Of a DNA stretch of 64,000 nucleotides, positions 1 to 64,000 are shown piece by piece. Every line of letters starts with the position of its first letter. Positions within the stretch are counted from its first letter, which is position 1. The stretch is from assembly GCF_903469665.1 (NCBI RefSeq), contig NZ_CAGKLC010000012.1:3727-67726 (forward strand), in the 5' to 3' direction. This DNA comes from Flavobacterium sp. UGB4466 (GTDB lineage: Bacteria; Bacteroidota; Bacteroidia; Flavobacteriales; Flavobacteriaceae). A program made the translations under genes and the position numbers. Below the pieces are notes generated by a model. That model did not search any database and had not been told where the DNA came from. It saw nothing but the letters and a program-made list of their open reading frames with translations.

Positions 1-64
1 TTACCGCCATAGTTGGACCTCCAACATAACCAGCACCAATGCAACAAATTTTTGTAATTTTCAT
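1..64 (-). CDS. ugd: UDP-glucose 6-dehydrogenase, second copy (5' end only)
   Basis: This is the first 21 codons of a minus-strand gene that runs off the left edge of the window. The residues [16 protein letters not shown] carry the N-terminal dinucleotide-binding glycine motif and equal the start of the complete UDP-glucose dehydrogenase at 8210-9601. All 64 coding bases plus 15 bases upstream are identical between the two places (1-79 = 9538-9616), and identity then stops abruptly. Whether the rest of the gene is a full, working copy cannot be seen. It follows the Wzz-type gene and probably belongs to the same polysaccharide locus, making UDP-glucuronate. Confidence 0.85.
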   Translation of the reverse strand, partial: MKITKICCIGAGYVGGPTMAV

Positions 65-327
65 TTACTATACTATTATTTTTTAATTTTTGTAAAACAA
101 TATCTAATTAGTTAAATTGATTTTTTTTTTAATAGTTTGTCTATTTATTGTATATAAGGAGTAATTTCTCATTGAAATTTACATAGCTAATTATTTTTAT
201 AAAAAAAAGTAATAATAAGCAAGATTAAATAATCAAAATCTTGTTTAGCTTTTCAAATTTATTTAGTTGTTAACCATAAAATTAAAAAACGACTATTCTA
301 CTTTTACAATTTAATTATTAGTCAACC
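65..327. other. AT-rich gap between wzz-type gene and ugd copy
   Basis: This 263-bp stretch has no credible reading frame. The first 15 bases belong to the repeat shared with the other ugd copy. A weak minus-strand hairpin lies at 220-243 with a T-run further on (201-208), a possible terminator for the Wzz-type gene. A TAnnTTTG-like box (TAAATTTG, 261-254) lacks a matching upstream TTTG, so no promoter is claimed. Confidence 0.5.
201..243 (-). terminator. possible weak terminator after wzz-type gene
   Basis: On the minus strand, CAAGATT (243 region) can pair with AATCTTG (ending at 220). A run of eight T follows about eleven bases later. The stem is short and the T-run is detached, so this is only a candidate end for the transcript that carries the second export module. 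Confidence 0.3.
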
Positions 328-1404
328 TTATGCTAATAACTTTTTAAAGACTCTATTTACAACTAAAGCAAATAGAAATAAAATAGTACCTAAAACACCT
401 CCAAAAACAAAACCTTTAATTTTTCCAAAACTCTCTTTTCGTAATGGTAAAATTGGTTTATCAATAACTTGTATTAAAGGTGTTTCTTTACGCAACGTTA
501 CTTTCGCTAATTCACTTTGCTTAACCAATTCAGTAAGTATAGCCGAATTTGCCTGAACATCAACTTGTCTTCTAGATGAAGGAGTTCTTCTTACATTAAG
601 CGCCGGATTTAAATTAAAAGTATTATCATTAGCGATAGCTACACCAGTAATTGCGCTATTAAGTTCTCTTTTAATAGAATCGACTTGATGTTCCAAAATA
701 GACATGTTCGTTCTAGCTTTTTTACTTTTTGTTTCAACATAAAATTCCCCTACTTCTTTAGCTAAAGCTTCACATAGATACTTAGAAAAAAGCTCGTCAG
801 TAGATTTTACATCAATATTAATTATAGATATTTTCTTATCTTTTTGAATAACACTAAGCCCTTTCATTGATAAATTTTCATAAATTTTCCCTAATACACT
901 ATCTTGAGCACGTGTAAAAGTTCTACGATCAGCATTTGCTAAAAATCTCATATTAACTAATGCAGAATCATCATTCCATTTCTTTCTCCACTCATTGTTT
1001 TGAATATACATTTCAGCAAGAGAAGTTACTTTCCCCTTAAACCTAACTGGAGATAAGAGCGTTTTTTCTACCATATACCTAGATTTGAACAATTCAGTTA
1101 AGTTAGCCCCTGTAAATATACCTCCTCCACTTCCTCCTAAATCTAGTCCAAATGAACTTGCCAAACCTAAAGCACTCCCGAGACCTCCACCTCCACCTCC
1201 TTTCTCATCTTCTAATGCGAATGAAAGTGTAGCAGTGTATACTGGCTTTGTCATAAATGAATATGTAACTCCTAAAATTGCCCCAATTACTCCCCCTAGA
1301 AAGATAATTTTCCAGCGATACAATAAGTAATCGATCCAATTTTTAACTTTTACTAATAAATCTTTTAATGAAATTTCATCTTTTGCAATATTCCTACTTT
1401 CCAT
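328..1404 (-). CDS. Wzz-type polysaccharide chain-length determinant protein
   Basis: This 358-residue inner-membrane protein has the Wzz family layout: a transmembrane helix at about residues 33-53, a large periplasmic coiled region, and a second helix at about 330-350 close to the C-terminus. Family members set the length of O-antigen or capsule chains by acting with the Wzy polymerase or the export machinery. A striking glycine-rich tract (about residues 68-96) follows the first helix. There is no cytoplasmic kinase domain, unlike the Wzc protein at 10624. It starts 9 bp after the six-SLBB export protein, so the two are probably co-transcribed and work together. The membrane topology is inferred from hydrophobicity by eye. 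Confidence 0.85.
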   Translation of the reverse strand: MESRNIAKDEISLKDLLVKVKNWIDYLLYRWKIIFLGGVIGAILGVTYSFMTKPVYTATLSFALEDEKGGGGGGLGSALGLASSFGLDLGGSGGGIFTGANLTELFKSRYMVEKTLLSPVRFKGKVTSLAEMYIQNNEWRKKWNDDSALVNMRFLANADRRTFTRAQDSVLGKIYENLSMKGLSVIQKDKKISIINIDVKSTDELFSKYLCEALAKEVGEFYVETKSKKARTNMSILEHQVDSIKRELNSAITGVAIANDNTFNLNPALNVRRTPSSRRQVDVQANSAILTELVKQSELAKVTLRKETPLIQVIDKPILPLRKESFGKIKGFVFGGVLGTILFLFALVVNRVFKKLLA

Positions 1405-1413
1405 TATACCTAT

Positions 1414-3933
1414 CTATTTAAAAGCCGTTACTATTAATAATGCTAAACTAGAAATCACGCTACCAATACCAACCCATTCCCCTGCTGTCATTTTTTTGGT
1501 TTGAGGTTTTTCAGGAACAACAATTTGGGAATCAGGTTCTACTCTAGGATAAGATCTAAAAAACAAAAAAGATGTCGTTACAGAAGCTTTTCCATTTGGA
1601 TAAATAATATAAGCCTTTTTCTTCCATCCTTTGCTATCGACACCTCCTACAGAATTTATGTAATACTTAAACCCTTTACCACTTCTATATGGAATCTCCG
1701 ATGTCAACAATACATTGCCAGTAACTTTAACTCCTTCATTGTAAACTGACACCTCGATCTCATCACCTGGGAACAAAGTAACGTTTGAATAGTGATTCTT
1801 ATCTTTTACGATCTTTTCCCAATTTACAGGAATAGTAGCAAATTTTAACTCGTCTCTAAGTTTTTTAGATAATTTAGAACTAAGTGTATCTTTTTCTTTT
1901 AAATTTAGACCTTCCTGTTTTGGTTTCATCGCTTCTTCTTCCGCAGTCAGTTTTTTATCCAAATTAAGATTTACAGTTTCTAATTGCTCTATTTGCTCTT
2001 GCTTTATTGGCCTTTTTATTTTCATACCATCCAGATTCGCAATAGATGTTAAACCTCCTGCTCTCATTACAACGTTGTAAACAGTTTCCTTTTTATTGGC
2101 TAGAACATATTTACCCGGATAGGTAACAGCTCCACTTACCTTAACCATTTCAGGCTTTTCGTAAACTGCCATTCTTCTTATGTTAATCACATCAAAAGGC
2201 TTTAACACAAAGTTTTTAATCTGTTCGTTGTTATCAGCGGTAATTTCAAGCTCAACCAATTCAATTTTTTTAGGGTCAGCATCATCGATTACATCAGATT
2301 TTACCATTCGGGCTATTTCAACTCTTTTTGATGCCGATCCAGTCAAACCACCAACTTGTACTACTAGATCATTTAAAGTTAGATTTTCGAAATACTCGTA
2401 TTCACCAGGATTTTTAACTTCTCCATCAATAGTTACTTTATATTCCTCTCTAAACTCTAAAATAGAATACACCGTAACAATATCTTCTCTTTTAAGCTCC
2501 AAATCAGCATTTAAATCTCCAGACAAAGCAGCACTTAAATCTACATTAACTATCTCAGTTGTTAAATCGGTCTTCAAACGAATAATTCTTGCTCTTTTGG
2601 TATAAGCATCTTCCTTAAGTCCTTCCGCTCTTGTGATAAGATCTGAAATTCTCATTCCTTCATTATAAGAGTAATAATCCGGTCTGAAAACAGCTCCTTC
2701 AATTTTAATACGATTTTCGAATCGGTTCAAAATCTTTGTAACCTTGAACACATCTCCAGATTGCGGAAGATACGAACCATATTCACTTTCGTTGATATCA
2801 TGAACTTTAAACTCCTTTCCAGTTTTCTGAAGTACATTTACTGAAGCGGTATAAGCAAACTCATTGAATCCTGATGCAAAATTCAAAAGATCAGAAAATT
2901 TTTCTCCTTTTCTCATCTCGAAAATTCCTGGTCGTTTCACCTCTCCCTCAACTGTCACTCTTTGAGTATAAGCAGGGATTCTAATAACATCATTATCCTT
3001 TAAACTAACGTTATCCGACTGATCGCCTTTTACCAAAAACTTGTAAATATCAACATTCTTATAAACTCTGTTATTTCGAATCAATTCTATATTTCTATAA
3101 CTGCCATTCTTACCTGGCCCCCCCGCTAAATGAAGTGCATTATATACAGAAGCAAGAGAGGAAACAGAGTAATTACCCGGTTGCTTCCCTCCAACAATTG
3201 TTACTTTAATTGTTCTAATATCACCTAAACTAACACTAACCTGAGATTGTCCGGAACGAACCGTACTATAAACTCTTGCGATCGCCGCTTTTATTCTTTG
3301 TGAAGCAGCTTCAATTGACATTCCGGATACTGCTATTTGTCCAACATTTTGAATTGAAATTTTACCTTCAAAATTAACCGGAACTGTATCATCAAACTGT
3401 TGAATACCATATATACTAACTTCTAATTTATCACCTGGCCCTAAAATATAGTTTACCGGTGTTGCCATTTTCAAATCCGGTTCAAAATTTAAAGTTGGAT
3501 TATCAAATAATTCAGATCCAAAAATCAAAGCGTTTAATGAATCTTTTATTTTTTCATTTTTAATCTTCTCTTGTTTTCTTCCAAACTCAGAATCTTTATC
3601 AAGCTCTTTTGACTTATCGTCTTTCTTTTTATCCTTATCTTTCGAGTTCTTATCTTTGTCTTTAACGTTTTTTTTCTCGTACTCTGTTACTCGTGTTCTT
3701 AATTTATCGAATTCACTCTGAGTCATTCCTTTTGACAAAGCCATTGACTGAACATCGTTAATGGTAGCATTATTACTTTTTAACTGAGTAACAATCTTAC
3801 CGATTTCGTCATCCGATAAATAATCGACTTTTACAGTGCTTAAATCCTTCGACTTTATTATATCCTGAGCACTTGCATTAAAAGACACAAGTAAAGTAAA
3901 AAACAAAATAAGAACGTATAGTATCTTTTTCAT
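1414..3933 (-). CDS. polysaccharide export protein with six SLBB-type repeats
   Basis: This 839-residue secreted protein starts with a signal peptide ending near ASAQ (residues 20-23). A very Lys/Asp-rich low-complexity linker (about 90-125) follows, then a Poly_export domain (YILGPGDKLEVSIYG, about 163-240) and a series of about six SLBB units. The units are recognisable by repeated pattern V.GEV..PG.Y followed by a (G/A)GL motif. A hydrophobic helix (WVGIGSVISSLALLIVTAF) ends the protein. The family forms the outer-membrane/periplasmic channel for capsule or exopolysaccharide export (Wza type). Wza itself is about 380 residues, so this is a long Bacteroidetes form with extra SLBB units. No lipobox Cys follows the signal peptide, so it may not be lipid-anchored. 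It sits between rfbB and the Wzz-type gene. Confidence 0.88.
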   Translation of the reverse strand: MKKILYVLILFFTLLVSFNASAQDIIKSKDLSTVKVDYLSDDEIGKIVTQLKSNNATINDVQSMALSKGMTQSEFDKLRTRVTEYEKKNVKDKDKNSKDKDKKKDDKSKELDKDSEFGRKQEKIKNEKIKDSLNALIFGSELFDNPTLNFEPDLKMATPVNYILGPGDKLEVSIYGIQQFDDTVPVNFEGKISIQNVGQIAVSGMSIEAASQRIKAAIARVYSTVRSGQSQVSVSLGDIRTIKVTIVGGKQPGNYSVSSLASVYNALHLAGGPGKNGSYRNIELIRNNRVYKNVDIYKFLVKGDQSDNVSLKDNDVIRIPAYTQRVTVEGEVKRPGIFEMRKGEKFSDLLNFASGFNEFAYTASVNVLQKTGKEFKVHDINESEYGSYLPQSGDVFKVTKILNRFENRIKIEGAVFRPDYYSYNEGMRISDLITRAEGLKEDAYTKRARIIRLKTDLTTEIVNVDLSAALSGDLNADLELKREDIVTVYSILEFREEYKVTIDGEVKNPGEYEYFENLTLNDLVVQVGGLTGSASKRVEIARMVKSDVIDDADPKKIELVELEITADNNEQIKNFVLKPFDVINIRRMAVYEKPEMVKVSGAVTYPGKYVLANKKETVYNVVMRAGGLTSIANLDGMKIKRPIKQEQIEQLETVNLNLDKKLTAEEEAMKPKQEGLNLKEKDTLSSKLSKKLRDELKFATIPVNWEKIVKDKNHYSNVTLFPGDEIEVSVYNEGVKVTGNVLLTSEIPYRSGKGFKYYINSVGGVDSKGWKKKAYIIYPNGKASVTTSFLFFRSYPRVEPDSQIVVPEKPQTKKMTAGEWVGIGSVISSLALLIVTAFK

Positions 3934-3982
3934 ATTTAAATTTAAATTTAACCTTAAGTTTGGTTGAAGCGAAATGTTTATT

Positions 3983-5029
3983 TTATGAGTATTGTTTATG
4001 ATAATAATCTTTATAAGAACCGGAAGTCACATTCTGTAACCACTCTTCATTATTCAGATACCAATTAATCGTTTTTTCTAAGCCTTCTTCAAAAGTTACA
4101 GATGGTTTCCATCCCAATTCTTTATTAATTTTTGACGCATCTATGGCATAACGCAAATCATGTCCAGGCCTGTCTTTCACATAAGTAATTAATTCTTGTG
4201 AAGTCCCTTCTGATCTACCTAGTTTCTGATCCATAATCTGGCATAATAGTTTAACCAGATCTATATTCTTCCATTCATTAAAACCTCCGATATTGTAAGT
4301 TTCATGATTTTTACCTTCGTGAAAAACCAAATCTATTGCAATCGCATGATCTTCCACAAATAACCAATCACGGGTATAATTACCATCTCCATAAACTGGT
4401 AAAGCTTTATTATTGATAATATTATTTATAAAAAGAGGAATTAATTTCTCTGGGAAATGATAAGAGCCATAATTGTTAGAACAATTTGTCAACACATAAG
4501 GCAAACCATAAGTCTCTCCATAAGCTCTCACAAAGTGATCTGAACTTGCCTTAGAAGCAGAATAAGGAGAATTAGGATCGTAACAAGTTGTTTCTGTAAA
4601 AAGTCCCTCAGTTCCAAGTGAGCCATAAACTTCGTCTGTACTGATATGATAAAAACGCTTCCCTTCAAAATTCCCTTTCCATTGATTCTTCGCTGCATTT
4701 AATAAATTCATTGTTCCAATTACATTAGTTTTAACGAAAGCTAAAGGATCTTCAATAGAGCGATCAACATGGGATTCTGCAGCTAAATGCAAAACACCGT
4801 CAAAATTATGTGCCGAAAAAAGTTCATTTATAAAAGTTTCGTTTACAATATCTCCTTTTACAAATGTATAGTTAGACTTATCCTCAATATCTTTGATATT
4901 TTCAAGGTTTCCTGCATAAGTCAACGCATCTAAATTAAAAATTTGATACTCAGGATATTTATTTACAAAACGTCTTACTACGTGTGAACCAATAAAACCA
5001 GCACCGCCAGTTATAAGAATTTTCTTCAT
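3983..5029 (-). CDS. rfbB: dTDP-glucose 4,6-dehydratase
   Basis: This 348-residue short-chain dehydrogenase/reductase makes dTDP-4-keto-6-deoxyglucose from dTDP-glucose, the entry to rhamnose and other deoxyhexoses. The NAD-binding motif GGAGFIGSH is at residues 8-16. The catalytic TDE of dehydratases is at 131-133, and the YxxxK pair is Y156/K160. Length and motifs match the family. rfbA, rfbC and rfbD are not in the window, so the final sugar is not known from this sequence. It lies 12 bp after the mannose-1-phosphate guanylyltransferase gene in the same unit. Confidence 0.95.
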   Translation of the reverse strand: MKKILITGGAGFIGSHVVRRFVNKYPEYQIFNLDALTYAGNLENIKDIEDKSNYTFVKGDIVNETFINELFSAHNFDGVLHLAAESHVDRSIEDPLAFVKTNVIGTMNLLNAAKNQWKGNFEGKRFYHISTDEVYGSLGTEGLFTETTCYDPNSPYSASKASSDHFVRAYGETYGLPYVLTNCSNNYGSYHFPEKLIPLFINNIINNKALPVYGDGNYTRDWLFVEDHAIAIDLVFHEGKNHETYNIGGFNEWKNIDLVKLLCQIMDQKLGRSEGTSQELITYVKDRPGHDLRYAIDASKINKELGWKPSVTFEEGLEKTINWYLNNEEWLQNVTSGSYKDYYHKQYS

Positions 5030-5041
5030 TTTGCTTTCTGA

Positions 5042-6049
5042 TTAATTTAATAATTCTGAATTTTGCCTTTCTAATGCGCTGTATATGTCTTTCACATCTT
5101 GAGAATTCTCCTTTTGAAGAATCAGATTCGCAGTATCTGTGTGAACGAAAATTGTGTTTTTTAATCCTAAAAAAGTTGTATAACTATCACATCCAATTAC
5201 CATATTGCCATTTACATCTACTGGATGTCCTTTTGACACCAGGTATTCATATACCGACTCAAAAGATCCCAAATCAGACCAAGAAAAAGAAGCAGGAACT
5301 ACTTTTATCTTCTTACTGCGTTCCATAACGGCATAATCTATACTTATTGATGGTATCTGCATTGACAAGTCTAGATCTAGAAATCCCTCTTTAGAAGCCT
5401 CCCAAACTGCTTTTGATTTTTCGTACACATCAGGTTGAAATTGTTTTAACTCATCTAACAACACCCCTGATTTAAAGCAAAACATTCCACTATTCCACAG
5501 AAAATTACCTCTTGCAATAAATTCTTTCGCTGTTGTTTCATTTGGTTTTTCTCTAAAAGATAAAACATTATCGTCTTTTGACTCGATATAACCATATCCA
5601 GTTTCAGGTTTTGTAGGTATAATTCCAAACGTCACGATAAACCCATCATTTGCTTTTGCAATCGCTTTCTGAATAGCATTATTATAATCATCCATTTTAT
5701 CAATAATATGATCAGACGGAGTTACAATTAAAATATCATCAGGATTAGATGCGAAAGCAGCAAAAGCAATTGCCGCTGCAGTATTTCTCGGTGTAGCTTC
5801 AACAATGTTTAGATAATTCGTTTTAGTTTTATTCATTACTTTTCCACTCAGATGGTGGTTATCAACATTACCAACAACCATAACTTTATCCGCTAAATGG
5901 CTATTGCGTTCAACAGTAATTTCAAACAAAGATTTATTCTCAAATATTTCTAGATATTGTTTTGGCTGACTTTTACGAGAAAGTGGCCATAACCTACTTC
6001 CTACTCCTCCTGTTAGAATTACATGTATAATTGAATTGTTGTCTTTCAT
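5042..6049 (-). CDS. manC: mannose-1-phosphate guanylyltransferase
   Basis: This 335-residue enzyme makes GDP-mannose from mannose 1-phosphate and GTP. The nucleotidyltransferase signature GGVGSRLWPLSR with PKQ lies at residues 14-31. The FREKP segment in mid-protein fits the sugar-nucleotide site. It has only the guanylyltransferase part, with no C-terminal phosphomannose isomerase domain as in bifunctional ManC proteins. It lies 31 bp after the UDP-HexNAc dehydrogenase gene and before rfbB, so it probably supplies GDP-mannose or derived sugars such as fucose to the polysaccharide. Confidence 0.92.
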   Translation of the reverse strand: MKDNNSIIHVILTGGVGSRLWPLSRKSQPKQYLEIFENKSLFEITVERNSHLADKVMVVGNVDNHHLSGKVMNKTKTNYLNIVEATPRNTAAAIAFAAFASNPDDILIVTPSDHIIDKMDDYNNAIQKAIAKANDGFIVTFGIIPTKPETGYGYIESKDDNVLSFREKPNETTAKEFIARGNFLWNSGMFCFKSGVLLDELKQFQPDVYEKSKAVWEASKEGFLDLDLSMQIPSISIDYAVMERSKKIKVVPASFSWSDLGSFESVYEYLVSKGHPVDVNGNMVIGCDSYTTFLGLKNTIFVHTDTANLILQKENSQDVKDIYSALERQNSELLN

Positions 6050-6080
6050 TCTTTTTTAAATAAAAAAAGGAATTTATGCA

Positions 6081-7394
6081 CTATAGCCTGCTATCAGCTA
6101 TAGTACCTAAGACTCCTTTTACATCGTATAATAAACTATTTTCTTTCTGCAACTCTGAAAAATCCAGATTTAAAAATTCAGCATGTGCTACTCCAAGTAC
6201 AATAGCATCAAATTTTTCTTTTGGTACAGAATTAATAGTTTGTAATTTGTATTCTTCTTTAACTTCCTCTATACTGGCTAAAGGATCATATAATGTGACT
6301 GTTATTCCGTATTCTTTTAACGCTTTGATTACATCAACAATCTTTGTATTTCTAACATCCGGACAATTTTCCTTGAAAGTAATTCCAAGCATTAACAGAT
6401 TAGCTCCATTAACAGAAATTCCTTTTTTTATCATCAGTTTTACCACCTGAGCAGCTACATACTCTCCCATACTGTCGTTTAAACGTCGTCCTGCCAAAAT
6501 TATTTCAGGATGATATCCAAATTCTTGAGCTCTCTGTGCCAGATAATAAGGATCTACACCAATGCAGTGTCCTCCAACCAATCCGGGTTTAAAAGGTAAA
6601 AAATTCCATTTTGTAGAAGCTGCCGCCAATACTTCTTGAGTATCAATATCCATAAGATTGAATATCTTAGCTAACTCGTTTACAAAGGCAATATTAATAT
6701 CTCGTTGTGAATTCTCGATCACTTTAGCTGCCTCCGCAACTTTTATTGAAGGAGCCAAATGTGTTCCAGCAGTAATTACACTTTTATAAAGCGCATCTAC
6801 TTTTTGACCGATCTCCGCAGTAGACCCTGAGGTTACCTTTAGAATTTTCTCAACAGTATGTTCTTTATCACCAGGGTTTATTCTTTCAGGCGAGTATCCT
6901 GCAAAAAAGTCTTCATTGAATTTTAATCCCGAAACCTTTTCTAAAACTGGCACACACTCTTCCTCCGTTACACCAGGGTATACAGTCGATTCGTAAATCA
7001 CAATATCCCCCCTTTTTAACACTTTACCAACTGTTTCACTAGATTTATATAACGGAGTTAAATCAGGACGATTATTTTTATCTACCGGAGTAGGAACTGT
7101 TATCACAAAATAATTACAATCTGCGATATCTTCTATAGAAGTTGTGCAGTACAACCCTGGTTTGTCATCAGAATTATCGACCAAAACCTTCTGTAAAGTC
7201 TCGTCATCTATTTCCAATGTAGTATCTGTACCTGATTTCAGAGAAGCAACTCGCCCTTCATTGATATCAAAACCTACAACGGCAAATTTTGTAGCAAATA
7301 ATCTGGCCAAAGGTAAACCAACATAACCTAAGCCTATAACGGCTATCTTTATGTTTTCATCCAATTTGTATTCTTTTTTATCCACTTCAGTCAT
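6081..7394 (-). CDS. UDP-N-acetylhexosamine 6-dehydrogenase (TviB/WbpA-like)
   Basis: This 437-residue nucleotide-sugar dehydrogenase oxidises the C6 alcohol of a UDP-HexNAc to the uronic acid. It has the N-terminal Rossmann motif GLGYVGLPLA (21-30), a central dimerisation domain, and the active-site motif GGHCIGVDPYY with the catalytic Cys at residue 277. The sequence resembles TviB/WbpA/WbpO more than Ugd, so UDP-GlcNAc is the likely substrate. ManNAc or GalNAc derivatives cannot be excluded. The WbpP/TviC-like epimerase at 9630 would complete a GalNAcA route. It is the first gene of the second polysaccharide unit. Confidence 0.88.
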   Translation of the reverse strand: MTEVDKKEYKLDENIKIAVIGLGYVGLPLARLFATKFAVVGFDINEGRVASLKSGTDTTLEIDDETLQKVLVDNSDDKPGLYCTTSIEDIADCNYFVITVPTPVDKNNRPDLTPLYKSSETVGKVLKRGDIVIYESTVYPGVTEEECVPVLEKVSGLKFNEDFFAGYSPERINPGDKEHTVEKILKVTSGSTAEIGQKVDALYKSVITAGTHLAPSIKVAEAAKVIENSQRDINIAFVNELAKIFNLMDIDTQEVLAAASTKWNFLPFKPGLVGGHCIGVDPYYLAQRAQEFGYHPEIILAGRRLNDSMGEYVAAQVVKLMIKKGISVNGANLLMLGITFKENCPDVRNTKIVDVIKALKEYGITVTLYDPLASIEEVKEEYKLQTINSVPKEKFDAIVLGVAHAEFLNLDFSELQKENSLLYDVKGVLGTIADSRL

Positions 7395-7401
7395 TTCAAT
7401 T

Positions 7402-7414
7402 CACGGCTCCGCCC
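7402..7414 (-). promoter_or_regulatory. ops-like GC-rich motif in the leader of the second unit
   Basis: On the minus strand the leader reads GGGCGGAGCCGTG, eight bases before the start of the dehydrogenase gene. Nine of twelve positions match the enterobacterial ops core GGCGGTAGCGTG that recruits RfaH, and GGC/GCC can form a short hairpin. UpxY, encoded just upstream, is an RfaH-like NusG paralogue. A GC-rich 13-mer stands out in this AT-rich DNA. The functional link is inference. Confidence 0.35.
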
Positions 7415-7461
7415 TTCTGAGTCACATTTTTTTGCCCCAGACACCCTACATTTATTTTCGG

Positions 7462-7493
7462 CAAATATAGTATATTAAGTCAAGTTAATCAAT
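7462..7493 (-). promoter_or_regulatory. promoter of the second polysaccharide unit
   Basis: On the minus strand a TATATTTG box (7469-7462) matches the Bacteroidetes -7 consensus TAnnTTTG. ATTG (7493-7490) lies exactly 20 bp upstream in the -33 position. The predicted start near 7455 gives a leader of about 60 nt that contains the ops-like motif. Confidence 0.65.
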
Positions 7494-7587
7494 ACGGTTT
7501 CTCGTAATACTAAAAAAACGGACTATTAAAAAAAACTTAATTCAACAATCCTCTATCAATCAGCATGCAAAAAATTATATTATAAAA

Positions 7588-7635
7588 AAAACAGAGAAAT
7601 AAAATCTCAAATTAAAGAATTTTACCCTCTGTTTT
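7588..7635 (-). terminator. terminator downstream of upxY
   Basis: On the minus strand AAAACAGAG (7635-7627) pairs with CTCTGTTTT (7596-7588) around a loop of about 30 nt, followed by a run of T. It lies 28-75 bp after the upxY stop codon and before the next promoter. The loop is long, so efficiency may be modest or conditional. Confidence 0.5.
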
Positions 7636-7662
7636 AAATGAAATAGTTAAACTATAACTATT

Positions 7663-8127
7663 TTATTTGTATTTTATTTTAAGCACACATCCCAAAGATT
7701 CCAAAACCAATATATAATGTGTATTTGACACTTCCTGAACTATCGCTTCCTGATTACTAAAAGCGCCGGATTCTATTTTAATTCGATCTCCAGCCTGAAT
7801 TGAAGTTACTGATATATCGCTTATATTTGGAGCTTTCAGACTTGCTTTTATACTATTAATTTCTTCATCGCGAACTATGGCCGGTTTCCCCAACCAAAAC
7901 AAATAACGGACTACCCCGGCTATCTGAAAAACTGAATTTCGATCAATATCTTTCAATTGAACGAATACGTAAGAATTAAAAAGAGGGACTTCAACTTTCT
8001 TCTTTCTATCTGACCAATCTTTCACTTTCGTAATTAATGGGCAATAACATTCAATCCCCATTTGAATCAGCCTATCCGCAACTTTCTTCTCCCATTTCGG
8101 TTTTGTATAAACAACATACCAATTCAT
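7663..8127 (-). CDS. UpxY-family transcription antiterminator (NusG paralogue)
   Basis: This 154-residue protein has an N-terminal NGN domain starting WYVVYTKPKWEKKVA. It also has the conserved middle PLFNSYVFVQL and a C-terminal KOW-like segment (GDRIKIESGAFSNQEAIVQEV). In Bacteroides, UpxY proteins bind elongating RNA polymerase and prevent premature termination in capsule operons. Here it lies inside the locus, 82 bp after ugd, rather than as its first gene. A terminator and a new promoter follow, so it may control read-through into the second unit. The family call is firm; the target is inference. Confidence 0.85.
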   Translation of the reverse strand: MNWYVVYTKPKWEKKVADRLIQMGIECYCPLITKVKDWSDRKKKVEVPLFNSYVFVQLKDIDRNSVFQIAGVVRYLFWLGKPAIVRDEEINSIKASLKAPNISDISVTSIQAGDRIKIESGAFSNQEAIVQEVSNTHYILVLESLGCVLKIKYK

Positions 8128-8209
8128 AATTTTCCTTTACAATGACTAAAATCTCCAACATCCTCACTTTCCTATTTTCTATTGAATTTCACTTCAATAT
8201 CTTTTTCAA

Positions 8210-9601
8210 TTAGGAACCAATCCCATTATAAATAAAACCAATTGATTCTAGTTTTTTTGCATCCAAGATATTTCTACCATCGAAAAGGAAGGCCGGCTTA
8301 TGCATAGAATCGTATATCTTTTGCCAATCGTATGTTGTAAACTCGTCCCATTCTGTTAAAATAGCAATTGCATGAGCATCTTTACATGCGTCGTAAGCGC
8401 TAGCAAAGTTTGAAACTGCCAGATTGTTCTCTTCCACTGACCTCGTCTCTAAATAATTTAGATCATTTAATATCTTAATCTTTGAAACTTTCGGATCGTA
8501 AACTGAGATCCTTGCCTGTTCATTAATCAAATCATCCGCAACATAAATTGCTGCAGATTCTCTTGTATCATTGGTGTCTTTTTTGAAAGCCCAACCTAAA
8601 AATGCAATTTTCTTATCGGCTACAGTATTGTATAAAGTCTGAACAATCTTACTTGAGAATCTTTTCTTCTGATGATCGTTCATTATAATTACTTGTTCCC
8701 AATAATCTGCTACTTCATTTAATCCGTAAGATTTTGCAATATACACTAAATTAAGAATGTCTTTTTGAAAGCAAGAACCTCCAAAACCAACTGATGCTTT
8801 TAAGAATTTTGGTCCAATTCTGCTATCCATTCCAATGGCACGGGCAACTTCATTAACATCAGCACCTGTTTTTTCACACAATTCTGACATTGCATTTATA
8901 GACGAGATACGTTGCGCCAAAAATGCATTTGCCGTTAATTTTGATAATTCTGACGACCACACATTAGTCGTCAAAATTTTTTCTTTGTCTACCCAGTTTG
9001 CGTAAACATCAACCAATGCTTTAATTGCTTCTTCACCTTCTGGTGTTGTATCTCCACCAATTAAAATTCGATCCGGATTCAACAAATCAGTAACCGCAGT
9101 CCCTTCAGCCAGGAATTCAGGATTCGATAAAATTTGAAACTGAACTCCATTTCCTGTATTATCCAAAATGCTTTTAATAGCTTCCGCTGTACGTACTGGC
9201 AAAGTTGACTTCTCAACAACAATTTTGTTTTCCTTGGCTACTTTTGCAATTTGTCGGGCGCATAATTCAATGTATTTTAAATCGGCTGCCATCCCCTTTC
9301 CCTTACCATAAGTCTTGGTTGGTGTATTTACTGAAATAAAAATCACCTGAGCCTCATCAATTGCTTTTTCAACTTCTGTCGAAAAAAATAAATTCCTTCC
9401 TCTGGCCTCCGCTACTATTTCTGAAAGCCCCGGTTCATAAATCGGAATATTATCCGTATTTGGGTCATTCCAGTCTATAATTCTTTGTTCGTTCAAATCG
9501 ACAACAGTCACTTGAATATGTGGGCATTTTTGAGCAATTACCGCCATAGTTGGACCTCCAACATAACCAGCACCAATGCAACAAATTTTTGTAATTTTCA
9601 T
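8210..9601 (-). CDS. ugd: UDP-glucose 6-dehydrogenase
   Basis: This 463-residue enzyme oxidises UDP-glucose to UDP-glucuronate with two NAD+. It has the Rossmann motif [10 protein letters not shown] at residues 10-19 and the catalytic motif [12 protein letters not shown], with Cys at 277. Its length is that of animal- and Bacteroidetes-type Ugd, longer than E. coli Ugd (388). It follows the epimerase gene by 28 bp in the wza-wzc unit. Its first 64 bp plus 15 bp upstream recur exactly at 1-79. Confidence 0.95.
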
Positions 9602-9616
9602 TTACTATACTATTAT
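9538..9616 (-). repeat. 79-bp direct repeat with 1-79 (ugd start)
   Basis: Bases 9538-9616 are identical to 1-79 and both lie in minus-strand ugd genes, so they are direct repeats about 9.5 kb apart. The repeat covers the first 64 coding bases and 15 bases of leader. It may continue leftwards outside the window. Confidence 0.95.
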
Positions 9617-9629
9617 CTTGATCTTTAAT

Positions 9630-10613
9630 TTATTTCAAATTCTTCCAATACCAGCCCACAGCTTCCTTCAATCCTTCCTGTAAAGAATATTTAGGGTCAT
9701 ATCCCAGCATTTTTCTTGCTTTATCAATACTTGCTAATGAATGTGGAATATCTCCTGGACGATTTGCCCCATAAACTATTTCCACGTCAGAAATTTTAGA
9801 ATCAAATGTTACTAAGTACTCCTTTAAATAACCTACTAAATCATTTAAAGTGTTTCGATCACCAAAAGCGGTATTATAAACTGTATTTATGGCTTCCGGA
9901 TTCTGACTCGTCATAGCCAATTCATTCATCTGAATTACATTGTCTATGTAAGTAAAATCTCTTGAATAATTTCCATCCCCATTAATCACAGGACTTTCAT
10001 ATTTCATTAACTGCATAACAAACTTCGGAATTACAGCAGCATAAGCTCCATTAGGATCCTGCTTTCTACCAAAAACATTAAAATATCGCAATCCGATAGT
10101 CTCTAATCCATAAGTTTTACTAAAAATCTCGGCATAGAGTTCGTTTACATATTTTGTAATGGCATATGGAGACAAAGGCTTTCCTATTACATCCTCAACT
10201 TTCGGTAATCCCTGAGAATCCCCATAAGTTGAAGAACTTGCTGCATAAATAAACCTTTTAACTTTGGCATCACGAGAAGCGGTCAGCATATTTAAAAAAC
10301 CGGAAACATTCACATCGTTTGTCGTAATAGGATCATTAATTGATCTTGGAACAGAACCTAAAGCGGCCTGATGTAAAACATAATCAGCGCCTTCAACAGC
10401 TGACACACAATCGGCAAAATTTCGAATATCTCCTTCAATTAATCTAAAATTTGAATTTGAAATAAAATCCTTTAAATTATGACGATGACCTGTCGAAAAA
10501 TTATCCAGACAAACCACTTTATACCCAAGTCCTAAAAAATATTCCGATAAATTTGATCCGATAAATCCAGCTCCACCTGTAATCAAAATTGTATGTTGTT
10601 TTGATGTACTCAT
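9630..10613 (-). CDS. UDP-N-acetylglucosamine 4-epimerase-like SDR (WbpP/TviC type)
   Basis: This 327-residue extended short-chain dehydrogenase/reductase has the NAD motif GGAGFIGSN (13-21), the substrate loop SSSTYGDS (127-133) and the YxxxK pair Y150/K154. The start of the protein and the HQAALGSVPRS segment recall WbpP and TviC, which interconvert UDP-GlcNAc(A) and UDP-GalNAc(A). A UDP-glucose 4-epimerase or UDP-glucuronate epimerase role remains possible. It sits between wzc and ugd. With the UDP-HexNAc dehydrogenase at 6081 it would give UDP-GalNAcA. Confidence 0.82.
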   Translation of the reverse strand: MSTSKQHTILITGGAGFIGSNLSEYFLGLGYKVVCLDNFSTGHRHNLKDFISNSNFRLIEGDIRNFADCVSAVEGADYVLHQAALGSVPRSINDPITTNDVNVSGFLNMLTASRDAKVKRFIYAASSSTYGDSQGLPKVEDVIGKPLSPYAITKYVNELYAEIFSKTYGLETIGLRYFNVFGRKQDPNGAYAAVIPKFVMQLMKYESPVINGDGNYSRDFTYIDNVIQMNELAMTSQNPEAINTVYNTAFGDRNTLNDLVGYLKEYLVTFDSKISDVEIVYGANRPGDIPHSLASIDKARKMLGYDPKYSLQEGLKEAVGWYWKNLK

Positions 10614-10623
10614 TTGCTTCCAC

Positions 10624-13065
10624 TTATTTTTTATTGAATTTACTCAAAATCGTCTTCCAAACACCATGTTTTTTCTCTTCATCGTGATAACCGTTTGCAT
10701 AAGCTCCGTAACCGTATCCATAAGCCGCTCCATATTTTGCCTTATTCTCATAACCATTTAACACAATGCTGGCATTATTCAGTTCCCCTCTTTTAACTCT
10801 GGTATTTAGCAATGTAATCATATCCTTTTTGGTATAATTTTGCCTTACTATATAAAGAGTTACATCTGCAAACTGTGCAAGTTCTAACGCATCCGAAACT
10901 AACCCAACCGGAGGTGTATCCAGAATAATATAATCATATTTTTGCTTCAGCTCTAGGATCATCTCTCTCATCACATCACTCAAAATTAACTCTGAAGGAT
11001 TTGGCGGAATTGGCCCCGAAAGTATAACATCAAGATTTGGAACTCCTGTATGGTGTGTAATTTCTTCTAAACTATTTTGCTTTATGAGGTAATTCACAAC
11101 ACCGATTTGATTTTTCAAATTGAACTCATCTGCCAATCTCGGTTTTCTTAAATCCAAACCAAGAATTACCGTTTTCTTTTCGCTTAAAGCAAATACTGTA
11201 GCAATATTTATGGAGCAAAATGTCTTTCCTTCACCACTTATTGACGACGTAATCATAAGAGTTTTCGAACCACTCACCTGCTGTTTCTTGTATAAAAACT
11301 GTAAAGAGGAACGTATAGCTCTAAATGCTTCCGATAATGCCGATTTTGGCTTGTCTAATACCGCCAAACTTAACGAATCTTTATTTACTCCGATGATACC
11401 AATTAACGGTATTTGTGTCAATTTACTAATATCTTCAGTATTCTGGATCGAGTTGTTGATAAAGAAAATTCCAAAAACAAACAGCAAAGGAATTAACATC
11501 CCTAAAAACAATGCCAATACGTAGTTTACAGAAGTTTTCGGGCCAATTAATCCTCCTCCGATATCTTTTGCAGGATCAATAAAATGAATGTCCGACAAAT
11601 TGGATGCTTTTACGATCTCAGCTTCGTTTCTTTTTTTCAAAAATTCAGTATAAATATTGTCACTTAAGTCATATTTTCTTTGAATTTTCAGCAACTCCTG
11701 TTGTTCTTCCGGAAGTTTTTTTACAGTACTTTCTGCCTGACCTATTTTTGCATTTACCATAGCCAAATCTGTCAGTAACGATCCTTTCGCAGAAGCTATA
11801 TTTTCTAATAAAACACTTTTTATAGCCTGCATTTGATTATCAAAATCCTTGAAAATCTTATCGCTTTTTACGGCGTAAGCCATTTCTGATCTTTGTGTAG
11901 ATAGCGCAATAAGTTTCGACACATTCACAACAACATTTGGATCTTCAATCCCTGCTACTGTAGGAGCCGGTAGTCTTGAATAGTCGTTGCTATTATTTAA
12001 ATACGATTTTAAAGAATTATAATACGCAATTTTTCTTGTGACCTGATCTTTTTCAACATCAAAATCCATTATTTTATCCGAAACCTTAGCTCCTCCAGCT
12101 TCAATTTCGTAAATATTTTTATCTTTTCTAAACGATTTCAACTCATTACCTGTTTGCTTCAATTGCGTTTCCATAGCAATAAGAGTACTATCAATAAATC
12201 GAATAGTATTTGTTGCAAACTGATTTTTTCCGTCCAGCTGAATTTTGATTAACATTTTTACTGTCGAATTCAAATATTCAACCATCCTGGCTTTATTGGT
12301 ACCTTGCATCCCCAGAGTCAATATTGATCCTCCTTTTTCATCAGCGTTGACACTCACACCTCTATAACCCGATACTGTTCCGTCAAAATCATTAAATCTA
12401 ACAAAATACTCATTTCCAGTATAAAATCCCGGATTATCATTTATCTGTAAATTCCAGTTTAAAAAAGGAAGCGTGACTTGTTCTCCAGCTTTACACCTTC
12501 TCACATACTCTTTAGGCTGAACGGTTGTATTACTATAACTCTTATTGGAATACGTAATTAATGAAACTGAATTACTTTCAAATGGAATTCGAATTTCATA
12601 TTCAGTTGGACTCAAAAACTTAATCCCAATTAATGTATTAGCGAGCTGCGCTTTTGTTTTGTCAATTTTCACGTAAAAAGGAACCGCACCGTAAGCATCA
12701 ACTAAATTGTATTTTCCCTGAACAAGATAATCAATATAAAACTGTAATTTATCCACAACCAGCTCGTTGTGTGATCTTGATTGTATAACAGTTGTGATTC
12801 CGTTTACCTGATCTGAAACACCACCCCAATTAAAGACTAAACTTGTATTGGAGGTAAAAAAAGGATTTCGTTCTTCCTTAATTGAAACCATAGTCTGCAT
12901 TCCGTAAATTTTTTCTTTACGAATGTTTACCTGATAAGCAATAGCAAAAGCTATTATCAGACTGACTAAAAACAATTTCCAGTAACTGGCGATTTTCAGT
13001 AAGAATCCCTTAAAATCAAAATTTGAATGATTTTCAAAAATGGAAAAATCTTTAATATCTAACAT
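10624..13065 (-). CDS. polysaccharide co-polymerase / tyrosine autokinase (Wzc type)
   Basis: This 813-residue inner-membrane protein has a Wzz domain with a first helix (about 30-48) and a long periplasmic coiled-coil region. A second helix follows (about 510-535), then a cytoplasmic BY-kinase domain. The kinase shows Walker A SGEGKTF, the A' motif LGLDLRKPRL and Walker B ILDTPPVGLVSD. A C-terminal tyrosine cluster (YGAAYGYGYGAYANGY) is the expected autophosphorylation site. Such proteins control polymerisation and export of capsule or exopolysaccharide together with Wza. The 15-bp spacing to the wza-like gene agrees. Confidence 0.93.
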   Translation of the reverse strand: MLDIKDFSIFENHSNFDFKGFLLKIASYWKLFLVSLIIAFAIAYQVNIRKEKIYGMQTMVSIKEERNPFFTSNTSLVFNWGGVSDQVNGITTVIQSRSHNELVVDKLQFYIDYLVQGKYNLVDAYGAVPFYVKIDKTKAQLANTLIGIKFLSPTEYEIRIPFESNSVSLITYSNKSYSNTTVQPKEYVRRCKAGEQVTLPFLNWNLQINDNPGFYTGNEYFVRFNDFDGTVSGYRGVSVNADEKGGSILTLGMQGTNKARMVEYLNSTVKMLIKIQLDGKNQFATNTIRFIDSTLIAMETQLKQTGNELKSFRKDKNIYEIEAGGAKVSDKIMDFDVEKDQVTRKIAYYNSLKSYLNNSNDYSRLPAPTVAGIEDPNVVVNVSKLIALSTQRSEMAYAVKSDKIFKDFDNQMQAIKSVLLENIASAKGSLLTDLAMVNAKIGQAESTVKKLPEEQQELLKIQRKYDLSDNIYTEFLKKRNEAEIVKASNLSDIHFIDPAKDIGGGLIGPKTSVNYVLALFLGMLIPLLFVFGIFFINNSIQNTEDISKLTQIPLIGIIGVNKDSLSLAVLDKPKSALSEAFRAIRSSLQFLYKKQQVSGSKTLMITSSISGEGKTFCSINIATVFALSEKKTVILGLDLRKPRLADEFNLKNQIGVVNYLIKQNSLEEITHHTGVPNLDVILSGPIPPNPSELILSDVMREMILELKQKYDYIILDTPPVGLVSDALELAQFADVTLYIVRQNYTKKDMITLLNTRVKRGELNNASIVLNGYENKAKYGAAYGYGYGAYANGYHDEEKKHGVWKTILSKFNKK

Positions 13066-13080
13066 CTTTTGAATTTAATT

Positions 13081-13875
13081 TTAGTTTTTAAGCAACAAAT
13101 ATACCGTTGTCGCCAAAGACAAAACCGTAATAATTGTAGTAATAGATTCTATCCCCGTTTTTCCTGTTCCCCAAGATTTTTGCTTAACTGGTTTTACATA
13201 AATATAATCGTTAGGCTGTAAATAAAAATAAGGCGATTTCATCACATTTATATCCGTCAAATCGATATCCTGCATCTGAACACCTGTTGGAGTTTGACGA
13301 ATTACAGTTACCGCTTTTCTATTACCTGTAATGGAGATATCTCCAGCATTTGCAATAGCTTCCATAATATTTACATGTTCCTGAAACAGCGTTTTAGTTC
13401 CGGTACTACCTACTTCTCCATTTATGGTATATCTAAAACCTGCCAATTTTACCGTAACAAAAATATTCGCTTCACTTTTAAAATATTCTTCCAGTAGTTT
13501 TTTTTCAATTCGAACACGAATCTCTTCAAGGGTATACCCAATAACATTAATTTCTCCTAAAACCGGCATTCTGATATTACCATGATCGTCAACCGTAAAT
13601 CCATTAAAATATAACCCTGATTCCGATTTTCCTGTTCCCGAAGAAGCACTCTCCGTAGTATTAAAAATCGAAACTAACTTAGGATCAATTGCTTTTATAT
13701 CAATACTCAAAACATCGTTTACCTGCAGCCTGTAAGGCTTAGACTCCACAGCAGCAATATTTTTCTGCTCTCCGGAATTATTTTTATCCTGTAAATAAAC
13801 CATGTCTTTAACAGGAATACAAGATGTAAATAGTATGCTAATCAATAGCAGGATATAAAAGCCTTTTTTTGTCAT
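13081..13875 (-). CDS. outer-membrane polysaccharide export lipoprotein (Wza-like)
   Basis: This 264-residue protein starts with a lipoprotein signal (LLISILFTSC, lipid-anchored Cys near residue 19). It has a Poly_export domain (YRLQVNDVLSIDI) and one SLBB segment (RYTINGEVGSTGTKTL). A C-terminal hydrophobic helix (TTIITVLSLATTVYLLL) is typical of Bacteroidetes members. It would form the outer-membrane exit channel paired with the downstream Wzc. It is the first gene of the polysaccharide locus, 70 bp after recR. Confidence 0.9.
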   Translation of the reverse strand: MTKKGFYILLLISILFTSCIPVKDMVYLQDKNNSGEQKNIAAVESKPYRLQVNDVLSIDIKAIDPKLVSIFNTTESASSGTGKSESGLYFNGFTVDDHGNIRMPVLGEINVIGYTLEEIRVRIEKKLLEEYFKSEANIFVTVKLAGFRYTINGEVGSTGTKTLFQEHVNIMEAIANAGDISITGNRKAVTVIRQTPTGVQMQDIDLTDINVMKSPYFYLQPNDYIYVKPVKQKSWGTGKTGIESITTIITVLSLATTVYLLLKN

Positions 13876-13891
13876 TAGTAAAATTTTATCG

Positions 13892-13899
13892 CAAATATA
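13892..13899 (-). promoter_or_regulatory. -7 promoter element of the wza-wzc unit
   Basis: TATATTTG on the minus strand matches TAnnTTTG. No clear TTG is present 19-20 bp upstream. The predicted transcript would have a leader of only about 11 nt before the wza-like start. Confidence 0.45.
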
Positions 13900-13945
13900 G
13901 CTTTTCCTTTAATCTTCAGAAAATCTAAGCGTTATTTGGGTTTAT

Positions 13946-14566
13946 TTAATTGTTTTTGAAAGTTTTTTCGAATGGAACCCGATGTAAAATACTTCGGCCA
14001 AGGGTGATTTCATCCGCATATTCCAATTCATCTCCCACTGAAATTCCTCTTGCAATGGTAGAAATTATGATTTCCGATTCGGCAATTTGTTTATAGATGT
14101 AAAAATTAGTGGTATCCCCTTCCATTGTAGAGCTGAGTGCAAAAATAATTTCCACCACCTTTCCTGCCTTTACTTTTTCGACCAGACTTGAAACATTCAA
14201 TTGACTGGGGCCAACTCCTTCAATTGGAGAAATTTTCCCTCCAAGTACATGATAAATTCCTTTATACTGACCCGTGTTTTCAATCGCCATAACGTCACGA
14301 ATATCCTCGACAACACAAATCGTTTGATGGTTTCTTGATGAGTTAGCACAAATTTCGCAGACTTTGGTATCTGAGATGTTATGACAATTTTGACAAAATT
14401 TAATATTCTCACGCATATTCAATAGAGCCTGAGATAAAAAACCGGTTTGTTCTTTAGGCTGTTTTAACAAATGCAGCACTAATCGCAACGCCGTACGTTT
14501 ACCAATTCCGGGCAATTGCGACATTTCACTTACTGCTTTTTCTATTAATTTTGATGAAAATTCCAT
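13946..14566 (-). CDS. recR: recombination protein RecR
   Basis: This 206-residue protein acts with RecF/RecO to load RecA at gapped DNA. It has an N-terminal helix-hairpin-helix (LPGIGKRTA, residues 18-26), a four-Cys zinc finger (C58, C61, C70, C73) and a Toprim domain beginning ICVVEDIRD (83-91). Length and domain order are normal. The start codon lies only five bases after a consensus -7 box (see 14572-14579). Confidence 0.96.
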
Positions 14567-14571
14567 GACGA

Positions 14572-14579
14572 CAAAAGTA
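14572..14579 (-). promoter_or_regulatory. -7 promoter element abutting recR start
   Basis: TACTTTTG on the minus strand ends five bases before the recR ATG. With normal -7 spacing the transcript would start at or next to the ATG, which suggests a leaderless mRNA. No good -33 TTG is visible. Confidence 0.45.
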
Positions 14580-14651
14580 ATACATTAATGTTTCTTTTCT
14601 GATCCGATTAAAAATGAATTCCTCAATTTTCTGAGGTCAAAAACAAAAAAC

Positions 14652-15017
14652 TTAATACTGATTTGTAGCCAATAAAACTAAAGTACAGGCCACTTCTGCC
14701 TTGATATTATTTAATTCTAACAATTGATAAAATTCCGGATTCTCAGCCCCTGGATTAAAAACAACTCTTTTAGGCTGTGCTTCTATAATATAATTGTAAT
14801 ATTCGCGCTGACGGGCAGGATTTAAATACAACGTAACAGTATCAATATTTTTTACCGGAATTGTTTTTGTATGAATCTTCACGCCGGCAACTTCGCCTTT
14901 GTTCTGACCAATTGCCAATACAGTATGTCCTTTTTCAACCAGCATATTTATAGCTTTAAAAGCGTAACGTTCCGGTTTTGTAGTAGCACCAAGAACAAGT
15001 GTTTTCTTATTTCTCAT
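14652..15017 (-). CDS. CoA-binding domain protein (YccU-like)
   Basis: This 121-residue single-domain protein of the CoA_binding_2 family has a Rossmann-type start (KKTLVLGATTKPERYAFKA) and the conserved VFNPGAENPEF segment. Its molecular role is not known; family members bind CoA. A longer frame starts ten codons upstream (15047). I prefer ATG at 15017 because the protein then begins MRNKKTLVLGAT like its relatives, and because the longer start would overlap the -7 box at 15035-15042. Confidence 0.85.
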   Translation of the reverse strand: MRNKKTLVLGATTKPERYAFKAINMLVEKGHTVLAIGQNKGEVAGVKIHTKTIPVKNIDTVTLYLNPARQREYYNYIIEAQPKRVVFNPGAENPEFYQLLELNNIKAEVACTLVLLATNQY

Positions 15018-15034
15018 TATTTTTAAATATACTG

Positions 15035-15042
15035 CAAAAGTA
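15035..15042 (-). promoter_or_regulatory. -7 promoter element of the CoA-binding gene
   Basis: TACTTTTG on the minus strand matches TAnnTTTG and would place the transcript start about 12 bp before the ATG at 15017. The -33 position has no clear TTG. Confidence 0.4.
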
Positions 15043-15169
15043 ATCAAAAAGAATGAGCTTATTTTAGGTTATCTTTTTAGAATTAAAAGCAGTAAAAAAC
15101 AATATCCTTACATGATCTTAGCTCGAAGTTTTAAAAAATGTCTATTTTTACGGCACTAACCTAAACTCT

Positions 15170-15799
15170 ATGGATTTATTCATTTATTTATTTGCCGCAC
15201 TGTTTTCAGTATTAAACCCTATCGGCACCGTGCCTATTTTTGTTGGACTGACACAACACGATTCTCAAAAAGAACGTTCCCGAATTTCACTTTGGACCGC
15301 TATTAATGTTGGAATCATTTTATTGGTCTCCTATTTTATCGGTCAGTATGTTTTGACTTTTTTTGGAATAAGCATTGATGCTTTAAGAATTGCGGGGGGA
15401 ATCGTAATTGTAAATTCCGGTTTTTCTTTACTTTCAGGAAAATTCAATAAAAAACGAGGAATCAATAAAAAAATCGAAACGGACGCACAACAAAGAAACG
15501 ACATCGCTTTAACGCCTTTGGCAATACCAATGCTCGCAGGACCGGGATCAATGTCTCTATTAATTGCTTTTTATCAGGAGCACCACGGAATAAACGAAAT
15601 TATAATTTCATGTTCCGCTATCCTGGCAATTGCATTTACAATTTTTGCAATCCTTAAAAGTGCTCATTATTTAGCGCGTATACTTGGTGCTTCAGGAATC
15701 GTAGCTATTTCCAGAATTGTCGGTTTTATTGTAATTTCAATTGGAATTCAATATATCGTTAGCTCCATCATCAATATTGTTAAAGGAAACCTGATGTAA
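15170..15799 (+). CDS. MarC-family integral membrane protein
   Basis: This 209-residue protein has about six hydrophobic helices and the family start LFAALFSVLNPIGTVPIFVGLT. It also has the internal PLAIPMLAGPGSMSLLI repeat half, both typical of MarC/UPF0056. The name comes from the E. coli mar locus, but MarC has no proven transport substrate or antibiotic role. It is the only plus-strand gene between the left edge and 39.8 kb, divergent from the CoA-binding gene and convergent with ctlX. Confidence 0.9.
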   Translation: MDLFIYLFAALFSVLNPIGTVPIFVGLTQHDSQKERSRISLWTAINVGIILLVSYFIGQYVLTFFGISIDALRIAGGIVIVNSGFSLLSGKFNKKRGINKKIETDAQQRNDIALTPLAIPMLAGPGSMSLLIAFYQEHHGINEIIISCSAILAIAFTIFAILKSAHYLARILGASGIVAISRIVGFIVISIGIQYIVSSIINIVKGNLM

Positions 15800-15821
15800 A
15801 CACGATCAACATACATCTAAT

Positions 15822-15858
15822 AAAAAAGGGGATAAAACATAGTTTTATCCCCTTTTTT
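15822..15858. terminator. bidirectional terminator between marC and ctlX
   Basis: A perfect 17-bp stem (AAAAAAGGGGATAAAAC / GTTTTATCCCCTTTTTT) with a 3-base loop carries A- and T-runs on both sides. It can end transcription of both convergent genes. Confidence 0.93.
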
Positions 15859-15875
15859 TATATTTAAAAACCTAT

Positions 15876-16811
15876 TTAGCTTCTTGGCAAAAATACTTCA
15901 GCCATCATACAGCGGGCACTTCCACCTCCACAAGCTTCGATAGTATCCAAACTGGAACTTAAAATTTCCGCATGATTTTCTAATTGTGCAATTTGTTTCG
16001 GAGTCAGACTCTGATGTGCCGATGCACTCATTACAATATATCTCTTATCATTTGTACCTCGAACTTCCAGCATATTTCCGGCAAAATTATTTACCTGTGC
16101 TTCGGTGATTAGAATAACTTCCTTTTTATCCGCTTTTAGATTTTCAAGAACCATTTTACGTTCTTTTTTATCATCGATACTATCTGCACAGATAACAGCG
16201 AATGTTTCACCCAGACACATCATTACATTCGTATGATAAATCAATTTACGTTCTCCGTCAACCGTTTGAAAAGCTTCAAAAATAACCGGGGCATAATCAA
16301 AATCTTCACAGAATTCGATAAACAGCTCTTCATCTGCACGAGGAGACAAAGCGCAGTACGCTTTTGCATTTGCTCTATCCAAAAGCAGACTTCCGGTTCC
16401 TTCTAAAAAATAGCCATCTTCTTCTGCCGATGTATAGTCAACTATATTTGAGATCTCAAAGCCATTCTCTTCAAGCGTATCTAAAATATCTTCACGGCGC
16501 TCCTGACGACGATTCTCTGCAAACATCGGATACAGTGCCACATCTCCATTTTCATGAAATGAAATCCAGTTATTTGGAAAAATACTATCCGGGGTATCGG
16601 TTTCTAAAGTATCTTCAATAACAGTGACATCAACTCCAACTGCTCTGAGTTTCTCAACAAAAGTATCGAATTCCTGTTGTGCTTTTGCATTTACCGTACT
16701 TGGTAAAAGTCCGTCTAATACTTTTTGATAATAATTATTTACTGCCGTTTGCTCATTCATTCTGAAAGCTACTGGCCGAATCATTACGATCGCATTTGTA
16801 GTTTGTTTCAT
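15876..16811 (-). CDS. ctlX: CtlX-like citrulline/arginine-modifying hydrolase
   Basis: This 311-residue protein of the guanidino-group-modifying (arginine deiminase/amidinotransferase) superfamily has the ordered motifs FPNNWISFH, EGTGSLLLDR, IYHTNVMM (catalytic His) and a C-terminal GGGSARCMMAE with the presumed nucleophile Cys at 301. Relatives named CtlX (citrulline utilisation hydrolase) convert citrulline to ornithine. The substrate here is inferred. A frame seven codons longer begins at 16832, but MKQTTNAIVMIRP at 16811 matches family starts better. It follows the DDAH-like gene, separated by a heptad inverted repeat. Confidence 0.82.
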   Translation of the reverse strand: MKQTTNAIVMIRPVAFRMNEQTAVNNYYQKVLDGLLPSTVNAKAQQEFDTFVEKLRAVGVDVTVIEDTLETDTPDSIFPNNWISFHENGDVALYPMFAENRRQERREDILDTLEENGFEISNIVDYTSAEEDGYFLEGTGSLLLDRANAKAYCALSPRADEELFIEFCEDFDYAPVIFEAFQTVDGERKLIYHTNVMMCLGETFAVICADSIDDKKERKMVLENLKADKKEVILITEAQVNNFAGNMLEVRGTNDKRYIVMSASAHQSLTPKQIAQLENHAEILSSSLDTIEACGGGSARCMMAEVFLPRS

Positions 16812-16833
16812 TTTATATGTTTTTTTTTTCATT

Positions 16834-16885
16834 TCAAGTTTCAGGTTTCAAGTTTGTGGAACCTGAAACCTGAAACCTGAAACTT
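16834..16885. repeat. heptad inverted repeat A
   Basis: Three 7-bp units of form TCARGTT (16834-16854) are followed by a five-base spacer and three exact AACCTGA units (16860-16880) plus a partial unit. AACCTGA is the reverse complement of TCAGGTT, so the array is a heptad-phased palindrome. The longest perfect arms are 16836-16850 and 16871-16885 (15 bp). It occupies the spacer between two same-strand genes. Confidence 0.9.
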
Positions 16886-16887
16886 TT

Positions 16888-17802
16888 TTAGTCTCTTATT
16901 AATGGTAAAGTGGAACATCTCAACAATCCCTCCTGCTTTGCAATTTCTGCATATGGAATTTCCTCTACCATAAAACCATTAGCACGCAGCCAATTGTTCA
17001 GACGGGTAAAATTCTTTTCGGAAACTACAACATTATCGTCGATCGAAAATACGTTTGAAAACATATTATACATTTCGTCTCTTTCGATATGAAACAAATT
17101 TTCTTTTCCAAAAAGATTCACCAGATACAAATAATCTGCTTCTTCACGGAAGCCTCTCTTGTAGATAATTCCTTTATCTTTTCCAACAGGCTGAAAACAG
17201 CAGTCAAGGTGTAAGGCATTGTCACGAGCTTCTAATTTAGATTTTACCAAATCAAATTCTTTGACAATTTTATTCGGGAACATTTTTCTTAAATATTCAA
17301 CACCATGCATATTAGTTCTTGCCGTAATGTAATCTTTATAATCACTTCCTTTATAAGTTCCAATAAACACATGATCATTCCACAACATTACATCTCCACC
17401 TTCAATATGAACTTCCTCCGGTGGACGAACTACTTTTAACGGATCCATCTGGTCGATTACGTATTGAATTGCATCCAACTCACGTTCTCTGTCTGGCAGA
17501 ATATTAGATTTCACAAAAGTATCATCTATCACAAAACCTATATCACGGGCAAAAATCTGATTGTAACTCTCAATCATTTCCGGACGATATACTTTTACAT
17601 CATATTTTTGAAAAACGGCATTAAAAGCATCCATTTCGACAATCATATCTTTTTCGATTGGATAAGTCCCGGCTTTAATATGTTCCAATGATTTAGGATC
17701 ATAAGCTTCCTCTAAAGATGGAGTTGGCCCATTATGAACTGCAGAACCCAAAACTACTGCCCGCAGTCTAGACGTTTCGTTCTTTATATTTAATTGCAAC
17801 AT
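16888..17802 (-). CDS. dimethylarginine dimethylaminohydrolase / arginine deiminase-like protein
   Basis: This 304-residue member of the guanidino-group-modifying superfamily has the substrate-site motif HIEGGDVMLW (about 152-161) and HLDCCFQPV with the catalytic His. A C-terminal LLRCSTLPL carries the likely nucleophile Cys at 296. It resembles DDAH and related amidinotransferase-fold proteins that act on arginine or methylarginines to give citrulline. The CtlX-like gene follows at once, so the two could form a short arginine-to-ornithine route. The exact substrate cannot be read from the sequence. Confidence 0.8.
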   Translation of the reverse strand: MLQLNIKNETSRLRAVVLGSAVHNGPTPSLEEAYDPKSLEHIKAGTYPIEKDMIVEMDAFNAVFQKYDVKVYRPEMIESYNQIFARDIGFVIDDTFVKSNILPDRERELDAIQYVIDQMDPLKVVRPPEEVHIEGGDVMLWNDHVFIGTYKGSDYKDYITARTNMHGVEYLRKMFPNKIVKEFDLVKSKLEARDNALHLDCCFQPVGKDKGIIYKRGFREEADYLYLVNLFGKENLFHIERDEMYNMFSNVFSIDDNVVVSEKNFTRLNNWLRANGFMVEEIPYAEIAKQEGLLRCSTLPLIRD

Positions 17803-17821
17803 AACTATATTGTATTTTGGG

Positions 17822-17829
17822 CAAAGATA
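17822..17829 (-). promoter_or_regulatory. -7 promoter element of the DDAH-like/ctlX pair
   Basis: TATCTTTG on the minus strand matches TAnnTTTG, 19 bp before the ATG. The -33 position falls inside the gltA terminator stem and has no TTG. Confidence 0.5.
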
Positions 17830-17832
17830 AAA

Positions 17833-17859
17833 AAAGCTTCACAGGTTAAGTGAAGCTTT
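17833..17859 (-). terminator. gltA terminator
   Basis: AAAGCTTCAC and GTGAAGCTTT form a perfect 10-bp stem around a 7-base loop, followed on the minus strand by a T-run. It starts 10 bp after the gltA stop codon and directly abuts the next promoter box. Confidence 0.9.
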
Positions 17860-17868
17860 AATTTTTTT

Positions 17869-19146
17869 TTATTTGTTTGACTTAAAGTCTCTCAATGGAT
17901 GTCCAGTATAAACTTGTCTTGGACGGCCAATTGGCTCTTTGTTTTCACGCATTTCTTTCCATTGCGCAATCCAGCCTGGTAGTCTTCCAATAGCAAACAT
18001 TACAGTAAACATATCTGTTGGTATCCCTAATGCTCTGTAGATAATTCCAGAGTAGAAATCAACATTAGGATATAAATTTCTTGATTTGAAGTATTCGTCT
18101 TCAAGAGCTGCTGACTCTAATTTTTTAGCGATTTCTAAAATAGGATCTTCAACACCTAATGTATCTAATACTTCTTTAGCCGCTTTTTTGATTATTTTCG
18201 CTCTAGGATCGAAGCTTTTGTAAACTCTATGACCAAATCCCATTAAACGGAATGGATCATTTTTGTCTTTAGCTTTTGCTAAAAATTTATCCGTATCTCC
18301 ACCATCTTTGTTGATTTCCTCCAACATTTCAAGTACAGCCTGATTTGCACCACCGTGTAAAGGTCCCCAAAGCGCAGAAACACCTGCGGAAATAGAAGCA
18401 AATAAACCAGCATGAGAAGAACCAACCATTCTTACTGTTGAAGTAGAACAATTCTGTTCGTGATCAGCATGAAGAATAAATAGTTTGTCTAATGCATCAA
18501 TTACAATTGGATTTGCAGAGTATGGTCCTGTAGGCAGTTTAAACATTAACTGCATAAAATTCTCTACGTAACCAGTTGTATTATCGTAATAATTCAACGG
18601 GTACCCCATAGATTTTCTATAAGTCCATGTTGCAATTACAAGAAATTTACCCATTGTTTTACAAATGGCCTCGTACATCTCTTTTTCATTTTCAACATTT
18701 ACTGCTTTTGGGTTGAATGCCGTTAAAGCACTAGTCAAAGCAGACAAAACGCCCATTGGATGAGCTGTTTTTGGAAAACCGTCAATGATATTTTTCATTT
18801 CTTCGTTTACCAAAGTATGCTTTTTAATACCATTTTCAAATTGCTCTAATTCCTTAGCAGTTGGTAATTCCCCAAAAATTAAAAGGTAAGATACTTCTAA
18901 GAAACTTGCTTTTTCAGCCAAATCTTCAATTGAATATCCTCTGTAACGCAAAATCCCTAATTCTCCATCTAAGAAGGTGATTTCACTCTTACAAGAACCA
19001 GAGTTTTTGTATCCCGGGTCTAAAGTAATAATACCAGTTAAATCACGTAATTTGTTAATATCGATAGCTGATTCATTTTCACTCCCCGTGATTACCGGAA
19101 GTTCAATTTTTTGACCATCTACTTCTAATGTAGCTATTTTTGACAT
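17869..19146 (-). CDS. gltA: citrate synthase
   Basis: This 425-residue type II citrate synthase condenses acetyl-CoA and oxaloacetate in the TCA cycle. The active-site segments HADHEQNCSTSTVR, GPLHGGANQAV and the signature MGFGHRVYKSFDPRA are all present, with the catalytic Asp in a DFYSGI motif. Length is normal. It is a single-gene unit with its own promoter box upstream and terminator downstream. Confidence 0.97.
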   Translation of the reverse strand: MSKIATLEVDGQKIELPVITGSENESAIDINKLRDLTGIITLDPGYKNSGSCKSEITFLDGELGILRYRGYSIEDLAEKASFLEVSYLLIFGELPTAKELEQFENGIKKHTLVNEEMKNIIDGFPKTAHPMGVLSALTSALTAFNPKAVNVENEKEMYEAICKTMGKFLVIATWTYRKSMGYPLNYYDNTTGYVENFMQLMFKLPTGPYSANPIVIDALDKLFILHADHEQNCSTSTVRMVGSSHAGLFASISAGVSALWGPLHGGANQAVLEMLEEINKDGGDTDKFLAKAKDKNDPFRLMGFGHRVYKSFDPRAKIIKKAAKEVLDTLGVEDPILEIAKKLESAALEDEYFKSRNLYPNVDFYSGIIYRALGIPTDMFTVMFAIGRLPGWIAQWKEMRENKEPIGRPRQVYTGHPLRDFKSNK

Positions 19147-19184
19147 AATATATCGGAAATAAATCTTATAAAATAATAATTTAT

Positions 19185-19192
19185 CAAATCTA
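19185..19192 (-). promoter_or_regulatory. -7 promoter element of gltA
   Basis: TAGATTTG on the minus strand matches TAnnTTTG and gives a leader of about 33 nt. No clear -33 TTG is visible. Confidence 0.4.
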
Positions 19193-19244
19193 ATGAATTT
19201 AAGACTAATTAAAAAAAGAATCCTGCTATGAATTTGTTAAAACT

Positions 19245-19278
19245 CCAAAAAAAAACCATCCGCCGTGGCGGATGGTTT
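19245..19278 (-). terminator. enolase terminator
   Basis: AAACCATCCGCC / GGCGGATGGTTT (19253-19278) makes a 12-bp GC-rich stem with a two-base nominal loop. On the minus strand it is followed by a run of nine T. It lies 27 bp after the eno stop codon. Confidence 0.94.
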
Positions 19279-19304
19279 AAATTGAATATATATAACTCTT
19301 ACAA

Positions 19305-20621
<1,317 letters not shown>

Positions 20622-20699
20622 TTATATTTTTTTTTCGAAATTATAAAAATATTTAATAGTAAAAACGTATTCTAACCAATAAACGTCTTTATTTATTAA

Positions 20700-21818
20700 C
20701 TACATCGTTTTAGCAGCAGCTTCTTTTATATTCTCAACAAACTGATCGAACAAATAGGAGGAATCATGTGGTCCCGGACTTGCTTCAGGGTGGTATTGTA
20801 CTGAAAAACAATTCTTATTCTTCATACGCATCCCTGCAACCGTTTCGTCATTTAAATGCAGATGTGTAATCTCCAATTCAGGATGATTATCCAACTGCTC
20901 TTTGTTTACAGCGAAACCGTGATTTTGAGAAGTTATTTCACCTTTACCTGTAATTAAATTTTTCACAGGATGATTAATTCCACGATGACCATTAAACATC
21001 TTATACGTTTGAACACCATTTGCCAAAGCAATTACCTGATGTCCTAAACAAATCCCAAACAGCGGTTTATCATTTGCTAAAATTTCTTTTGCCACTTCAA
21101 TAGCTCCAAAAAGCGGATCCGGATCTCCGGGACCATTAGACAAAAAGTATCCATCCGGATTAAATTCTGCCAAATCTTTATACGTTGAGTTATATGGATA
21201 CACTTTAATATAACAATCTCTTTTAGCCAGATTTCTTAAGATATTCTTTTTTATCCCAAGATCTAAAGCAGATATTTTGTAGGTAGCACTTTCATCACCA
21301 AAAAAATAAGGTTCAGTAGTTGAAACTTTTGATGCCAACTCCAAACCTTCCATGTTAGGCACATTTGCCAATTCTTTTTTCAAATCTTCAATCGAAGTAC
21401 CATCGGTACAAATAACAGCATTCATAGCCCCATTGTCACGAATATAACTTACAAGAGCTCTGGTATCAACATCAGAAATACAAATTAAGTTTTGTTTCGT
21501 AAAATAATCTTCCAGACTTCCGGAAGCATCTTCTCTGGAATAATTAAAGCTAAAATTTTTACAAACCAAACCGGCAATTTTGATGCTTTCTGATTCAACT
21601 TCAGAATCATTAACACCATAATTTCCAATATGAGTATTAGTCGCTACCATTATTTGACCAAAATAAGAAGGGTCTGTAAAAATCTCCTGGTATCCGGTCA
21701 TTCCCGTATTAAAACAAACTTCACCAAAAGTCTTACCGCTAATTCCGATAGATTTTCCGTGAAAAATAGTCCCATCACTAAGTAATAAAATGGCGCTTTG
21801 TCGTGTTGTGTATTTCAT
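20700..21818 (-). CDS. carA: carbamoyl-phosphate synthase small subunit
   Basis: This 372-residue glutaminase subunit releases ammonia from glutamine for the CarB subunit, feeding arginine and pyrimidine synthesis. An N-terminal CPSase_sm_chain domain (residues 8-140) precedes a class I amidotransferase domain with the nucleophile Cys257 in FGICLGHQ. The His/Glu pair lies in QYHPEASPG. carB is not in the window. It has its own well-formed promoter upstream. Confidence 0.96.
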   Translation of the reverse strand: MKYTTRQSAILLLSDGTIFHGKSIGISGKTFGEVCFNTGMTGYQEIFTDPSYFGQIMVATNTHIGNYGVNDSEVESESIKIAGLVCKNFSFNYSREDASGSLEDYFTKQNLICISDVDTRALVSYIRDNGAMNAVICTDGTSIEDLKKELANVPNMEGLELASKVSTTEPYFFGDESATYKISALDLGIKKNILRNLAKRDCYIKVYPYNSTYKDLAEFNPDGYFLSNGPGDPDPLFGAIEVAKEILANDKPLFGICLGHQVIALANGVQTYKMFNGHRGINHPVKNLITGKGEITSQNHGFAVNKEQLDNHPELEITHLHLNDETVAGMRMKNKNCFSVQYHPEASPGPHDSSYLFDQFVENIKEAAAKTM

Positions 21819-21892
21819 TCTTTAATTTGTATTGTTTTTTAATTGTTTCATGAAATCCCCAATAGGTTTTTCATTTGTAATTAGATATTTTG

Positions 21893-21924
21893 CAAATTTA
21901 CTTCTTTAAAAGAGTGCCTCCAAG
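21893..21924 (-). promoter_or_regulatory. carA promoter
   Basis: On the minus strand CTTG (21924-21921) and TAAATTTG (21900-21893) are separated by 20 bp, matching the Bacteroidetes pattern. The predicted leader is about 70 nt. Confidence 0.65.
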
Positions 21925-22002
21925 ATTTTTTAAAACTTTCCTCTATAAAAATAAAACCTAAAAAGTCAGATAAGTTAAATTTTAATTTCACTCCAAAAAA
22001 AT

Positions 22003-22040
22003 CAAAAAAAAAAGGATAAACTAAAAATTAGTTTATCCTT
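22003..22040 (-). terminator. terminator of the S10-spc-alpha ribosomal unit
   Basis: AAGGATAAACTA and TAGTTTATCCTT form a perfect 12-bp stem with a 5-base loop, followed on the minus strand by a run of ten T. It closes the operon 29 bp after rplQ. Confidence 0.93.
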
Positions 22041-22068
22041 GATTTCTATAGAATCATTACTTTCATAA

Positions 22069-22557
22069 TTATTCAGAAGCTTCAGTAGTCGTTTCTGCTT
22101 CAGCTGCTGGAGCTTCAGGAGTACCTTCAGCTTTTTTAGCTTTACCACCACGACGGCTTTTTGCTTTTTTAACTTCTTTTTTACCTCCATTGTAAAGTTC
22201 ATTGAAATCTACAAGTTCGATCATTGCCATATCAGCATTATCTCCCAAACGATTTCCAACTTTAATGATACGAGTGTATCCTCCTGGACGGTCACCAACT
22301 TTAGCAGCTACGTCTCTGAACAAGTCAGTTACCGCATATTTGCTACGTAAGTAAGCAAAAACAATACGACGGTTGTGAGTCGTATCTTCTTTCGATTTTG
22401 TAATTAAAGGCTCAACGAATTGTTTAAGCGCTTTAGCTTTAGCAACAGTAGTGTTAATACGTTTGTGCTCGATAAGAGAACAAGCCATATTAGCCAACAT
22501 AGCTTTTCTATGTCCAGTCTGTCTGCTTAAGTGATTGAATTTTTTTCCGTGTCTCAT
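22069..22557 (-). CDS. rplQ: 50S ribosomal protein L17
   Basis: This 162-residue protein starts [20 protein letters not shown], the L17 signature. The last 35 residues are a Lys then Ala/Glu/Thr-rich tail ([15 protein letters not shown]) beyond the E. coli length of 127, as is common in Bacteroidetes. It is the last gene of the alpha operon, 36 bp after rpoA, and a strong terminator follows. Confidence 0.97.
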
Positions 22558-22593
22558 TGCTATTTTAAATTTAACCCGCCGTAGCGGATTGAA

Positions 22594-23586
22594 TTATTCT
22601 TTATCTAATTTGTATTTAGCTAAATCCATTCCGAAAGTTAAATTCTTCACTGCAACAAGTTCATCAAGTTCAGTTAAAGATTTTTTACCAAAATTACGGA
22701 ATTTCATTAGGTCATTTTTATTGAACGATACTAAATCACCAAGTGTATCAACTTCAGCCGCTTTCAAGCAATTTAATGCTCTCACAGATAAATCCATATC
22801 AACAAGCTTAGTTTTAAGCAATTGTCTCATATGCAATGACTCTTCATCATACGATTCTGTTTGTGCAATTTCGTCAGCCTCGAGTGTAATTCTTTCGTCA
22901 GAGAACAACATGAAGTGGTGAATTAAAACTTTAGCAGCTTCAGTAAGAGCATCTTTAGGATTAATAGAACCATCAGTTTTAATTTCAAAAACTAATTTTT
23001 CATAATCTGTCTTTTGCTCAACACGGAAGTTTTCAATTGCATATTTTACATTTTTTACCGGAGTAAAAATAGAATCTGTAAAAATAGTTCCAATTGCAGC
23101 ATTCTGTTTTTTGTTCTCCTCAGCAGGAACATATCCTCTACCTTTTTCGATTGTTAAATCGAAGTTCAATTTGATTTTAGAATCTAAATTACAGATAACA
23201 AGGTCTGGATTCAAAACTTGAAAACCTGAAATAAATTTTTGAAAATCACCTGCTGTCAATTGATCTTTACCGGAAACAGAAATTGTAACTGCTTCATTAT
23301 CGATATCTTCAATTTGACGTTTGAAACGCACTTGCTTTAGATTAAGGATAATTTCGGTAACATCTTCAACAACACCTGAAATAGTAGAAAACTCATGATC
23401 TACACCTTCGATACGAACAGATGTAATTGCATAACCTTCTAATGCTGAAAGCAAAACTCTTCTAAGTGCATTACCAACTGTCAATCCGTAACCAGGTTCT
23501 AAAGGTCTAAATTCAAATTTACCTTCAAAATCGGTTGAATCGATCATGATAACTTTATCGGGCTTTTGAAAATTAAATATTGCCAT
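22594..23586 (-). CDS. rpoA: RNA polymerase alpha subunit
   Basis: This 330-residue subunit has the assembly domain ([26 protein letters not shown], about 25-50) and a C-terminal domain with two helix-hairpin-helix elements (about 255-320: [28 protein letters not shown]). It nucleates RNA polymerase assembly, and the C-terminal domain contacts upstream DNA and activators. It sits between rpsD and rplQ as in most bacteria. Confidence 0.98.
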
Positions 23587-23607
23587 AAATTTCGACTAAG
23601 TCAATTA

Positions 23608-24213
23608 TTATTTGTTGTACAACTCTACGATTAATTGTTCTTTAATGTTTTCTGGAATTTGTAGTCTTGCAGGCACAGAAACGAAAGTTCCTTCTTTAAG
23701 ATCATTGTTCCAAGTAATCCATTCATAAACATGACTTGAATTTGACAAAGAACGTTCGATAGCTTCTAAAGATTTAGATTTTTCACGAACTGCTACTTTA
23801 TCACCAGGCTTAAGGTGGTAAGAAGGAATATTTACAACTTCACCATTAACAGTAATGTGTCTGTGAGATACGATTTGACGCGCACCTCTTCTAGATGGAG
23901 CAATTCCCATTCTAAAAACAACATTATCTAATCTTGCTTCACATAATTGTAATAAAACTTCACCAGTTACTCCTTTAGTTGCTGATGCTTTTTCGAATAA
24001 ATTTCTGAATTGTTTTTCTAAAATTCCGTAAGAATATTTAGCTTTTTGCTTTTCCATTAACTGAACAGCGTACTCAGATTTTTTTCCTCTTTTTTTAGCC
24101 ATCCCGTGTTGTCCAGGTGGGTAATTTCTTTTTTCGAATGATTTATCATCTCCGAAGATTGCTTCGCCAAATTTACGAGCGATTTTGGTTTTAGGACCAG
24201 TATATCTTGCCAT
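23608..24213 (-). CDS. rpsD: 30S ribosomal protein S4
   Basis: This 201-residue primary 16S rRNA binder has the N-terminal [17 protein letters not shown] and the S4 RNA-binding domain ([31 protein letters not shown], about 93-123). In other bacteria S4 also represses translation of its own operon. Here an attenuator-like hairpin and T-run lie directly in front of it (24221-24281), a possible site for such control. Confidence 0.97.
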
Positions 24214-24220
24214 TTTAAAA

Positions 24221-24281
24221 AAAATTTAAGGTAGAGATTATGAATTCAGGTCTAATCCTTCGATAATCTATGCTCTACCTT
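24221..24281 (-). promoter_or_regulatory. attenuator-like hairpin before rpsD
   Basis: On the minus strand AAGGTAGAG (24281-24273) pairs with CTCTACCTT (24236-24228). An inner pair AGATTAT / ATAATCT extends it. AAA and then eight T follow, and the rpsD start codon comes next at 24213. The order resembles a rho-independent terminator or a ribosomal-protein leader inside the alpha operon. Confidence 0.55.
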
Positions 24282-24304
24282 GTTTATACTATGAATAAAT
24301 AAAA

Positions 24305-24688
24305 TTAAACTCTACGTCTCTTTGGAGGACGACATCCGTTGTGAGGCATTGGAGTAACATCGATAATCTCAGTAACTTCAATTCCACCGTTATGAATAGA
24401 ACGGATAGCAGACTCACGTCCGTTTCCTGGTCCTTTTACATAAACTTTCACTTTTTTAAGTCCTGCCTCAAGAGCTACTTTACTACAATCTTCTGCTGCC
24501 ATTTGAGCTGCATACGGAGTGTTCTTTTTAGAACCTCTGAAACCCATTTTACCAGCTGAAGACCAAGAAATAACTTCACCTTTCTTATTAGTCAAAGAAA
24601 TGATAATGTTGTTGAAAGTGGCAGAAATATGAGCTTCACCCGTTGATTCAACGATAACTTTACGTTTTTTTGCAGTTGCTTTAGCCAT
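24305..24688 (-). CDS. rpsK: 30S ribosomal protein S11
   Basis: This 127-residue platform protein of the small subunit has the conserved [18 protein letters not shown] and the C-terminal [18 protein letters not shown]. Normal length. It lies 8 bp after rpsM and 91 bp before rpsD; the long gap carries an attenuator-like hairpin. Confidence 0.97.
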
Positions 24689-24696
24689 ATTACTTA

Positions 24697-25071
24697 TTAT
24701 TTAGTTGCTTTTTTCTTGTTAGCAACAGTTTTTCTTTTACCTTTTCTTGTTCTAGAGTTGTTTTTAGTTCTTTGCCCTCTTAACGGAAGACCAGATCTAT
24801 GACGGATACCTCTGTAACAACCAATATCCATTAAACGTTTGATGTTTAAAGAAACTTCAGAACGTAATTCTCCTTCAATTTTGTAAAATGAAACTGCATC
24901 ACGAATTGCTCCGATCTCGTCATCATTCCAATCTTGAACTTTTTTATCTTGGCTAACTTGAGCTTTTTCTAAAATCTCAATAGCTCTACTTTTTCCTAAT
25001 CCAAAGATGTAGGTAAGTGCGATAACACCTCTCTTATTTTTTGGGATATCTACCCCTGCTATTCTTGCCAT
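24697..25071 (-). CDS. rpsM: 30S ribosomal protein S13
   Basis: This 124-residue head protein contacts the P-site tRNA. Seen are [15 protein letters not shown], the helix-two-turn-helix region, and [22 protein letters not shown] near the basic C-terminus. Two bases separate it from the rpmJ stop codon, so the two are tightly coupled. Confidence 0.97.
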
Positions 25072-25073
25072 AA

Positions 25074-25190
25074 TTATCCTTGTCTTTGTTTAAATCTAGG
25101 ATTCTTTTTGTTTATTACGTACAATCTCCCTTTTCTACGCACGATAATGCACTCGGCACTTCTCTTTTTTACTGATGCTCTAACTTTCAT
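25074..25190 (-). CDS. rpmJ: 50S ribosomal protein L36
   Basis: This 38-residue protein reads [20 protein letters not shown] and ends in NPRFKQRQG. It keeps only one of the four zinc ligands (Cys14) of the classical L36, so it is the zinc-free form. It lies between infA and rpsM, as in many bacteria. The spacer upstream holds heptad repeat B. Confidence 0.95.
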
Positions 25191-25200
25191 AGTGAATTTG

Positions 25201-25266
25201 CTTTAGGCTTTAGGCTTTAGGCTTTAGGCATAAGTTTTATTGCTTAATGCTTATTGCCTATTGCTT
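25201..25266. repeat. heptad repeat B between infA and rpmJ
   Basis: Three exact CTTTAGG units (25201-25221) are followed by a ten-base spacer and five 7-bp units ending in CTT or CCT (25232-25266: ATTGCTT, AATGCTT, ATTGCCT, then two more). TAGGC with ATAAG on one side can pair with CTTAT and GCCTA on the other with a one-base bulge. It fills the spacer between two co-directional translation genes. Confidence 0.88.
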
Positions 25267-25274
25267 ACAGCTTT

Positions 25275-25490
25275 TTAATATCGATAAGTAATTCTTGCTT
25301 TTGACAAATCGTAAGGACTCATTTCCAATTTCACTTTATCACCAGGTAATAACTTGATGTAATGCATACGCATCTTACCGGAAATATGAGCAATTACAAT
25401 ATGTCCATTTTCTAACTCTACACGGAACATCGCATTTGATAATGCTTCGATGATTGATCCGTCTTGTTCTATTGCTGATTGTTTTGCCAT
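25275..25490 (-). CDS. infA: translation initiation factor IF-1
   Basis: This 71-residue single OB-fold protein ([20 protein letters not shown]) has the IF-1 core [22 protein letters not shown]. It binds the A site of the 30S subunit during initiation. It lies 7 bp after secY and 84 bp before rpmJ. Confidence 0.97.
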
Positions 25491-25497
25491 AAATATA

Positions 25498-26844
25498 TTA
25501 AGCTACCGCTTTTCTATTTTTACCAGTCTTCATTAAACCATCATAATGTTTGTTTAACAAGTACGAATTGATTTGTTGAATAGTATCTATTGCAACTCCA
25601 ACCATAATTATTAATGAGGTACCTCCAAAAAACATTGCCCAAGATTGTTGTACATCCATAATACTTACAACAATAGCTGGGAACACAGCAATCAAAGCAA
25701 GGAATAAAGATCCTGGGAAAGTTATTAAAGACATCACTTTATCAAGGAAGTCTGAAGTTTCAGCTCCCGGACGAACTCCAGGAATAAAACCACCGCTTCT
25801 TTTTAAATCATCGGCCATTTTGTTAGTAGGAACAGTGATTGCAGTATAAAAGAATGTAAATACAATAATTAAAGTTGCAAATACAAAATTGTACCAAAAT
25901 CCGAACATATTACTAAACGCACCAACAATAGATTGTGATGTGTCTGATTTAGACAATCCAGCTACAGCTGCAGGAATAAACATAATTGCCTGAGCAAAGA
26001 TGATTGGCATAACTCCTGAAGCGTTAAGCTTAAGAGGAATCCATTGTCTGTTACCACCAGCTAAATCCTGCTCGTAATCTCCAGTTGTCGTACGACGAGC
26101 GTACTGAACCGGGATTCTGCGTACTGCCATTGTAAGCAATACACAAGAAATGATTACTAATAACCACACGATAATCTCAATAACTAACAACATTGGACCT
26201 CCATTGTTATTGGTAACTCTGGTTGTGAATTCTTGTATAAAAGCTTGCGGTAAGCGCGCTAAAATACCAACCATAATCAATAATGAAATTCCATTTCCAA
26301 TACCTTTATCTGTAATTTTTTCTCCAAGCCACATAGCAAAAATTGTACCTGTAACTAAGATAATAACTGACGAGAACAAAAATTCAGGTGAATTAAAGCC
26401 TAGTAAGAATGCACTACCAGGCAATGTTCTGTACAAATTATAGATATAAGTTGGACCTTGAACCAGTGTAATAGCTATAGTCAACCAACGAGTGATTTGA
26501 TTAATCTTTTTTCTACCACTCTCTCCATCGTTTTGAAGTTTTTGCAAATAAGGAATCGCAATTCCCATTAACTGAACAACAATAGATGCAGAAATATAAG
26601 GCATAATACCTAAAGCAAAAACTGAAGCTTTAGAGAAAGCACCCCCTGTAAACATGTCCAGGATAGATCCTAAACCATTTTTAGTTTGTCCCGCTAAACC
26701 TGTTAACTGAGTTGCGTCAATTCCAGGAAGCGTAACGTGTGCACCAAAACGATATACTAAAAGCAATCCTAATGTAATTAAGATTCTATTTTTCAGTTCT
26801 TCGATTTTCCAAACATTACTTATTGATTCAATAAATTTCTTCAT
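25498..26844 (-). CDS. secY: protein translocase subunit SecY
   Basis: This 448-residue channel subunit has ten hydrophobic helices visible by eye. It begins with a short cytoplasmic helix and [26 protein letters not shown]. The plug-region [24 protein letters not shown] and the cytoplasmic loop [20 protein letters not shown] are typical. It lies 13 bp after rplO in the spc operon. Confidence 0.97.
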
Positions 26845-26857
26845 CTTAATAGATAAG

Positions 26858-27310
26858 TTATATAGTTACAGCTTCTCCACCAGCAGCTTCGATAGCAGCT
26901 TTTGCAGTAGCGGTAAATTTGTGGGCAGTTACTTTTAATTTTGCTTTCAACTCTCCTCTACCTAAAATCTTAACGATTTCATTTTTGGTAGCTAGACGAT
27001 TTGCTACGAAATCTGTCATAGAAACAGAATCAGTAATCACACCATTGTCTACTAATAATTGAAGCGTATCTAAATTAACACCTTCGTATTCTTTACGATT
27101 GATGTTTGTGAAACCAAACTTAGGCACACGTCTTTGAAGTGGCATTTGTCCTCCTTCAAAACCAATCTTTTTAGAATAACCAGAACGAGATTTTGCTCCT
27201 TTGTGACCTCTTGCAGAAGTACCACCTTTTCCAGAACCTTCTCCTCTACCTAATCTTTTATTTTGATTGTGTGTTGACCCTTCAGCTGGTTGTAAGTTAC
27301 TTAAATTCAT
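26858..27310 (-). CDS. rplO: 50S ribosomal protein L15
   Basis: This 150-residue protein has the Gly/Arg-rich start (KRLGRGEGSGKGGTSARGHKG) and the globular C-terminal part (LDTLQLLVDNGVITDSVSM). L15 joins late in large-subunit assembly. It lies 11 bp after rpmD and is followed by secY, the standard spc order. Confidence 0.97.
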   Translation of the reverse strand: MNLSNLQPAEGSTHNQNKRLGRGEGSGKGGTSARGHKGAKSRSGYSKKIGFEGGQMPLQRRVPKFGFTNINRKEYEGVNLDTLQLLVDNGVITDSVSMTDFVANRLATKNEIVKILGRGELKAKLKVTAHKFTATAKAAIEAAGGEAVTI

Positions 27311-27321
27311 AACAGTATTTG

Positions 27322-27504
27322 TTATTTAGCTTCTTCTACAGAAACTAAGTGTTTAACTTTGTTTATCATCCCAAGGATTGCAGGATTTGAATCATGCTCT
27401 ACAACTTGTCCCATTTTACGTAGACCTAAAGCTTCCAAACCTCTTTTTTGAGAAAGAGGGCAGTTGATTTTGCTTCTTACTTGTTTTACTAATAATTTAG
27501 CCAT
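27322..27504 (-). CDS. rpmD: 50S ribosomal protein L30
   Basis: This 60-residue protein has the L30 fold pattern [27 protein letters not shown] (given as position 4-30, key residues LGLRK). Short bacterial form. It lies between rpsE (12 bp) and rplO (11 bp). Confidence 0.95.
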
Positions 27505-27516
27505 AATTTCCTTGAA

Positions 27517-28038
27517 TTAACCTTTAAAAACTTTTTCTAAAGAAACACCTCTTTGTTTTGCAACAGTATGAGCGCTTCTCATTTGTAATAAAGCATCAAA
27601 AGTTGCTTTTACCACGTTATGAGGATTTGATGATCCTTGAGATTTAGATAATACATCGTGAATACCTACTGATTCAAGAACTGAACGAACAGCTCCACCA
27701 GCAATAACTCCTGTACCATGAGAAGCAGGAATTAAGAATACACGTGCACCACCAAATTTACCTTTTTGTTCGTGAGGAACAGATTGTCCGTTCAAAGGAA
27801 TTTTCACTAAATTTTTCTTAGCATCTTCTACTGCTTTCGCAATTGCTTCAGAAACGTCTTTAGATTTTCCTAATCCATGACCAACTACTCCGTTTTCATC
27901 ACCTACAACTACAATAGCAGAAAAACCGAAAGCTCTACCACCTTTTGTAACCTTAGTAACACGATTAACACTTACCAGACGATCTTTAAGTTCAAGACCA
28001 CTTGGTTTTACCAATTCTACATTTTTGTATTTAGACAT
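27517..28038 (-). CDS. rpsE: 30S ribosomal protein S5
   Basis: This 173-residue protein has an N-terminal double-stranded-RNA-binding-like domain ([20 protein letters not shown]) and the C-terminal domain with [19 protein letters not shown]5 supports decoding accuracy and mRNA unwinding. It lies 6 bp after rplR. Confidence 0.97.
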
Positions 28039-28044
28039 AATATA

Positions 28045-28395
28045 TTAGAATTTAAGTCCAGCCGCTCTTGCGCCTTCTGCTAATGATTTAATACGACCGT
28101 GGTATAAATATCCACCTCTGTCAAAAGTGATGGTATCGATCCCGGCTTTTAACGCTTTCTCTGCAACTAGTTTTCCAACAGCAGCAGCTACTTCAACGTT
28201 AGTACCTTTTCCTATTTCTTTTTCTCTTGAAGATGCAGCTAATAAAGTAACTCCATTTACATCATCAATAAGTTGAGCGTAAATTTCTTTGTTACTTCTA
28301 AATACAGATAGTCTTGGGTTAGCAGCAGTACCACTAATCGATTTTCTAATTCTGAATCTAATTCTCTGTCTTCTATCAGATTTTGTTAATGACAT
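28045..28395 (-). CDS. rplR: 50S ribosomal protein L18
   Basis: This 116-residue 5S rRNA-binding protein has [18 protein letters not shown] and the end [20 protein letters not shown]. Normal length. It lies 11 bp after rplF and 6 bp before rpsE. Confidence 0.97.
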
Positions 28396-28406
28396 AATCT
28401 TATTTT

Positions 28407-28949
28407 TTAAGCTGATTTACCTGCTTTTCTTCTTAATACTTCACCCACAAATTTAACACCTTTTCCTTTGTATGGCTCAGGCTTACGGAAACCTCTGATT
28501 TTCGCAGCAACCTGACCTAAAAGTTGTTTATCAAATGATGTTAATTTTACGATAGGGTTCTTTCCTTTTTCAGATATTGTTTCTAAAGCTACTTCTGGAG
28601 CAATTTCTAAAACAATATTGTGAGAATATCCAAGAGCTAAATCTAACTTTTGACCTTGGTTTGAAGCTCTATAACCAACTCCAACTAATTCAAGTTCTTT
28701 TGTAAAACCTTCAGATACACCAACAATCATATTACTGATTAAAGATCTGTACAATCCGTGTTTTGCTCTTTGGTCTTTATGATCAGACGATCTTTCAACT
28801 TGTACTTGATCGCCTTCAACTGTTACAGTAACGTCCGAAAACTCCTGAGTTAGTTGACCTTTTTTTCCTTTTACTGTAATGATACCGTCTTTAACTTCTA
28901 CAGTTACGTCAGCAGGGATTACAATTGGGCTTTTACCTATTCTTGACAT
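28407..28949 (-). CDS. rplF: 50S ribosomal protein L6
   Basis: This 180-residue protein has two L6 repeats and the C-terminal signature [19 protein letters not shown]. It begins [16 protein letters not shown]6 lies near the factor-binding region. It is 18 bp after rpsH. Confidence 0.97.
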
Positions 28950-28967
28950 CTTATTTAGTCTTTAAAA

Positions 28968-29366
28968 TTAGTATACGTAACAAATTACTTCACCACCTAC
29001 ATTTAATTGTTTCGCTTGTTTTCCAGTCATAAGACCTTTTGAAGTTGAAACAATAGCAATTCCTAATCCGTTAAGGATTCTTGGTAATTTGGCAGCACCT
29101 GCGTATTTACGTAAACCAGGTTTACTAATTCTTTGGATATCTTTAATTACAGGCTCTTTAGTATCTTTATCATACTTCAAAGCGATCTTGATTGAACCCT
29201 GAACAGAGTTGTCTTCAAATTTGTAACTCAAGATATAACCTTGATCAAATAAGATCTTAGTTATTTCTTTTTTTAGATTAGAAGCTGGAATTTCAACAAC
29301 TTTGTGGTTTGCAGCCACAGCGTTACGAACTCTAGTCAAATAATCTGCAATAGGATCTGTATACAT
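28968..29366 (-). CDS. rpsH: 30S ribosomal protein S8
   Basis: This 132-residue protein begins MYTDPIADYLTRVRNA and ends GLMTGKQAKQLNVGGEVICYVY. An in-frame ATG twelve codons earlier (29402) would overlap the hairpin at 29391-29414, and family alignments start at MYTDPIAD, so 29366 is chosen. In E. coli S8 binds 16S rRNA and represses the spc operon; the hairpin just upstream may be regulatory. Confidence 0.95.
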   Translation of the reverse strand: MYTDPIADYLTRVRNAVAANHKVVEIPASNLKKEITKILFDQGYILSYKFEDNSVQGSIKIALKYDKDTKEPVIKDIQRISKPGLRKYAGAAKLPRILNGLGIAIVSTSKGLMTGKQAKQLNVGGEVICYVY

Positions 29367-29390
29367 ATGTATTTGATTGCGATTATGGTT

Positions 29391-29414
29391 TTCGGGAGAC
29401 ACCCGTCTCCCGAA
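29391..29414 (-). promoter_or_regulatory. hairpin in the rpsN-rpsH spacer
   Basis: A perfect 10-bp stem (TTCGGGAGAC / GTCTCCCGAA) with a 4-base loop lies 24-48 bp before the rpsH start. It is GC-rich compared with its surroundings and has no T-run, so it is more likely an RNA processing or translational control element than a terminator. Confidence 0.6.
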
Positions 29415-29470
29415 CCTTTAATCAATTAAAATTATTTTTCGGTTTGCAAAAGTAATAACTTATTGCGAGA

Positions 29471-29740
29471 TTACCAAGAAGCCTTTTTTACTCCAGGGAT
29501 TAATCCATTATTTGCCATCTCACGGAAAGTTACACGTGAAATACCAAATTGACGAATATAACCTCTTGGTCTACCTGTTAATTTACAACGGTTGTGTAAA
29601 CGAACTGGTGAAGCATTTTTAGGTAATCTTTGTAAGCCTTCATAATCTCCAGCTTCTAATAAAGCTTTTCTTTTTTCAGCGTACTTAGCTACCGTTTTCT
29701 CTCTTTTCACCTCACGGGCTTTCATTGATTCTTTAGCCAT
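29471..29740 (-). CDS. rpsN: 30S ribosomal protein S14
   Basis: This 89-residue long form of S14 has [15 protein letters not shown] at the start and [18 protein letters not shown] near the end. Only one Cys is present, so it is the zinc-free type. It is 3 bp after rplE. The following spacer to rpsH is the longest in the spc part (104 bp). Confidence 0.96.
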
Positions 29741-29743
29741 GTC

Positions 29744-30295
29744 TTAATTCTTTTTAAAAGGTAAACCTAATTCAGCCAATAACGACTTTGCTTCTTTGTC
29801 TGTTTTTGCAGTAGTAACAAAAGTAATATCCATTCCTGAAATTTTGTTTACTTTGTCAATATCAATTTCCGGAAAAATGATTTGCTCTAAAACTCCAAGG
29901 TTGTAATTACCTCTTCCGTCGAAACCAGTAGCTTTGATACCACTAAAATCTCTAACGCGTGGTAAAGCAGAAGTAATAAGTCTATCTAAAAACTCATACA
30001 TTCTCTCTCCACGTAAAGTAACTTTTGCTCCAATAGGCATCCCTTTTCTCAATTTGAATGACGCAACGTCTTTCTTTGAAATTGTAGATACTGCTTTTTG
30101 TCCAGTGATCTTTGTTAACTCATCAACTGCATAGTCAATAAGTTTTTTATCAGATACAGCTGCACCAACTCCACGGCTCAAAACGATTTTTTCAAGTTTA
30201 GGAACTTGCATTACGTTTGTATATCCGAATTCTTCTTTAAGAGCAGAGATTACTCTACTCTTATATTCTTCTTTTAGTCTAGGTGTATATGCCAT
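29744..30295 (-). CDS. rplE: 50S ribosomal protein L5
   Basis: This 183-residue 5S rRNA-binding protein has the segments [31 protein letters not shown] and [20 protein letters not shown]. Normal length. It overlaps closely with its neighbours: 2 bp after rplX and 3 bp before rpsN. Confidence 0.97.
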
Positions 30296-30297
30296 TA

Positions 30298-30612
30298 CTA
30301 TAGTACTTGATTAGATTTTTTTGAAAATCTTACTTTCTTATCTCCTTCTACTCTAATACCAACTCTAGTTGTTTCCTTAGTTTTAGGATCAATTAGTGAA
30401 ATGTTAGATATTTGTATAGAAGCTTCTTTCTTAACGATACCACCTTGAGGGTTTTTAGCACTTGGTTTTGTATGTTTTGAAACCATGTTTACACCTTCAA
30501 CTATCGCTTTATTTTTCTCACGGTAAACACGTAATACTTTACCTTCAGCACCTTTATGGTCCCCAGCAATAACTCTTACGATATCTCCTGATTTAATTTT
30601 TAGCTTTATCAT
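30298..30612 (-). CDS. rplX: 50S ribosomal protein L24
   Basis: This 104-residue protein with an N-terminal KOW motif ([20 protein letters not shown]) starts large-subunit assembly. Normal length. It lies 11 bp after rplN. Confidence 0.97.
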
Positions 30613-30623
30613 CTTAAAACGAA

Positions 30624-30992
30624 TTAAAGCACTTCTGGTGCTAATGATACAATTTTCATGAATTGTTTTTCACGAAGTTCTCTTGCTACCGGACCAAAAA
30701 CACGTGTTCCTCTCATTTCCCCTGCAGCGTTCAAAAGAACACATGCATTATCATCGAAACGGATATAAGAACCATCAGCTCTTCTCACTTCTTTTTTGGT
30801 ACGTACAACAACTGCAGTTGAAACAGCTCCTTTTTTCACGTTACCGTTTGGAGTTGCATCTTTAATAGATACTACAATCTTGTCACCAACAGAGGCATAC
30901 CTTCTTTTGGTACCTCCTAAAACACGGATAGTTAAAACTTCTTTTGCTCCCGTGTTATCTGCTACTTTTAGTCTTGATTCCTGTTGTACCAT
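30624..30992 (-). CDS. rplN: 50S ribosomal protein L14
   Basis: This 122-residue protein begins [20 protein letters not shown] and ends in [12 protein letters not shown]. It forms part of intersubunit bridge B8. It lies 2 bp after rpsQ. Confidence 0.97.
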
Positions 30993-30994
30993 AA

Positions 30995-31255
30995 TTATTT
31001 AGCTCTTTCTAAGATTTCAACTAATCTCCAACATTTTGTTTTACTTAAAGGACGCGTTTCGCTAATTCTTACAGTATCTCCAATGTTACAGTCGTTTGTT
31101 TCGTCGTGTGCAACATATTTCTTAGTTTTCAACACGAACTTACCGTATAATGGGTGTTTTACTTTTCTTACTTCAGCAATAACAATAGACTTATCCATTT
31201 TATTTGAAGTAACAACACCTATTCTTTCTTTTCTTAAATTTCTTTTTTCTTCCAT
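30995..31255 (-). CDS. rpsQ: 30S ribosomal protein S17
   Basis: This 86-residue OB-fold protein has the S17 pattern [19 protein letters not shown] and the C-terminal [17 protein letters not shown]. Normal length. It lies 17 bp after rpmC. Confidence 0.97.
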
Positions 31256-31272
31256 CTTTCAGCAGAATACAA

Positions 31273-31464
31273 TTATTGTAACTCTCTTTTAGTTAACTCT
31301 GTAGCCAATCTTGCAACTGTTCTTCTTACACTTCTAATTTGAAGTGGGTTTTCAATTGGAGAAATAGCGTGAGCCATTTTTAGGTCAGCATATATTTTCT
31401 TAGTTTGACTAAGTTTTTCTTGCAACTCCGCTGCAGAAAGATCTTTTATTTCTGATTGTTTCAT
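31273..31464 (-). CDS. rpmC: 50S ribosomal protein L29
   Basis: This 63-residue helical protein near the exit tunnel has the L29 pattern LSAAELQEKLSQTKKIYADL and the end IRSVRRTVARLATEL. It lies 13 bp after rplP. Confidence 0.96.
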   Translation of the reverse strand: MKQSEIKDLSAAELQEKLSQTKKIYADLKMAHAISPIENPLQIRSVRRTVARLATELTKRELQ

Positions 31465-31477
31465 AATATAAATTTAA

Positions 31478-31903
31478 TTATGCTTCGAAATCTCTAGCAA
31501 CGACGAATTTAGTTTTTACTGGAAGTTTTTGCGCTGCAAGACGTAAAGCCTCTTTTGCAACTGACAATGGAACTCCTCCAACTTCAAACATAATTCTTCC
31601 TGGTTTAACAACAGCAGCCCAATACTCAACTGCTCCTTTACCTTTACCCATACGTACTTCAAGAGGTTTCTTAGTAATAGGCTTGTCTGGAAATATTTTA
31701 ATCCATAATTGTCCTTCTCTCTTCATGTAACGAGTTGCAGCGATACGTGCAGCTTCGATTTGACGAGAAGTCAAGAACATTCCATCTTCATGTACAGATT
31801 TAATACCAAACATTCCATTAGAAAGTTCATGCCCTCTTTGAGAGTTACCTTTCATCTTACCTTTTTGTACCTTACGGTATTTTGTTCTTTTAGGCTGTAA
31901 CAT
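31478..31903 (-). CDS. rplP: 50S ribosomal protein L16
   Basis: This 141-residue protein has [19 protein letters not shown], the conserved middle [16 protein letters not shown], and [20 protein letters not shown]16 sits near the A-site tRNA. It lies 19 bp after rpsC. Confidence 0.97.
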
Positions 31904-31922
31904 TTTTCTTTAGTTTAAAAAT

Positions 31923-32684
31923 TTACTTTCTTTTACGAGCGTCTGGTTTTCCACCTTTATTAAAAGGCTTTCTGTCTCCTCTTGGAGAATCGCCACCTTT
32001 ACCACCACCAGTTCCAGATTGTTTTTTATCCATTCCTGCAAGTGGAGAAAGATCTCTCTTTCCATAAACTTCACCTTTCATGATCCATACTTTGATACCC
32101 ATTCTACCGTAAGTAGTGTGAGCTTCAGCCAAAGCATAGTCAATATCAGCTCTGAAAGTTGATAGAGGAATTCTACCTTCTTTGAAACCTTCTGAACGCG
32201 CCATCTCAGCACCATTCAAACGACCAGAAATCAAAACTTTGATACCTTCAGCGTTCATACGCATAGAAGCAGCAATAGCCATTTTGATTGCACGTCTGTA
32301 AGAAATACGGCTTTCGATTTGACGAGCGATGCTTGTCGCCACAAGATAAGCATCTAACTCAGGTCTTTTAATTTCAAAGATGTTGATTTGAACCTCTTTG
32401 TCAGTAACTTTCTTAAGTTCTTCTTTCAACTTGTCTACCTCTTGTCCACCTTTTCCGATAATGATACCAGGTCTAGCAGTAGTGATAGTAACGGTTACAA
32501 GTTTCAAAGTTCTCTCGATGATTACTTTAGATACACTAGCTTTTGATAAACGAGCGTGGATATACTTTCTGATTTTGTGATCTTCGGCAAGTTTATCACC
32601 GTAGTCATTTCCACCATACCAGTTTGAGTCCCACCCTCTGATGATACCAAGTCTATTTCCAATTGGATTTGTCTTTTGTCCCAT
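31923..32684 (-). CDS. rpsC: 30S ribosomal protein S3
   Basis: This 253-residue protein has an N-terminal part, a KH domain with the GxxG motif ([16 protein letters not shown]) and the S3 C-terminal domain ([20 protein letters not shown]). A Lys/Gly-rich tail of about 30 residues follows, a little longer than in E. coli. S3 lines the mRNA entry site. It lies 5 bp after rplV. Confidence 0.97.
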
Positions 32685-32689
32685 GCTGC

Positions 32690-33103
32690 TTAAGAATTGC
32701 TTTGTGTGTTATTGATAGCTCCAAGCACGATTGTAACGTGGTTAGAACGTTTTCTTATTCTGTGTGCACGACCTTGTGGAGCTGGACGAAGTCTTTTCAA
32801 CATCATTCCACCATCTACTCTGATCTCTTTAACAAATAATCCAGCTTCTTCTAAATTACCTTCACTATTTTTTTGCTCCCAGTTGTTGATTGCAGATAAT
32901 AATAGTTTCTCTAATTTTCTTGAAGCTTCTTTAGAACTGAATCTTAAGATGTTAAGTGCTCTTTCTACCTTCTGACCTCTTACCAAGTCCGCTACTAAGC
33001 GCATTTTTCTAGGTGAAGTAGGGCAGTTATTCAATTTTGCGAAAGCAATAGACTTATTAGCCTCTTTTCTCGCATCTGCTGTTTCTCTTTTACGAACTCC
33101 CAT
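32690..33103 (-). CDS. rplV: 50S ribosomal protein L22
   Basis: This 137-residue exit-tunnel protein has [19 protein letters not shown] and the tunnel hairpin with [20 protein letters not shown]. The N-terminus is about 15 residues longer than in E. coli (starts [16 protein letters not shown]). It lies 6 bp after rpsS. Confidence 0.96.
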
Positions 33104-33109
33104 TGCTTC

Positions 33110-33388
33110 TTATTTTTTACCTTTATTTTTTGCTCCAGCATGACCTCTAAAAGATCTAGTTGGTGAAAACTCTCCTAATTTGTGACCTACCATGTTTTCT
33201 GTTACGTAAACCGGTACAAATTGACGACCGTTATGAACTGCGATAGTTTGTCCAACAAAGTCTGGAGTAATCATGGAAGCTCTAGACCAAGTCTTTACTA
33301 CTCCATTTTTTCCGCTTTCAATGTTTTCCTGAACTTTCTTGTCTAACTTATAATGAACGAAAGGTCCTTTTTTTAATGAACGTGCCAT
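33110..33388 (-). CDS. rpsS: 30S ribosomal protein S19
   Basis: This 92-residue head protein reads [19 protein letters not shown]. It has the conserved [20 protein letters not shown] and ends [14 protein letters not shown]. It lies 6 bp after rplB. Confidence 0.97.
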
Positions 33389-33394
33389 ATCTTA

Positions 33395-34219
33395 TTATTT
33401 CTTTCTACGTTCTACGATATACTTGTTACTCGGGTTTTTCTTAGAACGAGTTCTGTAACCTTTAGCTGGCAATCCGTTTCTTGAACGTGGGTGCCCTCCA
33501 GAAGAACGTCCTTCACCACCTCCCATAGGGTGATCAACTGGGTTCATCGCTACTGGTCTAGTTCTAGGTCTTCTTCCTAACCATCTTGTTCTACCTGCTT
33601 TTCCAGATACAACTAATTGGTGATCAGAATTAGAAACAGCTCCAATTGTAGCCGAACATGTTAACAAGATTAATCTTGTCTCTCCTGATGGCATTTTAAT
33701 TGTAGCGTATTTTCCGTCTCTTGCCATTAACTGAGCAAAAGTTCCAGCTGAACGAGCAATAACTGCTCCTTGTCCTGGACGTAACTCAATACAAGATATA
33801 ACAGTTCCAAGAGGAATTCTGCTTAAAGGCAATGTATTACCAATCTCTGGTTGAGATTCTGGACCAGAAACTAATTTCTGACCAACTTTCAATCCGTTTT
33901 GAGCGATAATATAAGTTTTCTCTCCATCAGCATAAGCTAATAAAGCGATAAATGCAGTACGATTTGGATCGTATTCGATTGATTTCACAGTAGCTGGAAT
34001 TCCAACTTTAGTTCTTTTGAAATCAATAATACGATATCTCTGCTTGTGACCACCACCCGTATAACGCATGGTCATCTTTCCTTGACTATTTCTACCTCCA
34101 GAGTTTTTTATCGGCGCTATCAAAGAGCGTTCCGGCTTATCAGTTGTAATGGCGTCATAACCATTCACAACTCTAAATCGCTGACCTGGGGTAATAGGTT
34201 TTAATTTTCTTACTGACAT
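33395..34219 (-). CDS. rplB: 50S ribosomal protein L2
   Basis: This 274-residue primary rRNA binder near the peptidyl transferase centre has [20 protein letters not shown], the OB/SH3-like folds, and the signature [20 protein letters not shown]. Normal length. It lies 9 bp after rplW. Confidence 0.98.
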
Positions 34220-34228
34220 TTTTCTATC

Positions 34229-34519
34229 TTAGATATTGTTGTAAAAATCAATTGTTTCTCCTTCTTGTACTTGTACAATTGCTTTTTTAATAGCATTTGT
34301 CTTTCCACTGATTAAACCACTTTTAGTGTATTTTGTAGTTCTATCCGGTCTTACGTTCATCGTGTTAACTGAAACGATAGTTACTCCATAAGCAGCTTCA
34401 ACAGCTTTCTTAATTTGAACTTTGTTTGCTTTTTTGTCAACAACGAATCCGAAGCGGTTTAAAACTTCACTTTCTTTGGTTACTTTTTCCGTTACTATAG
34501 GTCTAATTATGATACTCAT
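34229..34519 (-). CDS. rplW: 50S ribosomal protein L23
   Basis: This 96-residue protein at the tunnel exit, a docking site for trigger factor and SRP, has IIIRPIVTEKVTKESE and NKVQIKKAVEAAYGVTIVSV. It lies 7 bp after rplD. Confidence 0.97.
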   Translation of the reverse strand: MSIIIRPIVTEKVTKESEVLNRFGFVVDKKANKVQIKKAVEAAYGVTIVSVNTMNVRPDRTTKYTKSGLISGKTNAIKKAIVQVQEGETIDFYNNI

Positions 34520-34526
34520 ATTCCTA

Positions 34527-35156
34527 TTATTTACTTAAATTTTCTTCAATTAACTCCAAAGAACCTTCTAAAAGCACTAAATTGTTAGTGTTTAAAATAG
34601 CGTAAGTGCTTAATTCTGAGCTAGTTACGACATTAGAAGCCTTTAAATTGCGTGACGACAAATATACATTTTTATTCGACTCTCCCAACACAAATAAGGA
34701 TTTTTTATTCTCTAACCCTAAAGCTTTCAAAACGTTAATGAAATTTTTAGTGTTTGGCGCTTCAAAATTAAAGTCTTCAAGAACGATAATATTCGACTCT
34801 TTTGCTTTGATTGAGAAAGCTGATTTTCTTGCCAATCTTTTCAAGCCTTTATTCAATTTAAATGAATAACTTCTTGGTCTTGGTCCGAAAATTGTTCCAC
34901 CACCTTTAAACAATGGATTTTTGATACTTCCCGCACGAGCTGTACCAGTTCCTTTTTGTTTTTTAATCTTACGTGTACTTCCTGTCACTTCAGCTCTTTC
35001 TTTAGCTTTGTGAGTCCCTTGTCTTTGATTAGCAAGATATTGCTTAACATCAAGGTATACAGCGTGATTGTTTGGTTCAATTGCGAATACTGAATCAGAA
35101 AGTTGAACTTTTCTTCCAGTATCTTTTCCGTTGAAATCTAATACTTTTACTTCCAT
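34527..35156 (-). CDS. rplD: 50S ribosomal protein L4
   Basis: This 209-residue protein has the tunnel loop ([20 protein letters not shown]) and [20 protein letters not shown]. In E. coli L4 represses the S10 operon. Its ATG overlaps the rplC stop codon by one base (TAATG arrangement), which suggests translational coupling. Confidence 0.97.
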
Positions 35157-35773
35157 TACTTCTGAATGATTACATAAGAGTTTTTATGTCCAGGAACACA
35201 TCCTTTAATAACAAGTAGGTTCTTTTCAGCCACTACTTTTAAAACTCTAAGGTTTTGAACTTTTACATTGTCTCCTCCCATTCTTCCAGCCATACGCATT
35301 CCTTTGAATACTCTAGATGGATAAGAAGATGCTCCTACAGAACCTGGCGCTCTTAAACGGTTGTGTTGACCGTGAGTTGCTTGTCCAACACCACCAAATC
35401 CGTGACGCTTAACAACCCCTTGAAAACCTTTACCTTTAGATACACCTTGTACATCTACAAATTCTCCTTCAGAAAAAATAGAAACATCAATAAGATCTCC
35501 TAATTTTTGCTCAGTTGCAAAATCTTGAAATTCAACGACTTTTTTCTTAGCTACAGTTCCAGCTTTTTTAAAGTGACCTAAAGCCGCTTTAGTGGAATGT
35601 TTCTCGTTTTTGTCATCGAAACCAAGTTGCAACGCTTCGTACCCGTCAACACCTTTGGTTCTGACTTGGGTAACAACACAAGGACCAGCTTCGATTACTG
35701 TACAAGGAATGTTTTTCCCGTTTTCGTCGAAAATACTAGTCATGCCGATTTTTTTACCAATTAACCCAGACAT
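35156..35773 (-). CDS. rplC: 50S ribosomal protein L3
   Basis: This 205-residue protein starts [20 protein letters not shown] and has the signature [21 protein letters not shown]. It binds the 3' domain of 23S rRNA. It is the first gene of this transcription unit: rpsJ, the usual first gene of an S10 operon, is cut off by a terminator 405 bp upstream. A strong promoter lies at 35843-35874. Confidence 0.97.
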
Positions 35774-35842
35774 AAATATTAATTATTAATTACTAAAATT
35801 CCCTTCAATTTGAAAATAACAGAAATTTCCAAACAGGGAGTG

Positions 35843-35874
35843 CAAAAGTAGATATTAAAATTGAATATACCAAA
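35843..35874 (-). promoter_or_regulatory. promoter of the rplC-rplQ ribosomal unit
   Basis: On the minus strand TTTG (35874-35871) and TACTTTTG (35850-35843) are 20 bp apart, a full match to the Bacteroidetes -33/-7 pattern. The transcript should start near 35836, about 60 nt before rplC. Confidence 0.82.
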
Positions 35875-36122
35875 CAGTTAGAAAAATTAAATAGCTCATT
35901 ATCAAAAACCAAGCTTCAAAACAACCTCAAAAACAACCTTGTTTTTTTCCAATACTGAAATCATTTTTTACATTTTCAACTCTTTCACACTTAACAATTA
36001 ATTAATAAAACCACAACAAAAAACACTCGAATCCCCTTAAAACAAAGGACTTTATGAAAATTTGCAGAAAAATTAAAAATAAAAAAACCTCAAAATCACA
36101 TCGTAAAAAAGCATTATTTTAA

Positions 36123-36160
36123 AACAAAAAAAAGCGAGACATTTCTGACTCGCTTTTTAT
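36123..36160 (-). terminator. terminator of the rpsL-rpsJ unit
   Basis: AAAAAGCGAG and CTCGCTTTTT form a 10-bp stem with a 10-base loop. A run of eight T follows on the minus strand. It starts about 20 bp after the rpsJ stop codon. Confidence 0.9.
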
Positions 36161-36178
36161 ATAAAAAATATAAAAAAA

Positions 36179-36484
36179 TTATACTTTTATCTCTACTTCA
36201 ACACCACTTGGCAATTCAAGTTTCATTAAAGCATCAATAGTTTTAGATGAAGATGAATAAATATCAATCAATCTCTTGTATGACATTACTTCAAATTGCT
36301 CTCTCGCTTTTTTGTTAACGTGCGGAGAACGCAACACAGTGAAAAGTTTTTTGTGAGTTGGCAACGGTATTGGACCTGTTACAACTGCACCAGTAGTTTT
36401 TACTGTTTTCACGATCTTTTCAGCAGATTTATCTACCAACATGTGATCGTAAGACTTTAGTTTTATTCTGATTTTTTGACTCAT
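36179..36484 (-). CDS. rpsJ: 30S ribosomal protein S10
   Basis: This 101-residue protein reads [20 protein letters not shown] and has the conserved [29 protein letters not shown] region (about 38-66). It also acts in transcription as NusE, the partner of NusB. It lies 11 bp after fusA and is the last gene of the str unit, followed by a terminator instead of rplC. Confidence 0.97.
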
Positions 36485-36495
36485 TTTCTTAAGAA

Positions 36496-38652
36496 TTAAG
36501 CGTTACCTTTTGCTTTTTTAATTACCGCTTCTGAAATATTAGAAGGCGTTTCTGCATAGTGAGAAAACTCCATTGTTGAAGTAGCTCTACCAGAAGACAA
36601 TGTTCTCAATGTCGTAACATATCCAAACATCTCTGATAACGGCACATCAGCTTTAATAGTTTTTGCACCATTTCTATCCCCCATATCATTAACCTGACCT
36701 CTACGACGGTTGATATCACCTACGATATCTCCCATGTTTTCTTCAGGAGTAATAACCTCCATTTTCATGATTGGCTCAAGAACAATTGCACCAGCAGCTT
36801 TAGCTACTTCTCTATAACCCATTCTGGCAGCTAACTCAAAAGAAAGCGCATCAGAATCGACAGGGTGAAAAGATCCGTCTGTCAAAGTTACTTTCAAACT
36901 ATCCACTTGATAACCAGCCAAAGGACCAGTTTTCATAGCTTCACGGAAACCTTTTTCTACAGATGGAATATATTCTTTAGGAACGTTACCACCTTTTACA
37001 GCATTAATAAACTGTAATCCTTTTGGAACCTTACCATCAACTTCATCAGCAGGCTCAAGTGTAAATACGATATCACCGAATTTACCACGACCTCCAGATT
37101 GTTTTTTGTAAGTTTCTCTGTGTGTTGCAGATCTTGTAAACGCTTCTTTATACTCAACTTGAGGCTCACCTTGGTTTACTTCAACTTTAAATTCACGTTT
37201 CATACGATCTACCAAGATATCTAAGTGAAGCTCACCCATACCCGAGATAATTGTTTGACCAGAAGCCTCATCAGTTCTAACTGTAAAAGTTGGATCTTCC
37301 TCAGCTAATTTAGCCAAAGCCATACCCATTTTATCTACGTCAGCCTTTGTTTTTGGCTCAATAGCAATACCAATTACCGGTGCAGGGAATTTCATAGACT
37401 CTAAAATAATTGGGTGTTTTTCATCACACAATGTATCTCCGGTTTTAATATCTTTAAATCCAACAGCAGCTCCAATATCTCCAGCCTCAATATATTCGAT
37501 TGGATTTTGTTTGTTAGCATGCATTTGGTAAATACGAGAAATTCTTTCTTTACTACCAGAACGTGTATTCAACACATAAGAACCAGCATCTAAACGACCA
37601 GAATAAGCACGGAAGAAAGCTAAACGACCAACGAACGGGTCAGTAGCAATTTTAAATGCTAAAGCTGCAAATGGCTCTTTAACATCTGGCTTACGCAAGA
37701 TTTTAGTTTGATCTTCTTCTAATAATTCAGCATCATCAGGATGAATCCCTTCGATACCTTCTTTATCCATTGGAGATGGCAAATACTTACATACTGCATC
37801 TAACATGAACTGAACCCCTTTATTTTTGAAAGAAGAACCAGCAATCATAGGAATGATAGCCATATCAATTGTAGCAGCTCTAAGCGCCACATTAATTTCT
37901 TCCTCAGTAATAGAGTTTTCATCCTCCATGAATTTCTCCAACAAATTCTCATCATAATCAGCTACTGCCTCAATAAGAATCGATCTGTACTCTTTTACTT
38001 CTGCAACCATATCCTCAGGGATAGGCACGATATCAAAAGTAGCTCCCTGAGTAGCATCATGCCAAACAATAGCTTGGTTTTTTACTAAATCAACAACACC
38101 TTTAAAATCGTTTTCTTCACCAATTGGCAAAGTGATCGCAACAGCATTAGATTTCAACATATCACGAACTTGTTGACAAACTGCCAAAAAGTTAGATCCT
38201 TGACGGTCCATTTTATTAACAAACCCCATACGTGGAACCCTGTATTGATCAGCAAGTCTCCAGTTAGTTTCTGATTGAGGCTCAACACCATCAACAGCAC
38301 TAAATAAAAATACTAAACCATCCAATACACGCAAAGAACGGTTTACCTCTACCGTAAAGTCAACGTGTCCAGGAGTATCAATAATATTAAAGTGATAAGG
38401 CAATGTTTCAGGCAACGATTTCCCTTGCTCAGTTGGAAAATTCCACTCACAAGTTGTAGCTGCTGAAGTAATTGTAATACCTCTTTCTTGCTCTTGAGCC
38501 ATCCAGTCCATTGTTGCAGCACCATCGTGTACCTCACCAATTTTGTGTGACTTTCCAGTATAAAAAAGAATACGCTCAGTTGTTGTTGTTTTACCAGCAT
38601 CAATGTGAGCAGCAATTCCGATATTTCTTGTATATTTTAAATCTCTAGCCAT
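36496..38652 (-). CDS. fusA: elongation factor G
   Basis: This 718-residue translocase GTPase has the G1 motif [15 protein letters not shown] (about 15-29), the switch [15 protein letters not shown] (G4), and five EF-G domains through the C-terminal [18 protein letters not shown]. Length is normal. It lies 11 bp after rpsG. tuf does not follow it, as expected for Bacteroidetes. Confidence 0.98.
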
Positions 38653-38663
38653 TTCTTTACGAA

Positions 38664-39140
38664 TTAAAATCTAAAGTGAGAGAATGCTTTATTAGCTTCT
38701 GCCATTTTGTGAGTATCCATTCTTTTCTTAACCGCAGCACCTTCTTCTTTAGCAGCTGCTAAACATTCTGACGCTAAACGTTGTGCCATAGATTTTTCAT
38801 TTCTTCTTCTTGAATAAAGTATTAACCACTTCATTGCCATAGAAATTTTTCTGTCTGGACGAATCTGCATTGGAATTTGAAATGTAGCTCCACCTACTCT
38901 ACGGCTACGTACTTCTACGTGAGGCATAACGTTTGTTAAAGCATCTTTCCAAATTTCTAATGAAGTTTTCTCATCATTTTGCTTTTTAGATTCGATGATA
39001 TCAATTGCATCATAAAATACTTTGAAAGCTGTAGATTTCTTACCATCCCACATTAAGTTGTTCACGAAACGTGTTACCAATTGGTCATTAAACCTTGGAT
39101 CTGGTAAAAGTGGTCTTTTCTTTGCCGCTCTTTTTCTCAT
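38664..39140 (-). CDS. rpsG: 30S ribosomal protein S7
   Basis: This 158-residue head assembly protein begins [20 protein letters not shown] and has the conserved [20 protein letters not shown]. It contacts E-site tRNA. It lies 119 bp after rpsL; the spacer is filled by heptad repeat C. Confidence 0.97.
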
Positions 39141-39160
39141 GTCTTTTTTTTAAATAAAAA

Positions 39161-39251
39161 GTTATAGGTTATCCGTTAAATGTTATGTGTTACAGATTTC
39201 AAGCACATGCTTAAAGCCCCAACCCTTAACTCCTAACCTCCAACTCTTAAC
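39161..39251. repeat. heptad inverted repeat C between rpsL and rpsG
   Basis: Five units of form GTTNNNN (39161-39195) are followed by a 21-base centre and five units of form NNNNAAC (39217-39251). The whole element is exactly 91 bp, or 13 heptads. The two halves are reverse-complementary in pattern (GTT versus AAC at the same spacing) rather than in full sequence. It lies just after rpsL on the transcribed strand. Confidence 0.9.
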
Positions 39252-39259
39252 GTTTTAAA

Positions 39260-39643
39260 TTACTTTTTTGCTTCTTTTGGGCGTTTAGCACCGTACTTAG
39301 ATCTTCTTTGCGTTCTTCCTGCAACTCCTGACGTGTCAAGCGCTCCACGAACGATATGATATCTAACACCTGGTAAATCTTTTACCCTTCCACCTCGCAC
39401 TAATACTATCGAGTGCTCTTGTAAATTGTGTCCTTCTCCAGGGATGTAAGCATTCACTTCATTACCATTTGTCAAACGTACACGCGCAACTTTACGCATT
39501 GCAGAGTTTGGTTTTTTTGGTGTAGTAGTGTAAACACGCGTACAAACCCCTCTTCTTTGAGGACAAGAATCTAAAGCAACCGATTTACTCTTCTTAGTGA
39601 TCTGAGTTCTTCCTGTTCTTACTAATTGTTGAATTGTTGGCAT
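39260..39643 (-). CDS. rpsL: 30S ribosomal protein S12
   Basis: This 127-residue decoding-centre protein begins [20 protein letters not shown] and has the streptomycin-site segments [15 protein letters not shown] and [20 protein letters not shown]. An open frame extends to 39727, but it overlaps the promoter at 39698-39728. All S12 proteins start at MPTIQQL, so the start is 39643. It is the first gene of the str unit. Confidence 0.97.
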
Positions 39644-39697
39644 AATTAATACTAAAAATTTATTATGTATATTAAATTCCCGCTTTTTACGGGGTTG

Positions 39698-39728
39698 CAA
39701 ATGTATAAAATATTTTTCACTATACAAA
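39698..39728 (-). promoter_or_regulatory. promoter of the rpsL-rpsG-fusA-rpsJ unit
   Basis: On the minus strand TTTG (39728-39725) and TACATTTG (39705-39698) are 19 bp apart, a perfect match to the Bacteroidetes consensus. The predicted leader is about 49 nt. Confidence 0.85.
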
Positions 39729-39812
39729 CGTTAATTCATTAATTTTCAATAACATTATTTAAGCATATGATTTTACAAACAAACAATAGATATTTGTAAT
39801 ACTTTTAATTTA

Positions 39813-41528
39813 ATGAAACAATTGCTTTTGAAACAACTTTTACCCCTCCTATTTTTTCTAGTCGGCATCTCTTCTTATGCTCAAAATCTTCATTTACAAA
39901 TTAAAGGAACAAACCAAACCGAAACGCAAATTATTGATTCACTGAATTACTCAGAAAACCACACTAACATAAAATCACTTTTCGAAGAAGTTAAAAATGT
40001 ATCTAAAAAATTAACCAGACAGGGATATCTCGACCATGTTATACTTGAAACAAAAAAAACAAACGATAGTACTTTTATCTCCAAAATCGATTTAAAAAGC
40101 AAAACAAAAGAAGTCCATATATATATAGGAACCAATCACAGCTTTTTTGATGAAGCAAAAATCAAAAATGACACTTTAATTCTAGCATATGAAGAGTTGG
40201 AAAGCTATCTAAACCAAAAAACATTAGACGCCGAAAAAGCAGGTTTCGCCTTAAACAAACTAAAACTTGAAAACCTACAAAAAAAGAATTCAATTATTTA
40301 CGCGGAGTTAAACTATAAATCCGAAAAAAAACGCATCGTAAATTCCATTATTCTAACTCAGACTGACCTGACAAAAAGAGATTATTTTCCAAAAGGGCAT
40401 CTAAAACAGCTTAAAAAGAAATACCTAAACAAGACTTTCAATCAGGAAACCATAAAACAATTGTATAACGACATCAATGCATTTGAATTCACCTCTCAAA
40501 CCAAATATCCTGAAGTATTATTCACAACTGATTCTACAAAAATATACACTTATGTAGAAAAAAGACAAGCGAACACTTTTGATGGCTACGTTGGTTTTTC
40601 TAATGACGAAAATAAAAAAACAACCCTGAATGGTTATCTGGACTTATCCTTATTAAACACTCTTCACGCAGGAGAACAATTTTCACTATATTGGAAAAGT
40701 GACGGAAATCAGCAAAAAACCTTCAATACTAAAATTGAAATCCCCTACATATTTCAATCCTCACTGGGCATCAAAGCACAATTAAACATTTTCAAACAGG
40801 ACAGTACTTTTCAAAACACCAAAACCGCTATTGATCTGGGTTATTTTTTAAACTACAATACACGATTATACCTAGGCTATCAATCGACAGAATCGAGCGA
40901 CATTCAAAACACAAACAACACCACAATAAGCGACTACAAAAATTCCTACATCACTTCTACACTTGAGTATAAAAAAACAGATTATCTCCAAAGTTTATTC
41001 TCCAAAAAAGCCTCTCTTAACCTTCTTTTGGGCTATGGAAAAAGAAACACCAACAACAGCCCTAACATCGTCGAATCCAGCAAACAATTCTACACCACCC
41101 TTAACCTCTCTTATAATTTTGAACTAAACAAGAAAAACTTCATCTACATAAATCCACAAATTCTTTATCTGAAAAGTAAAAACTACATTACCAACGAATT
41201 GTTCCGATTTGGAGGAACAAACTCTATTAGAGGTTTTGCAGAAAACAGTCTTCAGGGCAATTTCGCCTCTATGTTAATCACTGAATACAGGTACAAAGTC
41301 TCTAACAACCTGTATATCAATTCCATTATTGATTTTGCCATTTACCAGGATTTAACCAACAGTCAAAATCTTAATAAATTACAAAAATTATCAGGAGTCG
41401 GAATCGGCACAACCATCCAGACAACAAGCGGGCTACTCCGAATTAATCTCAGCAATGGCGGGGAAAATCTTCAGGAAATTAAATTATTTAACACAATTGT
41501 CAACATATGCTACAATGTTAAATTTTAA
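39813..41528 (+). CDS. Omp85-family (BamA/TamA-like) outer-membrane protein
   Basis: This 571-residue protein has a signal peptide ending near SYAQ (residue 23). A POTRA-like N-terminal region (about 25-240) follows, then a C-terminal barrel made of alternating strands that ends in aromatic Phe (CYNVKF). The motif FGGTNSIRGF (466-475) corresponds to the (V/I)RGF loop of Omp85 barrels. It is shorter than BamA (about 800 residues) and closer to TamA or the surface-antigen D15 group. It may insert or export outer-membrane or surface proteins; the substrate is unknown. It stands alone, divergent from rpsL. Its 3' end is duplicated downstream as a relic. Confidence 0.82.
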   Translation: MKQLLLKQLLPLLFFLVGISSYAQNLHLQIKGTNQTETQIIDSLNYSENHTNIKSLFEEVKNVSKKLTRQGYLDHVILETKKTNDSTFISKIDLKSKTKEVHIYIGTNHSFFDEAKIKNDTLILAYEELESYLNQKTLDAEKAGFALNKLKLENLQKKNSIIYAELNYKSEKKRIVNSIILTQTDLTKRDYFPKGHLKQLKKKYLNKTFNQETIKQLYNDINAFEFTSQTKYPEVLFTTDSTKIYTYVEKRQANTFDGYVGFSNDENKKTTLNGYLDLSLLNTLHAGEQFSLYWKSDGNQQKTFNTKIEIPYIFQSSLGIKAQLNIFKQDSTFQNTKTAIDLGYFLNYNTRLYLGYQSTESSDIQNTNNTTISDYKNSYITSTLEYKKTDYLQSLFSKKASLNLLLGYGKRNTNNSPNIVESSKQFYTTLNLSYNFELNKKNFIYINPQILYLKSKNYITNELFRFGGTNSIRGFAENSLQGNFASMLITEYRYKVSNNLYINSIIDFAIYQDLTNSQNLNKLQKLSGVGIGTTIQTTSGLLRINLSNGGENLQEIKLFNTIVNICYNVKF

Positions 41529-41583
41529 CCTTGTGAGAAAATTCACCAAATCAACATTCGTATTGTTAACAAAGTATTAAGAA
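41442..41583 (+). repeat. imperfect direct repeat, left copy (Omp85 gene 3' end)
   Basis: Bases 41442-41583 align with 41630-41771 at a fixed offset of 188 bp. The left copy covers the last 29 codons of the Omp85-like gene and about 55 bp after its stop. Identity is highest around the last codons, the stop codon and the GTGAGAAAATTC segment that follows. Confidence 0.85.
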
Positions 41584-41629
41584 ATTAAAACTACCGGAAA
41601 ATTCCAAATAATAAAGCCGAATATATCAG

Positions 41630-41716
41630 ATTAATCTCAGCAATAACAGGCAAAAGACCCAATAAACCCAATTATTTAACACAATAATTACAATATGTTA
41701 CAATGTTAAATTTTAA
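41630..41716 (+). pseudogene. 3'-end relic of a second Omp85-like gene
   Basis: In frame, this stretch reads INLSN, diverges, meets one TAA stop, and then continues LFNTI.TICYNVKF with a stop codon at the same place as the intact gene (41714-41716). It retains the last barrel strand and the post-stop sequence, so it is best explained as what remains of a paralogue removed by deletion, or of a partial duplication. Confidence 0.7.
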
Positions 41717-41771
41717 CATTGTGAGAAAATTCCACAACACAATACTAGGATTATTAACAAATTATTATGAA
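41630..41771 (+). repeat. imperfect direct repeat, right copy
   Basis: This is the partner of 41442-41583 (offset 188 bp). Its right end runs into the conserved leader of the first SusC gene, so the duplication joins an Omp85 gene tail to a SusC leader. Confidence 0.85.
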
Positions 41772-41803
41772 TATTGTAAGACTAATTCAAAATAATTATA
41801 AAA
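41747..41803 (+). promoter_or_regulatory. conserved SusC leader, copy 1
   Basis: The 57 bases before the first SusC start align without gaps over 48 positions with the leaders at 46790 and 51974. The shared frame is AGGnnnATTAAC, then AAT.ATTA.GA, then GAC TAAT.CAAAA. No consensus TAnnTTTG box lies inside it. It may hold an alternative promoter, a translational element or a small-RNA target. Confidence 0.55.
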
Positions 41804-44800
41804 ATGAAACTAAAGTTCAATGGATTTTTAGTACTACTTTTAGTACTATTCGCGCAACTAACCTTTGCGCAGGAAAGAGCCGTTTCGGGAACTGTTACCG
41901 ATGACGCAGGTATGCCCCTACCAGGTGTAAGCGTACAAATCAAAGGAACAAAAACCGGCACGCAAACCGATTTTGATGGTAAATACTCCATCAAAGCAAC
42001 AACAAGTCAAATTTTAGTATTTAGCTACATCGGCATGAAGACTCAGGAAATTGCCGCCAGCTCATCACAAGTAAGCACAAAGCTATCCGGAGACGCCCAG
42101 CAACTGGAAGGAGTTGTCGTAACTACAGCGATGGGTATCAAAAGAGAAAAAAAATCTCTTGGATATGCTTCTCAACAGATTTCAGGCAAAGACGTTAATG
42201 GTGGAGCCGGAAACACTAACGTTGCCAATTTACTATCAGGTAAAGCCGCAGGTGTGGAAGTTCAAAGAAACAACAACTTTGGAGGTTCTACAAACGTTGT
42301 AATCAGGGGGAACAAATCTCTTACCGGAAACAACCAGGCGCTTTGGGTTATTGACGGGGTGCCAATTGACAACTCCAACTCCAACGTTTCTTCGCAACAA
42401 GTTGGCGGAGGTGGTTACGATTACGGTAACAATGCCTCGGATATCAACCAGGAAGATATTGAAAGCATCAACATCCTAAAAGGAGCAGCTGCAACAGCAT
42501 TATATGGATCCAGAGCTGCAAATGGAGTTGTAATGGTTACTACCAAAAAAGGTAAATCAGACAACAAAATTGGATTTTCGTTCTCAAGCGGGTTCACAAA
42601 TGGAAGTGTAGACAAATCAACTTTTCCTAAATACCAAAACAGATATGGATCAGGATATGGCATTGGCTCCTCATTTTTAGGAACAGGCACACCTGATACG
42701 GTAGACACATCAAATGATGCCTCTGACGGAGACGCCTTCGATAACCAACCAGTTTACCAATGGGATGCTTTTACTCCTTTCTCGCCAAACTACGGAAAAG
42801 CTACTCCATGGACGGCTGCAAAAAATGGCCCTGTAACTTTCTTTAATAATGCACATACATTCGTTAACAGTATCGCATTAGAGAAATCAACTGACAGATC
42901 CAGTTTATCTCTAACCTATGTAAACACCAATCAAACTGGCATTCTTCCAAACAGTGAATTGAAAAAAAATCAGATAAGTGCAAGATTTAGCCAAAAAGTT
43001 ACTGATAAACTTACCGCTAATGCCTATGCAGCCGTTACCCTTCAAAGCACTGTAGGTAGAAACTCAACCGGTTATAACGATAACGTTATGGGTAACTTCA
43101 GACAATGGTGGCAAACCAACACTGACGTTCAAGCGCAAAAAGATGTTTACTTTGCATCAGGCGGTCAAAACGTAACCTGGAACTGGACTGACCCGACAGA
43201 TCCTTCAGGTCTGACACCAGCATACTGGGACAATCCTTATTTCACACGTTATCAAAATTACTCTTCTGATGACAGAACCCGTTTATTCAGCTACGCTTCC
43301 CTAAATTACGAGATCGCTCCATGGTTAAGTGCATTAGGAAGAGTCTCACTTGACACCTATAAACAACTTCAGGAAGAAAGAAGAGCTGTCGGATCAATTG
43401 CTTCAGGATTTGGTCTTTCTCCCGTTAATGAATCATCAGGATACCAAAGAAACGAAATCGACTTCCAGGAAATCAACTATGATTTCATGTTAAACTTCAA
43501 CAAAAAAATTGGCGAAGACATTAGTTTAAATGGAGTAATTGGAACCAATATCAGAAGAAACAAAAGAGACAATGTACTTTCTTCAACCATCGGAGGTTTA
43601 GTTACCCCTGGAATTTATGCCTTATCTAACTCACGTTTAGACTTACCATTCCCAAGAGAAGCCAAAATATCCTCAGGTGTTAATGGTATCTACGCTCAAG
43701 CATCTGTTGGCTATTTAGATACTTATTTTGTAGATGCCTCTATCAGAAGAGATGTTTCTTCTACATTACCTGACAATAACAACTCTTATGTTTATCCTGC
43801 AGTTTCCGGATCATTCCTTTTCTCAAACGTAGTAAAGGCAGACTGGTTAAATCTTGGAAAATTCAGAGTAAACTATGCTGAAGTAGGAAATGACGCCGAT
43901 GCACTTCAACTAAACAATACCTATACAAGAGTTCCTAACTTTCAAGGACAACCTCTTTATACAAACTCCTTATTGCTTCCATTCCGTAGCATCAACAAAA
44001 ATCCAGACCTTAAACCGGAAAGAACAAAATCTTTCGAGGTTGGTTTAGAAACAAGTTTATTAAACAGACGTCTAGGGTTTGACATTACCTACTACAAAAC
44101 AAACTCAGTTGATCAAATTGTGGCAGCTGCTGTTTCTTCAGGATCAGGATTCACAAACGCACTTGTTAACGGTGGAAACATAGAAAACAAAGGTTTTGAA
44201 ATTCAATTAAACGGAACTCCAATTAAAACAAAAGACTTTAGCTGGGAAATAATCGTTAACTGGTCAAACAATAGAAGTAAAGTTATCACATTACCAAATG
44301 GACTAGATAATCTTCAATTAGGTTCATTCCAAGGTGGTGTTACAGTCAATGCAGCTCCCGGTGAAGCTTATGGCGCCCTAAAAGGAACTGATTTCGTTTA
44401 CACAAACGGACAGCCAACAATAGATCAAACCACAGGTAAATACATGATCACTACATCTTCAAGCAACACAATCGGAAACATTACACCGGATTGGATTGGT
44501 GGAGTAAGAAACAAATTTACTTATAAAAATTTAACTTTTGGATTCTTAATTGACACTCAAAAAGGCGGAGATATCTTCTCTTTAGATATGTACTACGGAC
44601 TTGCATCCGGATTATACAAAGAAACAGCTGTAGGAGACATTAGAGAAAATGGTCTTTTAAATCCTGGAGTAGCTCCTAACGGAACTCCAAACACTGTAAA
44701 AACAAAAGGCGGATCAATTGCAAACAGCATGGGATATCAAGCTGCGCCAAACAAAGCTTTTATATACGATGCCTCGTTTGTTAAACTTAGAGAGGTATCT

Positions 44801-45016
44801 ATCACCTACAACTTCCCTAAAAGCATGTTTGAAAACACATTCATAAACGCGGCATCAGCAAGTTTAGTTGGTTCTAACTTATGGATCATTCATAAAAACC
44901 TACCATACGCAGACCCAGAAAGTGGACTATCATCAGGAAACAGCTCAAGAGGCTATTCAGTTGGATCTCTTCCAACTACCAGAGATATTGGTTTTAACTT
45001 AACATTCAAATTTTAA
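41804..45016 (+). CDS. SusC/RagA-type TonB-linked outer-membrane transporter 1
   Basis: This 1070-residue protein has a signal peptide (cleavage near FAQ, residue 23), a CarboxypepD_reg-like domain (about 25-105) and a TonB plug (about 115-250) with the SusC signature LYGSRAANGVVMVTTKKG (233-250). A 22-strand-type barrel follows, ending in Phe. The conserved GTxTGTQTDFDGKYSIKA segment is in the first domain. Together with SusD (12 bp downstream) it should import a large nutrient, powered by TonB. The ligand is unknown; no glycosidase or peptidase gene is adjacent. Residues 1-105 are nearly shared with the other two SusC proteins here, but the rest is diverged. Confidence 0.94.
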   Translation: MKLKFNGFLVLLLVLFAQLTFAQERAVSGTVTDDAGMPLPGVSVQIKGTKTGTQTDFDGKYSIKATTSQILVFSYIGMKTQEIAASSSQVSTKLSGDAQQLEGVVVTTAMGIKREKKSLGYASQQISGKDVNGGAGNTNVANLLSGKAAGVEVQRNNNFGGSTNVVIRGNKSLTGNNQALWVIDGVPIDNSNSNVSSQQVGGGGYDYGNNASDINQEDIESINILKGAAATALYGSRAANGVVMVTTKKGKSDNKIGFSFSSGFTNGSVDKSTFPKYQNRYGSGYGIGSSFLGTGTPDTVDTSNDASDGDAFDNQPVYQWDAFTPFSPNYGKATPWTAAKNGPVTFFNNAHTFVNSIALEKSTDRSSLSLTYVNTNQTGILPNSELKKNQISARFSQKVTDKLTANAYAAVTLQSTVGRNSTGYNDNVMGNFRQWWQTNTDVQAQKDVYFASGGQNVTWNWTDPTDPSGLTPAYWDNPYFTRYQNYSSDDRTRLFSYASLNYEIAPWLSALGRVSLDTYKQLQEERRAVGSIASGFGLSPVNESSGYQRNEIDFQEINYDFMLNFNKKIGEDISLNGVIGTNIRRNKRDNVLSSTIGGLVTPGIYALSNSRLDLPFPREAKISSGVNGIYAQASVGYLDTYFVDASIRRDVSSTLPDNNNSYVYPAVSGSFLFSNVVKADWLNLGKFRVNYAEVGNDADALQLNNTYTRVPNFQGQPLYTNSLLLPFRSINKNPDLKPERTKSFEVGLETSLLNRRLGFDITYYKTNSVDQIVAAAVSSGSGFTNALVNGGNIENKGFEIQLNGTPIKTKDFSWEIIVNWSNNRSKVITLPNGLDNLQLGSFQGGVTVNAAPGEAYGALKGTDFVYTNGQPTIDQTTGKYMITTSSSNTIGNITPDWIGGVRNKFTYKNLTFGFLIDTQKGGDIFSLDMYYGLASGLYKETAVGDIRENGLLNPGVAPNGTPNTVKTKGGSIANSMGYQAAPNKAFIYDASFVKLREVSITYNFPKSMFENTFINAASASLVGSNLWIIHKNLPYADPESGLSSGNSSRGYSVGSLPTTRDIGFNLTFKF

Positions 45017-45027
45017 TACAGAACAAA

Positions 45028-46530
45028 ATGAAAAAAATACTATATGCATTAGGAATCATGCTTCTCACAGTTTCATGTGACGACAGCAGCCTAACAGACT
45101 TAAATGTAGATGTAAAAAACCCTTCTGTAGTACCCCCTAGCACTTTATTTACAAATGCTGAAAAAAACTTAACAGAGCAACTTGTCAACACCAATGTAAA
45201 CAGAAACATATTCAGACTAGTAAACCAACAATGGACTGAAACCACCTATCTGGATGAATCTAATTACAACTGGGTAACCCGTAAAATTTCAGACAACCAC
45301 TGGGACAGACTTTATGCAGGACCACTTGCTGATTTATCTCAAGCGAAGGGCTTTCTGGAAAAAGATGTAATCTCACCTACAGATCCGGAATTTGCACAAA
45401 AAACTATAATCAAAAAGAATCAATTGATCCTTATTGACATATTAATGGTTTATACGTACCAAATTTTAGTAGACACTTTTGGCGATGTCCCTTACTCAGA
45501 ATCCCTAAAAGGATCGGAAGATTATCTGCCTAAATACGATAAAGCCGTAGATATCTACAAAGACTTAATCGTACGTTTAAACAAAGACATCGCTGGATTA
45601 GACACCTCAAAACCAGCCTTTGGCTCTGCCGAAGTTATCTACAAAGACAATCTAACTGCCTGGATTAAGTTTGCCAATAGCATCAAACTAAAACTAGGGA
45701 TCAACTTAAAATCATCTGGACTTGAATCAGCAATTGCAGACGCAGCAATCATCTCCGGCGCAGCGGGCGGATTTTCATCAAATGCTGATAATGCAAAACT
45801 TCCTTATATGTTAAATCTTCCAAACACCAACCCTCTTTATGTAGATATGGTATTCTCAGGAAGAAATGACTTTGTTGTAGCAAAACCCTTTGTAGACAAA
45901 TTGGTCGCATTAAATGATCCAAGAAAAACACCTTACTTCAGACCAACTTATAAAGATACAAATGCCGCAGGTGACTTAATCACTGTAACAGGTTACAGAG
46001 GCGGAATTGTTGGAATAAAAAACTCTCAATCAAGATACACTCATGCAAGTGACAAAATTAAAGCTCCGGACTTTAGTGGTACTTTATTGGATTATGCCGA
46101 AGTACAATTTTTACTGGCAGAAGCAGTAGGTAGAGGTGTAGCTGTTGGAGGCACTATTGCTTCACATTACAATGCAGCAATTCTAGCTTCTATGGAAGAC
46201 TGGGGAGTTTCGCCGGCAGATGCAAACGCCTATCTTGCTCAACCAGCCATAGCTTATGCAACAGCTACAGGAACCTGGCAGCAAAAAGTAGGAGAACAGG
46301 CATGGTATGCATTGTTCAACAGAGGATTTGAAGGTTGGACATCCACAAGAAGACTAGACTTCCCTGTTCTAACAGCACCAGCAAGTGCAGATGCAGCTGC
46401 CGAAGGTAAAGTACCATCCAGAATGGCATATCCAATTAGAGAACAAACATTAAATGCAACAAACTATACTGCTGCATCAACTTCGATTGGAGGAGACAAA
46501 CTAAGCACAAAGATTTTTTGGGATAAATAG
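45028..46530 (+). CDS. SusD/RagB-like nutrient-binding lipoprotein 1
   Basis: This 500-residue outer-membrane lipoprotein has a lipobox (LGIMLLTVSC, Cys about 17). The typical SusD-like start LNVDVKNPSVVPPSTLFTNAEKNL and the helical segment LVDTFGDVPYSESLKG belong to the SusD_like_2 group. It caps the SusC barrel and binds substrate. It begins 12 bp after SusC 1, and a terminator follows. The C-terminal WTSTRRLDFPVL and RMAYPIREQTLN segments are family hallmarks. Confidence 0.93.
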   Translation: MKKILYALGIMLLTVSCDDSSLTDLNVDVKNPSVVPPSTLFTNAEKNLTEQLVNTNVNRNIFRLVNQQWTETTYLDESNYNWVTRKISDNHWDRLYAGPLADLSQAKGFLEKDVISPTDPEFAQKTIIKKNQLILIDILMVYTYQILVDTFGDVPYSESLKGSEDYLPKYDKAVDIYKDLIVRLNKDIAGLDTSKPAFGSAEVIYKDNLTAWIKFANSIKLKLGINLKSSGLESAIADAAIISGAAGGFSSNADNAKLPYMLNLPNTNPLYVDMVFSGRNDFVVAKPFVDKLVALNDPRKTPYFRPTYKDTNAAGDLITVTGYRGGIVGIKNSQSRYTHASDKIKAPDFSGTLLDYAEVQFLLAEAVGRGVAVGGTIASHYNAAILASMEDWGVSPADANAYLAQPAIAYATATGTWQQKVGEQAWYALFNRGFEGWTSTRRLDFPVLTAPASADAAAEGKVPSRMAYPIREQTLNATNYTAASTSIGGDKLSTKIFWDK

Positions 46531-46560
46531 GAAATACCAAAAAATAACATAATTTAACAC

Positions 46561-46590
46561 AAAACCACCTCCTTTCGGGGTGGTTTTTTT
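46561..46590 (+). terminator. terminator after Sus pair 1
   Basis: AAAACCACC and GGTGGTTTT form a 9-bp stem with a 9-base loop, followed by T-rich sequence. It lies 31 bp after the SusD 1 stop codon. Confidence 0.92.
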
Positions 46591-46706
46591 GTTGAAAACG
46601 CAGAAAAAACTGAAATTCATCATCCTTCCAATAAAATTTAACATTTAATTCAGCAGACACAAACTAAACTATCCATTGCTTTTTAAGTAAAAAATTGATA
46701 ATTCAC

Positions 46707-46714
46707 TATTTTTG
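46707..46714 (+). promoter_or_regulatory. possible -7 element for Sus pair 2
   Basis: TATTTTTG matches TAnnTTTG, about 130 bp before the SusC 2 start. No TTG lies at the -33 position. A 7/8 match, TACTTTTT, lies at 51902-51909 at a similar distance from SusC 3. Weak evidence. Confidence 0.25.
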
Positions 46715-46789
46715 AATGCATTTTAACGATAAAAAAATAACTCCTGTCAGCAAAAATGCCGTTTCACTGAAAAAAAAACTTTTTTGATT

Positions 46790-46844
46790 AGGTATATTAA
46801 CTAATTATTAAGATTTTTGTCGGACTAATTCAAAATATTTAAAA
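46790..46844 (+). promoter_or_regulatory. conserved SusC leader, copy 2
   Basis: These 55 bases align without gaps with the leaders at 41747 and 51974 (AGG..ATTAAC, TAATTATTAAGA, GACTAATTCAAAATA). The upstream flank is a run of A and T (TTTTTTGATT). Function unknown. Confidence 0.55.
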
Positions 46845-49800
46845 ATGAAACTAAAGTTCAATGGACTCCTAGTACTTTTCTTAGTACTAGTTGCGCAACT
46901 TACTTTCGCGCAAGAAAGAGCTGTTTCTGGAACAGTTTCTGACAATGCAGGAATACCTTTACCGGGTGTTAGTGTATTAGTTAAAGGAACGAAGACAGCA
47001 ACGCAAACAGATTTTGATGGAAAATACTCTATCAAAGCAGCACCAAATCAAGTATTAGTTTTTAGCTACATTGGGATGAAAGCCCAAGAAGTATCCGCTA
47101 GTTCTACTACTGTTAACACAAAATTAAAAGACGATTCAGTAGAATTGGAAAGTGTTGTGGTAACGGCATTAGGTGTAAAGAAAAGCGCACGTGCACTTGG
47201 ATATGCAACTCAGGAAGTAAAAGCAGCAGACATTACAAGAGCAAACAACAACAGTCTTGCTGGAGCTTTACAAGGTAAACTAGCTGGTGTACAAATTACT
47301 CCTTCAAGTGGTGCTCCTGGAGCTTCTTCTCAAATTGTAATTCGTGGTGCCCGTTCATTTTCAGGAAACAATACACCTCTATACGTTATTGACGGTATGC
47401 CTGTTGCTTCACAAGCGGACTTCAGCACTGGAAATGGAGTTAGTGGAGCAGACGTTGCCAACAGAGCTGTCGACATTGATCCAAATGAGATTGAGTCTAT
47501 CAACGTTCTTAAAGGACAAGCTGCATCAGCTTTATATGGTCTTAGAGCCTCTAATGGTGTGATCTTAATCACTACAAAAAGTGGAAAGAACTTAGCGCAA
47601 AGCGGTAAGCCAACTATCACTTTCAATACTTCAACAAGTTTTGAAACCATTTCAAAAAAACCGCGCACTCAAAATGAATACGCTCAAGGTTCAAGAGGAG
47701 TTTACGATCCAACTCAATCTTTGAACTGGGGACCAAAAATCTCAGAATTACCAAACGACCTTACTTATGGAGGAAACGTTGCCAACGCAATCAATGGTGG
47801 AGTTCTTAGACCTGGTAAATACTATGTGCCTCAAAGAGCAAAAGCTGGACTAGACCCATGGGTTACTCCTCAGGCTTATGACAACATCAATGATTACTTT
47901 AACACAGGATTTACAATCAATAATACGTTAAACATTTCTCAGTCAACAGAAAAAACAAATTATTCTTTTGGTATTGGAAATTCTAAACAAGATGGTATCA
48001 TCCCTGAAACAGGAATGAACAGATACACAGCAAAAGCTGTTGTTGACACTAAACTAAACAATGAATGGAAAACTGGTTTTTCTTTCAACTATGTGCAAAC
48101 TAAAATCAACAAAAGTACATCTGCAAATGACGGTGCTATTGTTGGTGTATTTGGAGCTCCAAGAAGTTATGATTTAAAGGGAATTGGTTATGCTAATCCA
48201 CTAAATGCTTATGATCAAATTCACTTCAGACCAACTACTTTTAACAATCCTTACTGGGCTGCTAAAAACAACGAGTTCAGCGAAAAAACAAACCGTGTTT
48301 ACGGAAATACTTACATTCAATACTCTCCAGTTATTAGTGAAAACGGAAGCCAAAAGTTAACCGTTAAATACCAAGCTGGTATAGATTCTTGGACTACCAA
48401 TTACAGAGATATTTTTGAATACGGAAACAAACAAGATTTAACAGGTCAAAGTAGTAGTGCAAGACTTCGTGGTACAACTAACGATGTAATCAACTCTTTA
48501 CTAACAGTAAATTACAACTTAAACATTACAGATGATTTCAATTTGAATGTATTAGTTGGAAATGAATACAATCATCAAAACACTAAAGAATATGACGATC
48601 TTGGAACTGCTCTAAACTTTGGTGGTTGGCCAACAATTGGTAACGCAAGAACAGTAACTGCAAGCGAATACCGTAGACAAATCCGTACAGTAGGCTTCTT
48701 TAGTAATGCTGAATTCTCTTACAAAAACATGGTTTTCTTAAGTGGTACTATCCGTAAAGACATTGCTTCTAACATGCCAAGAGGAAACAGATCTTTTATT
48801 TACCCATCAGCCTCTTTAGGATTTGTACTAACAGAACTAGAAGGATTAAAAGGAAAATCTTTCCTTTCATATGCTAAACTTAGAGGATCGATTGCAGAAG
48901 TAGGACAAGCAGGAAATTACGTAGGTAATTATTATGATGCACCTGATTACCGTGGAGGTTTCTGGTCAGGATCACCAATCAATTATCCATTATCAGGAGG
49001 TACTAGCTCATATGTACCAAGCAATTTATTATATGATCCAAACTTAAAACCGCAAAACACAAAATCATACGAAGTTGGAGTTGATTTGAAGTTTTTCAAC
49101 AACCGAGTTGGACTTGATTATACGTACTCTGAACAAAATTCAACAAACCAAATCTTTAACGTACCATTAGCTGGTTCTACTGGAGCAAGTGCTCAAGTAA
49201 CAAATGGTGGAAAAATGCTTAACAAAGTACACGAAATAACTTTAAGCACTAATCCAATTCGTACAGCAGATTTCAACTGGACATTTAACGCAAACTTCTC
49301 TAAAATAGATTCTTACGTTCTATCTTTAAAAGAAGGTGTAGACAACATCTTTTTAGGAGGATTTACTACTCCACAACTTAGAGCTAGTGTAGGAGATCGT
49401 TTCCCGGTTATTTACGGTGCAGGTTACCTTAGAGATGCTAACAACAATATTGTAGTCGACAAAGATGGTCTTCCTAGAGCTGGTGCTATAAAAGCATTAG
49501 GAGAAGTTGCTCCTAAATTCATCATAGGAGGTTCTACTCAGTTTACCTACAAAAGAGTTTCATTGGGAGCTGTTGTTGATTGGAAAAACGGTGGAAAAAT
49601 GTATAGCGGATCAAACAATACGATGAACACTTACGGTGTAGATGCGAGAACTGCAGACAGAACTACAGAATTTGTATACCCTGGAGTTAAAGATGACGGA
49701 ACTCAAAATGATATTGTTATAGGTGGTACAAGAGCTAAAACACAACAAGATCTATATTCAACTTTAAGCGGAATTGCTGAAGCTGGTATTTTTGATGCAA

Positions 49801-50030
49801 GTTTTGTAAAATTAAGAGAAGTTACATTAGGATACCAATTCCCTAAATTACTAAACAACACAGTAGATCTTAAAGCTTCTGTTTTTGCGAGAAACATCCT
49901 TCTTTGGTCTAAAATGCCAAACCTTGATCCTGAAGCAACACAAGGAAACAACAATTTCTCTGGTGGATTTGAGCAATGGACAATGCCACAAACTAAGAGT
50001 ATTGGTTTTGGACTGAACTTTACATTTTAA
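46845..50030 (+). CDS. SusC/RagA-type TonB-linked outer-membrane transporter 2
   Basis: This 1061-residue protein has the same layout as SusC 1: signal peptide to FAQ (23), CarboxypepD_reg-like domain to about 105, plug with ALYGLRASNGVILITTKSG (one residue, Ser to Leu, unlike the usual LYGSRA), and a barrel ending in TF. The first 105 residues and their codons are nearly the same as SusC 3. After ELESVVVTALG the proteins diverge strongly. SusD 2 begins 15 bp downstream. Ligand unknown. Confidence 0.94.
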   Translation: MKLKFNGLLVLFLVLVAQLTFAQERAVSGTVSDNAGIPLPGVSVLVKGTKTATQTDFDGKYSIKAAPNQVLVFSYIGMKAQEVSASSTTVNTKLKDDSVELESVVVTALGVKKSARALGYATQEVKAADITRANNNSLAGALQGKLAGVQITPSSGAPGASSQIVIRGARSFSGNNTPLYVIDGMPVASQADFSTGNGVSGADVANRAVDIDPNEIESINVLKGQAASALYGLRASNGVILITTKSGKNLAQSGKPTITFNTSTSFETISKKPRTQNEYAQGSRGVYDPTQSLNWGPKISELPNDLTYGGNVANAINGGVLRPGKYYVPQRAKAGLDPWVTPQAYDNINDYFNTGFTINNTLNISQSTEKTNYSFGIGNSKQDGIIPETGMNRYTAKAVVDTKLNNEWKTGFSFNYVQTKINKSTSANDGAIVGVFGAPRSYDLKGIGYANPLNAYDQIHFRPTTFNNPYWAAKNNEFSEKTNRVYGNTYIQYSPVISENGSQKLTVKYQAGIDSWTTNYRDIFEYGNKQDLTGQSSSARLRGTTNDVINSLLTVNYNLNITDDFNLNVLVGNEYNHQNTKEYDDLGTALNFGGWPTIGNARTVTASEYRRQIRTVGFFSNAEFSYKNMVFLSGTIRKDIASNMPRGNRSFIYPSASLGFVLTELEGLKGKSFLSYAKLRGSIAEVGQAGNYVGNYYDAPDYRGGFWSGSPINYPLSGGTSSYVPSNLLYDPNLKPQNTKSYEVGVDLKFFNNRVGLDYTYSEQNSTNQIFNVPLAGSTGASAQVTNGGKMLNKVHEITLSTNPIRTADFNWTFNANFSKIDSYVLSLKEGVDNIFLGGFTTPQLRASVGDRFPVIYGAGYLRDANNNIVVDKDGLPRAGAIKALGEVAPKFIIGGSTQFTYKRVSLGAVVDWKNGGKMYSGSNNTMNTYGVDARTADRTTEFVYPGVKDDGTQNDIVIGGTRAKTQQDLYSTLSGIAEAGIFDASFVKLREVTLGYQFPKLLNNTVDLKASVFARNILLWSKMPNLDPEATQGNNNFSGGFEQWTMPQTKSIGFGLNFTF

Positions 50031-50045
50031 TCTAAAAAAAATCAA

Positions 50046-51479
50046 ATGAAAAATTTAAAAATAACAATAACAGCCGTAATGGCTTTATTCTTATTCCAAT
50101 CTTGTTCCGAAGACAAAATGGATGAGATAAATAAGAATATAAACAATCCGACTGAAGTTGCTGCCCGTTTCATCATTACTGATGTAATGGTAAACTCTGC
50201 TTTTGCTGTAACCGGATCGGATGCATCATTCTACGGAGGAATATATTCTGAGCTAAATGCAGGAAGCCATGGCCAAATGTATGAAGCACAAATTAGAAGA
50301 AACGACCCACAACTAGCTTCCACTTATAACAATAACTGGAATAACAGCTACGAACAACTACGAGCATTGAAGGTAATCGTTGAGAAATGTACTACAGGAA
50401 ATGAAAAAGATAACTATCAGACTCTTGGTGTAGCTCAAATATTATTAGCTTATAATTTAGCAGTTCTTACAGATCTTTTTGGAGATATCCCTTATACTGA
50501 GGCATTAAAACCAGGAGTAATCTTTCAACCTAAAGTTGACAAACAAGAAGCTATCTATTCAGAAGTATTTAAAAATCTAAAAGAAGGGATTGCCAATCTA
50601 AACAAAACCTCAGCTTACGCAAGTTTAGGATCACAAGACGTAATTTACGGTGGAGTTTCTTCAAAATGGATCAAAGCTGCTAATGGGTTAATGGCAAGAT
50701 ACACGATGAGATTATCTCTTAGAAAAGCAGATTATCAAGGTGTAATTGACTATGTAAATGCTTCTTTTGCAGATGCTGACAACGAATTTAAAGTTACAAA
50801 CAGCAGTGTCCCAAATCCTTATGCAAGATTCAATACTGACAGAGCTGCTATAAGTGTAGCAAAAAGCTTCTATGACACCATGCTTGCAAATGGACCAGCT
50901 GATGCTCGTACTGCTGCTTCTTTCACAAGAATTAGCGGTGCTGTCAAGCCTTTTAATAATTCAATCATAGACAAAGATGGGCAAAGATTATATTCTATCT
51001 CGGCTTTCATAAACGAAAGAAACCCTATTTACTTGTTAAGCTACCATGAATTACTATTCCTGAAAGCTGAAGCTCAGGCTAGATTAGGTTTACCTGAAGC
51101 ACAGGCTACTATGAATGATGCCATTACAGCGGCTTATACTAAAAAACAAGTAGTTACTTTTACAGCAGGTCAGGCTAATACGTATATTGCTTCTATAGGA
51201 GTTTTAACGGGTGATGCTTTATTGAAAAAGATAATGGTAGAAAAACATATTTCTTTCTATGAAAATGAAGGTATCGAATCTTATAACGACATTAGACGTC
51301 TACAAGCAATGGGTAACGGAAGTTTTATTCCTATGGTAAATCCTAAACCGGAATTATTCCCACAAAGATTTGCTTACGGCCAATCTGACGTTGTTTCGAA
51401 TTCAAACGTTAAAGAACTATACGGAGACGGTACTTACGTATACAAAGAAAAAGTTTGGTGGGCTGGAGGTACTAGATAA
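50046..51479 (+). CDS. SusD/RagB-like nutrient-binding lipoprotein 2
   Basis: This 477-residue lipoprotein has a lipobox (ALFLFQSC, Cys about 20), then EINKNINNPTEVAARFIITDVMV and the LTDLFGDIPYTEALKPG segment of the SusD_like_2 family. The EGIESYNDIRRLQAMG near the end replaces the usual WxxWRR. It pairs with SusC 2. A strong terminator lies 30 bp after its stop. Confidence 0.92.
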   Translation: MKNLKITITAVMALFLFQSCSEDKMDEINKNINNPTEVAARFIITDVMVNSAFAVTGSDASFYGGIYSELNAGSHGQMYEAQIRRNDPQLASTYNNNWNNSYEQLRALKVIVEKCTTGNEKDNYQTLGVAQILLAYNLAVLTDLFGDIPYTEALKPGVIFQPKVDKQEAIYSEVFKNLKEGIANLNKTSAYASLGSQDVIYGGVSSKWIKAANGLMARYTMRLSLRKADYQGVIDYVNASFADADNEFKVTNSSVPNPYARFNTDRAAISVAKSFYDTMLANGPADARTAASFTRISGAVKPFNNSIIDKDGQRLYSISAFINERNPIYLLSYHELLFLKAEAQARLGLPEAQATMNDAITAAYTKKQVVTFTAGQANTYIASIGVLTGDALLKKIMVEKHISFYENEGIESYNDIRRLQAMGNGSFIPMVNPKPELFPQRFAYGQSDVVSNSNVKELYGDGTYVYKEKVWWAGGTR

Positions 51480-51508
51480 TAGTATTTTTCACTTGCAAAA
51501 CAACTCCT

Positions 51509-51544
51509 AAAAAGGGCGCTTATCATATGATGAGCGCCCTTTTT
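51509..51544 (+). terminator. terminator after Sus pair 2
   Basis: AAAAAGGGCGCTTATCA pairs with TGATGAGCGCCCTTTTT (one U.G wobble) around a very small loop, giving a GC-rich stem ending in a T-run. Confidence 0.94.
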
Positions 51545-51973
51545 GTCATGAATAACTTTGCTAAAACTATAAAAAAACAAAACTCAAACAGCTAGTCCCT
51601 TAAAACACAATAACTTATTTGACAAGAGATCTTTCTACAAATTAATTTTCACAACTTACTTCTCAATATAAAAAAAATCAAAGATTCATTTTTTTTGCTT
51701 TATCAGACTATTGCAACAAAATAGCGTCTAACTTTTTGGGGTTGTTCATATCAGGATGACCTCTTTTTTATTTTCAAAATGACAAAGGCAAAAGTACACT
51801 CAAAAAAGCATCTTATAACATGGATAAAAATCATGAAAACCCTAGCAAAATCAAGCATTAACACATGTTAAATAAAAAACAAACAAGACAATATTAACCC
51901 TTACTTTTTAACATTAAAAAAACACATCTCACAACAAAACTGCAAAATGAACAAAAAAAAAGCTTTTTATATT

Positions 51974-52028
51974 AGGTAGATTAACAAATAATTAAGATTT
52001 TTACCAGACTAATCCAAAACACATAAAA
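51974..52028 (+). promoter_or_regulatory. conserved SusC leader, copy 3
   Basis: These 55 bases align without gaps with the leaders at 41747 and 46790 (AGGTAGATTAAC, AAATAATTAAGA, GACTAATCCAAAACA). Function unknown. Confidence 0.55.
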
Positions 52029-55000
52029 ATGAAACTAAAGTTCAATGGACTCCTAGTACTTTTATTAGTACTAGTAGCGCAACTTACTTTTGCGCAAGAA
52101 AGAGCTGTTTCTGGAACAGTTTCTGACAATACAGGAATGCCTTTACCAGGTGTTAGTGTATTGATTAAAGGAACAAAAACAGGAACACAAACAGACTTTG
52201 ATGGTAAATACTCTATCAAAGCTTCTTCAAACCAGGTTTTGGTATTTAGCTACATTGGGATGAAATCTCAGGAACTAGCTGCTACTTCAACTTCTATTAA
52301 CATAAAGTTGGCCGATAATTCGGTGGAACTTGAAAGTGTTGTAGTAACAGCGTTAGGTATAAAAAAAGCAGATAAAGCTATTGGTTACGCCACAACAAAG
52401 GTATCCGGAAATGACCTTAATAAAGGAAACAGTCAAAACCTTGTAAATGGTCTTAGCGGAAAAGTTTCTGGTCTACAAGTAACTGCTTCAGGAGGTGCTC
52501 CAGGTCAGGCAAGTAGATTAGTAATCAGAGGAGGAAACAAATCAATAACAGGAAACAATGAACCTCTTTATGTTATTGACGGAATCCCAATGAGTAATGC
52601 CAACGACGGTAACGAAAATGTTGTAACAGGATTTAACAGCCCCAACAGAGCAGCCGATATCAACCCAAATGATATTGCAACTGTAACAGTACTTAAAGGT
52701 GCTGCCGGAGCCGTATTATATGGAAATCGTGGTTCGAATGGTGTTATCTTAATTACCACAAAAACAGGTTCTGATAAAGCAGGAAAACCTGTTATCGAAT
52801 TCACTAGTTCTGTAGGTGTGGATAACGCTCTTGTTTTACCTGATTTTCAAACTGAATATGCACAGGGAGCGAATGGTGTATACCAAGAAGGAGGATCTAG
52901 ATCTTTTGGACCTAGAATTACAGGACAAACTGTGACAAGTCCTGCTGCAGGTGCTGCATTAGGATTAGGCCCACAACAAATTCAGTTAAAAGTATTTGAT
53001 CCAAGAAAACAATTTCTTCAAACGGGAGTAACCTACAACAATAACATATCTCTTTCAAATTCAACAGATGCCTACGATATGTTTGTATCTATCGGACAAT
53101 CAAAACAAACTTCTATTGTTCCTAATCAGGGATACCAAAAATTCAATGGTCGTTTTAACAGTAACTATAAATTCAGTAGTAAATTTACTGCCGGAGTTAA
53201 CCTAAGCTACAATGCTTCTAAAGGAGATCTTGCCTATGCAGGACAAGACGGATCAAATCCATTTTTCGCCTTATTCCACGCTCCTGTTTCATGGGATTTA
53301 AAAGGCTACGGATATCAAAGACCGAACGGAACACAAATTAACTTCCGTGGAGGAGCCTTTGACAACCCATACTGGACTGCTAACAAAAACTCAGCACGTA
53401 CGGATAGCCAAAGATATATTACAGGTTTAAACTTCGCCTTTGACGTAGCTAAAGATTTCAAAATATCTTATCGTCTTGGTAATGACTATTTAGCCGACAA
53501 AAGAATTCTCTTTAAAGACATTAACACTGGAGGTAATCCATTAGGAAACTTGACTTACGATAATGTTACTCGTCAAGAAACAACTTCTACATTAGCCGCT
53601 ACATTCAAGAGAGATATTACTGAGAAATTCAAAGCCATTTTAACAGCCGGGCAAGATTACAATAATAGAACTTTTGAACAATCACAAACTATTGGTACTG
53701 AACTAATACTTCCTGGAATTATCAATACAAACAATATCAAGACATTCTCTCCTGCCTATTTATACAATTCAAGAAGAACCTTGTTTGGAGTATTTGGTGA
53801 CCTGTCTCTTAGCTACAACGACTATCTTTTCTTAAATGTAGTTGCCAGAAACGAATGGAGCTCAACATTACCTAAAGACAATAGAAGTTTCTTCTACCCT
53901 GGAGTAAGTGCTTCTGTTATCTTCACTGATGCATTCAAAATCGAATCTGACATACTTACTTACGGTAAACTACGTGTAGGTGTTTCGAAGACAGGTAGAG
54001 ATGCTGATCCATATTTAACACAACCTGCTTACAGAAAAGCAATATTTGGAGATGGTTTCACACCAGGTGTAGAATTCCCATTTAATAACCTTGCCGGATA
54101 TACCATCCAAAATACAATTAGTAATCCAAACTTAACCCCTGAATTCACAACAGAATACGAAGTGGGTGTTGAATTAAAATTATTCAAAGACAGAATAGGT
54201 ATTGACGCATCCTACTTTAGAAACGTAAATACTGATGGTATTATCCCGTTAGACATTTCTCCTGCAGCAGGTGCTAATGCAACAATCATCAATAGTGGAC
54301 AAACTAGCTCGAAAGGTTTTGAACTTATGTTAAGAACAACACCTATTCAAACAAAAGATTTCAGATGGGATGTGTCCTTCAACTTCAGTAGAATTAGATC
54401 ACATGTTGACGAAACTTATCCAGGTGTAGATAGAATTTATCTTGGTGGATTTAGTGGAAACCCAGCTATTTTTGCTGTAAAAGGTGAAAGATTAGGAACA
54501 ATAATCGGAACCGGCTACGAAAGAGACGCAAACGGAAAGGTATTAGTAGACGACAATGGTATTCCTTCTGTATTAGACGGACAAATTCTTGGTCATACTG
54601 AAGCCGATTGGACTGGAGGTCTAAGTACAGCTATTAACTACAAAAATATTTATTTCACAGCACTTGCCGACATAAGACAAGGTGGTTACTTATACAGTGG
54701 AACAGGTGAATTATTAGATTTTTATGGTGTTAGTGAGCAAACCTTAACACGTAATGACGACTATATTTTCCCTGGAGTAAATGCTACCACAGGAGCTCCA
54801 AATAATGTTGTGGTGAAACGTGATGCAAACTGGTATGGATTAGGCGCTTATCCTAATGAACAATATGTTTATGAAAACAATTGGGTTAAACTAAGAGAAG
54901 TTACTCTTGGATACACTTTCAAGTTAAAAGATAAATATATTCGTTCTTTGGATTTGGGAGTATATGGACGTAATTTATTTATCTGGACAGATGTTCCTCA

Positions 55001-55109
55001 TATCGATCCGGAATCAAGCTCATTTGGAACTGGTAATGCACAAGGTGTGTCCAGATTTGCATTCCCAACTACAAGAACTTTTGGTTTCAACCTAAAAGCG
55101 CAATTCTAA
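52029..55109 (+). CDS. SusC/RagA-type TonB-linked outer-membrane transporter 3
   Basis: This 1026-residue protein has a signal peptide to FAQ (23), CarboxypepD_reg-like domain, plug with VLYGNRGSNGVILITTKTG, and a barrel whose final strand is FGFNLKAQF. It shares the conserved N-terminal module and leader with SusC 1 and 2 but differs in plug and barrel, so the three pairs probably take different ligands. SusD 3 begins 11 bp downstream. Confidence 0.94.
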   Translation: MKLKFNGLLVLLLVLVAQLTFAQERAVSGTVSDNTGMPLPGVSVLIKGTKTGTQTDFDGKYSIKASSNQVLVFSYIGMKSQELAATSTSINIKLADNSVELESVVVTALGIKKADKAIGYATTKVSGNDLNKGNSQNLVNGLSGKVSGLQVTASGGAPGQASRLVIRGGNKSITGNNEPLYVIDGIPMSNANDGNENVVTGFNSPNRAADINPNDIATVTVLKGAAGAVLYGNRGSNGVILITTKTGSDKAGKPVIEFTSSVGVDNALVLPDFQTEYAQGANGVYQEGGSRSFGPRITGQTVTSPAAGAALGLGPQQIQLKVFDPRKQFLQTGVTYNNNISLSNSTDAYDMFVSIGQSKQTSIVPNQGYQKFNGRFNSNYKFSSKFTAGVNLSYNASKGDLAYAGQDGSNPFFALFHAPVSWDLKGYGYQRPNGTQINFRGGAFDNPYWTANKNSARTDSQRYITGLNFAFDVAKDFKISYRLGNDYLADKRILFKDINTGGNPLGNLTYDNVTRQETTSTLAATFKRDITEKFKAILTAGQDYNNRTFEQSQTIGTELILPGIINTNNIKTFSPAYLYNSRRTLFGVFGDLSLSYNDYLFLNVVARNEWSSTLPKDNRSFFYPGVSASVIFTDAFKIESDILTYGKLRVGVSKTGRDADPYLTQPAYRKAIFGDGFTPGVEFPFNNLAGYTIQNTISNPNLTPEFTTEYEVGVELKLFKDRIGIDASYFRNVNTDGIIPLDISPAAGANATIINSGQTSSKGFELMLRTTPIQTKDFRWDVSFNFSRIRSHVDETYPGVDRIYLGGFSGNPAIFAVKGERLGTIIGTGYERDANGKVLVDDNGIPSVLDGQILGHTEADWTGGLSTAINYKNIYFTALADIRQGGYLYSGTGELLDFYGVSEQTLTRNDDYIFPGVNATTGAPNNVVVKRDANWYGLGAYPNEQYVYENNWVKLREVTLGYTFKLKDKYIRSLDLGVYGRNLFIWTDVPHIDPESSSFGTGNAQGVSRFAFPTTRTFGFNLKAQF

Positions 55110-55120
55110 TACTAAAATTA

Positions 55121-56569
55121 ATGAAAATGAAAAAAATTGACAACAAATATTTTAAGCGAATATTTCATATCGGCTTAATTACATTGGCGGCGGTATTTGT
55201 ATCTTGTGAAAATGAGTTAGACATAAACAATGACCCAAACAATCCAACAGTAGTTCCATTTGCAACCTTATTATCAGCTGCAGAAGTTAATTTAGCTTAT
55301 ACTCTTGGTGGAGACGGAACAAGAATGCCTGCAAGTATTGTACAGCATTATTCCGGACATAGAGGACAGCCTTTAAATTACGGACAATACAACATCACCT
55401 CAGGTGATACTGATGGTTTATGGGCAAGCATCTATGACATATTAATCGACTTGAGATCAATTGAAGATCAAACTAAAATCACAGGGGACAATATTTACCT
55501 TGGAGCTTCTCAAATTCTTCAAGTTTACACTTTCAGCGTAGCAACAGATCTTTTTGGAGACATTCCTTATACCCAAAGTTTAAAGGGGGCATCAAATATT
55601 ACTCCTGCTTACGACAAACAAGAAGCAATCTACACTTCTTTACTTACGATATTAGATCAGGCAATCGTAAGCGTGAAAAGCAATACTGGTGCCAAACCAG
55701 GAACTGCCGACTTATTATATAGTGGCGATGCTACAAAATGGGAAGCCTTTGGAAACTCTTTAAAACTAAGATTATTAAATCACCTTAGTAAAAGAAATCC
55801 AGGACAAGCGTTGGCATTTTTACAAACTAACCCAAAACTAATTAGCACAAATACAGACAATGCTAAAGTAGTGTTTGGAACTACTGCAAATAATGCAAAT
55901 CCAATCTACCAATTTGATGTTTTATCGGGTAGAAAAGATCAGGCCGTATGTAGTACGATTGTCAACAATATGAAAGCACTAAATGATCCTAGACTAACCC
56001 TATACTTCTTACCTGTTAAAAACAACCTTGCAGGACTACAGGGGCAATACCTTGGTAACCTTCCAGGGCAGGATTTAGACGACGCAGGAGAGAATTTATT
56101 TTCACGCGTAGGATCAGCTTATGCTTCAATTAACTCTCCCGTTACTCTTATTAGTGCTGCAGAAGTAGAATTTGTTAAAGCCGAAGTTTATTTTAGAGCC
56201 AACGATTTGGTAAATTCAAAAATAGCTTATGACAAAGCTATAACAAATGACTTTGCTGCAATAGGAGCTACAGGTTTAGCAACTTACACTGCTAACCCAT
56301 TAGTTGCTTACAACAATACATTGCAAAGAATTATGGAACAAAAATGGATCACGATGTATCAAGCTTCTTATGAATCTTTTGTAGACTGGAGAAGAACTGG
56401 ATTCCCTGTTTTAACTCCCCCTACAACTAACCGTACTAACGGAGTTACTCCAAGAAGATTACCATATCCTCAAAAAGAAATTAATGTTAACGGTGCTTCT
56501 TTAGCTGCTGGTCCTGGTGTTCCCGTTCCTTATGTAACATTTTTAACAAAAGTATGGTGGGATAATTAA
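55121..56569 (+). CDS. SusD/RagB-like nutrient-binding lipoprotein 3
   Basis: This 482-residue lipoprotein has a long N-terminal signal with lipobox LAAVFVSC (Cys about 29) and then NDPNNPTVVPFATLLSAAEVNLAY, VATDLFGDIPYTQSLKG and, near the end, SFVDWRRTGFPVL, all features of SusD_like_2. An in-frame ATG two codons later (55127) is equally possible as start. A terminator follows 24 bp after the stop. Confidence 0.93.
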   Translation: MKMKKIDNKYFKRIFHIGLITLAAVFVSCENELDINNDPNNPTVVPFATLLSAAEVNLAYTLGGDGTRMPASIVQHYSGHRGQPLNYGQYNITSGDTDGLWASIYDILIDLRSIEDQTKITGDNIYLGASQILQVYTFSVATDLFGDIPYTQSLKGASNITPAYDKQEAIYTSLLTILDQAIVSVKSNTGAKPGTADLLYSGDATKWEAFGNSLKLRLLNHLSKRNPGQALAFLQTNPKLISTNTDNAKVVFGTTANNANPIYQFDVLSGRKDQAVCSTIVNNMKALNDPRLTLYFLPVKNNLAGLQGQYLGNLPGQDLDDAGENLFSRVGSAYASINSPVTLISAAEVEFVKAEVYFRANDLVNSKIAYDKAITNDFAAIGATGLATYTANPLVAYNNTLQRIMEQKWITMYQASYESFVDWRRTGFPVLTPPTTNRTNGVTPRRLPYPQKEINVNGASLAAGPGVPVPYVTFLTKVWWDN

Positions 56570-56593
56570 TCCTTAAACCTTTATAAATATACT

Positions 56594-56629
56594 AAACCAC
56601 TCTGTTCACTCAGAGTGGTTTTTTTTTAT
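56594..56629 (+). terminator. terminator after Sus pair 3
   Basis: AAACCACTCTG and CAGAGTGGTTT form an 11-bp stem with a 6-base loop, then a T-run. Confidence 0.93.
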
Positions 56630-56643
56630 ACCAACAATATACC

Positions 56644-56651
56644 TATATTTG
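56644..56651 (+). promoter_or_regulatory. -7 promoter element abutting rlmB start
   Basis: TATATTTG matches TAnnTTTG and ends four bases before the rlmB ATG (56656). The transcript would begin at the start codon, so a leaderless mRNA is likely. The -33 position falls in the T-run of the preceding terminator. Confidence 0.45.
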
Positions 56652-56655
56652 TCAC

Positions 56656-57390
56656 ATGGAAAAAGAACATCAAATATTTGGAATTAGAGCCATTATAGAA
56701 GCCATTCAGGCAGGAAAAGAAGTGGATAAAGTATTTATTCAAAAAGAAATTTCCGGAGAATTAATGAAAGATTTAATGAAAGTGATGAAACGCGCTAACA
56801 TTAATTTCTCTTATGTACCTGTAGAAAAACTTAATCGATTAACTCCAAATAATCATCAGGGAGCGGTAGCGACCATCTCCCCTATTGGTTTTATTGAACT
56901 GGAACATTTGGTTGAATCGACAATCGAATCCGGATCAAAACCTTTATTTTTAATACTGGATCAGATTTCAGATGCCAGAAATTTTGGTGCTATTATCAGA
57001 ACTGCTGAATGTACCGGTGTAAATGGAATCATTGTACAAAAAGCGGGTTCTGCTCCAGTAAACGGAGACACGGTTAAAACTTCGGCAGGAGCGGTATTCA
57101 ATGTTCCAATTTGCAAAGTTGAACATATCAAAGATGCCATTTTTTACCTTCAGGGGTCAGGTATCAAAACAGTGGCTGCTACCGAAAAAACAGACCAAAA
57201 TATATACGACGTAACTTTAAATGAACCGGTAGCCATCATAATGGGATCTGAAGACAGAGGTATAAATCCTTCTGTTCTGAAAATTGTTGATGAAAAAGCA
57301 AAATTACCTATGTTTGGATCCATTGGATCTTTGAATGTTTCTGTTGCCTGCGGTGCATTTTTATATGAAGCTGTTCGCCAAAGAAGTTAA
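56656..57390 (+). CDS. rlmB: 23S rRNA 2'-O-ribose methyltransferase, SPOUT family (RlmB/TrmH-like)
   Basis: This 244-residue protein has an N-terminal substrate-binding domain (HQIFGIRAIIEAIQAGKEVDK) and a C-terminal SpoU/TrmH fold. Motif 1 is ARNFGAIIRTAECTGVNGI, motif 2 is IIMGSEDRGI, and motif 3 is LPMFGSIGSLNVSVACGAFLYE. It probably methylates G2251-equivalent of 23S rRNA; a different rRNA or tRNA target of the family cannot be excluded. Confidence 0.9.
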   Translation: MEKEHQIFGIRAIIEAIQAGKEVDKVFIQKEISGELMKDLMKVMKRANINFSYVPVEKLNRLTPNNHQGAVATISPIGFIELEHLVESTIESGSKPLFLILDQISDARNFGAIIRTAECTGVNGIIVQKAGSAPVNGDTVKTSAGAVFNVPICKVEHIKDAIFYLQGSGIKTVAATEKTDQNIYDVTLNEPVAIIMGSEDRGINPSVLKIVDEKAKLPMFGSIGSLNVSVACGAFLYEAVRQRS

Positions 57391-57437
57391 ATAATATATA
57401 GAATTGAGAATTACGATGACAAATTAAAAACAAATTA

Positions 57438-57605
57438 ATGTCTTCCAAATATCCTCAAAAACTATTCTTTCTTAAAACCTGTAGCTTAATTGTAGTAGTG
57501 TTACTTACACCTTTAAGCTACGGGCAAATAAACATCCTAAGCCCAACATTACCTATCCTGCTTTGTCTCAGGCTTAGTCATAATATAATTAACCGAAACA
57601 TCTGA
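57438..57605 (+). pseudogene. stranded signal-peptide fragment of a secreted protein
   Basis: A 55-codon frame begins MSSKYPQKLFFLKTCSLIVV and continues VLLTPLSYGQ, a textbook Sec signal peptide with a cleavage site near residue 30. Only about 25 unremarkable residues follow, running antisense into the 3' end of the rhomboid gene. It looks like the 5' remnant of a gene whose body was lost, rather than a complete small gene. An inverted repeat GTAGCTTAA / TTAAGCTAC (57481-57521) lies inside. Confidence 0.5.
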
Positions 57606-58313
57606 ATTAAAATAAGTCATTAATTCCTCCGGTTCTTCCTCAACGATCTCCGTATTTACGAAATTTCCATTCTCATCAAAATGCTTCATAAAAGCATCTT
57701 CATTGGGATTAAAATCCGGTTTTTGCCATTCATAAATAATAGGTTTTGCATACTCAGGGGTTTTGTAAAGTAAAGACATAACAAATCCAGTGATAAAACC
57801 TGCCAAATGTCCTTCCCAGGAAATAGTTTTATCCACCTCCGGAAAGACATACCAAATCATTCCACCGTACAATAAGATAACAGATAATGAGAGTGCCACT
57901 AAACGATAATAGCCGGTTTGGATTCCTTTAAAAAAAATAAAACTGACTAAGACGTAAATCAATCCGCTGGCACCAATATGAAAATTTTCACGACCAATAA
58001 TCCAGGTAATTAGTCCTGAAAACAAAATGCCATAACCAATCACTGCAAAGGATTGTTTAGGATAGAAAAATTGCAGCGCGGCCAATAATACCAAAAGAGG
58101 AATAGAGTTATTGTATAAATGGCTTAAATTTTCATGAATAAAAGGACTGAGCAAAACACCCTGTAAACCTGACAGATCTCTTGGATAGACTCCATATTGA
58201 TAAAAGTCGAAATCAAAGCGTATCTGAACCCAGTACACGATCCATAAAAAAAGAACAAAAAATACCGGAAGACCAATAACTGCAGTCGTAAATTTAAAGT
58301 GGTTGTCGTTCAT
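57549..58313 (-). CDS. rhomboid-family intramembrane serine protease
   Basis: This 254-residue membrane protein has about six hydrophobic helices. The catalytic serine lies in GASG (Ser116, NFHIGASGLIYVL) and the partner His169 in WEGHLAGFITG. HLYNNSIPLL (65-74) fits the conserved helix-2 region. A hydrophilic C-terminal tail of about 60 acidic residues follows the last helix. Rhomboids cleave transmembrane segments of other proteins; the substrate is unknown. Confidence 0.92.
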   Translation of the reverse strand: MNDNHFKFTTAVIGLPVFFVLFLWIVYWVQIRFDFDFYQYGVYPRDLSGLQGVLLSPFIHENLSHLYNNSIPLLVLLAALQFFYPKQSFAVIGYGILFSGLITWIIGRENFHIGASGLIYVLVSFIFFKGIQTGYYRLVALSLSVILLYGGMIWYVFPEVDKTISWEGHLAGFITGFVMSLLYKTPEYAKPIIYEWQKPDFNPNEDAFMKHFDENGNFVNTEIVEEEPEELMTYFNSDVSVNYIMTKPETKQDR

Positions 58314-58408
58314 AATTTTTAAGGTAAATTTATAATGATGACATCAAAAAACTATCCAATTACAATTTACTGATAATTTGTCAGCTAATTGGAATATTCT
58401 TAAACCCT

Positions 58409-58482
58409 GTTCTAGCCCTGATAGAAGCGACATCCTTTTGTGTCCACGATAGCGGACGCAAAAGATACAGCAAACAGCAGGA
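58409..58482 (+). ncRNA. candidate structured RNA element upstream of rarA
   Basis: CTTTTGTGTCC can pair with GGACGCAAAAG (one G.U), and an outer CCCTG can pair with CAGG near 58480. The unpaired GATAGAAGCGACATC and GATACAGC flanks recall a recurrent intergenic element that I have seen in Flavobacteria and other Bacteroidetes genomes, perhaps the Flavo-1 motif. Family identity needs a covariance search. Here it lies in the divergent space between the rhomboid gene and rarA, in the plus orientation. Confidence 0.5.
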
Positions 58483-58532
58483 ATAGCTTCTAAAAACTAT
58501 AAAATTAAAACCGAAAACTGTAATTTTACAAA

Positions 58533-59810
58533 ATGGAAGCACCTTTAGCCGAGCGTATTCGCCCACAACACTTAGAAGATTATATCAGTCAGAGTCATTT
58601 GGTTGGCCCAAACGGATCTTTAACGCAGCAAATTTCGAAAGGAATAATTCCGTCGTTGATCTTTTGGGGACCTCCCGGGACAGGAAAAACTACCTTGGCA
58701 CAAATCATTGCGCAGGAATCCAAGCGTCCGTTTTATATCCTGAGCGCCATCAATTCAGGTGTGAAAGATATTCGTGATGTGATCGAAAAAGCCAAACAAA
58801 GCGGTGGATTATTTACGGCTAAAAATCCCATTCTGTTTATTGATGAGATCCATCGTTTTAGTAAGTCACAGCAAGATTCCCTTTTGGCCGCTGTCGAAAA
58901 AGGCTGGATTACATTGGTTGGTGCGACGACCGAGAACCCAAGTTTTGAAGTCATTCCTGCATTATTGTCACGTTGCCAGGTCTATGTCCTAAATGCTTTC
59001 ACAAAAGCCGATTTAGAAGCTTTATTGCATCGGGCGCTAAAAACAGATACGCATCTGGCTTCAAAAAATATCACTTTAAAAGAAACGGAAGCTTTACTGC
59101 GACTTTCAGGAGGTGACGGGCGAAAACTCCTCAATATTTTTGAACTTGTGATCAACGCTTCTGCCGGAGATGAAATTATTATCACCAACGATCGTGTTTT
59201 TGAATTGGTGCAACAAAACACAGTACTATATGACAAAAGTGGCGAACAGCACTATGATATCGTTTCTGCTTTTATAAAATCCATTCGTGGAAGTGATCCT
59301 AATGGAGCTGTTTACTGGCTGGCCAGAATGATTGAAGGTGGTGAAGATGTGAAATTTATTGCCCGCAGAATGCTTATTCTTTCAAGTGAAGATATTGGAA
59401 ACGCCAATCCGACCGCATTTATTATGGCCAATAATACCTTTCAGGCCGTAACTACAATTGGATATCCGGAAAGCAGAATTATACTGAGTCAATGCGCTAT
59501 TTATCTGGCAACTTCTCCTAAAAGTAACGCCTCGTATATGGCGATTGGCAATGCTCAGCAATTAGTAAAACAAACCGGGGATCTACCTGTTCCTATTCAT
59601 TTACGAAATGCTCCCACCAAGCTTATGAAAGAACTGGGTTATGGTGATGATTATAAATACTCGCACGATTATGCCAATAATTTTGCTGAGCAGGAATTTC
59701 TACCAGATGCCCTAAAAGAAACGGTTCTTTATAATCCGGGGCACAATTCAAGAGAGAACAGCAACCGCGAATTTTTAAAGAACCGTTGGAAAGATAAATA
59801 CGGTTATTAA
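58533..59810 (+). CDS. rarA: replication-associated recombination protein A (RarA/MgsA)
   Basis: This 425-residue AAA+ ATPase begins [20 protein letters not shown]. It has Walker [10 protein letters not shown] (46-54), Walker [10 protein letters not shown] (101-109), sensor [10 protein letters not shown] and the MgsA C-terminal domain ([25 protein letters not shown]). It acts at stalled replication forks. A TAATTTTA box seven bases before the start is one base off the -7 consensus. Confidence 0.95.
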
Positions 59811-59825
59811 AACCGTATTCTATTT

Positions 59826-60572
59826 TTAGAATTTAACTGAAACTTTTTCAGAAACTAACTGATCGTTTTTATAATATTCAAAAAACCACTGATTGTCTTT
59901 TGCATTTAAAGTTCCTTGAACTCCGTCTTTTATAGCGATAAATGAATCTGGACGAGAGGTTTTCAATAATTTCATAATCACCTTTGGCGTTTTATCAATT
60001 AACTGGTAACCATTTTCTGTTGGTTGTGCATACAATAAATTTGGATCTTTAAGGTCAACCACCGGAGTCGCTTCTACCACTTTAGCAGCTACAACTGAAG
60101 TGGTCAGCGGAGTAGCCGGAATTGAAGATTTCGTCGTATTGACACTCTTACCACTGTACTTATAACGCAAAGCGTTTATTGAAACAAACGCAAGATCAAG
60201 GCACTCTCTATAAGCCATTTCATATTCTTTCTCTTTACTTTTTCCTATTGCAGATGTAAAAATCACTTTGCCGTAACAATCTTTAAACTCTAAAAAAAGC
60301 TTGGTAATTAAAAAACCATTCTCTTTTTTAACATCAGCATACAAAAGATCGCAACGATCCCCAAAACCTTCCGGAAGTACCTCGTTAGCATAAAAAGCCT
60401 GAAAACCGGCTTTGTTTAAATTAGCTTTAGTCATTGTTGACGTTCTATATTGATTTTCTGTTTTAAGGAAATCATATTTTAAGGGAACAATAACCGCTTT
60501 GTAATCATTAACCGATTGTGAAAATCCTATAACTGATGCAAGAAATGCAATCAACAAAAATTTTATTCTCAT
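59826..60572 (-). CDS. secreted hypothetical protein
   Basis: This 248-residue protein begins with a Sec signal peptide (MRIKFLLIAFLASVIGFSQ). Two parts follow: residues 20-140 contain NDYKAVIVPLKYDFLKTENQ and a FLEFKDCYGKVIF pattern, and residues 170-248 have a short repeat-like end (LYAQPTENGYQLIDKTPKV, WFFEYYKNDQLVSEKVSVKF). A Ser/Thr/Pro/Ala-rich linker joins them. I do not recognise a characterised family. It follows yjjG by 2 bp, so it is expressed with radC-yjjG. Probably periplasmic. Confidence 0.75.
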   Translation of the reverse strand: MRIKFLLIAFLASVIGFSQSVNDYKAVIVPLKYDFLKTENQYRTSTMTKANLNKAGFQAFYANEVLPEGFGDRCDLLYADVKKENGFLITKLFLEFKDCYGKVIFTSAIGKSKEKEYEMAYRECLDLAFVSINALRYKYSGKSVNTTKSSIPATPLTTSVVAAKVVEATPVVDLKDPNLLYAQPTENGYQLIDKTPKVIMKLLKTSRPDSFIAIKDGVQGTLNAKDNQWFFEYYKNDQLVSEKVSVKF

Positions 60573-60574
60573 AA

Positions 60575-61261
60575 TTATAAATATTTTTTTAGTTCTAATA
60601 AATGGTTTACTTGTTTAATATTTTGCGGAACTTCAATTCTTCTTTCATTAAAGAAAATAGCATCAATACCTGCATTTAAGGCACCGTTAACATCAGCTTC
60701 CAGACAATCTCCTATCATGACACTGTTTTCTTTTGAAGCTTTGGCAGCACTAAGTGCATAATCAAAGATAATACTATTTGGTTTCTTCACACCAGCCAAC
60801 TCAGAATTTGTAATGGTTTCAAAATAACCCGAAAGCGCAGCATTATTTATTTTTTTATCCTGAACATTTGCAAAACCATTAGTAATAATATGCAACTTGT
60901 ACTTAGGCTTTAAATATTCCAAAACTTCAATTGCTCCTTCGAAAAGATGATTGTTGTCGGTTAAAAATTCAATATAATCATTGGCAATCTCATTGATACT
61001 TTCATCTGACATGGTGTAATTTAAAGCATCGAATGAAAACTTTAATCTATTGTAACGGAGTTCCAAATGTGTTATTTTGTCATTCTGGTATAATTTCCAG
61101 CACTCCTGATTGATTGGAGCATATTTCTCGATAAAATCTTCTGTTTTAATTTCGGGATATTTACTTTTAAAAATTCGATCAAAAGCCATTTCAGAATTTT
61201 TGTCAAAATCCCAAAGTGTATGATCTAAATCAAAAAAGACATCGGTAATAGTGGTATTCAT
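60575..61261 (-). CDS. yjjG: YjjG-family noncanonical nucleotidase (HAD)
   Basis: This 228-residue HAD hydrolase has the nucleophile motif DLDHTLWDF (Asp11, Asp13), motif II TNGF, the Lys in GVKKPN, and motif IV GDCLEADVNGA. The LWDFDKN start is typical of YjjG, which dephosphorylates noncanonical pyrimidine nucleotides. It lies between radC (3 bp) and a secreted hypothetical gene (2 bp). Confidence 0.9.
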   Translation of the reverse strand: MNTTITDVFFDLDHTLWDFDKNSEMAFDRIFKSKYPEIKTEDFIEKYAPINQECWKLYQNDKITHLELRYNRLKFSFDALNYTMSDESINEIANDYIEFLTDNNHLFEGAIEVLEYLKPKYKLHIITNGFANVQDKKINNAALSGYFETITNSELAGVKKPNSIIFDYALSAAKASKENSVMIGDCLEADVNGALNAGIDAIFFNERRIEVPQNIKQVNHLLELKKYL

Positions 61262-61264
61262 AAT

Positions 61265-62002
61265 TTATAAAATTCCTTGATCTACAAAACTATAATATTT
61301 TGCTTCAGTTATAATCAAATGATCTAAAACTTTAACATCTAAACTATCCCCTGCTAATTTTATCTTTTTTGTCAACTTTTTATCGGCATCACTGGGTAGC
61401 AAATTTCCTGACGGATGATTGTGACACAAAATCAATCCTGTAGCACCAATTTCAAGTGCCAGTTTAAAAACAATACGCACATCCACAACGGCTCCCGTAA
61501 TCCCACCTTTACTCACTTGGGATTTAGAAATTACTTTATTGGAATTATTCAGAAAAAGCACCCAAAATTCTTCGTGTGGCAATTCTCCGATGAGAGGCTG
61601 CATAATATCAAAAACCGTTTTACTGGAAGTGATTTTAGCCAACTGAGCGGCATCCTCCGATCTTCGTCTTCGTCCTAACTCCAGAGCAGCAATAATTGCA
61701 ATAGCCTTAGCCTCTCCTATTCCTTTGTATTTTAGCAACTGTGTAATCGATAGTTTGCCTAAAGCATTGAGACTATCAACACTTAATAGAATCTTTCGAC
61801 TCAGATGTACTGCCGATTCATTTCGACTACCTGATCGAATTAACAGAGCAATTAACTCCGCATCACTCAACGCTTCTTTCCCTTTACGGATCAACTTCTC
61901 GCGGGGACGATCTTCTTCAGACCAATCTCTTATAGAAAAATAAGTTCCCACAAAATCCGGGGTTTCACTTGTTGTTTTTACAACTTTTAAACTTGCTCTC
62001 AT
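61265..62002 (-). CDS. radC: RadC/JAB-domain protein
   Basis: This 245-residue protein has an N-terminal helix-hairpin-helix region (KYKGIGEAKAIAIIAALELGRR) and a C-terminal JAB/MPN domain with the zinc motif HNHPSGN...SDAD (His194, His196, Asp205). Despite the name, a DNA repair role is not proven for the family. It is the first gene of a compact three-gene unit. Confidence 0.94.
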   Translation of the reverse strand: MRASLKVVKTTSETPDFVGTYFSIRDWSEEDRPREKLIRKGKEALSDAELIALLIRSGSRNESAVHLSRKILLSVDSLNALGKLSITQLLKYKGIGEAKAIAIIAALELGRRRRSEDAAQLAKITSSKTVFDIMQPLIGELPHEEFWVLFLNNSNKVISKSQVSKGGITGAVVDVRIVFKLALEIGATGLILCHNHPSGNLLPSDADKKLTKKIKLAGDSLDVKVLDHLIITEAKYYSFVDQGIL

Positions 62003-62129
62003 TTTACAATACTCTTAGAAGTTAACACATAAAAATAAGAAAAATCCTTCACAAATAAAAACAATGTTAATCTCAAATTAATTATTTTAACTATATAAAT
62101 GGCCCATCTAAATGCCTTACCTTAACGGC

Positions 62130-62759
62130 ATGAAAATATTAGGTGCCTTTCCTCTCTTCCTTCTTCTGCTCTCCTGCAATCAAAAAGAGAGCAAAACTGC
62201 TGTAACAGAAAGCTTGTCGTTGGATATTGCAAAAACTTTTCCTGAAAAATTATCCAATGCAGCATTATTAATTATTGATCCCTCGACAGTTTACGACCCG
62301 GCTTACTTTTCAATACCTTATCCTAATGGGGATATCCCTTCAAACAAAGGAGTCTGCACCGATGTTGTAATTCGATCTTACCGAAAATTAAATATTGACT
62401 TACAGAAAGAAGTACATGAAGATATGGCGGCAAATTTCTCTGCTTATCCGTCTTTACAAAAATGGGGACTGACTTCTACCGACACTAATATAGACCATCG
62501 CAGAGTTCCTAATTTGGCCGTTTTCTTTGAAAGAAAAGGAAAAAAGCTTCCTGTAACTCAAAATGCAAATGATTATAAAACAGGTGAAATTGTTACCTGG
62601 CTGATTAATAACAAACTGGACCATATTGGAATTGTCACAGCTAAAAAATCAGAAGACGGAAAACGAAACTTAATTGTACACAACATTGGCAACGGGCAAG
62701 TTCTTGAAGACTGTTTGTTTCAGTATAAAATTACTGGACATTATACCTATTGGAAATAA
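62130..62759 (+). CDS. DUF1287 lipoprotein
   Basis: This 209-residue protein has a lipoprotein signal (FPLFLLLLSC, Cys16). The DUF1287 pattern follows: GVCTDVVIRSYR with a conserved Cys (76), HEDMAANFSAYP, NIDHRRVPNL, EIVTW..NNKLDHIGIV, and KITGHYTYWK. The Cys/His layout recalls the NlpC/P60 and related papain-like folds, so peptidase or amidase activity on the cell wall is possible but unproven. An upstream ATG at 62112 would add six residues; the later start gives a better lipoprotein signal. It converges with mpl. Confidence 0.82.
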   Translation: MKILGAFPLFLLLLSCNQKESKTAVTESLSLDIAKTFPEKLSNAALLIIDPSTVYDPAYFSIPYPNGDIPSNKGVCTDVVIRSYRKLNIDLQKEVHEDMAANFSAYPSLQKWGLTSTDTNIDHRRVPNLAVFFERKGKKLPVTQNANDYKTGEIVTWLINNKLDHIGIVTAKKSEDGKRNLIVHNIGNGQVLEDCLFQYKITGHYTYWK

Positions 62760-62776
62760 ACATCTGTAAAAGTTCT

Positions 62777-62810
62777 AAAAAAAATGCCAACTGCAAAATT
62801 GCAATTGGCA
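62777..62810 (-). terminator. mpl terminator
   Basis: On the minus strand TGCCAATTGCA pairs with TGCAGTTGGCA (one G.U), followed by a run of eight T. The wobble is a G.U pair only on this strand, which fits termination of mpl. Confidence 0.85.
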
Positions 62811-62832
62811 CACTATCTAATTTTCAAAATGA

Positions 62833-64000
62833 CTAATTAATCAGCCCTTTCACATCATCAAAATTCAACCCTCCGTAATTTCCGGAACTCATCAGCAATA
62901 ATGCCGAATTTTCAAGATTCAAATTGAACAAATATTCTTTGAACTCAGCAGGATTTGTATAAATAATCAAATCTTCGCGATTAAAAGAATTTGCAATTTG
63001 CTCATAGGTCACTTCTTCTAGCTGTTTAATTTTTACAGCATCAGGCGAATAGAATACTACCGCCACATCTGCATACTCAAGAGCTCCTTCATATTCTTTA
63101 AGAAACTCTGCATTTAAACTGCTATAGGTATGCAATTCCAAACAAGCAACTAGGGTTCTATTTGGATATTGCTCTTTTACTGCTTTTGTAGTCGCAGCAA
63201 CTTTACTTGGGGAGTGTGCGAAATCTTTGTACGCTACTTTTCCTTTTCCTTCAGCAATTTTCTCCAATCGTTTTGAAGCTCCTTTGAAACTGGCAATTGC
63301 TTCGTAAAAGTCAGCTTCATCAACGCCCATATTTTGACAAATCCATTTGGCTCCAGCCAGATTGTTCAGATTATGCGCCCCAAAAACTTCAATTGGCATA
63401 TCGCCTTCAGGAGTTTCTAATAAAGTTACGCCATCACTTACCGTATAATTCGGAGTGGAATAGGCTAATTTTCGAATTGGGTTTGTAGCGGCTTCGGCCA
63501 CACGTTTTACTTCCGGGTCATTTTCGTTGTACACCAAAATCCCTCCATTTGTAATTTTCCCAATAAAAATTTCAAATTGCTCAACATAATTCTGATAGGT
63601 TGGAAACACATTGATATGATCCCAGGCTATTCCTGAAATCAAAGCAATATTGGGCTGATACAAATGAAATTTAGGGCGTCTGTCTATTGGAGAAGACAAA
63701 TACTCATCACCTTCCAAAACCATGAAATCATTCTCTTCGGTAAGATGCACCATTGTATCAAAACCCTCCAACTGTGCTCCTACCATGTAATCTACTTCGA
63801 TATTATGATAATGCATGACATGCAAAATCATCGAAGTGATGGTTGTTTTTCCATGAGAACCTCCAATTACCACTCGAGTTTTATTCTTCGACTGCTCGTA
63901 CAAAAATTCCGGATAAGAATAAATTTTCAAACCTAACTCCTGCGCTTTTAGCAACTCCGGATTATCTGCTTTTGCATGCATTCCGAGGATTATGGCGTCA
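62833..64000 (-). CDS. mpl: UDP-N-acetylmuramate:tripeptide ligase Mpl (5' end outside window)
   Basis: The last 388 or so residues of a Mur ligase are present; the frame stays open to the window edge (DAIILGMHAKADNPEL), so about 60 N-terminal residues are missing. The ATP-binding GGSHGKTTITSM, the central ALISGIAWDHINVFP and the C-terminal domain are seen. The MHAKADNPEL and DFAHSPSKV segments are typical of Mpl, which reattaches recycled L-Ala-D-Glu-meso-Dap to UDP-MurNAc. MurC is the closest alternative but differs in these segments. Confidence 0.9.
   Translation of the reverse strand, partial: DAIILGMHAKADNPELLKAQELGLKIYSYPEFLYEQSKNKTRVVIGGSHGKTTITSMILHVMHYHNIEVDYMVGAQLEGFDTMVHLTEENDFMVLEGDEYLSSPIDRRPKFHLYQPNIALISGIAWDHINVFPTYQNYVEQFEIFIGKITNGGILVYNENDPEVKRVAEAATNPIRKLAYSTPNYTVSDGVTLLETPEGDMPIEVFGAHNLNNLAGAKWICQNMGVDEADFYEAIASFKGASKRLEKIAEGKGKVAYKDFAHSPSKVAATTKAVKEQYPNRTLVACLELHTYSSLNAEFLKEYEGALEYADVAVVFYSPDAVKIKQLEEVTYEQIANSFNREDLIIYTNPAEFKEYLFNLNLENSALLLMSSGNYGGLNFDDVKGLIN

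Follow-up and report, generated by a model that had tools for sequence, protein, structure and literature searches.

How does a spacer between two bacterial genes come to consist of seven-letter words that are repeated on one side of a five-base centre and return, inverted, on the other? The question is raised by locus A, which lies in a stretch of 64,000 nucleotides of a Flavobacterium genome, analysed at its full length and called here the window. The layout first proposed for this spacer, three TCARGTT units, five nucleotides and three AACCTGA units, was borne out by re-reading positions 16834-16883, and two further spacers that had been said to have a like architecture are indeed constructed in this way (locus B, 25200-25273, and locus C, 39161-39251; Table 1). 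All three lie, as had also been claimed, between genes on the same strand, here minus-strand frames; the last base of locus B lies two positions short of the stop end of its neighbour, the gene for initiation factor IF-1. The explanation that we consider probable, and that accounts best for what follows, is that locus A represents a copy, without its gene, of an element encoding a protein of the IVP family (PF05635), the arrays being the ends of that element, read by IVP itself.

Table 1. The three heptad spacers of the window and the genes that adjoin them.
Feature	Position	Strand	Remark
Locus A, left arm: TCAAGTT TCAGGTT TCAAGTT (TCARGTT x3)	16834..16854		sequence; relatives
Locus A, centre: TGTGG	16855..16859		read from sequence
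Locus A, right arm: AACCTGA x3 (16860-16880) + AAC; inverse of left arm	16860..16883		sequence
DDAH family gene flanking locus A	15876..16832	-	start probably 16811, from reading
Arginine deiminase family gene (ctlX-like) flanking locus A	16888..17802	-	
Locus B, left arm: GCTTTAG words, x4.3	25200..25229		
Locus B, right arm: TTATTGC-type heptads	25237..25273		
Initiation factor IF-1 gene adjoining locus B	25275..25490	-	
Locus C, left arm: GTTATAG GTTATCC GTTAAAT GTTATGT GTTACAG (five GTTA+NNN words)	39161..39195		
Locus C, right arm: TAAC/CAAC at 7-nt steps	39220..39251		
Ribosomal protein S7 gene (rpsG) adjoining locus C	38664..39140	-	
Ribosomal protein S12 gene (rpsL) adjoining locus C	39260..39727	-	

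Locus A is far from isolated. Three AACCTGA units in a row, with at most 3 mismatches, have 252 + 123 = 375 matches in the whole genome, against 22 + 5 = 27 for the reversed control. When periods 4 to 15 are scanned in the window, strict thresholds are passed by 7 and its double 14 only. A larger sample of the same genome, 864 kb made of the 64-kb window and 40 pieces of 20 kb, comprises 464 intergenic regions, genes being called by a plain open-frame rule. With a score of at least 18, this sample has 46 intergenic arrays of period 7 and 51 of period 8, with 1 to 6 for each of the periods 5, 6 and 9 to 13 and the multiples 14, 16 and 21 raised, as expected, while its coding DNA has 2 of period 7 and 2 of period 8. 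The heptad period noticed by the initial annotation is enriched, but it is not the sole period, since 8 is equally common. If the threshold is lowered to 15, 63 period-7 and 70 period-8 arrays compare with 12.5 and 12.0 in order-2 Markov shuffles, low complexity being left unfiltered, and the real arrays of this family, which period and symmetry define rather than sequence, are far above shuffled sequence. At this same threshold a listing of periods 5-13 gives 175 arrays, among them 62 of period 7 and 68 of period 8, in 119 of the 464 regions, and part of them, chiefly those rich in A and T, will be due to chance.

When the arrays are read by eye a common design emerges, with inverted arms, few words in each arm, and words that combine a fixed core with variable letters, such as CTRAG+NNN, GTTTCAR, TTTTAGA, AATTAGNN and GTTA+NNN. 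The units of loci A, B and C had been described as unrelated; their letters do differ, but they belong to one class, that of a short core followed by variable spacer letters. Inverted pairs are frequent within this class: in the 398 of 464 spacers that had a suitable length, an inverted repeat scoring at least 30 is present in 29 of the 69 regions with arrays (0 after shuffling) and in 44 of the 329 without (1 after shuffling). Other inverted repeats were noted as well. Those made of CGCAAAG-like words with looser spacing (L045, 14693-14986; L049, 15001-15225) form perhaps a related class, and inverted arrays with units of 12-13 nt, of the CAGTCTCAGTCAC and ACTGCGACTG type (L036, 4371-4457; L059, 16941-17185; L070, 6948-7033), possibly consist of units that are each two words of 6-7 nt.

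The site of locus A was followed in relatives (n = 30). Most of them have GTTTCAR-like arms, whole, shortened or decayed, and the number of units differs by whole units, gained or lost. One relative (G004) has 15 nt at this place and another (G007) an unrelated hairpin. In a third (G099) the spacer extends over 494 nt and its heptad arms, made of other words, enclose a gene, the product of which is a full PF05635 protein (E 2.1e-20).

This family (23S_rRNA_IVP, 'four helix bundle protein') has 9 matches in the Flavobacterium genome of the window and none in 14 control genomes, and it is present in 119 of 121 Flavobacterium genomes, with 1-17 matches in each. Repeat arms flank all eight of the nine IVP genes of our genome that were inspected (six by reading, with L158 and L157 in addition), the ninth being L159, a broken frame; the initial annotation had been made without this protein gene, found between the arms of full copies. 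The arms were studied around 36 frames from 39 loci of the genus, and then at 76 loci that contain these. Period 8 is seen at 37 of the 76 and period 7 at 21, every other period from 5 to 13 being seen at 0-5, and the two arms match in inverted orientation (score at least 30) at 45 of the 76, against 8.6% of mismatched pairs. A second set, of 72 named loci, comes from the best 80 matches listed to one conserved peptide pattern and includes several Flavobacterium. Among these listed matches period 7 is found at 46 loci, period 8 at 16 and the others at 0-4, an inverted match of at least 30 at 35 of the 72 against 0.8% of mismatched pairs, and the labels cover Bacteroidota, Planctomycetota, Verrucomicrobiota, Acidobacteriota, Clostridia, Campylobacterota, Nitrospirota, Poribacteria and others. 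In the 36 genus loci the 3' arm starts no more than 10 nt from the IVP stop codon in 26, and in 17 a distance of 50-69 nt separates the end of the upstream arm from the start codon. The 5' arms of relatives that bear IVP have a G fraction of 0.246 and a C fraction of 0.095. When 148 elements were kept from 159 loci, with both flanks of at least 150 nt and identical copies dropped, a detectable array was absent at 27 of the 148, a set that includes named loci among the matches listed; this counts against the IVP element. Purifying selection acts strongly on two of the IVPs (median dN/dS of 0.040 and 0.081, calculated from intact frames only).

IVP genes are also found in 31 plasmid records, many of them cyanobacterial, and ten plasmids were inspected (nine cyanobacterial, one from Azospirillum), low complexity being unfiltered. 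A period-7 score of at least 15 is reached on both sides of the IVP gene in six of the ten; plasmid L416 has period-7 scores of 13 and 17, L418 has period 8 with scores of 12 and 20, and in L415 and L411 period 7 is seen upstream only, L411 having no inverted partner. The words include CAGAATT/CAGAAGT and AGGGAAC. In two cyanobacterial plasmids the IVP gene sits inside a CRISPR cluster, between cas6 and cas4 in L410 (901-1260) and between cas10 and a Cmr3-family gene in L418 (889-1245).

Several states of a single place were met in the spacer between sufC and sufD, for which 50 loci were assembled, 20 of them added by alignment coordinates, suspected empty sites included. Eighteen of the 50 contain a gene that we name IVP-A between AAAGTCG words, four of these with broken or shortened frames. 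Eight contain IVP-B, about 43% identical to IVP-A, between GTTTCAGG (GTTTCAG) words, which are those of locus A. Another 18 have gene-less arrays, of the GTTTACA/CATAACT type in 11 cases, GTTTAAG in 5, GTTTATA in 1 and the CAGTCTCAGTCACAG type in 1. The last six have 1-2 nt only, a number that is not to be taken as a frequency because suspected empty sites were picked. The type of IVP and the words thus switch together at this place, and the neighbouring genes stay. It had been suggested that such arrays are built from local heptads; a process of this kind is not supported here, given the simultaneous change of both arms and of the gene between them.

In 30 loci of IVP-B relatives (49-100% identity), at sufC-sufD and elsewhere, the words are mostly GTT-cored (GTTTCAR, GTTTAAR, GTTTGTA, GTTGCGG, GTTATYG), with TTGAAAT-like words instead in L383 and L384. 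Locus A carries the word of IVP-B, and, as a point against our reading, our genome has no IVP that is more than 43% identical to IVP-B; its many GTTTCAR arrays, locus A included, are therefore orphans or depend on another IVP. In four species (L318, L321, L322, L323) the IVP-A frame is broken or shortened and the word arms are kept, and this offers a possible path to gene-less copies. Genome G016 (L376 and L325) has two IVP genes in one suf operon, IVP-A between sufC and sufD and IVP-B upstream of sufC.

Within another core operon, that of rpsL and rpsG, where locus C resides, the spacer was readable in 48 of 50 loci. It has GTTA/TAAC arms in 10 of the 48, 22-24 nt without an array in 19, and other spacers in 19, of which at least two have different heptads (L090, L092). 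An inverted repeat of another kind, the GAGACGCG...CGCGTCTC type, fills this spacer in other species (L095, L150) and also fills the ctlX-DDAH spacer in L129. Spacers inside core operons therefore change their content between close relatives, at rpsL-rpsG as at sufC-sufD. No clear target duplication was discerned by eye when filled and empty sites were compared at these two places, and no fresh insertion was seen, which weighs against our reading. In the ten loci with GTTA/TAAC arms the majority identity is 0.89 and 0.87 for the two arms and 0.65 for the loop, and 0.92 for core letters against 0.83 for other arm letters. Arms better conserved than the loop speak for the IVP element; the spacer outside the arms, on the 3' side next to rpsG, is conserved as well (0.92), which counts against it.

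Inverted arms would also be expected of RNA hairpins under selection, pairing in the transcript to serve co-transcribed genes as terminators or as signals for processing or stability. Arrays do prefer spacers whose two flanking genes point the same way (70 of 82, in comparison with 240 of 371), and in the positional test, which covered 101 of 193 elements, the arms match slightly beyond what their common words bring, 67 doing better than word-shuffled arms, 23 worse and 11 equally well; only 7.9% of these 101 have p ≤ 0.05 individually, and binding alone leaves this match without an explanation. Selection on RNA structure, which the initial annotation had envisaged, is nevertheless disfavoured. 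When the mismatches of the arms were counted in 115 of the 193 IVP elements, G.U pairs (85 + 20) were not commoner than A.C pairs (87 + 48), being more numerous in 26 elements and fewer in 45, and in locus C most of the variable letters of the two arms are unpaired. We find the hairpin improbable as the reason for these arrays.

The presence of arrays was compared with that of IVP genes across genomes. Six other genomes were sampled over 60-80 kb each, a small sample and uncorrected for kinship. Two that have no PF05635 match have no period-7 or period-8 array in 80 + 80 kb; genomes with 6 and 8 IVP genes have 18 and 7 arrays, respectively, in 60 kb; and for those with 3 (G022) and 1 the figures are 2 and 4, again in 60 kb, most of these arrays being weak. 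That G022 has 2 arrays despite its three genes counts against the element. In our own genome we find 127 arrays in 800 kb and nine IVP genes in 5.34 Mb. Such an excess of gene-less arrays is what one would expect if IVP genes were passengers that settled in pre-existing arrays kept for another reason, for example to serve a nucleic-acid-binding protein of the host, as was suggested for TAACTGA repeats (PMC4679880, in the part available to us). Passengers would not be expected to change together with the words, as IVP types do at sufC-sufD, nor would arrays kept by the host be missing from the samples of genomes without IVP, and we judge this account decidedly improbable.

The same samples bear on neutral replication slippage at heptamers, a process that Mrazek and others had proposed for long simple repeats (as quoted in the available part of PMC4679880). 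The gain or loss of whole units at locus A fits slippage, and so do certain arrays that are long and near-perfect. It is difficult to reconcile with the restriction to periods 7 and 8, leaving aside 5, 6 and 9-13, with a fixed core that is accompanied by variable letters, with inverted pairs surrounding one protein family, or with samples devoid of arrays where IVP is missing. We hold it to be very improbable, and slippage alone was rejected on these grounds.

Returning to the IVP element, the number of words in an arm is suggestive. Among six sets of arms or arrays, four peak clearly at five words. Five words are found in 32 of 62 period-8 arms of the genus, in 9 of 22 named period-8 arms and 26 of 79 named period-7 arms (both among the matches listed), and, measured by span, in 24 of 62 and 26 of 68 arrays of our genome. 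In two sets four words come close to five or lead, with 23 of the same 79 named period-7 arms and with 11 against 9 in the period-7 arms of the genus (n = 36), and this goes against a five-word reading. Each of the solved relatives, 2gsc and 2rld, contains five chains, and for the protein of Xanthomonas campestris a homopentamer is reported (PMC4990558, available part). Because five words are commonest and five chains are present, we infer that, most likely, a pentameric IVP reads the words of an array, about one per subunit. The protein stepping by 7 nt that the initial annotation had put forward comes close to this pentamer, the binding of which is likewise deduced.

Co-variation of words and proteins gives such reading weak to modest support, and its weakness counts against it. 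This co-variation is weak over the whole family (Mantel r 0.07, with 12 of 300 permutations as high) and modest if adjacent genes only are considered (22 changes against 24.9 after shuffling, 8 of 200 as low), the latter test leaving out 68 of 193 elements that bore no label and reducing the 125 labelled ones to 44 representatives. Grouping by site, too coarse because it lumps 131 labelled elements into 20 groups, gives 16 changes against 18.4 (10 of 200 as low). The word labels favour words already seen, because the regular expressions were chosen after the arrays had been read.

We can therefore sketch the element as follows. A full copy would comprise, in this order, a word array, a leader, the IVP gene and an inverted word array, each array being made of some five 7- or 8-nt words with a fixed core of 3-5 nt and variable letters. 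The IVP pentamer would bind the arrays, as DNA or as RNA, with about one word per subunit, and in this way fix both step and count. Presence and absence at the same sites suggest an element that inserts between genes and has the arrays as its two ends; where a pair encloses no gene, as at locus A, the gene may have been lost, or IVP may be supplied in trans. IVP would be the partner that binds the ends, and cutting and joining would be left to an enzyme.

That enzyme might be thought to be a reverse transcriptase, the element moving via RNA as in diversity-generating retroelements. Avd, the accessory protein of these retroelements, is small, four-helical, pentameric and related to IVP, and the resemblance speaks for the route. 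Both neighbours of an IVP gene run in its direction at 168 of 185 loci, yet at 45 of 60 if each site is counted once; for control genes the figure is 115 of 185. What distinguishes IVP from Avd is that a reverse transcriptase is not its constant partner: in the survey of 121 Flavobacterium genomes PF00078 is found in only 58, ours having one match, and G008 and G042, with six IVP genes each, have none. This route is very unlikely, and an obligatory reverse transcriptase was rejected on these counts.

It may be that the heptamer arrays found between bacterial genes are for the most part termini or relics of a single kind of element that has gone unrecognised. A pentameric ring protein, IVP, would read five consecutive short words; the words would diversify between elements, and step, count and inversion would be kept. 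To this generalization we would give slightly less than an even chance; if it is true, locus A would be one of very many copies without a gene in its genome. Linking heptamer repeats with IVP provides each with a partner, it brings period, inversion and usual length into one picture, and it supplies a testable explanation for many 7-nt repeats between bacterial genes that had none.

It remains to place locus A among known systems. A MITE is a short, gene-less, non-autonomous element whose inverted ends resemble those of gene-bearing relatives. Locus A is likewise short and gene-less, and its inverted ends are common with a gene-bearing element, GTTTCAG words flanking IVP-B in relatives; it differs from a MITE in that the ends of the present elements, being arrays of words, have no fixed sequence, and no transposase is known for them.

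The intervening sequences (IVS) of 23S rRNA have a PF05635-type gene between complementary termini (PMC4990558, available part). Locus A has complementary termini, but only 5 nt between its arms and hence no PF05635/S23p frame inside, a frame that is present in other copies (L151-L158 and the locus A of G099), and it sits between protein genes rather than within a 23S rRNA helix, where an IVS lies until RNase III excises it. Because two of the features of an IVS, the gene inside and the rRNA site, are missing, locus A is not filed as one; it appears to be related to an IVS but to lack the gene. More generally, set against the IVS described in the passages available, the present elements lie between protein genes, not in rRNA, their ends are arrays of variable words, and many copies, as at locus A, are gene-less. 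The same source describes, in Coxiella, tandem heptamers (GACAGAT) directly upstream of an S23p/IVP gene, their number varying between strains.

As a run of tandem 7-nt units between genes, locus A is also an intergenic heptanucleotide repeat, and the remark that no named element of this kind was known has to be qualified: such heptamers are in print (PMC4679880, PMC4692102, PMC6344855), and what stands is that the available parts of these papers do not explain them by IVP. TAACTGA repeats have been reported from Beggiatoaceae, cyanobacteria and some Bacteroidetes (PMC4679880), GGGAATC from Xanthomonas, with paired inverted repeats noted, and GGGGAYT from Nostoc (PMC4692102), and intergenic heptamers have been treated as a general puzzle (PMC6344855). 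Both intergenic heptamers and rRNA IVS with S23p are thus known; we found no statement in the open-licence literature that links the two as a rule, with IVP genes lying between inverted heptad or octad arrays. The repeats already described are likewise made of 7-nt units in a row, are for the most part intergenic and have various words (PMC4679880, PMC4692102); to what the available parts of these papers report, the present class adds period 8, a core with spacer letters, inverted pairs and the IVP gene.
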